From Kiritimatiellia bacterium (GTDB lineage: Bacteria; Verrucomicrobiota; Kiritimatiellia; RFP12; UBA1067): a DNA stretch of 34,928 nucleotides. Below the pieces are notes generated by a model. The model ran no database searches, was not told the origin of the DNA, and saw nothing but the letters and a program-made list of their open reading frames with translations. Of this stretch, positions 1-34,928 are shown piece by piece; positions within the stretch are counted from its first letter, which is position 1; every line of letters starts with the position of its first letter. Where the stretch lies: the NCBI GenBank assembly GCA_017418445.1, contig JAFONM010000042.1, positions 1-34,928 on the forward strand. Direction: 5' to 3'. The position numbers and the translations under genes are program-made.

Positions 1-351
1 GCTGAGGCTGAGGAGGAGCCTGCTGCGGACGAAGAGCCTGCGGCTGAGAAAGAAGAGCCTGCCACCGCTGCCGAAGAGCCCGCGGCCGCGGATGAAGAGC
101 CTGCTGCTACGGCCGAAGAGCCTGCTGCTGAGGCTGAGGAAGAGCCTGCTGCTGCCGAAGAGCCCGCGGCTGCCGAAGAGCCCGCGGCTGCGGCCGAAGA
201 GCCTGCTGCTACGGACGAAGAGCCTGCCGGTACGGAAGAAGAGCCTGCCGCCGAGGCCGAGGAAGAGCCCGCGGCTACGGCCGAAGAGCCTGAGCCTGCC
301 GCTACGGCTACGGACGAAGAGCCTCCCGCTACGGACGAAATACCCCCGGCT
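1..351 (+). repeat. Degenerate in-frame repeat encoding an acidic EEPA-rich tract
   Basis: Units of about 18 to 27 bases built on gaagagcctgc(t/g)gct recur from the window edge to about base 350. In the frame of the downstream secretin they read as an uninterrupted run of Glu-Glu-Pro-Ala/Ala-Ala variants with occasional Asp and Thr. No stop codon interrupts this frame from base 1, so the tract belongs to the secretin gene and its start lies upstream of the window. Such Pro/Ala/Glu tracts are usually flexible linkers; the nucleotide repetition makes the unit number likely to vary between strains (inference). Confidence 0.85.
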
Positions 352-3291
352 ATGGACGAAGAGCCTCCCGCGTCCGGCGGAAGCAATGAGCTTCTTTCGG
401 CGATCGACGCCGTCCAGAAGATTCGTATCAAGGCGTTCAACGAGCAGGCGGACAAGGAGATGCAGATCGCCCGCCAGTGCTTCGAGAACGAGGAGTTCCT
501 CGAGATGGCCAGGCACTACCATGTCGCCATCAAGCTGCTGAGCGAGAACAAGATGGCCGACTCCGAACGCAAGGAGTGCATGCAGGGCATTGCCGACGGA
601 CTGTATCGCGCCGCTCTCCAGGAGTACGCCACCGGCCGCCGCGAACGCGCGTTCAAGCTGATCGAGAAGGCGATCAACCGCCGCCACCCGAAGGCCCGTC
701 GCCAGTTCGAGGACTGGAAGGCCGCGGGCGATCCCGATGCCAACGCCAAGGATATTTCGGAAATCAAGCACCTCCGCAACGACGAGGCGTACAAGGATCT
801 CAGGGCGAAGAACAACCAGCACCTCAAGCGCGCCCGTCAGTTTTTCGCGCAGCGCAATCTCGATCGCGCGCTTGACGAGGTGGAGCTCGTGCTCCTGACG
901 GACGAGTACAACAGGGAGGCCATCGACCTGAGGCACCAGATCCAGAGGAAGCGCCACACGATTCTCAAGACCGAGCGCGAGGCGACCCGCGAGGGCATGA
1001 TGGCCGACGTCGACGAGGCCTGGCGTCCCGTGTACGCCGTAGATGCCCGCGAGGTCGAGGAGGTGACCCGCGATACGAACAAGGTCCCGTTGGGCTCCGG
1101 CGATCCCGAGCGCGCCGTCGAGCAGAAGATCCTCCAGCGCATGAAGGACATGCGTCTCCCGGCCGTCTCCTTCAAGCCGCCCGCCACGATCATCGACGCC
1201 GTCGAATTCTTCCGCACCGCGTCCAAGGACTTCGACGATCCGTCTCTGCCTGCCGAGCAGCGCGGCTTCAACTTCCTTCTCCGCCTCCCCGAGCAGATCA
1301 GCTCCGCGGCGGCGGCTGAAGAGTCGGGCGGATTCACCGAGGATACGCCTGACGAGGAGGTGCCCACCGCGCAGCCCGGCGTCCCCCAGATTCCGCTGTT
1401 CACGGTCAGCGACGTTTCCCTCTACGAGGCGCTCAAGCTCGTCTGCGAGCAGGTCGGCTACAAGTTCAAGGTCAAGGGTCCGATTGTCATGGTCATGCAC
1501 AAGAACATGTCCATCGACGAGATGGTGACGCGCAGCTATCCTGTGCTGTCCTCCTTCATGGAGCGCATGAACACCGCCTCAAGCGACATGAAGGAGATGC
1601 GCGCCGCGGGCGCGAGCGGATTCGGCGGCTCCCGCGCGGCGGAGAACGACGGCGAGGAGAACCAGGAGCGCGACTGGAAGGAGTTCTTCGAGCTCCTCGG
1701 CGTGAAGTGGCCCGAGGGTTCGTCGATCATGTACATCAAGACGATCGGCAAGCTCCGCGTCCGCAACACGTACGACAACCTCGCCGAACTCGAGCAGGCG
1801 CTTTCCGAGATGAACGCGGATCCCAAGCTCATCGAGATAGAGACGCGCTTCGTCGAGGTCTGCCAGGAGGATCTCAACTCCCTCGGCTTCGAATGGATCC
1901 TCAACAGCGACTACTCCCTCAACCTCGGCTCCCACGTGAGCCGCGCGCTAGGCCTTCGCTCCGGCGTGTTCGGCGAGAGGAAGGGCCCCGACACGACGAC
2001 GACCTTCAACGGGAACGACACCTACGCCTATGCGGGATCGGGCGGCTCGAAGAACTGGAACGTCGGCGGCAACAGCGGTTTCGGCGTGAACGGCGGCATC
2101 GGCACGAGCGGGTCCGGCGGCGGCAACACAGGGACCAAGTTCAACACCACCGGATCCGAAAGCTGGAGCGGCAGCCGCACGACGACCACCTCGGGCTCCC
2201 TCACCCGCTACGCCAATTCGCACGGCGCGAACTGGATCCGCTACGACCGCAGCCATCGCGGCGTCGGCGTGAATTCGACCTACGACTCCGACGGAAACCC
2301 GACCTTCAACCAGGGCAACCGCTATCTCTCCACGCTTTCGAACCACATCTCCGGCGAAAGCGCCTCCGTGAACGACCAGTTCATGAAGATCAACGCGTTC
2401 CTGGGTTCGGCTGACCTCTCGCTCATCCTCCACATGCTTTCGCAGAGGAGCGACACCGACCTCCTCTCCGCCCCGAAGGTCCTGACGCAGTCCGGCGAGG
2501 AAGCCGTCATGAAGGTCGTGACCGAGTACATCTACCCGACGGACTACGACGTCCAGCTCCAGTCCAGCTCGTCCGGCGGCGGCAACAACGGCGGATCCAG
2601 CCAGTCGGCGATTCTGGCCGTCGTCGAGCCGCAGTCGTTCACCATGCGCGAGGTCGGCGTCATCCTCGACGTCACGCCGACTTTGACGGACGACGGCAAC
2701 CTCATCGACCTCGAGCTCAACACGCAGGTCGTCGACGAGCCTACGTGGAAGAACTACGGCATGAAGATTCCCTTCACCGGCAATGCCTCGTCCCTCGAGA
2801 GCTTCGACGGCATCGGCGACATCCTGACGGGCCTCTCCGACGTTCTCGGGACTCTCGGAACCGGACTCACCGACTCGATGAAGGCCGCGTTCGCGGAGAC
2901 CGCCGTCTCGTCCGCCTCGACGGCCCTCGACAACCTCACCACCAGCGGTGCCGAGAACATGACCTACTACGACGCCCCGATGGAACAGCCGTTTTTCCAT
3001 GTGCGCAGCGTCAACTCCAAGATTTCCGTCTATCCCGGCGCGACGATCGTCATGGGCGGACTCATCACGGAGGAGCGCAAGGCGATGGACGACAAGGTGC
3101 CGTTCCTCGGAGACATTCCGTTCATCGGAAGGCTCTTCCGCAGCCACTCCGAATGGACGAACAAGCGCAACCTCCTGATCTTCGTCACGACGCGACTCGT
3201 CGACACCCGCGGCCGCGAACTGCACCTCAGGGGCAACGAGGAGGCAGGGCCCTCCGCGAGCCCTGCACCCGCTTCGCCGGAAGAGCAGTGA
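1..3291 (+). CDS. Secretin family outer-membrane channel (type II secretion / type IV pilus-like), 5' end outside window
   Basis: Forms the gated outer-membrane ring through which secreted proteins or a pilus pass. 1096 residues are visible, counted from base 1. They comprise an acidic EEPA tract (about 1-122), a helical, TPR-like region (about 128-345), short N-domain-like segments around 390-500 and 574-634, and the C-terminal secretin barrel. The barrel is marked by VGVILDVTPTL, by YPGATIVMGGLITEE, and by the family signature VPFLGDIPFIGRLFR, followed by a strand ending FVTTRLVD. A Gly/Ser/Thr-rich insert of about 130 residues (nt 1980-2360) and a smaller Ser/Gly insert (nt 2563-2605) interrupt the usual fold. 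The arrangement resembles secretins of Verrucomicrobia (Amuc_1098-like) from memory. The next gene starts inside this gene's stop codon. Whether it serves secretion or pili cannot be told, because no partner genes are in view. Confidence 0.9.
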   Translation, partial: AEAEEEPAADEEPAAEKEEPATAAEEPAAADEEPAATAEEPAAEAEEEPAAAEEPAAAEEPAAAAEEPAATDEEPAGTEEEPAAEAEEEPAATAEEPEPAATATDEEPPATDEIPPAMDEEPPASGGSNELLSAIDAVQKIRIKAFNEQADKEMQIARQCFENEEFLEMARHYHVAIKLLSENKMADSERKECMQGIADGLYRAALQEYATGRRERAFKLIEKAINRRHPKARRQFEDWKAAGDPDANAKDISEIKHLRNDEAYKDLRAKNNQHLKRARQFFAQRNLDRALDEVELVLLTDEYNREAIDLRHQIQRKRHTILKTEREATREGMMADVDEAWRPVYAVDAREVEEVTRDTNKVPLGSGDPERAVEQKILQRMKDMRLPAVSFKPPATIIDAVEFFRTASKDFDDPSLPAEQRGFNFLLRLPEQISSAAAAEESGGFTEDTPDEEVPTAQPGVPQIPLFTVSDVSLYEALKLVCEQVGYKFKVKGPIVMVMHKNMSIDEMVTRSYPVLSSFMERMNTASSDMKEMRAAGASGFGGSRAAENDGEENQERDWKEFFELLGVKWPEGSSIMYIKTIGKLRVRNTYDNLAELEQALSEMNADPKLIEIETRFVEVCQEDLNSLGFEWILNSDYSLNLGSHVSRALGLRSGVFGERKGPDTTTTFNGNDTYAYAGSGGSKNWNVGGNSGFGVNGGIGTSGSGGGNTGTKFNTTGSESWSGSRTTTTSGSLTRYANSHGANWIRYDRSHRGVGVNSTYDSDGNPTFNQGNRYLSTLSNHISGESASVNDQFMKINAFLGSADLSLILHMLSQRSDTDLLSAPKVLTQSGEEAVMKVVTEYIYPTDYDVQLQSSSSGGGNNGGSSQSAILAVVEPQSFTMREVGVILDVTPTLTDDGNLIDLELNTQVVDEPTWKNYGMKIPFTGNASSLESFDGIGDILTGLSDVLGTLGTGLTDSMKAAFAETAVSSASTALDNLTTSGAENMTYYDAPMEQPFFHVRSVNSKISVYPGATIVMGGLITEERKAMDDKVPFLGDIPFIGRLFRSHSEWTNKRNLLIFVTTRLVDTRGRELHLRGNEEAGPSASPAPASPEEQ

Positions 3292-3836
3292 GAGCTCCGC
3301 GCATCGCGTTGACGGGAGGGATTGCCTGCGGCAAATCCCTCCTGTCTCGTTTTCTGAACGAGCTCGGCGTGGAGACGCTGGACGCCGACGACATAGTGCA
3401 CGAACTCGTGCCGGACGAAGAGCGCCGTCGTCTCGCGAAGATCGTCTTTGCGGATTCGGCAAGAAGGAAGGAGCTCGAGGCTCGCATCCACCCTCTCGTC
3501 CAGGCCCGAATCGAAGACTGGTTCTCCCGCCAGCCACCGGCCACTACCCTCCGTTTGGCGGTGATACCGCTTCTCTTCGAGGTGCACTGGGAGAAAAAAT
3601 ATGATATAATAGCGTGCGTCGTCTCTTCCAGGGAGAATCAGATCGCCCGGATGATGACGGCGCGCGGGTACTCCCGAGAAGAGGCCGAATCCAGGCTGGC
3701 TGCTCAGATGCCGGTCGAGGAGAAGGCGGAAAAATCCCAGTACGTGATAAGGAACGACGGTTCCGCCGCCGACCTCAGGAAGGAGGCGGCGAAGTTCGTC
3801 GCCTGGATCAAGGAGGTAGTGAGAAATGTCGGATGA
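3288..3836 (+). CDS. coaE: Dephospho-CoA kinase, unusually short
   Basis: Phosphorylates dephospho-CoA with ATP, the last step of coenzyme A synthesis, in the cytoplasm. I chose the GTG at 3288, which overlaps the secretin TGA (GTGA) and follows ggaag at about 3279. It gives 182 residues starting right before the P-loop ([10 protein letters not shown], residues 8-17). The DADD motif of the nucleotide/CoA site, the IHPLV motif and the PLLFE motif are present. Compared with E. coli CoaE, roughly 25 residues are missing between the DAD motif and the ...VFAD..RR segment, where the family normally has an EPG...FG...DG stretch. The frame is open and the rest is well conserved, so it is probably functional. 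The end overlaps rho by 11 bases. Confidence 0.9.
3602..3610 (+). promoter_or_regulatory. Possible internal extended -10 promoter for rho
   Basis: TGATATAAT lies inside coaE, about 215 bases before the rho start. It matches the TGRTAKAAT element found before four other genes in this window, and TATAAT should be rare in DNA this GC-rich. No recognisable -35 is present. The bases also encode an ordinary CoaE segment (Asp-Ile-Ile), so chance is possible. If active, it would give rho a leader of about 200 bases. Confidence 0.35.
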
Positions 3837-5412
3837 ATTCGACGTGTTTGCCAAGAGCATGGGCCAGAGGAACGACGGCGCACAGTCAGCCGCCAACGGG
3901 GGGCTGCCTCCCGCGGGCGACGGCGCCAGTCGCCAGTCCGGAGCCGATTCCGGCGGCCACCAGCCCAAGCGCCAGTTCAAGAAATTCCCGCGTCCGCAGC
4001 ACCGGCAGAAGAAGGAGAACCTCTCTCCGATTCGCGGGGCGAACGGACAGGAGTCCGTGAATCCGCTCCTGAACGCTCCGCTCCCGACGGAGCCGGCTCC
4101 GGCGCAGGCAGAGACGTCTGCGAATCCGAACCGCAATCCCGATCTCCCCGAATACCACCTCTCCGACATACAGACGTGGAGGGCGGAGGCCATCGTGGAG
4201 AAGATGATGCCCGGGGCGGACCCCGAGGAGCTCGGCACCTACAGGAAGCACGAGCTCATCTTCGCGGCGATCAGGACCTATCTCGCCCACGGCGGCGCGG
4301 TGCTCGCATCGGGCTGTCTCGAAATCGTGCGCGAGGGACACGGGTTCCTTCGTTCGGCGAAGAACAACTTCCTCGCCTATCCCGAGGACGTGTTCGTGAC
4401 GCAGCAGCAGATCCGCCGCCATGCGCTCAGGACGGGCGACATCATCGAGGGTCCGATACGCGACCCCCGCGACCGCGACAGGTTCTTCTGCCTCGGCAAC
4501 GTCCAGACCGTGAACGGCAAGGAGCCCTCCGTCGCCGCGCGCGTCGTCCACTTCGAGAACCTCGTTCCGACGTTCCCGACTCGCCGCATCGTCCTCGAGA
4601 CGAAGCCCGAGGAGTACTCGATGCGCGTAATAGACCTCTTCACCCCGATCGGATTCGGCCAGCGCGGACTCATAAACGCGCCGCCTCGCGTCGGCAAGAC
4701 CGTCCTTCTCCAGAAGATGGCGAACGCGATAACGGCGAACTACCCCGAGGCCATGCTCATAGTGCTCCTTATCGACGAGCGCCCCGAGGAAGTCACCGAC
4801 ATGCAGCGCAACACGAAGGCGATGGTCCTCTCGTCCACCTTCGACGAGGAGCCGCAGCACCACGTGGCCGTCGCCGAGATGGTGATCGAGATGGCGAAAC
4901 GCCAGGTCGAGAACGGACGCGACGTGATAATTCTCCTTGATTCCATCACCCGCATGGCCCGCGCATACAACACGGTCCAGCCGCACTCCGGCAAGATCCT
5001 GACGGGCGGCGTCGACGCACTCGCGCTGCATCGTCCGAAGCGTTTCTTCGGCGCCGCGCGCAACATCGAGGGCGGCGGCTCGCTCACGATCATCGCGACA
5101 TCGCTCATCGACACCGGCTCGAGAATGGACGAGGTGATCTTCGAGGAGTTCAAGGGAACGGGCAACATGGAGATCGTCCTCGACCGTTCGCTTGCGGACA
5201 AGCGCATATATCCTGCGATCGACATCGAGAAGTCCGGTACGCGCAAGGAGGACCTTCTCCTCGAGCCGCTTGAGCTGGAGAAGACGTGGTCTATGAGGCG
5301 CGTCCTCGCGCCGGCCGGACCCGAGAGCGCCATGAAGAGCGTCCTCAATTCGCTCAAGAAGACGAAGTCCAATCCGGAGTTCCTGCTTGCGTTGAACCTG
5401 AACAAGGTCTGA
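3826..5412 (+). CDS. rho: Transcription termination factor Rho
   Basis: Hexameric RNA-dependent ATPase that ends transcription. 528 residues. Residues 1 to about 105 are a low-complexity Gln/Pro/basic extension not found in E. coli Rho. Then follow the Rho N-terminal helical domain ([11 protein letters not shown]), the RNA-binding cold-shock-like domain ([23 protein letters not shown]) and the ATPase core. The core has Walker A PPRVGKT (286-292), the Walker B Asp at 317 within [10 protein letters not shown], and the Q/R-loop region [26 protein letters not shown] (split here only as SGKILTGG and [11 protein letters not shown]). The start is fixed by a perfect AGGAGG at 3811-3816, nine bases before ATG. 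It overlaps coaE by 11 bases, implying coupling; an internal promoter in coaE may add to this. N-terminal extensions like this often bind RNA or phase-separate in other phyla (known); that role here is inference. Confidence 0.97.
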
Positions 5413-5420
5413 TAAATCAA

Positions 5421-5428
5421 GGGGGGGG
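5421..5428 (+). repeat. Run of eight G at the ribosome-binding position of the giant surface-protein gene
   Basis: G8 runs from 5421 to 5428, two bases before the ATG at 5431, and replaces a normal Shine-Dalgarno sequence. Homopolymeric G tracts slip during replication, and a change in length here would alter ribosome-binding spacing or strength without altering the frame. Whether it actually varies cannot be seen from one sequence. Confidence 0.7.
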
Positions 5429-5430
5429 CC

Positions 5431-8400
5431 ATGAAGAAATCGGTTGTCGCCGTCTCATTGGCAATGATGGCGTCCGTCGCCGCGGCGAACATCACGTCGC
5501 GTGTCTACACGGGCAGCGAGGCCAATGTATTGCAGTTCCCGCAGCTGTGCTACACGAACGGCGCGCTTTGCGCGATCACCGACCCCGCGCAGAGGGTCGT
5601 CTCCCCGGTCGGGACGTTCGGGCGCGACGACTCGTCGTCGGAGCCGCTCGTCTTCACGAACACCCTGGTCTACACGGGATACGCGCTCGACGAGTGGATG
5701 CTCGTGCGCATGGAAGGCAACAATCCGCAGAACGTCCCCGCGCAGCTTTCCGACGCGCGAGTCTACACGAATCTCGCTTATTCGATGACCGGAAGTTCAG
5801 TTTCGATTCCGCAGAACGGCGGACTTTCCGGAATGGACGACTACATGGCCCTCGCCCCCGCCTTCTCGTGGCTGAAGTACCAGCTGCGCTACTGGAAGAA
5901 CGACGGGACGACGGTCTCGATGCAGGATGTCGATTTCTTCATATACACGAACGTCGTAACGGTCATGGAAAACCCGTGGACGAGATACGGCTACGATTTC
6001 CTCGGATGGTCGCCCGTCTCAAACACGACCGAGGTGGCGTTCACGAACAGGCAGACGGCGACGGGAGCCGATTTCGCCGCGACGACGAACGGCGTCAATC
6101 TGTTCGCGGTCTGGGACAGGATCATCGTCACCGTCTCGCTTGACGGCAACGGGGCGACCGAATCCTTCGAGCCGACTTCGCTTTCCGTGGGAGTCGGCGA
6201 CAGGTACGAGCTCCCCGCTCCCGTTCGCGAGAATTACACGTTCGCCGGATGGAGAAGCGCCAAGGCCGGCGGCATTCTTGTCACGAACGGTCAGGAAGTT
6301 ACGAACATTTCCATAACCAACCTGTACGCGCAGTGGGAGCTGGAAAAGTTCACCGTATCCGTCGGTTCGTCCAATCCGCGGTACGGCACGGTCAACGAGG
6401 CCGGCGACTATTTGCTCGATTACGGGGAAGCGCTCTACTTAGACGCTTTGCCGGCCGACGGATGCAGGTTCGACGGGTGGTCCGATGGCGTGACGAACCT
6501 GAGTCGGATGGTTACATGCGAATCGAACGCCGTCTACTGGGCGAACTTCTCTGTCGACACGGATTCCCTCAACACCCACGAGGCGGCGTCTTCGGCGTCC
6601 GCGGCCGGACCCGAAAAGACGACTGTATACTTCCTCGCAAACGGGGGGATCGGCGAGATGGAGCCTCAGACTCCGGACAATCCCGCATCGTTCGTCCTGA
6701 CCGACAGCACATTCACCGGCACATCCCCGTTCCTGGGCTGGGCGACGTCGTCCACGGCCACGGAGCCCGAATATGATGATTGCGCCGAGATGACGGATGT
6801 GGGACCCGGACCTCTCGTCCTCTACGCCGTCTGGCAGGGTGCAGGCGGCTCCGAGGCGTCCGCGACATGCGCCATTTGGTTCGACGCGAACGGAGGAACC
6901 GGCGTCACCGAGTCCGTGACGCTCACGGAGGGATATTCGACGACGCTTCCCTCCTGCGGATTCGGGAGGAGCGGATACGATTTTCTCGGCTGGGCCAAGA
7001 CCGCGGACGCCGCGACGAACGACCTCGCGGACGCCGCTACCGTAGATGCCATCGCCGATGTCGCATCCTCCGCCGATGCCGAGTGGTGCGTCCTCCACGC
7101 GGTCTGGGCGGAGTCCGCCGAAGAAGAGGGCGGCGACGGCACGAACGATCTGTCCAGGGCCGCGCATTCGAACATTGCGCTGACGGGAAGCGACTGGACC
7201 GTGTCGACCTACGATTCCGGTTTGGGCGAAGTCACGAATGGGATCTTCTGCACGACGAACGGCGCGCAGCTGACCGCCTCCGTGACGGGGCCCGGAGTTT
7301 GCGGCTTCACCTACGTGGGCGCGGCGAAAGGCGACACGCTGACGGTCTTCTTCACCGGCGGAAATCCGGCGAAGACGACCAAGGTGGACTGCGTCACGAC
7401 TGTCGACAACGAGGATATTCCGCAGCCCGTCGCGGTAACGACGAACATATCCATTGCCGGCAAGATCAGCGTCAGGTGGACGGCCTCGGCCGCCGATAGC
7501 CGCATCGACGGAATACGTTGGGATGAAGGCGGTTCGGGCGGAGAGTCCGTCGTGCTGAGCAATGCGATGTTCGTCGTTCGGAACGCGTCCTACGACGGAG
7601 AACCACACGTGGGCGTCGTGGAGACGATCGGCTGCGAACTCGAGTCGGAGGCCGGAAACGAGGCGACCGACCCCGGCAAGTATTCCGTGACTCTGCGACT
7701 TGGCGATGGGCGCTGCTGGCCCGATGGATCCACCAATTCGACGACGAATGTCGTCTGGTCGATCTCGGTTCCGAATTCGATCGCATACTTCCATGCATTC
7801 GAAGGGCTTTCGTGCGACAGTACGATGCAGACGGGCGTCGTCGCGATCGCCGGATGCGAAGTGGAGGAAGGAAACGTCGCCGCTGACGCCGGCGAGCACG
7901 TCGCGACGCTGAGGCTCGTCCCGGGCAGCCACTGGCCGGACGGCTCGACAGCCGCGACGACGAACGTCGCCTGGTCTATCGCCAGGGGCGGCGTCGACAT
8001 GTCCGGCGTGACGTTCTCCGACGCGGTGTTCGTCGCGACCAACGGGTATGCGTACGGAATCCGCGTCGACGGCGAGCTGCCTGCCGCCGTCACCAACGTC
8101 GTCTACGAAGGGAACGAAAAGACCGCGGCGGGCGAGTACACCGTCACGGCCACGTTCCTGGTCGACGAGGCGAACTACGTCCCGATCGATCCGTCCTCGC
8201 TTTCCGCGACGATGCGCCTGATCGCGCTCTTCGATCCCGATGCCGGAGTCGAGCCCGTCGAGGGAGACCTCCCGGCCGGCGCGATATCGTACTTCGACAC
8301 CAGCAAGGTCTACGACACCGAGGCGCTCGTTCCCGACCCCATGGCGATCCGGGACGCGTTCGCGCCCTACAGCCCTACGCGCAAGGTCCAGTTCTCGTAT

Positions 8401-10950
8401 TCGGAATCGGGTCCCTGGTCCAGCGCGCCGGTCGGGCTGACCGACGCCGGTACAACCGACGTCTGGTACCAGGTCGAGGTCTCGGATTCGGAAATGTTCA
8501 GGCACGCGATTCGCCTGACCGTGACGCCGCTGGACATAGCCTCTGCCGAGGCGGCCCTTGCCACGAACGAGTGGCTGTGGACCGGTTCCGAGATAGAGCC
8601 GGAACCGTCGTTGACGATAAACGGAAACGTGCTTGTCGAGGGGACGGACTACGAGGTCGCGTATTCGAACAACGTCGACGCAGGCACTGCGACCGCGACG
8701 ATGACGGGCATCGGCAGCTGCACCGGATCCGTTTCGGTCGATTTCGAAATCGTCACTGTCGAGTGCGACATGTCCGGCCTGTCGCTTGAGGACGCGGCGT
8801 ACATCTACGACGGAAAGATCAAGTCGCTTGCGGTCTCGGGTTCGCTTCCCGAAGGCGTGGCGGGCGTAACCTATCTGTACGACGGAGAAGAGGTCGCCGG
8901 CGTGACGGGGCCTGGCGAATTCGACGTGACGGCTGTATTCTCGTTCATGGCGGGATATCATGCCGCAGTCAGCAATCTGTCCGCGCAGCTCACGATCGCG
9001 AAGGACGCGAGCGAATACGACGGACCGCTCGCCACGGTCGGCGACTACTGCAGCTGGACCCTGCCGCAGCTGGGGGTCCCGCTCACGAACACGGTTCCGA
9101 CGACCACGTCGGTCTCCGTGAAGGGTCTTCCGGCCGGACTCAAGCTCGTGAAGTCCAAGGTCTACGGAACGGGCAGGAACAAGAAGAAGGTCGTCGGGTA
9201 CGACTATTTCGTCAGGGGCGTTCCCACGTCCGCCGTGGATGCGATGCGGCTTCCGATGTACATAGCGGTGAAGGACTCCTCGGGCACGACCTGGCATCCG
9301 GTCGAGTTCAACGTCGCGGCGCAGGAAGTCGCGGACCTCGGGCAGGATCTCGGCACCTGGATGGTCGGTGCGAAATTCGACGGAACGAACTGGCTCGCAG
9401 GGGTCGGGAGCGGATGGACGGTCTCCGGGCTCCCCACGGGGCTCAAGTACACCCCGAAGGCCATATACAGGAATTCCAAGAAGAAGTCGCTCGGCAGGTA
9501 CCCGGCCTTCTCCGTCTACGGAACCATGAAGGCTGCAGGACTCTTCACGATCACTGCGAAGAAGAAGAACTCCGCCGGATTCTACGTAACCAGGAGGTAC
9601 CGCGTCCTCGTGACGCCCAGGGACGTCTACGCAGACAGGTTCCCCGGGCTCGAGAACAGGACGCTCACCGCGTACGAGCCGTTCGCGACATGGACGCTGG
9701 CGGACGATGTCGCGTCCGCAGGCGGAAAAGTCACGGCGATTTCGGGACTGCCCGCCGGGCTCGGCGTGAAGTACGCCTACACGAACGCGAAGAAGAAGAC
9801 GGGCAAATACGCGGCAAGCATCTACGGCATGCCGACGAAGGCCGGAACGTTCGCCCTGACTTTCAAGAAGGGAACCGTCGCGCGGACCGTCCTCTGGGTC
9901 GTCGAGCCGTCGCCGACGGTGCCTTCGCTGGACTTCAACACCAACGGCGGCGTAACTATGAGCGCAAAGGCCGGAGTGAGGCAATACGACCTCCTTGCCT
10001 TCGCTGCGACTTCGAACGCCACGCTGACGGCGTCCGGACTCCCTTCGACGGTCAAGCTCGTGCGTCTCGCCGACGGGACGTGGGGCTTCGCCGGACGGGC
10101 GACCGCCGCAGGCACGTATCTCGTCACCGTCAAGGCGACATTGAACGGACGCTCCGCTGTCCAGCGCATGGCGCTCGAGTTCGAGGGACTCCCCGCGTGG
10201 GCCGTCGGATCGTACAACGGAATCGCGGGCGCGCTCGGCGACGATGTCGAATCCATTGACGACTTCGTGTCGTTCGACCAGATCGTCGCGACGAACGGAC
10301 TCGCCAGGGTCTCCGTCGCCTCGTCCGGAAAGATATCCGGAAGCTGCCGCTTCGCCGGAACGAACTGGACGCTGAGCGCGACCTGCTTCACCGGCTGCAC
10401 CGGCGACTGCTACGAGGCCACGAACCTTCTCGCCAAGGCGACGTATACGTATTATGTCAGGAATTCCAAGGGCAAGTCGGTGAAGAAGACGGGAACATCC
10501 GTTCGCTTCATGACGCTGCGCGTCCAGGAGAGCGACCTCGGCGAAACCGTCCGCGGAGCAGTCGTCGCATGCGAGAACGAGGGCGACGCCGGGTTCGGCG
10601 CAGAAGAATATCTCTGGACCGCGAACTCGAAGTACAAGGCTATCGGCAGAAAGCTCTTCTACACTTCCTCGAAGAAGCAGTACGTCGCCATGACCTTCAG
10701 GGGATCGAGCGAGACGGGCGCCGCGCTCGGACTCGCCGCCGACGAGACGCTCAAGATGAAGATTGCCGTCAGCGGCGTCGCGACTGCGACTCTCGTCAAG
10801 GGCAAGGCCTCCGCCACGTGCTCGACCGTCGTACTGCCCGCGACTCCGGCGGAAGACGGCTACGAGGCGTTCGTCGGCGGAGTGCCGTTCTATTTCGCGC
10901 CGGTCAAGGGCGGTATCGACGAACGCGCGGGCATGCTGCGGATAGAGTGA
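5431..10950 (+). CDS. Giant exported repeat protein with InlB-type B-repeats, MBG-like and Ig-like domains
   Basis: 1839 residues. A signal peptide (residues 1-19, ending AAA before Asn20) sends it to the envelope. Five Listeria-Bacteroides type repeats follow, recognised by their FLGW/FAGW/FDGW and (L/V/N)xAxW cores near residues 187-225, 269-305, 344-375, 434-475 and 516-570. Next come a unique region (about 585-700), two tandem WPDGST...TTNV.WSI units (707-851), and MBG-like segments opening with (V/C)DMSG (853-930 and 1110-1191) around a G-TDYEVAYSNNVDAGTA type module. Three Ig-like units (about 1199-1490) carry GLPAGLK...KKK...G(V/M)PT. A fourth unit lacks the lysines, and a C-terminal domain starts GSYNGIAGAL (about 1593). 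Such proteins are adhesins or surface structures. I see no LPXTG, PEP-CTERM or autotransporter barrel. It sits between rho and uvrA without evident functional linkage. Confidence 0.85.
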   Translation: MKKSVVAVSLAMMASVAAANITSRVYTGSEANVLQFPQLCYTNGALCAITDPAQRVVSPVGTFGRDDSSSEPLVFTNTLVYTGYALDEWMLVRMEGNNPQNVPAQLSDARVYTNLAYSMTGSSVSIPQNGGLSGMDDYMALAPAFSWLKYQLRYWKNDGTTVSMQDVDFFIYTNVVTVMENPWTRYGYDFLGWSPVSNTTEVAFTNRQTATGADFAATTNGVNLFAVWDRIIVTVSLDGNGATESFEPTSLSVGVGDRYELPAPVRENYTFAGWRSAKAGGILVTNGQEVTNISITNLYAQWELEKFTVSVGSSNPRYGTVNEAGDYLLDYGEALYLDALPADGCRFDGWSDGVTNLSRMVTCESNAVYWANFSVDTDSLNTHEAASSASAAGPEKTTVYFLANGGIGEMEPQTPDNPASFVLTDSTFTGTSPFLGWATSSTATEPEYDDCAEMTDVGPGPLVLYAVWQGAGGSEASATCAIWFDANGGTGVTESVTLTEGYSTTLPSCGFGRSGYDFLGWAKTADAATNDLADAATVDAIADVASSADAEWCVLHAVWAESAEEEGGDGTNDLSRAAHSNIALTGSDWTVSTYDSGLGEVTNGIFCTTNGAQLTASVTGPGVCGFTYVGAAKGDTLTVFFTGGNPAKTTKVDCVTTVDNEDIPQPVAVTTNISIAGKISVRWTASAADSRIDGIRWDEGGSGGESVVLSNAMFVVRNASYDGEPHVGVVETIGCELESEAGNEATDPGKYSVTLRLGDGRCWPDGSTNSTTNVVWSISVPNSIAYFHAFEGLSCDSTMQTGVVAIAGCEVEEGNVAADAGEHVATLRLVPGSHWPDGSTAATTNVAWSIARGGVDMSGVTFSDAVFVATNGYAYGIRVDGELPAAVTNVVYEGNEKTAAGEYTVTATFLVDEANYVPIDPSSLSATMRLIALFDPDAGVEPVEGDLPAGAISYFDTSKVYDTEALVPDPMAIRDAFAPYSPTRKVQFSYSESGPWSSAPVGLTDAGTTDVWYQVEVSDSEMFRHAIRLTVTPLDIASAEAALATNEWLWTGSEIEPEPSLTINGNVLVEGTDYEVAYSNNVDAGTATATMTGIGSCTGSVSVDFEIVTVECDMSGLSLEDAAYIYDGKIKSLAVSGSLPEGVAGVTYLYDGEEVAGVTGPGEFDVTAVFSFMAGYHAAVSNLSAQLTIAKDASEYDGPLATVGDYCSWTLPQLGVPLTNTVPTTTSVSVKGLPAGLKLVKSKVYGTGRNKKKVVGYDYFVRGVPTSAVDAMRLPMYIAVKDSSGTTWHPVEFNVAAQEVADLGQDLGTWMVGAKFDGTNWLAGVGSGWTVSGLPTGLKYTPKAIYRNSKKKSLGRYPAFSVYGTMKAAGLFTITAKKKNSAGFYVTRRYRVLVTPRDVYADRFPGLENRTLTAYEPFATWTLADDVASAGGKVTAISGLPAGLGVKYAYTNAKKKTGKYAASIYGMPTKAGTFALTFKKGTVARTVLWVVEPSPTVPSLDFNTNGGVTMSAKAGVRQYDLLAFAATSNATLTASGLPSTVKLVRLADGTWGFAGRATAAGTYLVTVKATLNGRSAVQRMALEFEGLPAWAVGSYNGIAGALGDDVESIDDFVSFDQIVATNGLARVSVASSGKISGSCRFAGTNWTLSATCFTGCTGDCYEATNLLAKATYTYYVRNSKGKSVKKTGTSVRFMTLRVQESDLGETVRGAVVACENEGDAGFGAEEYLWTANSKYKAIGRKLFYTSSKKQYVAMTFRGSSETGAALGLAADETLKMKIAVSGVATATLVKGKASATCSTVVLPATPAEDGYEAFVGGVPFYFAPVKGGIDERAGMLRIE
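7549..7983 (+). repeat. Two tandem protein repeat units of about 72 residues in the giant surface protein
   Basis: Unit one (about 7549-7764) and unit two (about 7768-7983) share the pattern GVV...GCE.E.GN.A.D.G...TLRL..G..WPDGST..TTNV.WSI. Similarity is clear in protein but diverged in DNA, so this is an old duplication. The WPDGST and TTNV segments are the best landmarks. Confidence 0.75.
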
Positions 10951-10967
10951 TCCGCGAAGGACCTTAC

Positions 10968-13823
10968 ATGATGCAGGACATAGTCATCACCAATGCGCGG
11001 ATGCACAATCTGCGCGGCATCGATGTCCGGATCCCGAGAAACTCGCTGACAGTCGTCACGGGACTCTCGGGTTCCGGCAAGTCCTCGCTCGCGTTCGACA
11101 CGCTCTACGCCGAGGGACAGCGCCGCTACGTCGAGAGCCTCAGCGCGTATGCCCGCCAGTTCCTGGACCGCCTCGCGAAGCCGGACGTCGAAAAGATAGA
11201 GGGTCTCTCCCCCGCGATATCCATCGAGCAGCACACGACGAGCGGGAATCCGCGCTCGATCGTCGCCACCGTCACCGAGATCCACGACTATCTGCGAATC
11301 CTCTGGGGCTCGGCCGCCACTGCGCATTGTCCGCACTGCGGCAAGCCCGTGCGCCGCCAGTCCGCCGAGGAGATCGTCGACGTGCTGCTTTGCGGCGGAG
11401 ACGCGAAACGCAAGGCCATCCTCTACGCGCCAGTCGTGAAGGGCAAGAAGGGTCGTCACGAGGAGACGATCGCCGCGTTGAAGCGGAACGGATTTGCGCG
11501 TGTAAGGATTGACGGAACGACCTGCCCGATCGACGAGGCTCCGGCGCTCGACAGGAAGAAGTCCCACTCGATCGACGTCGTCGTGGACAGGCTCGTCCTG
11601 CCGTGCGACAGGACGCGCCTCACGGACTCGGTGGAGCTCGCCCTCAAGACCGGACACGGAATCCTCGAGGTCGAGTTCCCTGATTCGGACGGCAGGGCGC
11701 CGAAGACGCAGATCTTCTCCGAGCTCAACGCATGTCCGGACTGCGGCGTTTCCTTCGGCGAGCTCAAGCCGCGGTCCTTCTCGTTCAACTCGCCGTTTGG
11801 CGCGTGCCCGACGTGCGGCGGACTCGGGCAGCTGTACTTCTTCGACGAGGACCTCGTCGTTCCCGACAAGACGCTTCCGCTCGAACAGGCGATCCATCCC
11901 TGGCGCCGCATCGGCGGACAGATGGCGATACTCTACCACAAGGAGCTTCTTTCGCAGATCGCGCGACAGAACGGAGTGAAGCTCTCGACGCCGTACAACA
12001 AGCTCCCTGCCGCGTTCCGCAGGGGGCTGATGCACGGCTTCAAGGAGGACCTCTACCTCAGCTGGCGCCGCGACCAGCGGCCGTTCGAGGGAATCCTCGC
12101 GAACATGAAGTACAAGATGGAGGAGACGGAGGACGACGAGGTGCGCGCGAAGTACGAGGCGTACCAGAATTTCCGCGTCTGCCCGGACTGCCACGGTTCG
12201 CGCCTTCGCCCCGAATCCGCCGCGGCGACTATCGCCGGCAGGACCCTCCCCGAGATAATGTCGATGCCCGTCACGGAATCGCTCAGGTTCTTCACCGGAC
12301 TCCAGGACAGGTCGCCTGGCCGGGCTAAACCCGACCCTGCCCGACCCGATTCGGCTCTGCTCGACCCCAATCTCTCCGGACTGCGCGACATACTGGGCGA
12401 GATCACGAAGCGACTTCGCTTCCTCATCGATGTCGGACTGGACTACCTTACACTCGACCGCGCCTCGGCGACGCTTTCGGGCGGCGAGATGCAGAGGATA
12501 CGCCTCGCGACGCAGATAGGGTCCGGCCTGACGGGCGTCCTCTACGTCCTCGACGAACCGACGATCGGACTCCATCCACGCGACAACGAGCGGCTCATCT
12601 CGACGCTCAGGGAGCTGCGCGACCGCGGCAACACGGTAGTCGTCGTCGAGCACGACGCGGAGATGATGAAGTCCGCGGACTGGATAGTCGACCTGGGGCC
12701 CGGTGCGGGACGCGAGGGCGGCAGGCTCATGTACCAGGGTCCGTACAAGGGACTCCTCAAGGCGAAGAGCCTTACCGCCGACTACCTTACGGGCAGAAAA
12801 CACGTCGGCAGCCCACCAGCCGCCAGCCGCCGGCCGCCAGCCACCTTCCTCACGCTCTCGGGCTGCCGCGAGCACAACCTCAAGAACATCACCGTCCATA
12901 TTCCGGTCGGATCCTTCACCGTCGTCACGGGAGTCTCGGGATCCGGAAAGTCGACGCTCGTAGACGAGACGCTGAAGCGCGCGCTGATGAAGCACTTCCA
13001 TGGATCGAAGGAGCAGCCAGGCAGATACACGAAGCTCTCCGGCGTGGAGAACTTCGACAAGGTGATCGAGATAGATCAGAGTCCGATCGGCCGTACTCCG
13101 CGTTCGAATCCGGCGACTTACGTCGGCTTCTTCTCCGAGATACGCCAGCTCTTCGCGATGACCGAGGCCGCCAGGGCGCGCGGGTACGGCGCCGGGCGCT
13201 TTTCGTTCAACGTGAAGGGCGGCAGGTGCGAGGTGTGCGGCGGCGATGGACTGAGGAAGCTCGAGATGAGCTTTCTCCCGGACGTCTACGTCACCTGCGA
13301 GCAGTGCGGCGGCAGGCGCTTCAACGCGGAGACGCTCGAGGTGAAGTACGGAGGGAAGACAATTTCGGACGTGCTGGAGATGACCGTGGACGAGGCGAGC
13401 GAGTTCTTCGCGAAGGTCCCGTCCCTCGCGCGCAAGATCGGAGTGTTGAAGGACGTCGGTCTCGGCTACGTCGCGCTCGGACAGTCCGCGACGACGCTCT
13501 CCGGCGGAGAGGCCCAGCGCATCAAGCTCGCGACCGAGCTTTCGAAGCGGTCGACGGGAAGGACCCTTTACCTTCTGGACGAGCCGACGACGGGTCTTCA
13601 CTTCGACGACGTCGCGAAGCTCATGAAGATTCTGTCGGGACTGCGCGACCAGGGCAACACCATAGTGGTCATCGAGCACAACCTCGACGTAATCCGCAGC
13701 GCGGACTGGATCATAGACCTCGGGCCCAATGGCGGCGACGGCGGCGGCCGTCTCGTCTGCGAAGGTCCTGTCGGGAAGATTCGCGCATGCAGGGCGTCCG
13801 TAACCGGCCGGTTTCTCGGATAG
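10968..13823 (+). CDS. uvrA: Excinuclease ABC subunit A
   Basis: Damage-sensing ATPase of nucleotide excision repair, which loads UvrB. 951 residues, the usual length. There are two ABC modules with Walker A GLSGSGKS (32-39) and GVSGSGKS (655-662) and signatures LSGGEMQRIRLATQ and LSGGEAQRIKLATE, each followed by LDEPT.GLH. Zinc-binding cysteine pairs appear as CPHC, CPDC...CPTCGG, CPDCHGSRL and CEVCGG...CEQCGGRRF. The ATG at 10968 follows gaagga at 10956-10961. An in-frame GTG at 10947, inside the previous stop codon, is less likely. Two proline/arginine-rich segments stand out: about 447-463 (SPGRAKPDPARPDS), an apparent insert before the first signature, and about 614-628 (GSPPAASRRPPATF) in the linker before the second ABC module. 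Confidence 0.98.
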   Translation: MMQDIVITNARMHNLRGIDVRIPRNSLTVVTGLSGSGKSSLAFDTLYAEGQRRYVESLSAYARQFLDRLAKPDVEKIEGLSPAISIEQHTTSGNPRSIVATVTEIHDYLRILWGSAATAHCPHCGKPVRRQSAEEIVDVLLCGGDAKRKAILYAPVVKGKKGRHEETIAALKRNGFARVRIDGTTCPIDEAPALDRKKSHSIDVVVDRLVLPCDRTRLTDSVELALKTGHGILEVEFPDSDGRAPKTQIFSELNACPDCGVSFGELKPRSFSFNSPFGACPTCGGLGQLYFFDEDLVVPDKTLPLEQAIHPWRRIGGQMAILYHKELLSQIARQNGVKLSTPYNKLPAAFRRGLMHGFKEDLYLSWRRDQRPFEGILANMKYKMEETEDDEVRAKYEAYQNFRVCPDCHGSRLRPESAAATIAGRTLPEIMSMPVTESLRFFTGLQDRSPGRAKPDPARPDSALLDPNLSGLRDILGEITKRLRFLIDVGLDYLTLDRASATLSGGEMQRIRLATQIGSGLTGVLYVLDEPTIGLHPRDNERLISTLRELRDRGNTVVVVEHDAEMMKSADWIVDLGPGAGREGGRLMYQGPYKGLLKAKSLTADYLTGRKHVGSPPAASRRPPATFLTLSGCREHNLKNITVHIPVGSFTVVTGVSGSGKSTLVDETLKRALMKHFHGSKEQPGRYTKLSGVENFDKVIEIDQSPIGRTPRSNPATYVGFFSEIRQLFAMTEAARARGYGAGRFSFNVKGGRCEVCGGDGLRKLEMSFLPDVYVTCEQCGGRRFNAETLEVKYGGKTISDVLEMTVDEASEFFAKVPSLARKIGVLKDVGLGYVALGQSATTLSGGEAQRIKLATELSKRSTGRTLYLLDEPTTGLHFDDVAKLMKILSGLRDQGNTIVVIEHNLDVIRSADWIIDLGPNGGDGGGRLVCEGPVGKIRACRASVTGRFLG
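12809..12853 (+). repeat. CCAGCCGCC-rich tract in the uvrA linker
   Basis: A run of near-perfect ccagccgcc units lies in the sequence encoding the linker between the two ABC modules of UvrA. A shorter similar stretch is in coaE at about 3528-3552. Both read Ser-Arg-x-Pro-Pro-Ala-Thr in the coding frame and share cgccagccacc. It could be a small dispersed repeat that settles in permissive loops, or simple chance in GC-rich DNA. Confidence 0.5.
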
Positions 13824-13829
13824 TCACCG

Positions 13830-15311
13830 ATGGAAGGGCGAAAGAAGAGCTGCGGAAGGAAGATCTGGTGGTGGAGCGTCGCCTCCATCCTGCTGCTCTG
13901 GCTCGTCTTCTGCCCGTCGTTCATAGGGCGGTGCATAGTCGAGAAGATTGCGCTCTCCCGGCTCAACGATCCCGGACTCGGACTATCCTGCGAGTCGGTG
14001 GACGTTAAGTTCGGGTACTTCCAGATCCTGAAGGAGCGTCGCGTCTCGCGGTTGGAGATTCGCGGACTTCGCATGGACGCCTCGAAGTACCTGACGGGAG
14101 CGGCGACAAATCTCGTTGAGGACAGGACGATTGTCCTCGACAAGGTCTTTCTCGACGGCGATGCGCGGTCCGGGCGGAGCGGGATGGATGCAGGATTCTC
14201 CGGAAGGATACTGGACTGGCCTGCGTTCGCGGACGGCGTCGTCGACGTCAAGAAGCTCCTGTCTCCGGCCGCGACCGGCGACTTCACCATCTCCCTGATG
14301 GAGCGCGCCGCAGGAACCGTCCGTCCGGACTACGTCTTCAGGGCGGACTTCGGCACGGAAGGTGGGGAATGGTCCGCCCGTCTCGGAATGGACGAGGCGG
14401 CCTTCGACGAGACGGACCCCGTGCTTGGTGCGGTCGTTTCCCGGCTTGTCGGCGGGACGGTCTCCAATCTCGTGTTCGGGGGCTCGGTCGCGCTGGACGC
14501 CGCGGTGCGCAAGACCGAGAAGGTGCCCGTCCCCGTCTGGAACGTCACGGTGCCGGTCCGCAGCGTATCGCTGGGCGGGGAGCTCGGCGGCAGGCCGCTT
14601 GCACTCGACGGACTGAAGCTGGATCTCGCGGCGTCCGGCATTGCCGATCATTTTGACGTTGCCCCGCTCAATGTCCGTGCAAGATCCCTGGAGTTCTACA
14701 TCTTCGCCGCATCCAACCTGTACGCGCAGGTCCGCAAGGATCCGACCGGCTTCCTCGTCACCGAGGCGGGGGCGCGTCTTTGCGGCGGATCCGCAAGGGT
14801 GTATTCGCTCGCACTCGATCCCGAGACGCTCGACACCGGCCTCACGCTGATTGTAGACGACCTGGACGCGGGGCAGGTGTTGTCGATGGTGCCGGGCTTT
14901 CGCGGCACGGCCACGGGAAGGGTGCATGGGAAGCTCCCGTTCTCAATCCGCGACGGGGGGACCAGCATCCGCCTGCGCGACACCTTCCTCTACTCCACCC
15001 CGGGCGAGACAGGACGGCTTCAACTGGACGATCCGGCGGTCATCGTCGACAACCTCAGGGCCGCCGGCGTCACGGAGGCCGAATGCAGGAACCTTTCCAA
15101 GGCACTCAAGGCGCTCGACTACTCCGCGCTCAAGCTTCGCCTCATCCGGGAGGACAGGCACAACCTCGCGCTCAACGTGAAAATCGAAGGAAGCGCCACC
15201 AGCGGAAAGACCACCGTGCCGGTGTCCTTCGAGGTGACGTTTCACGGAGCCATAGAACAGCTTTTCAACTTCGGTCTCAGGACCGCAAACCTAAGGAGTA
15301 GAAAACAATGA
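13830..15311 (+). CDS. YdbH-like intermembrane lipid-transport protein, short form
   Basis: 493 residues. An N-terminal membrane anchor (about residues 12-32, preceded by Arg/Lys) is followed by a long, mostly beta-strand periplasmic region of AsmA-like character. The C-terminal part (about 340-485) fits the YdbH family domain (PF11739, formerly 'dicarboxylate transport'): GRVHGKLPFSI, a GRLQLDDPA segment, a LDYSALKL segment and a closing PVSFEVTFHG. E. coli YdbH is about 880 residues, so this is roughly half length. In E. coli, YdbH works with the lipoprotein YnbE and the periplasmic YdbL, redundantly with TamB and YhdP, to move phospholipids to the outer membrane (known). The next gene, overlapping by ATGA, carries both YnbE-like and YdbL-like parts, which strongly supports the call. 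It starts six bases after uvrA with no clear Shine-Dalgarno sequence, so translation is probably coupled. Confidence 0.8.
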   Translation: MEGRKKSCGRKIWWWSVASILLLWLVFCPSFIGRCIVEKIALSRLNDPGLGLSCESVDVKFGYFQILKERRVSRLEIRGLRMDASKYLTGAATNLVEDRTIVLDKVFLDGDARSGRSGMDAGFSGRILDWPAFADGVVDVKKLLSPAATGDFTISLMERAAGTVRPDYVFRADFGTEGGEWSARLGMDEAAFDETDPVLGAVVSRLVGGTVSNLVFGGSVALDAAVRKTEKVPVPVWNVTVPVRSVSLGGELGGRPLALDGLKLDLAASGIADHFDVAPLNVRARSLEFYIFAASNLYAQVRKDPTGFLVTEAGARLCGGSARVYSLALDPETLDTGLTLIVDDLDAGQVLSMVPGFRGTATGRVHGKLPFSIRDGGTSIRLRDTFLYSTPGETGRLQLDDPAVIVDNLRAAGVTEAECRNLSKALKALDYSALKLRLIREDRHNLALNVKIEGSATSGKTTVPVSFEVTFHGAIEQLFNFGLRTANLRSRKQ

Positions 15312-15751
15312 AATCCACAGCCCTGATATTCCCCGCCGTCCTCGTGCTCGCCGCCGGCTGCATCAACGTCAAGACGGAAAGCGAAATCAAGCCCATCCAC
15401 ATCACCATGGACGTGAATCTCAAGGTGGACAAGGAGCTTGACAGGGTGTTCGCGGACGAAAACGCCCGCAGGCCGAACGGGGACTTCAAGGTCGCGAAGG
15501 ACCTTGTCGACCGCAAGGCGGCCGGATTTACCGAACTCGCCATGCTCGAGGCGCGCGAGGGCGCGTCCGAAGACGACCGCATCTCCATCGCCGAGGAGAA
15601 CCAGCGCCGCCTTCGTCGTTTCCAGGACGTCGCCAGTTCGAGCGGTGCGAGCCTCGAGGCCGTCCAGCGCCGTCGCGCCCGCCAGATTCGCGAGAAGCTC
15701 TCCCCCGGCACCTGGTACAAGGATGACTCCGGCACCTGGCGGCAGAAGTAG
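15308..15751 (+). CDS. Lipoprotein fusing YnbE-like and YdbL-like (DUF1318) parts
   Basis: 147 residues. The signal peptide ends in the lipobox LAAGC with Cys18, so it should be lipid-anchored, probably in the outer membrane. Residues about 27-50 (IKPIHITMDVNLKVDKELD) match the E. coli YnbE core, which reads KEPITINMNVKIE there. Residues about 60-147 match YdbL: a short helix region, then RISIAEENQRRLRRFQDVA, then a closing LSPGTWYKDDSGTWRQK like YdbL's PGEYVRGINGKWLRK. In E. coli ynbE and ydbL are separate genes directly after ydbH, in the same order. YnbE bridges to YdbH, and YdbL tunes that bridge (known). Here one polypeptide would carry both. aaggag at 15294-15299 lies eight bases before ATG; the start overlaps the ydbH-like stop. 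Confidence 0.82.
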   Translation: MKSTALIFPAVLVLAAGCINVKTESEIKPIHITMDVNLKVDKELDRVFADENARRPNGDFKVAKDLVDRKAAGFTELAMLEAREGASEDDRISIAEENQRRLRRFQDVASSSGASLEAVQRRRARQIREKLSPGTWYKDDSGTWRQK

Positions 15752-15755
15752 TCAT

Positions 15756-15785
15756 TTGACATAAAGCACATAAAATTGATATAAT
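15756..15785 (+). promoter_or_regulatory. Near-consensus housekeeping promoter before ribH
   Basis: TTGACA (15756-15761), an 18-base spacer, then TGATATAAT (TATAAT at 15780-15785), so both a -35 and an extended -10. Transcription should start near 15792, giving a leader of about 31 bases to the ribH ATG. It probably drives the whole operon to 21113. Confidence 0.85.
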
Positions 15786-15822
15786 TTCCCGCGTTTTGTC
15801 CAAGATAGGAAAGAATAACATC

Positions 15823-16281
15823 ATGAAAGAGATAAATGGTGCGCTTACGGCAACGGGCATGAAGGTCGCCATTGTCGCGAGCAGGTTCAACAGCTTCCTG
15901 GTGGAGCAGCTCGTCAAGGGAGCGCTCGATGCATTCACGCGCCTCGGCGGCAAGGACAAGGACGTGACGCTCGTAAGGGTCCCCGGCGCATACGAGCTGC
16001 CGGTCGTCGCGGCGAAGCTCGCGGCGGGCGGCGCGGACGCCGTCGTGTGCCTCGGTGCGGTCGTGCAGGGCGCGACCCAGCATGCCGGGCTCATCAACTC
16101 GACGACGAGCGAGGCGTTCTCGAAGATCTCCCTCAAGACCGGCGTTCCCGTCCTTGACGGCGTCGTCGCGGCGGAGAACCTCGAGCAGGCTGTCGAGCGC
16201 TGCGGCACGAAGCAGGGCAACAAGGGATTCTCGGCCATGCAGAGCGCGGTCGAGATGGTCAACGTAATGAAGTCCATTTGA
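15823..16281 (+). CDS. ribH: 6,7-dimethyl-8-ribityllumazine synthase
   Basis: Condenses the aminouracil intermediate with dihydroxybutanone phosphate, the penultimate step of riboflavin synthesis; normally an icosahedral or pentameric assembly. 152 residues from the ATG at 15823, which follows aggaaag at 15807-15813. The in-frame TTG at 15796 is only a few bases after the expected transcription start and has no ribosome-binding site, so I rejected it. Seen: RFN (21-23), VRVPGAYELP, GAVVQGATQH with the catalytic His87, and the ERCGTKQGNKG segment with the phosphate-binding Arg126. The usual VLTT(D/E)N(T) reads VVAAEN, so two of the usual threonines are alanine. No other riboflavin gene is in the window. 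Confidence 0.95.
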   Translation: MKEINGALTATGMKVAIVASRFNSFLVEQLVKGALDAFTRLGGKDKDVTLVRVPGAYELPVVAAKLAAGGADAVVCLGAVVQGATQHAGLINSTTSEAFSKISLKTGVPVLDGVVAAENLEQAVERCGTKQGNKGFSAMQSAVEMVNVMKSI

Positions 16282-16299
16282 AGAAAGGCAGAAGAAAAG

Positions 16300-17532
16300 A
16301 TGAAAGAAGTAAAGAAAGTTGCGTTTCTGACGGCTGGCGGACTCGCTCCGTGCCTCAGTTCCTCGATAGGGTTCCTGATCGACGAGTACAACCGTGTCGC
16401 GCCGAACGTCAAGATGATCGGCTATGTCAACGGCTACATGGGACTCCTCAAGGGCGATTCCATCGAAGTCACCGACGAGGTGCGCAAGAACGCGCTCGTC
16501 CTCACCAGGCACGGCGGCAGCCCCATCGGCAACAGCCGCGTCAAGCTCACGAACGTCAAGGACTGCGTCAAGCGCGGACTTGTCAAGCCCGGCGAGGACC
16601 CGCTCAAGGTCGCGGCCGACCAGCTCGTCAACGACGGCGTCGACGTCCTCCACACCATCGGCGGCGACGACACCAACACGACCGCCGCGGACCTGGCCGC
16701 GTACCTTGCGAAGAACGACTATCCGCTCATCGTCGTCGGACTCCCCAAGACGATCGACAACGACGTCTATCCGATCAAGCAGTCCCTCGGCGCCTGGACG
16801 GCGGCCGAGGAGGGTGCGAAGTTCTTCATGAACGTCGTCAAGGAGAACAGCGCGAATCCGCGCGCCCTCACCATCCACGAGGTCATGGGCCGCAACTGCG
16901 GATGGCTCACCTACAAGACCGCGCAGTGCTACCGCAAGATGCTCGACAAGACGCGCTTCCTCCCCGGGTTCATGCTCACGCGCGAGCGCCAGGACGTCCA
17001 CGCCGTGTACGTCCCCGAGGCCAAGATCGACTTCAAGGCCGAGGCCAGGCGCCTCATGCCGATCATGGACAAGTACGACTCGGTCAACGTCTTCGTCAGC
17101 GAGGGCGCGGGAGTCGCGGACATCATCAAGGAGATGAAGGCCCGCGGCGAGGACGTCCCCGTCGACGCGTTCGGACATCCGCGGCTCGACAAGGTCAACG
17201 TCGGCCAGTACGTCGGCAAGCGCCTCGGCGAGCTCCTCCACGCCGAGAAGGTCCAGGTCTTCAAGTCCGGCTACTTCGCCCGTGCGGCGGCGCCGAACAA
17301 GAAGGACCTCAAGCTCATCGAGAAGTGCGCGAAGAAGGCCGTCGAGTGCGCCATCAAGGGCGAGTCGGGCGTCATCGGTCCGGACGAGGACAAGGCCGCG
17401 GAAATCCGCGCGTGCGAGTTCCCGAGGATCAGGGGCGGCAAGCCGTTCAACGTCCGCAAGGGCTCCTTCCGCAAGATGCTTGCTGAGATCGGCCAGCCCT
17501 ATCCCCGCAAGAAGCGCACAGTGAAGGCGTAA
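16300..17532 (+). CDS. pfp: Pyrophosphate-dependent 6-phosphofructokinase
   Basis: Interconverts fructose 6-phosphate and fructose 1,6-bisphosphate using pyrophosphate, so the step is reversible and saves ATP. 410 residues. Pyrophosphate use is read from GGDDTNTT (121-128), where ATP enzymes have GGDGS, and from PKTIDND (149-155), where Lys150 replaces the Gly of ATP enzymes; Asp153 is the expected catalytic base. MGRNCGW and a C-terminal arginine/lysine-rich segment also fit. It lies 18 bases after ribH and 16 before the HAD-like gene, inside the operon started at 15792. Pyrophosphate enzymes are common in anaerobic gut bacteria and in PVC members (known). Confidence 0.93.
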   Translation: MKEVKKVAFLTAGGLAPCLSSSIGFLIDEYNRVAPNVKMIGYVNGYMGLLKGDSIEVTDEVRKNALVLTRHGGSPIGNSRVKLTNVKDCVKRGLVKPGEDPLKVAADQLVNDGVDVLHTIGGDDTNTTAADLAAYLAKNDYPLIVVGLPKTIDNDVYPIKQSLGAWTAAEEGAKFFMNVVKENSANPRALTIHEVMGRNCGWLTYKTAQCYRKMLDKTRFLPGFMLTRERQDVHAVYVPEAKIDFKAEARRLMPIMDKYDSVNVFVSEGAGVADIIKEMKARGEDVPVDAFGHPRLDKVNVGQYVGKRLGELLHAEKVQVFKSGYFARAAAPNKKDLKLIEKCAKKAVECAIKGESGVIGPDEDKAAEIRACEFPRIRGGKPFNVRKGSFRKMLAEIGQPYPRKKRTVKA

Positions 17533-17548
17533 GAAAGGAATCACCGAA

Positions 17549-18229
17549 ATGGCCGAAGAGACAGCAATGAAGAAGGGCGTCGTCGTGGAGTTCGACTTCG
17601 CGGCGATGAACGGGGCCGAGCTCCTCTACAGGACGACGGAGAAGATATTCAAGGACGGGGACATCCCGTTCGACGCGGTCGCCGAGGCGCGCTACCTCGC
17701 GGGCGGCAACCTCCAGGGCGCGCTCGCCGAGTATTTCGCCGCGGTCAAGACGAAGAAGACGGCCCAGAAGGCCGCGAAGGACATAACCGACGCCTTCCGC
17801 GCCGCGCTCGGCACGGCGATTCCGAAGGCCGTCACGCCTGGATTCAAGGCGTTTGTCAAGGCGCTCGTCGACAAGGGGCTCAAGGTCGTCATCGCGACCC
17901 GCGCCGATATCGAGGCGGTCAAGCCCGCGTTCGAGGGACTCCTCTCCGACGCTGTAGTCCTCCACCAGGAGACATCCGTCACGTACGGCAGCGTCAAGTG
18001 GGATGCCTGGAAGCGAGCGTCGATCTCCAACAAGCTCAGGAACTTCCTCACCGTCGCGGTGACCGGTTCCGGCTACGGCGTCAAGAGCGCGCTCCTCGCC
18101 GGGATGGGCTCCATCGCCGTCATAAACGACCACGTCGCCTACCAGGACTTCGGCGGCGCGGACTACGTCGTCGACAAGCTCGACGCCTCAGTCGCGCAGA
18201 AGATCCTCGACATGCTCAAGGTCAAGTAG
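17549..18229 (+). CDS. HAD-fold-like protein with degenerate active site
   Basis: 226 residues, no signal peptide or membrane span. The N-terminus (VVVEFDFAAMNG) looks like HAD motif I, but where active enzymes have DxDG(T/V) this reads DFAAM, so the general-acid Asp is missing. The middle is helical (a cap-like region about 30-95), followed by a strand GLKVVIATRAD where motif II would be. The C-terminal GYGVKSALLAGMGSIAV...ADYVVDKL resembles the HAD motif IV region of beta-phosphoglucomutase-like proteins. Its place directly after pfp hints at sugar-phosphate metabolism or regulation, but I cannot name a function. The start could also be Met7. Confidence 0.6.
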   Translation: MAEETAMKKGVVVEFDFAAMNGAELLYRTTEKIFKDGDIPFDAVAEARYLAGGNLQGALAEYFAAVKTKKTAQKAAKDITDAFRAALGTAIPKAVTPGFKAFVKALVDKGLKVVIATRADIEAVKPAFEGLLSDAVVLHQETSVTYGSVKWDAWKRASISNKLRNFLTVAVTGSGYGVKSALLAGMGSIAVINDHVAYQDFGGADYVVDKLDASVAQKILDMLKVK

Positions 18230-18232
18230 GCG

Positions 18233-19030
18233 ATGACGGGAATCGAGCGCCTGCATTCGATAATGGTCCGGCTTAGGGACCCCGAGAAGGGGTGTCCGTG
18301 GGACCGGGTGCAGACGCTTGAATCTCTGAAGCCCTGTCTCCTGGAGGAGACCTACGAGCTCCTCGCGGCGATGGATCGCCCCGAGGACAGGGAAAACTAC
18401 ATCGAAGAGCTCGGCGACGTCCTTCTCCAGGTGATGTTCCAGAGCGTGATGGCCGAACAGGCCGGCGCGTTCTCGTTCGACGACGTCGCGAATGCGATCT
18501 CCGACAAGCTCGTCCATCGCCATCCGCACGTCTTCGGCGACGTCAAGGCGGACGATCCGGCGACGGTCCTCAGGAACTGGGAGCAGATCAAGCAGCTCGA
18601 GCACAGGAAGGAGTCGCGCCATTCGGCGCTCGACGGCGTACCGGGCACGCTCCCCGGACTCCTCAAGGCGCAGCGCACGCAGGAAAAGGCCGCGCGCGTC
18701 GGATTCGACTGGAAAGACGCGGACGGTCCTCTCGCGAAGATCCGCGAGGAACTCGCCGAGCTCGAGTCCGAGGTCGCCAGGCGGAAGAGCGATGATCCCG
18801 CGGACTCCGGCCGCGTCAAGGAGGAGCTCGGAGACCTGCTCTTTTCCGTCGCGAACCTTGCGCGCCACCTGAAGGTGGACGCGGAAAGCGCCGTCGAACT
18901 CTCCACTTCGAAGTTTTCGCGCCGGTTCCGGACCGTCGAGGCCGGTGCCAAGGCCCGGTCGAAGTCCCTCAAGGACATGTCCCTGGAGGAAATGGACGCC
19001 CTATGGGACCAGGCGAAGTCGTCATCCTGA
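18233..19030 (+). CDS. mazG: Nucleoside triphosphate pyrophosphohydrolase MazG
   Basis: Hydrolyses (d)NTPs to monophosphate and pyrophosphate, a housecleaning function. 265 residues with two MazG domains. The first has the Mg-binding EETYE (38-42) and EELGD (58-62) motifs and the family opening RLRDPEKGCPWD. The second has the EELAELE and KEELGDLLFSVANLAR motifs. HRHPHVFGDV and a NWEQIK segment are typical of full-length MazG. It begins three bases after the HAD-like gene and overlaps ispH by 28 bases. The released pyrophosphate is a substrate of the neighbouring Pfp, though that link is only suggestive. Confidence 0.95.
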   Translation: MTGIERLHSIMVRLRDPEKGCPWDRVQTLESLKPCLLEETYELLAAMDRPEDRENYIEELGDVLLQVMFQSVMAEQAGAFSFDDVANAISDKLVHRHPHVFGDVKADDPATVLRNWEQIKQLEHRKESRHSALDGVPGTLPGLLKAQRTQEKAARVGFDWKDADGPLAKIREELAELESEVARRKSDDPADSGRVKEELGDLLFSVANLARHLKVDAESAVELSTSKFSRRFRTVEAGAKARSKSLKDMSLEEMDALWDQAKSSS

Positions 19031-19866
19031 ATCCGCACGGATTCTGCGCTGGCGTCACCGGCGCGCTGAGGAAGGCCCTTTCGCTTCTCGGGGATCCTTC
19101 GCGCAATCCTGCAGTCCCGGTCTACTGCCTCCACGAAATCGTACACAACGAAATCGTCGTCGGCGCACTCCGCGACAGGGGCATGGTCTTCACCGATTCA
19201 CTCTCCGGCGTCCCCGAGGGCTTGACGGTCCTTTTCTCCGCCCACGGAGTCGGCCCCGCCGTCCGCCGCGAGGCCGCGATGCGGCGACTCAGGGTGGTGG
19301 ATGCCACATGTCCGTTTGTCACGCGCGTCCATACCGCGGCGCGTTCTTTCGCCTCCAGGGGACTTCCCGTCGTGGTCATCGGACATGCGGCTCATGCCGA
19401 GGTGCGCGGCATTCTCGGAGAGATCGAGGATGTCGCAGGTTCCGCAGCGGTCGTATCCAGCCCGGACGACTGTTCGACTCCGCCGCTTGACGGATGGGGC
19501 AGAATCGGCGTAGTGTCCCAGACGACGATGAATTCGGACGACGTCCGGTCGATAGTCGAGGAGCTCGGGAGGCGCCATGCAGTCGAAACTACGGCCGAAA
19601 CATGCCGCGCGACCAAGGAGCGCCAGGATGCGGCAAGGGCATTCGACGGCGATGCGCTCCTGGTGCTGGGCAGCGCGAACTCCTCGAACACCCGCAGGCT
19701 GTGCGAAGTCGCGCGGACTCCGCGCGTCTTCCGCGCGGCTGCCATCGAGGAGGTCCGCGCAATCGATTTCTCGGACGTGCGGCGCCTCGGCGTCACGAGC
19801 GGCGCATCGACGCCGGAGGATTTCTTCAACGAGGTCGTGACATTTCTCAGAGGAGGTGCGAAATGA
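19003..19866 (+). CDS. ispH: 4-hydroxy-3-methylbut-2-enyl diphosphate reductase
   Basis: Iron-sulfur enzyme making IPP and DMAPP in the last step of the MEP isoprenoid pathway. 287 residues. The three cluster cysteines are at Cys15 (GFCAGV), Cys103 (DATCPFV) and Cys201 (ETCRATKERQDA). HEIVHN, SAHGVGP, IGHAAHAEV, SANSSNTRRL and GVTSGASTPE are the other family motifs. The ATG at 19003 lies within the end of mazG; ctggagga at 18984-18990 can serve as ribosome-binding site. The end overlaps the next gene by ATGA. Confidence 0.96.
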   Translation: MGPGEVVILNPHGFCAGVTGALRKALSLLGDPSRNPAVPVYCLHEIVHNEIVVGALRDRGMVFTDSLSGVPEGLTVLFSAHGVGPAVRREAAMRRLRVVDATCPFVTRVHTAARSFASRGLPVVVIGHAAHAEVRGILGEIEDVAGSAAVVSSPDDCSTPPLDGWGRIGVVSQTTMNSDDVRSIVEELGRRHAVETTAETCRATKERQDAARAFDGDALLVLGSANSSNTRRLCEVARTPRVFRAAAIEEVRAIDFSDVRRLGVTSGASTPEDFFNEVVTFLRGGAK

Positions 19867-21113
19867 GGTGTCTGGTTCACGGATTGCTGTCCGCCGCATG
19901 CGTCGCGATGTTTTCGGCCTGCGGATCTTTCACCGCCGCGGCGAACGAGACGAACATCGTCAACGGACACATCTGGGTCTGCACCGACGACGGACTCTGC
20001 ATGGACATGGGGCCCGTCCCCGCGTCCGAAACCCGGCCTCCCGCCGCAGAGACGCCGGCGCCCGCCCCCGCGCCCGCACCATCGTCGTCGCGCCTGATCC
20101 AGGGATACCTCTCGCCCGGCGAGCTCATTGCGTTTCTCGACGGACGCGAGCCCGAGTCTCTCGTCGGCAGGTCGTTGTGGCTGGTCCTTCTCCTCGCGCT
20201 CGCCGGGGGATTCCTCATGAACTTGACGCCGTGCGTCCTTCCGATGGCGCCCGTGAACCTGATGGTCATCGGACGCTCCGCGAAGCGCGGTGCACTGTAC
20301 GGACTCGGCATGATGCTCGCCTACGGGCTTCTGGGAGTCCTCGCCTCGCTCTTCGGACTTTCCTTCGGCGCAATCCAGGGCAATCCGTGGTTCAACTCCG
20401 CGATCGCCGCAGTCTTCGTCGTCCTCGCCGTCGCGCTCTGGGGCGCGTTCGCAATCGACCTCTCGAAGGGGCGCAGCGGACTCGCACGGCTCAGGACCGG
20501 ACTCTGGCCGGGATTCTTCGCGTTCCTGATGGGCGCCGTCTCCGCGGTTCTCGCCGGAGCGTGCGTCGCGCCGGTCCTCATCGCGGTGCTCGTCTATTCC
20601 TCCGCCGTCGCCGAGACCAACATCGTCCTCGCGACCGCGCTCCCGTTCGTCCTCGGACTCGGCATGGCGCTTCCATGGCCGCTTGCGGGAGCGGGACTCA
20701 AGGTCCTGCCAAAGCCGGGCAGGTGGATGGATCTCGTCAACAAGTGCTTCGCCGCCGTCGTCCTCGGACTCGCCGTCTACTACGGATACCTCGCATACCT
20801 CGGATTCTCCGCGTCGTCGCATCCCGCCGACTCCACGACCGCCGGTACGGCCGGCCATCTCGTCGCGCGGCCTGCGACGATCGCCGCGCTGCTGGAATCC
20901 GCGAAGCGTCCGGTCTTCGTCGACTGCTGGGCGAAGTGGTGCAAGAACTGCCTCGCGATGGAGGAGACGACTTTCCGCGACGAGGCGGCGAAGAAGCGGC
21001 TCGAGGGCTACACGGTCATCAGGCTCGAGGTGACCGACGACATGGAGGAGCTTAAGAAGGTCCCCGGCTTCGAGTCGATCGTCGGACTTCCCGCCTACAT
21101 CGTCTTCGAGTAA
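19863..21113 (+). CDS. DsbD-like thiol:disulfide interchange protein, shortened at both ends
   Basis: Moves reducing power across the inner membrane. 416 residues. The ATG at 19863 overlaps the ispH stop and follows AGGAGG at 19851-19856. An N-terminal signal-like segment ends in FSAC (possible weak lipobox), then comes a Pro/Ala-rich linker. No DsbD alpha domain is seen. Residues about 98-325 hold about eight membrane spans with the paired transport cysteines Cys124 (TPCVLPM) and Cys234 (GACVAPV). The C-terminal thioredoxin-like domain has WCKNC (Cys360, Cys363) and the cis-proline strand GLPAYIVFE, but the protein stops right there, about 30 residues before the usual end of the fold. The stop is followed at once by the next gene's promoter. 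Confidence 0.85.
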   Translation: MRCLVHGLLSAACVAMFSACGSFTAAANETNIVNGHIWVCTDDGLCMDMGPVPASETRPPAAETPAPAPAPAPSSSRLIQGYLSPGELIAFLDGREPESLVGRSLWLVLLLALAGGFLMNLTPCVLPMAPVNLMVIGRSAKRGALYGLGMMLAYGLLGVLASLFGLSFGAIQGNPWFNSAIAAVFVVLAVALWGAFAIDLSKGRSGLARLRTGLWPGFFAFLMGAVSAVLAGACVAPVLIAVLVYSSAVAETNIVLATALPFVLGLGMALPWPLAGAGLKVLPKPGRWMDLVNKCFAAVVLGLAVYYGYLAYLGFSASSHPADSTTAGTAGHLVARPATIAALLESAKRPVFVDCWAKWCKNCLAMEETTFRDEAAKKRLEGYTVIRLEVTDDMEELKKVPGFESIVGLPAYIVFE

Positions 21114-21115
21114 AA

Positions 21116-21124
21116 TGGTATAAT
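21116..21124 (+). promoter_or_regulatory. Extended -10 element giving a leaderless transcript
   Basis: TGGTATAAT ends seven bases before the A of the ATG at 21131, so the expected +1 is that A. There is no Shine-Dalgarno sequence and no TTGACA-like -35 at 16 to 18 bases. It starts three bases after the stop codon of the DsbD-like gene. Confidence 0.8.
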
Positions 21125-21130
21125 ACGCCC

Positions 21131-21739
21131 ATGTCACAGGAATGGAACATCAGGTCCCGTGGACACTTCTGCAGCATCTGCCAGAAGCCGCTCGTGGACC
21201 ACGCTCCCGTAATAAGCGCGCTCAGGGAAACGCCCGAAGGATACGAGCGCTTCGACTGCCACCCGGAATGCTGGAAGACGGCCGAGCGCGACTGGGAGCC
21301 GTTTTCGCAGTGGGACGGAGTCTATTTCGCGCCGGTCAAGGTCGAGAAGAAGGAGGCCCTCAAGAAGGAGGACGCCGGGGAGCTCCTCAGGAAGCTCATG
21401 ACGCTCGACGATCCGGCGATGAAGAACGTCGTCTACGTCCTCGCCGTGATGCTCGAGCGGTCCAAGATCCTGGTCGAGCGCGATTCGAAGGAGCAGAAGG
21501 ACGGCACCATACGCCGCGTCTACGAAGACCGCCGGCAGGGCGACACTTTCGTCATACTCGATCCGCGCATCCGTCTCGAGAACATCGGCGAGGTCCAGCA
21601 GCAGGTCGTAGCGCTTCTTTCCGGAACCAAGACTCTCGGAGAAGTCTCCAGCGAGGAGGAATCCTCGGAGGCTTCCGAAGGGGCCGCGGAGTCCGGAGGA
21701 GCGGAGACGGCCGATGCGACTGACACCACGACAGCGTGA
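21131..21739 (+). CDS. Uncharacterised protein with N-terminal Cys-rich zinc-binding motif
   Basis: 202 residues. The N-terminus (WNIRSRGHFCSICQKPL, then YERFDCHPECW) places Cys14, Cys17, Cys43 and Cys47, with His12 and His44 nearby, as likely zinc ligands. The pattern resembles a family seen widely in Planctomycetes and Verrucomicrobia (from memory), of unknown role. The middle is charged and helical. The C-terminus from about 170 is a Ser/Glu/Ala-rich disordered tail. The end overlaps the SNF2 helicase gene by 26 bases, so the two are co-translated. The start is set by the leaderless promoter just before it. Confidence 0.75.
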   Translation: MSQEWNIRSRGHFCSICQKPLVDHAPVISALRETPEGYERFDCHPECWKTAERDWEPFSQWDGVYFAPVKVEKKEALKKEDAGELLRKLMTLDDPAMKNVVYVLAVMLERSKILVERDSKEQKDGTIRRVYEDRRQGDTFVILDPRIRLENIGEVQQQVVALLSGTKTLGEVSSEEESSEASEGAAESGGAETADATDTTTA

Positions 21740-24062
21740 GGCCCTCGAACTCATTGCGGACGGGCGGATGTATCCGACCTTCGTCCGCGAGGAGGACGGC
21801 TGGCACGCCCGCTGGCGCGCGCTGGGCGGCGACAATCCATGGGTGGACACTTTCGTCCGCGAGGCGGCGATAACGCCGCTCTCCCGCAACGCCGAGGACC
21901 AGAGGCACGAGACTCTCCACGACGCCTGGCTTGTGGCGCTGAGGAGCGAGACCGGACTTGTACGCTGGGACGACGCGGAATGTGAATCTTTCGCCGCGGA
22001 GATAGCGGAATGGAACGGCGCGGCGGACGACGGGGAATCGGCCAGGAGGTCGCTCGTCTTTCGCTTCGAGGCGAAGGGGGAAGAGGATTTCTCCATAACC
22101 TGCGAAATCCCGAAGGGACGCCGCGCCCTGCGCGCGCTCGGCCAGGCGACCTACGTCTTCGGTCCGCTCAGGGCGATGTCGGGAAGGGGCGGACTTCTCT
22201 CGGTCGCGCTCTCGCGCGCCGAGGCGGAAAGCTTCCTCCGCCGCGGTGCGCGTGAACTCGCGCTCGCCGGATATGGCGTCGAGGGAGTCGACCTGTCCGC
22301 ACTGATCGAGGCGGAAGTGGAACTCGAGTCGCAGGAATCGGCGGCGGCCGGATCCGAAGTCCCGGCAAGGCTCGTCGTCCACGTGGACGGCGAGGCGGTG
22401 TCGGCGGAGGAGATACGGTTCCTGCTGGAACAGAAGTCGACGCTCGTGTTCTTCCGCGACCGCTGGATAGAGGTGGACCGCAACATCCTCAAGGAGGCGC
22501 TCCGGGCGCTCGAGAAGAACGAAACCCGGAAGCTCTCCGTCAACCAGGCACTTGGCTTTGCCTGTGGAATCGGCGCCGTCGGAAGGATGGCGATCGACAA
22601 GGCCCGGGCGCACGGATGGCTGCGCGGACTCGTCGAGGAACTCCGCCGGAAGATATCCGCGGCGTCGGAAGAGAAACCCGTCCGCGACAGCGTGGCGGAG
22701 ATCCCGGGACTCGCCGGTTCGCTCAGGCCGTACCAGCGCCGCGGCGTCGCGTGGATGCGGTTTCTCACGGAGTGCGGATTCGGCGCGCTTCTCGCGGACG
22801 ACATGGGCCTCGGCAAGACGATACAGACAATCTCGTGGATCCTTTCCGGACGGCGCACGAAGGGCCGTCCCTGTCTCGTGGTCGCGCCGGTCACGCTCGT
22901 CTCAAACTGGAGGCACGAATTCGCCAGATTCGCCCCCGGGCTCAAGGTGATGGTCCATCACGGCGCGACCCGCGCCACCGAAACTCTCTTCAGGCGGGAG
23001 TCCGCGAAGGCGGACGTCGTGCTCACGGCCTATTCGCTCCTGGTGAAGGACTACCAGATGCTTCGCGGCGTCGAGTGGGGCGGAGTCGTCCTCGACGAGG
23101 CGCAGGCGATAAAGAATCCCGACACGCGCGTCGCGCGCGCGGCATGCGCACTTGGCGCGCCGAGGCGCATCGCGCTCACCGGCACGCCCGTCGAGAACTC
23201 GGTCGCGGACGTGTGGAGCATCGAGAACTTTCTCAATCCGGGATTCCTCTCGGACCGCAGGTCGTTCGTCGAGCGGTTCGTCAGGCCCATCGCGGCGGAC
23301 GAGAAATCCGCCGCGGCGAAGAGGCTCCGGCACGCGCTCGAGCCGTTCGTCCTCCGCCGTCTCAAGAGCGCGCCCGAGATCGCCGCGGAACTCGGCGAGA
23401 AGCGCGAGATACGCGAGTACTGCGCGCTTGCGGCGGACCAGCGCCGCGAGTACGAGGAGGCGCTCGCGGACTACCGCGCGACGGAGCGGAGCCGCGGCGA
23501 CGTGTTCGCGCTCATAACGAAACTGAAGCTCGCGTGCGACGGCACCGGAAAGATCGAGCGGCTCCTCGAGCTCGTCGAATCGATTTTCGAGGCGGGCGAG
23601 AGCGTCCTCGTGTTTTCGCAGTACGCGAAGGTCGGCGCGAAGCTCAAGGCGGTCCTGGACGAAAGGTTCGGCGGGCCGACTCCGTTCCTCCACGGCGCGC
23701 TCGCGGCGAAGGACCGCGAGAGGGAGATCGAGAGGTTCAACGAGGGCGGGCCCAAGGCCTTCGTCCTGTCTCTGAGGGCGGGAGGATTCGGACTCAACCT
23801 CGTGAAGGCTACGCACGTCGTCCACTTCGACCGCTGGTGGAACCCCGCCGTCGAGTCGCAGGCGACGGACCGCGCGCATCGAATCGGACAGACGAAGACG
23901 GTGTTCGTCCACACGTTCATAACCGAGGGGACGCTCGAGGAGCGTGTCGACGAAATACTCGAGACGAAGTCCCGCGTCGCGGGGACGCTCGTCGCGGGCG
24001 GCGAAAGCTTCCTGATGGATCTGAAACCCGAGGAGCTCGAGGAGGCGCTGAAGCTTGAGTAG
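21714..24062 (+). CDS. SNF2-family helicase (HelZ/YwqA type)
   Basis: DNA-dependent ATPase/translocase of superfamily 2. 782 residues. The N-terminal third is an accessory region; the stretch around residues 225-290 (LEQKSTLVFFRDRWIEVD, LSVNQALGFA) fits the bacterial SNF2-associated domain. The ATPase core has DDMGLGKT (Lys368), DEAQ (461-464), LTGTPVENS and, in the second lobe, VFSQYAK, FLHGALAAKDRE, LSLRAGGFGLNL and QATDRAHRIGQ. A SWIM zinc-finger gene follows directly, as in the Bacillus ywqA-ywqB and mycobacterial helZ neighbourhoods (known pairing, function unclear). A ggag at 21702-21705 precedes the ATG; the start lies inside the preceding gene. Confidence 0.95.
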   Translation: MRLTPRQREALELIADGRMYPTFVREEDGWHARWRALGGDNPWVDTFVREAAITPLSRNAEDQRHETLHDAWLVALRSETGLVRWDDAECESFAAEIAEWNGAADDGESARRSLVFRFEAKGEEDFSITCEIPKGRRALRALGQATYVFGPLRAMSGRGGLLSVALSRAEAESFLRRGARELALAGYGVEGVDLSALIEAEVELESQESAAAGSEVPARLVVHVDGEAVSAEEIRFLLEQKSTLVFFRDRWIEVDRNILKEALRALEKNETRKLSVNQALGFACGIGAVGRMAIDKARAHGWLRGLVEELRRKISAASEEKPVRDSVAEIPGLAGSLRPYQRRGVAWMRFLTECGFGALLADDMGLGKTIQTISWILSGRRTKGRPCLVVAPVTLVSNWRHEFARFAPGLKVMVHHGATRATETLFRRESAKADVVLTAYSLLVKDYQMLRGVEWGGVVLDEAQAIKNPDTRVARAACALGAPRRIALTGTPVENSVADVWSIENFLNPGFLSDRRSFVERFVRPIAADEKSAAAKRLRHALEPFVLRRLKSAPEIAAELGEKREIREYCALAADQRREYEEALADYRATERSRGDVFALITKLKLACDGTGKIERLLELVESIFEAGESVLVFSQYAKVGAKLKAVLDERFGGPTPFLHGALAAKDREREIERFNEGGPKAFVLSLRAGGFGLNLVKATHVVHFDRWWNPAVESQATDRAHRIGQTKTVFVHTFITEGTLEERVDEILETKSRVAGTLVAGGESFLMDLKPEELEEALKLE

Positions 24063-24648
24063 GAAGAAGCGGTATCCCCTTAGGATTCCGAGGTCCGCCT
24101 CGGGGATCCGCGCGCAGGAGACGCGCGGCGGTTCGGCTCGCAGCTGGTGGGCGAAGAAGTGGCGCACGGCGCTCGAGCGGATGGGCGGACTCCTCGGCCG
24201 GTTCGGCCGCGGCAGGAACTACGCGATGTCCGGACAGATCGTGTCGCTGGGCATGGAGGGTCCGCACGTGGAGGCGACGGTCGTCGGCAGCCGTCCGGAT
24301 CCGTACAAGGTCACGATCAGCTTCCGCGCCCCGGACGACGCGGCGCACGACCGGATCGTCGCGGCGCTGAGGGCGGAGCCGATGCTCGTCGCGCGGCTTC
24401 TCACGGACGACCTTCCGCTGGAGGTCGAGGCGATATTCCGCAGGGAGGGCTTCGACCTCTTCCCGGGGGGGAAGATCGCCGAGAGGGTCTACGACGTGAC
24501 GACGAAGTGCTCGTGTCCCGACTGGGCGAACCCCTGCAAGCATTCGCTCGCGGTCCTCTTCATTCTCGGCGAGGAATGCGCCTGGCGTCCTGCGACGCTG
24601 CTGGAGCTTCGCGGAATTACGATGGAGGAGCTTTGCGATGAAGATTGA
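24055..24648 (+). CDS. SWIM zinc-finger protein, partner of the SNF2 helicase
   Basis: 197 residues. The SWIM motif CxC...CxH is visible as Cys152, Cys154, Cys161 and His163 (CSCPDWANPCKH). The N-terminus is basic with SARSWWAKKWRTALER, a hallmark of the bacterial SWIM family linked to SNF2 helicases; RGRNYAMSGQ is also typical. The start is a TTG at 24055 overlapping the helicase stop; the next Met would cut off the WWAKKW segment, so TTG is preferred. SWIM domains bind DNA or proteins. The C-terminus ends soon after the SWIM motif, and an overlapping small ORF in the next frame may hold the rest of the tail. Confidence 0.88.
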   Translation: MSRKKRYPLRIPRSASGIRAQETRGGSARSWWAKKWRTALERMGGLLGRFGRGRNYAMSGQIVSLGMEGPHVEATVVGSRPDPYKVTISFRAPDDAAHDRIVAALRAEPMLVARLLTDDLPLEVEAIFRREGFDLFPGGKIAERVYDVTTKCSCPDWANPCKHSLAVLFILGEECAWRPATLLELRGITMEELCDED

Positions 24649-24799
24649 GTCGCCGGTCCTAAAGCGCCTCGGCCCCGTTCCGTTCTGGCGCGGCGAGTCC
24701 CGCTGCCTCGACTCGCTCGAGGCTATCTACAGGCGCGCCGCGGAAAAGGCGCAGAAGGCCCTCGCGAAGAAGGATGCCAGGCAAAGGGGAAAGCCATGA
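24638..24799 (+). CDS. 53-residue ORF, possible split-off tail of the SWIM protein
   Basis: ATG at 24638, TGA at 24797-24799; frame shifted relative to the SWIM gene, overlapping its last 11 bases. ggaggag (24624-24630) lies seven bases upstream. The protein starts MKIESPVLKRLGPVPFW and continues with SLEAIYRRAAEKAQKAL, then a Lys/Arg-rich end. The LGPxPFW then L..(I/V)YRR pattern recalls the C-terminal tail of longer SWIM proteins in other phyla (from memory). It may therefore be a separately translated tail, or the result of a frameshift. No other gene occupies this stretch on either strand. Confidence 0.6.
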   Translation: MKIESPVLKRLGPVPFWRGESRCLDSLEAIYRRAAEKAQKALAKKDARQRGKP

Positions 24800-24840
24800 A
24801 TATGCGCCGTGTCGCTCCGCTGTGCGGCGGGACGGAAATT

Positions 24841-24849
24841 TGATAGAAT
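24841..24849 (+). promoter_or_regulatory. Extended -10 element giving a leaderless transcript for the DUF4011 helicase
   Basis: TGATAGAAT, with the expected +1 at 24856, exactly the A of an ATG. An earlier in-frame ATG at 24850 would lie upstream of the transcription start and cannot be used. No Shine-Dalgarno sequence and no evident -35. The spacing of six bases between hexamer and ATG is the same as at 21125-21130. Confidence 0.75.
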
Positions 24850-24855
24850 ATGTCC

Positions 24856-27800
24856 ATGGAAAAGTCTCAAGACGGAAACACGCGCAGCCTCGACGCAGCG
24901 GCGACTGCGCGGGTCGCGCGCTGGACGCAGAAGCTCCTCGACCTTTCGGCGCGCAACAGGCTCCTCAACATCCCCGCGAAATCGAGCGCCATTCTGCACC
25001 TCGCGCCGATCGACGTCGCGAAGCTCGAGGACAGCCTTGCGGCGCGCGAATCGACCCCCGTCCCGAAGGTCGCGGAAGACCTCGACGAGAAGACCGTCCA
25101 GAAGCGACTCCTTTCGCTCATGCGCGATTCGCGGCGCGCGATGGAGGAGACGGGCTCCAACACGCTCTTCCTGACTCTCGGCGAACTCGAGTGGATGGAG
25201 GAGGCGTCCTCGTCCAGGGGCAAGGTGCGCCGCGCCCCGATCCTGCTCGCTCCGGTCCGTCTCGAGCGCGCGTCCATCGCCGAAGGCGTGAGGATGCGGC
25301 TTCTCGACGAGGAGACGATTCTCAACGCGACGCTCGTCGAATTCCTCAAGGCGCAGTTCTCCATCACGGTCGAGGGACTCGATCCGCTGCCGACGGACGA
25401 TGCCGGCGTCGACGTTCCGCGCGTGATCGAGACGTTCCGCAGGGCGGTCCAGGCAAAGCCCGGCTGGTCCGTCACCGAGGACGCGACGATCGGACTCTAC
25501 TCCTTCGGCAAGTTCGTCATGTGGAAGGACCTCACGGCGCGCGAATACGAGCTGAGGCGCAATCCGCTGGTGAACCACATCGCATCTGGCGGCGGACGCT
25601 TCGACGACGGAGTGAAGGTTTTCCCCGCCGAGGACATCGCGACGAACATCACGCCAGGCGAACTGTACTGCCCCGTCGCCTACGACTCGTCGCAGCTGAC
25701 GGCCGTCCTCTGGTCCGGACTCGGCAAGACGTTCGTGCTCCACGGACCGCCCGGCACCGGAAAGTCCCAGACGATCACGAACATCATATCCCACAACCTG
25801 GCCCGCGGCCGGCGCGTCCTCTTCGTCTCCGAGAAGAAGGCGGCGCTCGACGTCGTCAAGAACCGCCTGGACAGGGTGGGCCTGACCCCGTTCTGCCTCG
25901 AGCTCCATTCGACAAAGGCCGAGAAGGCCGAGGTCTACGGACAGATCAGGGAGGCGCTCCAGGTGAAGGCTTCGGAGATGCCCCGCGCCTGGAAGACGCA
26001 GATCGCGGAATTCGATTCGATCGAATACGCGCTCGAGGGATACGTCGGCGAACTGCACAGGAGATATCCGAACGGCATGACGCCCTACGACGCACTCGCC
26101 CGCGCGATCTCGCGGCAGGGGAGCGGCACCGTCCCGTCGGGTCTGATCGACGTCGACCTCCTGGCGCAGTCGGAGTCCGCGCGCATCGCAATGCGCGACG
26201 CGCTGTTCGAGCTCTCCACGGAACTCGCCGGCGTTTCCGCAGGAGCGCTTTCGGCGACGCCGGAACTCAAGGCGGCGGACTGGACTCCGATTCTCGCGCG
26301 CGATCTCGCGCTCGCGCTGGATGCGTTCGCGAAGGCTGCCGAGAAGACCTCCGCTCCGGACGACGTCTTCGGACAGGCGAAGGCCCTGGCGGCGGAGCTT
26401 GCGGAATGCGAAAAGGCGTTTTTCGCGGTCCGCTTCTTCAGGCGCCGCGGAATCGAGAAGAGGATTGCAGAGCTCGACGCGAAGACGGGCGCCGATCTGA
26501 GAAATGCGAAGGCGAGGCTCGCCGAATTCGTCGTGCCGGAATTCTTCGAGGGCGGACTCTCCGACATCGCCGGGCGCTGCCGCGCGTTCGGTCCTGTCGC
26601 CGGCGAACTTCGCGCCGTCATGCGCGCGCGAAAGAGCCTCGCGGCGGCGCGCGCTGCCGGAGCGGAAAAGATGGCGGAGTGGCTCGTCGCGAATCCGGAT
26701 CGCGGAGACGTCGGCGAATTCTTCGACGACGTCTATGCGGCGCGGATGCTCGAGCAGGTCCTCGCGTCGACCCCCGTCCTTTCCGGATTCGCCGGACTCT
26801 CCCAGGAGAAGCGCATCGAGAGGTTCCGCGAGCTCGACGCGAGCGGAAAGGAGCTCGCGAAGAAGGCCGTCTTCTCGAAGCTCGCGGCAAGGATAACGAC
26901 GCTGATGGGCGGGGCCGGCCCCGCGGCGAAGGAGCTCGCCGTCCTCAAGCGCGAATGCGAGAAGAAGCGTCGGCAGAAGCCCGTGAGGACGCTGCTCTCG
27001 GAATGCCGCGAGCTGCTCCCGACGCTCAAGCCGTGCTTCCTGATGAGTCCGCTTTCCGTCGCCCAGTACCTTCCCGTCGACGCCGCGAAGTTCGACCTCG
27101 TCGTCTTCGACGAGGCGTCGCAGATTCCGGTATGGGACGCAATCGGCGTGATCGCGCGCGGCAGGCAGCTCGTCATTGTGGGCGATCCGAAGCAGATGCC
27201 GCCGACTTCGTTCTTCCAGAAGGGGGACGTCGAGAGCGAGGAGGTGATGGACGACGACGACCTGACGTTCGAGGACCAGGAGTCGATCCTGGACGAATGC
27301 CTCGTCGCCGGCGTCGCGCCCGCATACCTGAGCTGGCACTACAGGAGCCGCCACGAATCGCTCATCGCGTTCTCCAACGAGCACTACTACGGGGGGAAGC
27401 TCTCGACCTTCCCGTCCGCGAGCGACTCGCCGCGCCTGGGCGTCAGGTTCGTGCACGTCAAGGACGGACGCTTCGACAAGCCCAGGAAGGGGCCGAAGGT
27501 CAACGAGGTCGAGGCGAAGGCTCTCGTCGACTACATCGCGACGGAGGTCAGGAAGCCGGACTGGAAGAAGCGCTCCATCGGCGTTGTCGCGTTCTCCATC
27601 ACGCAGCGCAAGCTTATCGCGGACCTTCTCGAGGAGCGCCGTGCGGAGGATCCGGAGCTCGAGAGGCTCATCCCCGACGACGGGACGGACGAGGGATGCT
27701 TCGTAAAGAACCTCGAGAACGTGCAGGGCGACGAGAGGGACGTCATCCTCTTCTCGGTCGGCTATGCGCCGGATTCCGCCGGACGCTTCGCGATGAACTT

Positions 27801-28341
27801 CGGTCCGCTGAACCTTGCGGGCGGAGAACGCCGCCTCAACGTCGCCGTCACGCGCGCGAAGGAGCAGATCGTCGTCTTCTCGTCAATCCGCGCGGCGGAC
27901 ATCGACGCCGGCGAGGGCGGACGCGCGAAGTCCGTCGGCGCCGGACACCTCAAGGCCTTCCTCGAGTACGCCGAAAAGGCCGACAGGCAGGGGTGGACCG
28001 CCGCCGCGGGAGGGTCCGCGGGAGGCGACGGACAGTCCGAATTCGCGGACACGGTCGCGAAGTTCATCGAGTCGAAGGGATGGACCGTCGACCGCAACGT
28101 AGGCCGCTCCGGACTCAGGATCGACATCGCGGTGCGCGATCCGGACGACCCGACGCGTTACATCCTCGGCATCGAGTGCGACGGCTCGGCCTACGCGCGG
28201 CAGAAGACCGCGCAGGACCGCGACGTCAACCGCATAGGCGTCCTCAGGGGACTTGGCTGGAACATGGTTCGCGTATGGAGCGTCGACTGGGCGCTCGATC
28301 GCGCCAAGGCGGAGGCGGGCCTGCTCGCCAGACTGAAATGA
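24856..28341 (+). CDS. DUF4011-type SF1 helicase fused to a Vsr/MTES_1575-like nuclease
   Basis: 1161 residues from the leaderless ATG at 24856. The N-terminal region (about 12-230) has the DUF4011 hallmark WTQKLLDLSARNRLLN. The helicase has Walker A GPPGTGKS (297-304), motif II DEAS (752-755), motif III GDPKQMPPTSFF, and late motifs NVQGDERDVILFS and LNVAVTRAKEQIVVFSS. A long helical region of about 370 residues separates Walker A from motif II. The C-terminal nuclease (about 1060-1160) has Asp1090 (RIDIAVRD) and Glu1107-x-Asp1109 (GIECDG), then ARQKTAQDRDVNR and GLGWNMVRVWSVDW, as in the MTES_1575 (Vsr-like PD-(D/E)xK) family. The order DUF4011-helicase-Vsr matches a single-gene antiviral system named hhe (from memory). 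A housekeeping role is not excluded. The next gene overlaps by ATGA. Confidence 0.85.
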   Translation: MEKSQDGNTRSLDAAATARVARWTQKLLDLSARNRLLNIPAKSSAILHLAPIDVAKLEDSLAARESTPVPKVAEDLDEKTVQKRLLSLMRDSRRAMEETGSNTLFLTLGELEWMEEASSSRGKVRRAPILLAPVRLERASIAEGVRMRLLDEETILNATLVEFLKAQFSITVEGLDPLPTDDAGVDVPRVIETFRRAVQAKPGWSVTEDATIGLYSFGKFVMWKDLTAREYELRRNPLVNHIASGGGRFDDGVKVFPAEDIATNITPGELYCPVAYDSSQLTAVLWSGLGKTFVLHGPPGTGKSQTITNIISHNLARGRRVLFVSEKKAALDVVKNRLDRVGLTPFCLELHSTKAEKAEVYGQIREALQVKASEMPRAWKTQIAEFDSIEYALEGYVGELHRRYPNGMTPYDALARAISRQGSGTVPSGLIDVDLLAQSESARIAMRDALFELSTELAGVSAGALSATPELKAADWTPILARDLALALDAFAKAAEKTSAPDDVFGQAKALAAELAECEKAFFAVRFFRRRGIEKRIAELDAKTGADLRNAKARLAEFVVPEFFEGGLSDIAGRCRAFGPVAGELRAVMRARKSLAAARAAGAEKMAEWLVANPDRGDVGEFFDDVYAARMLEQVLASTPVLSGFAGLSQEKRIERFRELDASGKELAKKAVFSKLAARITTLMGGAGPAAKELAVLKRECEKKRRQKPVRTLLSECRELLPTLKPCFLMSPLSVAQYLPVDAAKFDLVVFDEASQIPVWDAIGVIARGRQLVIVGDPKQMPPTSFFQKGDVESEEVMDDDDLTFEDQESILDECLVAGVAPAYLSWHYRSRHESLIAFSNEHYYGGKLSTFPSASDSPRLGVRFVHVKDGRFDKPRKGPKVNEVEAKALVDYIATEVRKPDWKKRSIGVVAFSITQRKLIADLLEERRAEDPELERLIPDDGTDEGCFVKNLENVQGDERDVILFSVGYAPDSAGRFAMNFGPLNLAGGERRLNVAVTRAKEQIVVFSSIRAADIDAGEGGRAKSVGAGHLKAFLEYAEKADRQGWTAAAGGSAGGDGQSEFADTVAKFIESKGWTVDRNVGRSGLRIDIAVRDPDDPTRYILGIECDGSAYARQKTAQDRDVNRIGVLRGLGWNMVRVWSVDWALDRAKAEAGLLARLK

Positions 28342-31205
28342 AGACAGGCGAAAACAAGCACGGATTCAGGATCGAAAGCGTCGCGGAGCTTCCGGACGTG
28401 GGCGGCCGCCTGTGGCGGATGACGTACCTGAAGAACGGGGCCGACCTCCTGTGGCTCGAGCGCAAGGACGACGTGAAGACCTTTTCAATCGTCTTCAAGA
28501 CCCTGCCCGACGACGAAACCGGCGTCGCGCACATCTTGGAGCATTCGGTCCTGGCCGGCTCGCGCAGGTATCCCGTCAGGAGTCCCTTCGAGGAGATCCG
28601 CAAGAGCTCCCCCTGCGTCTACATAAACGCGTCGACCGGGCGGGACATGACGGACTACTATTTCTCGACGCGCAACTCCGCCGACTTCCTGAACCTGGCG
28701 GACGTCTACCTCGATGCGGTCCTGCATCCGCTGTCGGTCTCCGGTCCGAGGGGATTCCAGCAGGAAGGCTGGCACTACGAGATCGACCCGGAGACGGGTG
28801 CGCTCTCGTACAACGGCGTCGTCTACAACGAGATGCGCGGCGTCTATGCGGAGCCGGGCTCCATAGCGTTCCGCGAGGTCATGAACGGACTCTATCCGGA
28901 CACCGTCTACGGACGCGACTCCGGCGGGACGCCGGGGAAGATTCCGAGCCTTACGTGGGAGCGCTACAAGGACTTCCATGCCAGGTTCTACCATCCGTCC
29001 AACGCCCACTTTTTCCTCGACGGATCCGTCGACATCGACGCGACGCTCGCGAAGATCGATTCGTTCCTGCGCGACTACGACCGCCGTTCGGACTTCACGG
29101 ACATTCCGCTCCAGCCTCCGTGCCGCGCGGAAAGGACCGTCGAGTATCCGTCGGCGACGACGGAGGGGAAGACGCTCCTCTGCCTGGGCTGGTCGGCCGG
29201 CACGAGCGACGATCCGTCCCTCTATCCGGCGCTCTGCGTTCTCTCGGAGTATTTCTGCGGCTCGAACGAGTCCCCGCTCAAGCGCGTCCTCCTGGAGCGC
29301 GGCCTGTGCGAAGACGCGAGCCTGTTCTGCTGCGACTATCGCCAGAATGCGCTGATCATGTTCCTGCGCAACGTCGCGGACGGCAGGGCCGGCGAATGCG
29401 AAGAGGCGGTGCGCAGGACTCTCGAATCCGAAACCGCGAAGGGCCTCGATGCGAAGCGCATCCTCGCGATCATAGACAGCTCCGAATTCAGCGAGCGCGA
29501 GATGGCGGGATCGTATCCGAGGGGGCTTTCGTACCTCGACTGGGCTATGCGCTTCTGGTGGTGCGGCATGGATCCTGCGGAGGCGTTCAGGATCACGGAG
29601 AAGTTCGCGCGCCTGCGGGCCGACGCGAAGAGCGGCCGGCTCGAGAGGATCGTCAGGGACTGCATCTTGAAGAACTCGCACTCCGCGAAGATCGTGCTCG
29701 CCCCGTCGACCACGCTCGCGGGACGTCTCGAGAAGGAGGCGAAGGAGGAGATGGACCGTCTCGCGAAGACGCTCTCCGCGGCAAGCCTGGCGCACATCAG
29801 GGCCGACGCCGCCGCGCTCAAGGCGTACCAGAAGGAGAAGGATTCTCCCGAGGACCTCGCGAAGATTCCCCATGTCGCCGTCGCGGACCTCGATCCGGTC
29901 GGTCCGCGCATCGGCGGCAGGACAGGCGAACGTGACGGCGACACGTACATCGTCGCGAAGGCGCCGGTGGACGAAATCGCGTATCTCACGCTGTGCTTCC
30001 CGGCGGACTTCCTGGACGGGACGCGGCTTCTCGAGGTGCCTATGCTCTCGCGTCTCTTCTGCAAGCTCGCGACCGCGAAGCGCGGGGCGCTCGAGCTTCA
30101 GACGGAAATCGACACGGCGTTCGGGCGCTTCGGCGTCTGGCCGTCCGCCGACGAACGCGGCAACTTCATCCGCGTCGACACGGCCTTCCTGAAGAAGAAG
30201 TTCGAGAAGGCGCTTCCGCTCCTCCGCGAGGTGGTCATGGAGACGAGGTTCGACGACGTGGCGGCGATAGCGAAGGTCCTCCGCCAGTCGACGGAGTCCG
30301 CGGAACGCGCCGTGTCCTCGAACGGACAGTCCGCGGCGATCTGTTCTTCCGCCGCGGGGTTTGCGAGAAAATGCGCGTCGCGCGACGTCATGTCCGGACT
30401 CTCCCAGCTCCGCTGGCTTCAGGGTGCGTGCGCGGACGAACGGTTTGCCGGGGAGCTCGCGTCGCTCAGGCGCGACATCTTCACGCGCGGCGGACTCGTC
30501 GTCGCGCACACGGACAACCTGACTGAGCGCGAAGTCGCGTCGGTCGTGGAATGCTTCCCGAAGTCCGCGACGGAGAAGTCCGGGACGAAGGGCGACGTCT
30601 CCACGGCCTTCGCGGGGTGGAAGCTGCGCCCCCGGGGTCTGCAGGTTGCCGCCGACACGGGATATTCCGGATGGGCCGCGCACGTACCGGGAGCCTGCTG
30701 CGGTTCGATGCGGGTCGCACTGAGGATGCTCTCGCTCGGATTCCTCCATCACGAGGTCCGCGAACTTGGCGGAGCCTACGGCGTCGGCGCATGCGTCCGC
30801 CGCGGCGACGTCCTGGAGGGTTATTCCTACCGCGATCCTTCGCCGCTGAAGTCCCTTTGCAGATTCCCCGAGATGGCCAGGGCGATCCGCGACTTCGCGA
30901 AAGGCGGCGAATCCGTCGACCGCTACGTGGTCTCCACGATGTCCCAGATCGACCCCTACAGATCTCCGGCCGACGAGGCGCAGCGTCCGCTCGGGACGTA
31001 TCTGGCGGGGGAGACCCAGGAAGACGTCGACCGCATGCGCCGCGAGGTCCTCACGACGACGAAGAAGGATCTCCTTGCCGCGGCGGAAATGCTGGATGCC
31101 GCGGAGAAGACTGCGCAAAGCTGCGCCGTCGGGGACGCCAGGCGCCTTGCGGACCTGCCGCCGGATCTGATCGAACCGGTCGTCGGCGGAGCGCAGCGGA
31201 GCTAG
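28338..31205 (+). CDS. M16C (presequence protease / PreP-like) zinc metallopeptidase
   Basis: Degrades peptides inside a closed two-half chamber. 955 residues, the usual size for PreP. The inverted zinc motif HILEH is at 65-69 (His65, Glu68, His69) followed by SVLAGSRRYPVRSPFEE, and the distal zinc Glu165 is in YNEMRG. The C-terminal substrate-binding signature LGGAYGVGACVRRG...SYRDPS is intact, so both halves look functional. No signal peptide, so it is probably cytoplasmic. The ATG overlaps the helicase stop (ATGA) with no good Shine-Dalgarno sequence, so translation should be coupled to the helicase. A functional link to that gene is not known. Where family members have N-A-M-T-Y-P-D-K, this reads NASTGRDMTDYY, a local change near the active site. 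Confidence 0.93.
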   Translation: MKTGENKHGFRIESVAELPDVGGRLWRMTYLKNGADLLWLERKDDVKTFSIVFKTLPDDETGVAHILEHSVLAGSRRYPVRSPFEEIRKSSPCVYINASTGRDMTDYYFSTRNSADFLNLADVYLDAVLHPLSVSGPRGFQQEGWHYEIDPETGALSYNGVVYNEMRGVYAEPGSIAFREVMNGLYPDTVYGRDSGGTPGKIPSLTWERYKDFHARFYHPSNAHFFLDGSVDIDATLAKIDSFLRDYDRRSDFTDIPLQPPCRAERTVEYPSATTEGKTLLCLGWSAGTSDDPSLYPALCVLSEYFCGSNESPLKRVLLERGLCEDASLFCCDYRQNALIMFLRNVADGRAGECEEAVRRTLESETAKGLDAKRILAIIDSSEFSEREMAGSYPRGLSYLDWAMRFWWCGMDPAEAFRITEKFARLRADAKSGRLERIVRDCILKNSHSAKIVLAPSTTLAGRLEKEAKEEMDRLAKTLSAASLAHIRADAAALKAYQKEKDSPEDLAKIPHVAVADLDPVGPRIGGRTGERDGDTYIVAKAPVDEIAYLTLCFPADFLDGTRLLEVPMLSRLFCKLATAKRGALELQTEIDTAFGRFGVWPSADERGNFIRVDTAFLKKKFEKALPLLREVVMETRFDDVAAIAKVLRQSTESAERAVSSNGQSAAICSSAAGFARKCASRDVMSGLSQLRWLQGACADERFAGELASLRRDIFTRGGLVVAHTDNLTEREVASVVECFPKSATEKSGTKGDVSTAFAGWKLRPRGLQVAADTGYSGWAAHVPGACCGSMRVALRMLSLGFLHHEVRELGGAYGVGACVRRGDVLEGYSYRDPSPLKSLCRFPEMARAIRDFAKGGESVDRYVVSTMSQIDPYRSPADEAQRPLGTYLAGETQEDVDRMRREVLTTTKKDLLAAAEMLDAAEKTAQSCAVGDARRLADLPPDLIEPVVGGAQRS

Positions 31206-31270
31206 ACCGTTCCGCGGACTGGTTCCGGTGTCCGAAATCGCTGATTTTTCCCCACCTCGGACGCTAATTT

Positions 31271-31279
31271 TGGTATAAT
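31271..31279 (+). promoter_or_regulatory. Extended -10 element just before gyrA
   Basis: TGGTATAAT; the expected +1 is 31286, two bases before the ATG at 31288, so the leader is 0 to 2 bases. No Shine-Dalgarno sequence and no clear -35. The 82-base gap before gyrA (31206-31287) otherwise holds only a weak 6-base inverted repeat (31230-31235 with 31257-31262). Confidence 0.78.
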
Positions 31280-31287
31280 ATACGCAT

Positions 31288-33879
31288 ATGAGCGAAGAGG
31301 TGGAAAACAGCGTGGAGAAGCCCGTCGAAGCGGCGGCTTCCGCCGCGGTTCTTGAAGACATAAACATCGAGGACTCGATGTCCCGCGACTACATCGACTA
31401 CTCGATGAGCGTCATCGTGGGGCGCGCCCTCCCGGACGTCCGCGACGGCCTGAAGCCCGTCCATCGTCGCTGCCTCTTCGCGATGCACGAGCTGCACAAC
31501 GAGTGGAACACGAAGCACGTGAAGTCCGCCCGCGTCGTCGGCGAAGTGATCGGCAAGTACCATCCGCACGGCGACACTTCGGTCTACGACACGATCGTCC
31601 GCATGGCGCAGCCGTTCTCGCTGCGCGTTCCGCTCGTCGACGGCCACGGCAACTTCGGCTCCATCGACGGCGACAGTCCCGCCGCGATGCGTTACACGGA
31701 GGTCCGCATGCAGCGCGTCTCCGAGGAGCTGCTCGGGGACCTCGAGAAGGACACCGTGGACATGGCGCCGAACTACGACGAGACGCTCGAGGAGCCGACC
31801 GTCCTTCCGGCGAAGCTGCCGAACCTCCTCCTCAACGGATCCTCCGGCATCGCCGTCGGAATGGCGACGAACATTCCTCCGCACAACCTCGGCGAACTCT
31901 GCGACGGAATCGACTGGTACGTCTCCCACCGCGACACCTGCACGATCGACGAGCTCATGCAGTTCGTGAAGGGGCCGGACTTCCCGACCGGCGCGAAGAT
32001 CTGCGGGCACAACGGCATCAACGCGATGTACCGCCTCGGGCGCGGACAGATGACCGTCCGCGGCACGGCGGACGTCGTCCGCGACGAGAAGAGCGGGCGC
32101 GAGACGATCGTCATCACCTCGATCCCGTACGGCGTCAACAAGGCGGAGATGATCCGTCACATGGCAGACCTCGTGAAGGACAGGGTCATCGAGGGCATAT
32201 CCGACATCCGCGACATCTCCGGCGGGCACACGAAGGACTCGAAGGGCGGCGCGAGGAAGAACGCGAAGGAGGACGAGATCTGCATCGTCGTGGACCTCAA
32301 GCGCGACGCCGTCGGCGAGATCGTCCTCAACCACCTCTACAAGCACACGGCGCTGCAGTCGACGTTCGGTGCGATACTGCTCGCGATCGTCGGCGGGCGT
32401 CCGAAGATCCTCACGCTCAAGGACTACTGCAGGTGCTACACGGACCACCGCTTCGAGGTGATCACGCGCCGCACGCGCTTCGACCTGAGAAAGGCGGAGG
32501 CGAGGAAGCACATCGTCGACGGACTCCTCCTCGCGATCGACCACCTCGACGAGGTCGTCTCGATCATCCGCTCCTCCAAGACGCGCGACGAGGCGAAGCT
32601 TCGCCTCCAGGAGAGGTTCGGCTTCTCCGACCCGCAGGTGAACGCGATCCTCGAGATGCGCCTCTACCAGCTCGTCGGGCTCGAGCGCGACAAGCTGCAG
32701 GACGAGCTCGCGAAACTCCTCGCGACGATCGCGGAGCTGCAGGCGATCCTCGCCGACCCCGAGAAGGTCTACGCGATCATCCGCGAGGATCTCGCCGACA
32801 TCAAGGCGCGCTACTGCGCCAGGGAGGATTCGAAGCGCCGCACGGAGATCTGCGACGACGAGAACGAGGTGTCGATGAAGGACCTCGTCCCGGACGCGCC
32901 GTGCGTCATCACTCTTTCGAACCGCGGCTACGTGAAGCGCGTGCCGCTCACCGAATACCGCGAGCAGAACCGCGGCGGACACGGCGTCCGCGGCGCGCAG
33001 GTGAAGGAGGAGGACTTCATCCGCCTCGTCTTCGTCGCGCAGACGCACGACAGCCTCATGTTCTTCACGAACACGGGTCGCCTGTTCGTCAAGGACGCCT
33101 ACCAGATTCCGGAGGCCCCGAGGACCAGCTTCGGCCGTCCTCTCATAAACCTCCTCGACCTGCAGGAGGGCGAGCAGGTGCTCAGCCTCCTCCCGATCCG
33201 CAGCTTCGACGGAGACGTGGACGTCTTCTTCGCGACGCGCAACGGCACCGTCAAGAAGACGCTCCTCGGCGACTTCAAGAACGTGAACCGCTCGGGAATC
33301 CGCGCCCTCAACATCGAGGACGGCGACGAGCTCGTGGAGGTCCGCCTCGTGAATCCGAACGACGACGTCCTCATGCTGACGAGGAACGGAAGGGCGATGC
33401 GCTTCGCGGCTACGGACGTCCGCAGGATGGGACGCACGGCGACGGGCGTAAGGGGAATTCGCCTGCGCGAAGGGGACCGCGTCGTGAGCTTCGACGTCGT
33501 GGACGACGAGAAGACGCTCTTCATCGCGACCGCGAACGGATACGGCAAGCGCTGCGAGTTCAGGGACTTCACGCGCCACAACCGCGGCGGGCAGGGGATG
33601 ATCGGCATCAAGGGCGAAGACAGGAACGGCGAGGTCGTGGCGGCGCACGCGGTCGCGGACGACGAGAACGTCATCTCGATCACGAGCGACCAGCAGATGG
33701 TCAGGACGGCCGTTTCGCAGTTCCGCGTCCAGGGCCGCGCGGCACAGGGCGTCAAGCTCGTCCGCCTCTCGGAGGGTGCGACGCTCGTTTCCGTCTCGGT
33801 CTGCGAAGGCGAGGAGGAGGACGCGCAGGATTCAGCACCGGTCGAAGGGCGGGACGAAGTCCCCGGTGTGGCGGAGTAG
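31288..33879 (+). CDS. gyrA: DNA gyrase subunit A
   Basis: Breakage-reunion subunit of gyrase. 863 residues. Opens with SMSRDYIDYSMSVIVGRALP and DGLKPVHRR. The active-site Tyr136 is in AAMRYTEVRM. The C-terminal beta-propeller carries the GyrA box as QNRGGHGVRG (about 562-571), which marks gyrase rather than topoisomerase IV. In the quinolone-resistance region HPHGDTSVYD (92-101), Thr97 and Ser98 stand where E. coli has Ser83 and Ala84; Asp101 corresponds to Asp87. An insert near residue 310 (SGGHTKDSKGGARKNAKEDE) is charged and probably a loop. The gene runs convergently into the minus-strand gene, with 48 bases of overlap. gyrB is not in the window. Confidence 0.96.
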   Translation: MSEEVENSVEKPVEAAASAAVLEDINIEDSMSRDYIDYSMSVIVGRALPDVRDGLKPVHRRCLFAMHELHNEWNTKHVKSARVVGEVIGKYHPHGDTSVYDTIVRMAQPFSLRVPLVDGHGNFGSIDGDSPAAMRYTEVRMQRVSEELLGDLEKDTVDMAPNYDETLEEPTVLPAKLPNLLLNGSSGIAVGMATNIPPHNLGELCDGIDWYVSHRDTCTIDELMQFVKGPDFPTGAKICGHNGINAMYRLGRGQMTVRGTADVVRDEKSGRETIVITSIPYGVNKAEMIRHMADLVKDRVIEGISDIRDISGGHTKDSKGGARKNAKEDEICIVVDLKRDAVGEIVLNHLYKHTALQSTFGAILLAIVGGRPKILTLKDYCRCYTDHRFEVITRRTRFDLRKAEARKHIVDGLLLAIDHLDEVVSIIRSSKTRDEAKLRLQERFGFSDPQVNAILEMRLYQLVGLERDKLQDELAKLLATIAELQAILADPEKVYAIIREDLADIKARYCAREDSKRRTEICDDENEVSMKDLVPDAPCVITLSNRGYVKRVPLTEYREQNRGGHGVRGAQVKEEDFIRLVFVAQTHDSLMFFTNTGRLFVKDAYQIPEAPRTSFGRPLINLLDLQEGEQVLSLLPIRSFDGDVDVFFATRNGTVKKTLLGDFKNVNRSGIRALNIEDGDELVEVRLVNPNDDVLMLTRNGRAMRFAATDVRRMGRTATGVRGIRLREGDRVVSFDVVDDEKTLFIATANGYGKRCEFRDFTRHNRGGQGMIGIKGEDRNGEVVAAHAVADDENVISITSDQQMVRTAVSQFRVQGRAAQGVKLVRLSEGATLVSVSVCEGEEEDAQDSAPVEGRDEVPGVAE

Positions 33880-34928
33880 CGCGGCCAGGTAGGCCTTCAC
33901 GTTGTTGGGCCAGCCGGTGCAGATCTCGACGGCCTTGCCGCCGGGTCTGGAAATCGTGATCTTCTGCATCCGCCGGCCGTTTATGTACGTGTTGCTGTCG
34001 CTGCGGCTGACATCGAAGGGGCCGCCGTACTGGAAGCGCCTGCGGAATCCGATTCCGCAGACGCCGGTGAAGGTCTCGCCCTGTCCGTGGTCGAGAGTCA
34101 TCGTCCGCTTCCCGAAGAGTGAGAAGATCGCAAGTCCCAGCGGGGGGATCATGGCGAAGCAGATTCCGGCGATCACGGGGGCGGGGGCATCCTTGATTCG
34201 CCAGAGGAAGACGTAGGCGAAAACAGCGGCGCCGGCAACGTTGGCGAGCGCGGCAAACCAGTGCACGCGGCGGCACACGACGTGGATCTTTCCCTCCATG
34301 TCGCGCGTGACGGCGAGGTGCCCGGGCGGCCGCCCGGCGAGGAGTTCGCGGTCCTGGCGCTCGAGTGCGTCCGCATCCTCCGTCTCCGCGGCGGAATCGG
34401 CGACCAGGGCGCGGCCTCCGGCCCCCGACACTTCGAGCGCCATGTCGTACAGGGCGTCGACGAGGGCGAAGTCCTGGGAGGAGTAGATTTCGCGCGGACC
34501 CTCGATGTCCATCGATGTCCTGACGGCGAGGCGCTCGTACAGGTAGACGCCGCCCTTGGATCCTCTTACCTCGTATTCCTCCTTGACGATTTCGCACTTC
34601 GGCGGGAAGAAGAACTCCTTGGTGCGTCCGAATCGTCCCCACCCCGAGAACACCGTTCCGCCGTATGGGGTGAAGGTGATGACCGTCTTTCCGAAGATCA
34701 TGAAGAGTATGATGCCCGCGACGGCGAACTCGGCGGCGAGGAACGGGGTGGCGAAGAGGAGGTCGCCCCAGGAGAATTCCGTGACGAGCTTGCGGGTCAG
34801 CATCACGATGCCGAACGTCCAGAATGTCAGCCAGACGATGAGAAAGACGCACGCGCCGGACCAGTGTCCGAACGACACGCGTTTCGCCTGCGCTCCGTTG
34901 AGCGCAATGCTTTCGGTCTTGAATTTCC
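33832..34928 (-). CDS. Uncharacterised membrane protein, 5' end outside window
   Basis: The frame stays open to the window edge (364 residues visible), and the residues before the first in-window GTG (34878) read like normal coding sequence (FKTESIALNGAQAKR), so the true start probably lies beyond 34928. Four likely membrane spans in two pairs: the first two near residues 8-28 and 41-63 counted from that GTG, the second two near 205-225 and 228-250. Between and after them are soluble regions, including a TVITFTPYGGTVFSGWG segment and a repeated-looking TMTLDHGQGETFTGV segment, so the protein may be an internal duplication of span-pair plus PH-like beta domain. I do not recognise the family. 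Its last 48 bases overlap gyrA on the opposite strand. Confidence 0.7.
   Translation of the reverse strand, partial: KFKTESIALNGAQAKRVSFGHWSGACVFLIVWLTFWTFGIVMLTRKLVTEFSWGDLLFATPFLAAEFAVAGIILFMIFGKTVITFTPYGGTVFSGWGRFGRTKEFFFPPKCEIVKEEYEVRGSKGGVYLYERLAVRTSMDIEGPREIYSSQDFALVDALYDMALEVSGAGGRALVADSAAETEDADALERQDRELLAGRPPGHLAVTRDMEGKIHVVCRRVHWFAALANVAGAAVFAYVFLWRIKDAPAPVIAGICFAMIPPLGLAIFSLFGKRTMTLDHGQGETFTGVCGIGFRRRFQYGGPFDVSRSDSNTYINGRRMQKITISRPGGKAVEICTGWPNNVKAYLAALLRHTGDFVPPFDRC

Follow-up and report, generated by a model that had tools for sequence, protein, structure and literature searches.

The window, a stretch of DNA of 34,928 nucleotides, is contig C14 of a MAG of 1.39 Mb that is 65% complete. 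Close named relatives are Kiritimatiellae or Verrucomicrobia MAGs, several of them of ruminant-gut origin, and every genome compared in this work is a fragmented MAG. On the forward strand lies a chain of overlapping genes (Table 1), in which a 202-aa gene and an SNF2 gene share 26 nt, SNF2 and a SWIM gene share 8 nt, and SWIM and a short ORF, which we call the tail gene, share 11 nt. The SWIM ORF opens with a TTG (24055) and ends with a TGA (24646–24648). The tail ORF runs for 53 codons from an ATG at 24638 to a stop at 24797–24799, and its product carries the core motif LGPVPFWRG...CLDSLEAIYRRA. The original prediction had described an overlooked 53-residue ORF that starts inside the SWIM gene in another frame, with the sequence ggaggag seven bases before its ATG, and we find both the ORF and this sequence where they had been placed. 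Searches of Pfam and NCBIfam matched the 53-aa ORF to none of their listed families, and PADLOC gave no match for the tail and one marginal match for the SWIM protein.

Table 1. Features of the SWIM–tail locus in the window
Feature	Position	Strand	Basis or remark
202-aa gene, function unassigned	21131–21739	+	first gene of the conserved order
SNF2-family helicase, 782 aa	21714–24062	+	Pfam SNF2-rel_dom and DUF3670; upstream partner in the ancestral order
SWIM zinc-finger protein, 197 aa	24055–24648	+	Pfam PF04434, 25.3 bits (cutoff 19.6)
Shine–Dalgarno sequence ggaggag	24624–24630	+	within the SWIM coding sequence; spacing to the tail ATG 7 nt
Stop/start overlap ATGAAGATTGA, 11 nt	24638–24648	+	sequence reading
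Tail gene, 53-aa ORF	24638–24799	+	read as the detached SWIM C-terminal domain; homology to fused tails, purifying selection
DUF4011 helicase, 1163 aa	24850–28341	+	C-terminal MTES_1575 nuclease-like domain

The gene upstream of the tail carries a SWIM zinc finger that scores above the Pfam gathering score, and the SNF2 gene before it is the upstream neighbour of fused SWIM genes in other genera as well. From its SNF2 domain, the SWIM–SNF2 pair may be linked to DNA transactions. Against the NCBIfam SCO1167/SCO6262 helicase the SNF2 protein scored 499.6 bits, below the cutoff of 1200; it covers only positions 270–931 of this 932-position model, so that the N-terminal part of the family is apparently missing from it. 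The 202-aa gene, for which a Pfam search gave no match, adjoins SNF2 in G109, G112, G124, G126, G111, G024 and G115. Downstream of the tail, the DUF4011 helicase matches NCBIfam anti-phage ProA (1266.8 bits, cutoff 1500) and Hhe, as well as PADLOC PDC-S37, strongly but below the cutoffs, and is shorter than those models. A second, distant SWIM paralog (29–31% identity) is found beside an SNF2 gene of its own in two other genomes (L075, G032 contig C3; G123 contig C210).

The tail aligns with the C-terminus of full-length SWIM proteins from the same family, order and phylum and from other phyla, and in tblastn the window's tail is 35–61% identical to fused tails. The comparison with full-length SWIM proteins that the original prediction had proposed has therefore found similarity, and the suspicion that the 53-residue pattern is the C-terminal tail of longer SWIM proteins is borne out. 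The tail motif follows a linker in the SWIM frame in Blastocatellia, Deltaproteobacteria, Chloroflexi, Magnetococcales and Methanophagales-type archaea, and is fused too in other families of the same order. Nine loci outside Kiritimatiellae/Verrucomicrobia were compared by tblastn, of which seven were fused; the remaining two (L050, L051) gave no tail match, although their printed C-termini look related. A tail profile of 21 rows, with invariant G, P, W and R of LGxxPFWRG, was run on whole genomes and matched fused frames as strongly as 4.9e-20. For three fused relatives, the tail region was without a match in Pfam or NCBIfam. Full-length bacterial and archaeal SWIM proteins encoded next to SNF2 (PF04434) have the same core, the same LGxxPFWRG tail motif and the same SNF2 neighbour as our locus, but they are one chain with a linker, whereas the window's genus has two genes and no linker. 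By homology the 53-aa ORF belongs to the C-terminal domain of these SNF2-linked SWIM proteins. Judged from its sequence, it is a real gene for the detached C-terminal domain of the SWIM protein encoded just upstream, whose own product in the window lacks the linker and tail of its fused relatives. Many fused relatives (L150–L164) have a further conserved stretch (DLRREDEKVVIKGANLHLK...) after the tail, which is absent from the tails of the genus.

A profile search of the family detected the tail in 99 of 114 genomes. Of the 61 genomes in the window's genus (Kiritimatiellae MAGs), 56 encode the tail in a separate short ORF. The open frame does not exceed 145 aa in any of them but G029, where a frame of 308 aa is a chance open frame around a 66-aa ORF. 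Other genera of the family have the tail in 43 of 53 genomes; the open frame spans 273 aa or more in 41 of these, and contig ends cut the remaining two (G099, G073). All 15 of the fused loci that were read out from these genera encode a single chain, SWIM through tail. In a sample of the phylum, 45 of 387 genomes matched, comprising nine of the genus, the truncated G099 and 35 with the tail in frames of at least 256 aa. Within the family search and the phylum sample, the split was seen only in the window's genus. A tree of 41 SWIM cores, into which 20 members of the genus were taken, placed these 20 in one group (support 94/88; 92% of 200 bootstraps) beside the fused genera g14, g26, g27 and g30. 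Because other families and phyla are fused, we infer that the fused gene is the ancestral state and the split one derived in a single clade, and one fission in the genus would be the simplest reading of these sequences.

This distribution also bears on whether the split is a product of an indel in the assembly or of a recent frameshift mutation. One window alone would look identical in that case, and relatives with a single continuous frame, which the original prediction had named as the sign of such an event, do exist; they lie only outside the genus. The split is common to 56 of the 61 genomes, with its start codon and Shine–Dalgarno sequence conserved, and the linker is missing as well, which implies more than a one-base change. 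Assembly error was rejected and recent mutation excluded because the split is genus-wide, and we give this explanation practically no probability.

The positions of the two genes are those of a translationally coupled pair, with an overlap of 4 to 17 nt in 49 of the 50 adjacent pairs that were measured. The overlap is 11 nt in 43 pairs, 4 nt in four, 14 nt in one and 17 nt in one, for which a GTG start would give 11; one pair has a 57-nt gap. Of the 56 genus genomes with a tail, all but G115 (55) were entered in the junction table, which has 54 rows because G005 lacks a usual start codon; tail starts are ATG in 51 of 54 and GTG in three. Thirty of the 51 adjacent pairs of the genus, five loci then known to be separate or tail-less and 23 fused loci were scored for a Shine–Dalgarno sequence of at least 5 nt in the first 36 nt downstream of the LRG motif. 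Such a sequence was present in 26 of the 30 split loci against three of the 23 fused loci, a gain that accompanies the split, and in one of the five loci then classed as non-adjacent or tail-less. In G006 and G024, where the tail is elsewhere, the EEL residues of SWIM are kept with codons gaagaa or gaagag and no Shine–Dalgarno sequence, which agrees with selection acting on initiation in addition to the SWIM residues. In G007 (L053), which has SWIM without a tail, a GTG that overlaps the SWIM stop by 4 nt opens a 258-aa ORF, which we take to resemble ComF, as if another gene took the coupled slot.

An overlap with a Shine–Dalgarno-like sequence upstream is also a property of programmed +1 frameshifts of the release factor 2 type, and programmed ribosomal frameshifting could join the two frames here to give a full-length protein plus a short form. 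The tail does follow SWIM immediately and in a different frame, and from fused relatives it is evident that a joined protein can function. However, the offset between the frames is not constant among species, being +1 in most pairs and the opposite in the 4-nt overlaps of G019, G023, G109 and G114. In G015 the tail ATG is immediately preceded by a TAG, and in G116 a stop lies one codon upstream of it, which would confine any shift to ~11 nt, and inspection of the printed junctions by eye revealed no slippery run and thus no conserved slippery site. Unlike in the release factor 2 type, the 7-nt spacing suits initiation at the ATG and the halves can be unlinked, as in the five genomes where SWIM and tail are apart. 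The split loci also lack the linker that fused relatives have. We therefore consider frameshifting very unlikely. Among the three explanations first put forward for the locus, a separate coupled subunit is the one favoured over frameshifting and an assembly indel, with the coupling suggested by the junction.

The 53-aa length of the ORF is not striking by itself, as ~7.5 kb of GC-rich DNA contained 52 ORFs of at least 40 aa, and a count of ATG-to-stop lengths on the window was uninformative because coding and non-coding ATGs are mixed. It is conservation that sets the tail ORF above chance. Among 54 tails, differences at codon positions 1, 2 and 3 were 0.39, 0.33 and 0.60, with the third position highest, and pN was lower than pS in 1429 of 1431 genome pairs. 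Synonymous sites are saturated in many of these pairs, so that the weight falls on the close ones, of which the nine closest gave dN/dS values of 0 to 0.19. The tail frame is free of stops in 43 of 43 gap-free genomes, whereas the other two frames are so in 21 and 28 of the 43. The tail is under purifying selection.

Among the 61 genus members, 57 have SWIM and 56 the tail, with both present in 56, SWIM only in one (G007), tail only in none and neither in four. In G007, a MAG that is 82% complete, no tail was detectable; it may be dispensable there or may have been missed. SWIM and tail are adjacent in 51 of the 56 genomes, on different contigs in G005, G024, G029 and G103, and 2.2 kb apart in G006; comparison of coordinates with contig ends places the separated SWIM and tail sites inside contigs. 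In a 61-row tree, which is without G103 and G115, the four separated SWIM rows need three changes, at least two of them forced by well-supported branches. G024 has the 202-aa gene, SNF2 and the tail on one contig and SWIM on another. Its tail is closest to those of G120, G018, G031 and G034 and its SWIM lies in the same part of the tree, and contamination is a poor explanation because the two place alike. The G005 tail frame has no ATG, GTG or TTG before the conserved core, and this copy may use another start or be in decay. As for the other relocated tails, the rule used found no Shine–Dalgarno sequence in G029 and G103 and a weak one in G006. The order SWIM, tail, ybeY occurs in G102 and G109, where ybeY is a gene that we name by its motif only and presume to be such. 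A DUF4011 gene follows the ybeY-like gene in G102; in the window it follows the tail with no ybeY between. In G025, a second partial tail copy at a contig end (L129, contig C21) has throughout the same sequence as the main copy on C77 and is probably an assembly duplicate.

The separations could mean that the tail is translated but independent of SWIM, for instance as a small partner of SNF2 or of another protein. The tail is away from SWIM in five of 56 genomes, standing directly after SNF2 in G024 and adjoining the presumed ybeY in G005 and G029. Yet the two halves are retained together, as none of the 61 genomes has a tail without SWIM, and G106 and G121 retain SNF2 orthologs, with neither SWIM nor tail detected in them. 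Furthermore, SWIM–tail pairs are intact in 19 genomes with SNF2 on another contig or kilobases away, of which some may be contig breaks; the SNF2 linkage table behind this count is without G009, G020, G110 and G114 (distant paralog matches only) and G113 (none). Independence of the tail from SWIM is thus improbable.

An AlphaFold model was made of a fused relative from the Blastocatellia (alignment of 31 rows; mean pLDDT 81, pTM 0.65). Its SWIM core is confident up to about residue 220, confidence is low at ~225–265 and a helical tail occupies 267–305; the model therefore suggests that the fission fell in a poorly ordered linker and that the halves can fold apart. When this model was compared with PDB structures, none matched at E<0.1, the best being 0.13, and a ZSWIM8 chain scored 0.15 (TMq 0.23), so that the search offers no clue to function. 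A PDB sequence search returned only matches to immunoglobulin-binding protein A and phage fibre, which were taken as spurious.

We propose that an ancestral single gene encoded a SWIM zinc finger and a small helical C-terminal domain on a flexible linker. The ancestor of the genus would have lost this linker and come to carry two overlapping ORFs in place of one gene. The tail would be made as its own polypeptide of 44–72 aa by reinitiation at the ATG inside the 3' end of SWIM, aided by a Shine–Dalgarno sequence arising within the SWIM coding sequence. Both products would be kept, the tail most likely binding SWIM or its SNF2 partner non-covalently so that they work as one unit, and in five species the tail gene would later have come to lie away from SWIM and be separately expressed. 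Foldable halves and the known behaviour of coupled pairs suggest that the tail most probably associates again, as a separate subunit, with SWIM or with both SWIM and SNF2. We consider it highly probable that there was one ancestral fission, that the tail is a polypeptide of its own, normally coupled by termination–reinitiation, and that the halves still form one unit. Alternatively, because some species encode the tail elsewhere (after SNF2 or beside ybeY), it may be a free subunit of 45 residues acting in trans, with a second partner or a regulatory role on SWIM–SNF2 activity, which we regard as unlikely.

One fission followed by coupling would agree with accounts of overlapping pairs of this kind as translated by termination–reinitiation and enriched for subunits of complexes (PMC10666635, PMC6728339). 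The pairs described there likewise have a short stop/start overlap, a Shine–Dalgarno sequence in the upstream gene and products expected to be subunits of one complex, but their overlap is 4 or 1 nt. Here it is mostly 11 nt, the coupling is inferred and the pair would have originated by fission. The GeneTack study (PMC3711429) treats conserved co-location of stop and start as an indication of coupling and names fission among the sources of apparent frameshifts. Its frame transitions of the classes ‘translational coupling’ and gene fission have a conserved co-location of the ORF1 stop and ORF2 start, as here; those classes are without the later separation of halves that we see, and the term SWIM is absent from the main text of the paper (PMC3711429). 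A SWIM protein is described as radiation-induced in Deinococcus deserti, and this may or may not be of the SWIM family found here (PMC5552922); PMC3128077 and PMC11237513 give general background on gene fission. A literature search, in which coverage of subscription papers was sparse, found no published account of the SWIM–tail split.

Here we have described the SWIM/tail split as a new and well-documented instance of an evolutionary and translational pattern that is already known, to which the later unlinking of the genes is an attractive extra. We define a domain of ~40 aa in SNF2-linked SWIM proteins that is unlisted in Pfam and NCBIfam, and whose short gene is easily missed in such genomes. 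Finally, one family offers a natural series from fused genes through split, overlapping genes to split, unlinked genes, and this series is a good test case for fission stabilised by translational coupling.

Follow-up and report, generated by a model that had tools for sequence, protein, structure and literature searches.

Among the known systems close to the protein considered here are the giant MTES_1575-type proteins, which carry HEPN, transglutaminase, SF1 helicase, Vsr REase and wHTH modules, the last of which overlap with DUF3320 (PMC3710099). They share with it the SF1 helicase and the Vsr-family nuclease, and likewise have no modification enzyme. Among curated models, three come nearest: ProA (NF058533, antiphage_ProA, in NCBIfam), the candidate system PDC-S37 in PADLOC, and Hhe (NF042953 in NCBIfam, PDLC02194 in PADLOC). 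ProA and PDC-S37 have a core of DUF4011, SF1 helicase and MTES_1575 nuclease in common with the protein described below, and the core domain order of Hhe is identical. A literature search returned papers that name DUF4011, MTES_1575 and Hhe; it found no paper on PDC-S37 and no primary paper for ProA. A DUF4011 protein is also encoded by a core gene in every P. aeruginosa isolate, where it flanks a defence hotspot (PMC10250203), so that DUF4011 alone is no proof of defence and a housekeeping role within the superfamily is possible.

A compact member of this group is encoded by a rumen Kiritimatiellae bacterium, in the window analysed here (the whole stretch of 34,928 nucleotides). The gene is an open frame of 1161 codons on the forward strand, running from the ATG at 24856 to the TGA ending at 28341, as the initial annotation had placed it. 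Pfam detects a DUF4011 domain (aa 26-164, 24931-25347, E 1.2e-30), the AAA_11/AAA_12 SF1 helicase domains, and a C-terminal MTES_1575 REase domain, a Vsr-type PD-(D/E)XK nuclease (aa 1063-1160, 28042-28335, E 4.4e-28). This is the order read earlier from the letters alone, and the motifs named at that time are likewise all present: Walker A or motif I, GPPGTGKS (aa 297-304, 25744-25767), Walker B or motif II, DEAS (aa 752-755, 27109-27120), and the nuclease residues D1090, E1107 and D1109, which had been judged intact. In the alignment of homologs both helicase motifs, D1090 and D1109 are invariant, and E1107 is kept in 35 of 40. At the 264 columns that are invariant across all other full family members the protein differs at only four, each time conservatively (A to S twice, R to K twice), which argues that it is not a decaying copy. 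The gene is thus intact and under purifying selection, with strongly constrained catalytic motifs.

The best curated match of the protein is to ProA, at 1266.6 bits against a cut-off of 1500, followed by Hhe at 756.8 bits against an equivalog cut-off of 2000. The PADLOC models rank in a similar way, with PDC-S37 at 1024 bits (a raw score, taken without PADLOC's own coverage rule, from a match that leaves about 210 C-terminal profile positions uncovered) ahead of Hhe at 552 bits. A full-length relative from the sister lineage, L026, reaches 1786 bits with ProA, above the cut-off, and only 763 bits with Hhe. Because ProA and PDC-S37 outscore Hhe and the full-length relative passes ProA only, the protein can be assigned to the ProA branch; its shortness explains why it misses the ProA cut-off. 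The initial annotation had named Hhe as the matching architecture. The match is strong but partial, Hhe forms a separate branch of the superfamily, and membership was rejected, since the protein and its full-length relative both fall far below the Hhe cut-off.

The most obvious difference from ProA is one of size, as the ProA profile spans 1903 positions and the protein only 1161 aa. Profile positions 343-405, 446-891 and 1098-1721 are matched; positions 1-342, 892-1097 and 1722-1903 have no counterpart. The protein therefore lacks the N-terminal region of about 345 aa, a middle stretch of about 200 aa, and the C-terminal DUF3320/wHTH region, and the gene has no N-terminal extension that could encode the first of these. 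In another relative, L032, the N-terminal region is weakly transglutaminase-like (E 0.02-0.24), and the HEPN, transglutaminase and wHTH modules of the giant proteins are all absent from the protein studied here. The same compact form, again without DUF3320/wHTH, is seen in L002, which is 62% identical and lies at a different genomic site; L003 and L026 retain the C-terminal module. In the tree, the compact pair is sister to the full-length L025 and L026 (support 99/96), and most other members of the surrounding clade carry DUF3320. This nested position makes the compaction most likely a secondary loss of modules, although parsimony requires a minimum of three changes per module and does not give their direction. 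Compact members that start near DUF4011 recur in the Kiritimatiellae, with scores below the curated cut-offs.

The AF2 model (28 sequences, pLDDT 83, pTM 0.77) is that of a UPF1-like SF1 helicase. Its best PDB match is Dna2 with 5'-overhang DNA (5ean; Z 22.4, rmsd 5.0, 513 aligned residues), which is tied with UPF1 (Z 21.5) and IGHMBP2 (Z 21.4) because all three lie within about one Z unit. A Dna2/UPF1-like helicase fold, with its motifs, is thus present in the predicted structure. The arrangement around that fold differs from that of Dna2. Dna2 has its nuclease N-terminal to the helicase, whereas here a Vsr-type nuclease follows the helicase and DUF4011 lies ahead of motif I. The whole-model alignment, which spans residues 11-1045, had suggested that DUF4011 might be no more than the 1B barrel of a UPF1-like helicase. 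When DUF4011 was folded alone (aa 1-270, pLDDT 83), its best PDB match reached only Z 2.5 and Foldseek gave no hit at E<=0.001, and this reading was dropped, though failure to find a match is no disproof.

The gene appears to have its own promoter, as proposed in the initial annotation. An extended -10 element, TGATAGAAT, occupies 24841-24849, with a gap of 6 nt between it and the ATG; a search upstream revealed no canonical -35. A second in-frame ATG lies at 24850, and 24856 is the better start because the -10-like TAGAAT ends at 24849. The corresponding motif, TGRTAKAAT, occurs five times in the window against 0.11 expected, each time just upstream of a gene start (3602-3610, 15777-15785, 21116-21124, 24841-24849 and 31271-31279, all on the forward strand). 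In the relatives that were fetched, an ATG follows within 30 nt at 74% of 179 sites, compared with 31% at random, and a spacing of 6-8 nt is commonest. These spacings argue for a private promoter, for the start at 24856 and for leaderless transcription, which is the likely mode for this gene and is probably common in these Kiritimatiellae.

The SNF2/SWIM helicase cluster that the initial annotation had noted beside the gene is real. It comprises a 202-aa protein with no Pfam match, an SNF2 helicase (DUF3670) and a SWIM protein (21131-24648, forward strand), and it is syntenic and conserved across the family, with SNF2 in 109 and SWIM in 104 of 115 same-family genomes. A 53-codon frame at 24638-24799 on the forward strand overlaps the end of the SWIM gene and recurs in the same place in more than ten relatives at about 62-80% identity; it has no family match. 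The order of these four genes is kept in many relatives that lack the DUF4011 gene, with variation in what comes next, and in one genome (G049) a 51% homolog of the DUF4011 protein follows the SWIM gene, with SNF2 not on the same stretch. Being nearly universal, and syntenic without the DUF4011 gene, SNF2 and SWIM were rejected as parts of a defence system. The cluster has the look of a core process, and its genes are of a housekeeping rather than a defence type.

The wider surroundings fit the weak island context suspected from the start. The genes around the DUF4011 gene in the window include rho, uvrA, phosphofructokinase, mazG, dsbD and gyrA, and there is no tRNA in the window. The neighbours of clade members are also housekeeping genes; no more than 3 of the 75 had a PADLOC match at E<=1e-15 (a tally, which does not speak to enrichment), and a second set of neighbours gave scattered single hits. 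The gene behaves as a lone insertion between conserved chromosomal genes and not as a member of an island, in keeping with the single-gene character first ascribed to it. Between rho and uvrA lies a gene for an 1828-aa protein with Listeria-Bacteroides (Flg_new) repeats (5464-10950, forward strand), likely a large surface protein. Elsewhere, in L023, L032, L033 and L041, ProA-type proteins of another clade (about 1638 aa) are followed by a gene for 218-235 aa that overlaps by 4 nt, and then by genes for about 206 and 366 aa, a run that is possibly a conserved operon.

The DUF4011 gene is much less widely distributed than its neighbours. Homologs were found in 59 of the 115 same-family genomes, many of which are incomplete MAGs (two of these carriers, G013 and G020, are counted at only about 1e-7), in 30 of 61 genomes of the genus, and in 17 of 29 that are at least 90% complete. 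Their positions differ, and the universal, syntenic pattern of a housekeeping gene, which the initial annotation had regarded as fatal to a defence role, was thus not seen. Even in the closest relative the gene occupies another site, adjoining RND-efflux-type and other genes. Comparison with gyrA argues that the gene has been transferred, including across genera. In G000, G100 and G081 gyrA is 89-93% identical and the DUF4011 genes only 58-62%, while in G079 and G042, which belong to different genera, the DUF4011 genes (79.4%) are more similar than gyrA (73.5%). Plasmid records that carry relatives of the protein number 432, and 220 of these plasmids are predicted to be conjugative. An origin on phages was rejected, in that a nucleotide search of phage records gave no match, IMG/VR gave no confirmed relative (in a search suited to close relatives only), and tblastn against a phage collection gave a single, unannotated record.

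We consider it probable, by a modest margin of belief, that the gene encodes a mobile, compact, single-gene helicase-nuclease of the ProA/PDC-S37 branch that acts as an innate anti-phage or anti-plasmid effector. Helicase and nuclease activity, the substrate and the anti-phage action are inferred here; defence is plausible given the family to which the protein belongs, its intact catalytic residues and the patchy, transferred distribution of its gene. The original suggestion of a single-gene defence system is partly supported: the patchy, transferred distribution and the anti-phage character of the best models speak for it, while no island surrounds the gene and the curated cut-offs are missed. 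In the proposed mechanism, the UPF1/Dna2-like motor would load on invading or replicating DNA at a free end, a flap or a single-stranded stretch and translocate at the expense of ATP, DUF4011 would aid substrate binding or coupling, and the C-terminal Vsr-type PD-(D/E)XK domain would nick or cut the DNA during unwinding. Discrimination would presumably be by DNA structure and not by sequence, because there is neither a wHTH domain nor a modification partner. Since the N-terminal and DUF3320/wHTH modules are missing, the activity of full-length ProA may not carry over. A stronger version of the model, somewhat less likely to be right than wrong, is that the DUF4011-helicase-Vsr core is a self-sufficient, minimal ProA that recognises and destroys invading DNA by itself.

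The helicase fold also invites a different role, that of a bacterial Dna2-like helper in DNA repair or replication, which would process flaps and ends and be gained and lost among strains with no part in defence. The nearness of the fold to Dna2, UPF1 and IGHMBP2, the housekeeping neighbours and the core status of the P. aeruginosa DUF4011 protein (PMC10250203) are all in its favour. We nevertheless regard it as unlikely, as roughly half of close relatives lack the gene, which has shifted between genomic sites and crossed between genera, and the models that match best are anti-phage ones. A less likely idea again is that the protein is a crippled relic of full-length ProA, whose sensor and DNA-binding modules were truncated to leave a core inactive in defence. 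This idea draws on the three unmatched profile segments, on the position in the tree beside full-length proteins within the DUF3320-bearing clade, and on an end branch of 0.49, against 0.26 for the sister L002. Decay is difficult to reconcile, however, with 1161 codons that remain open, only four conservative changes at the invariant columns, a retained promoter, the same compact form at a different site in L002, and the recurrence of compact members in the class.

The downstream peptidase gene, noted earlier and now identified as PreP/M16C-like by Pfam (28338-31205, forward strand), raises the further prospect of a nuclease-protease pair, in which the helicase-nuclease would work with the M16 peptidase and the latter would activate or dispose of a partner. 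The start codon of the peptidase gene overlaps the stop of the DUF4011 gene (ATGA, 28338-28341), and this 4-nt overlap probably means that the peptidase is translationally coupled to the DUF4011 gene. Nuclease-protease pairs have indeed been reported in antiviral immunity (PMC12799240), but with a protease of another, trypsin-like fold. Moreover, in relatives the full-length PreP homologs and the DUF4011 gene are on separate contigs, and PreP adjoined none of the inspected DUF4011 loci, the nearest approach being a weak M16 match some 7.6 kb away in L038. A functional pair is thus highly improbable, and the function of the peptidase is probably unrelated to the DUF4011 protein.

The preferred reading, a compact defence protein of the ProA branch, probably amounts to a smaller form of a known kind of phage defence. 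One practical implication is that curated cut-offs that depend on length miss compact members in rumen Kiritimatiellae. If the core is indeed self-sufficient, discrimination would have to be supplied by DUF4011 and the motor. A natural core-only form of ProA allows the modules for cutting to be told apart by experiment from those for sensing. The case thereby separates the parts of a large and poorly understood anti-phage family.
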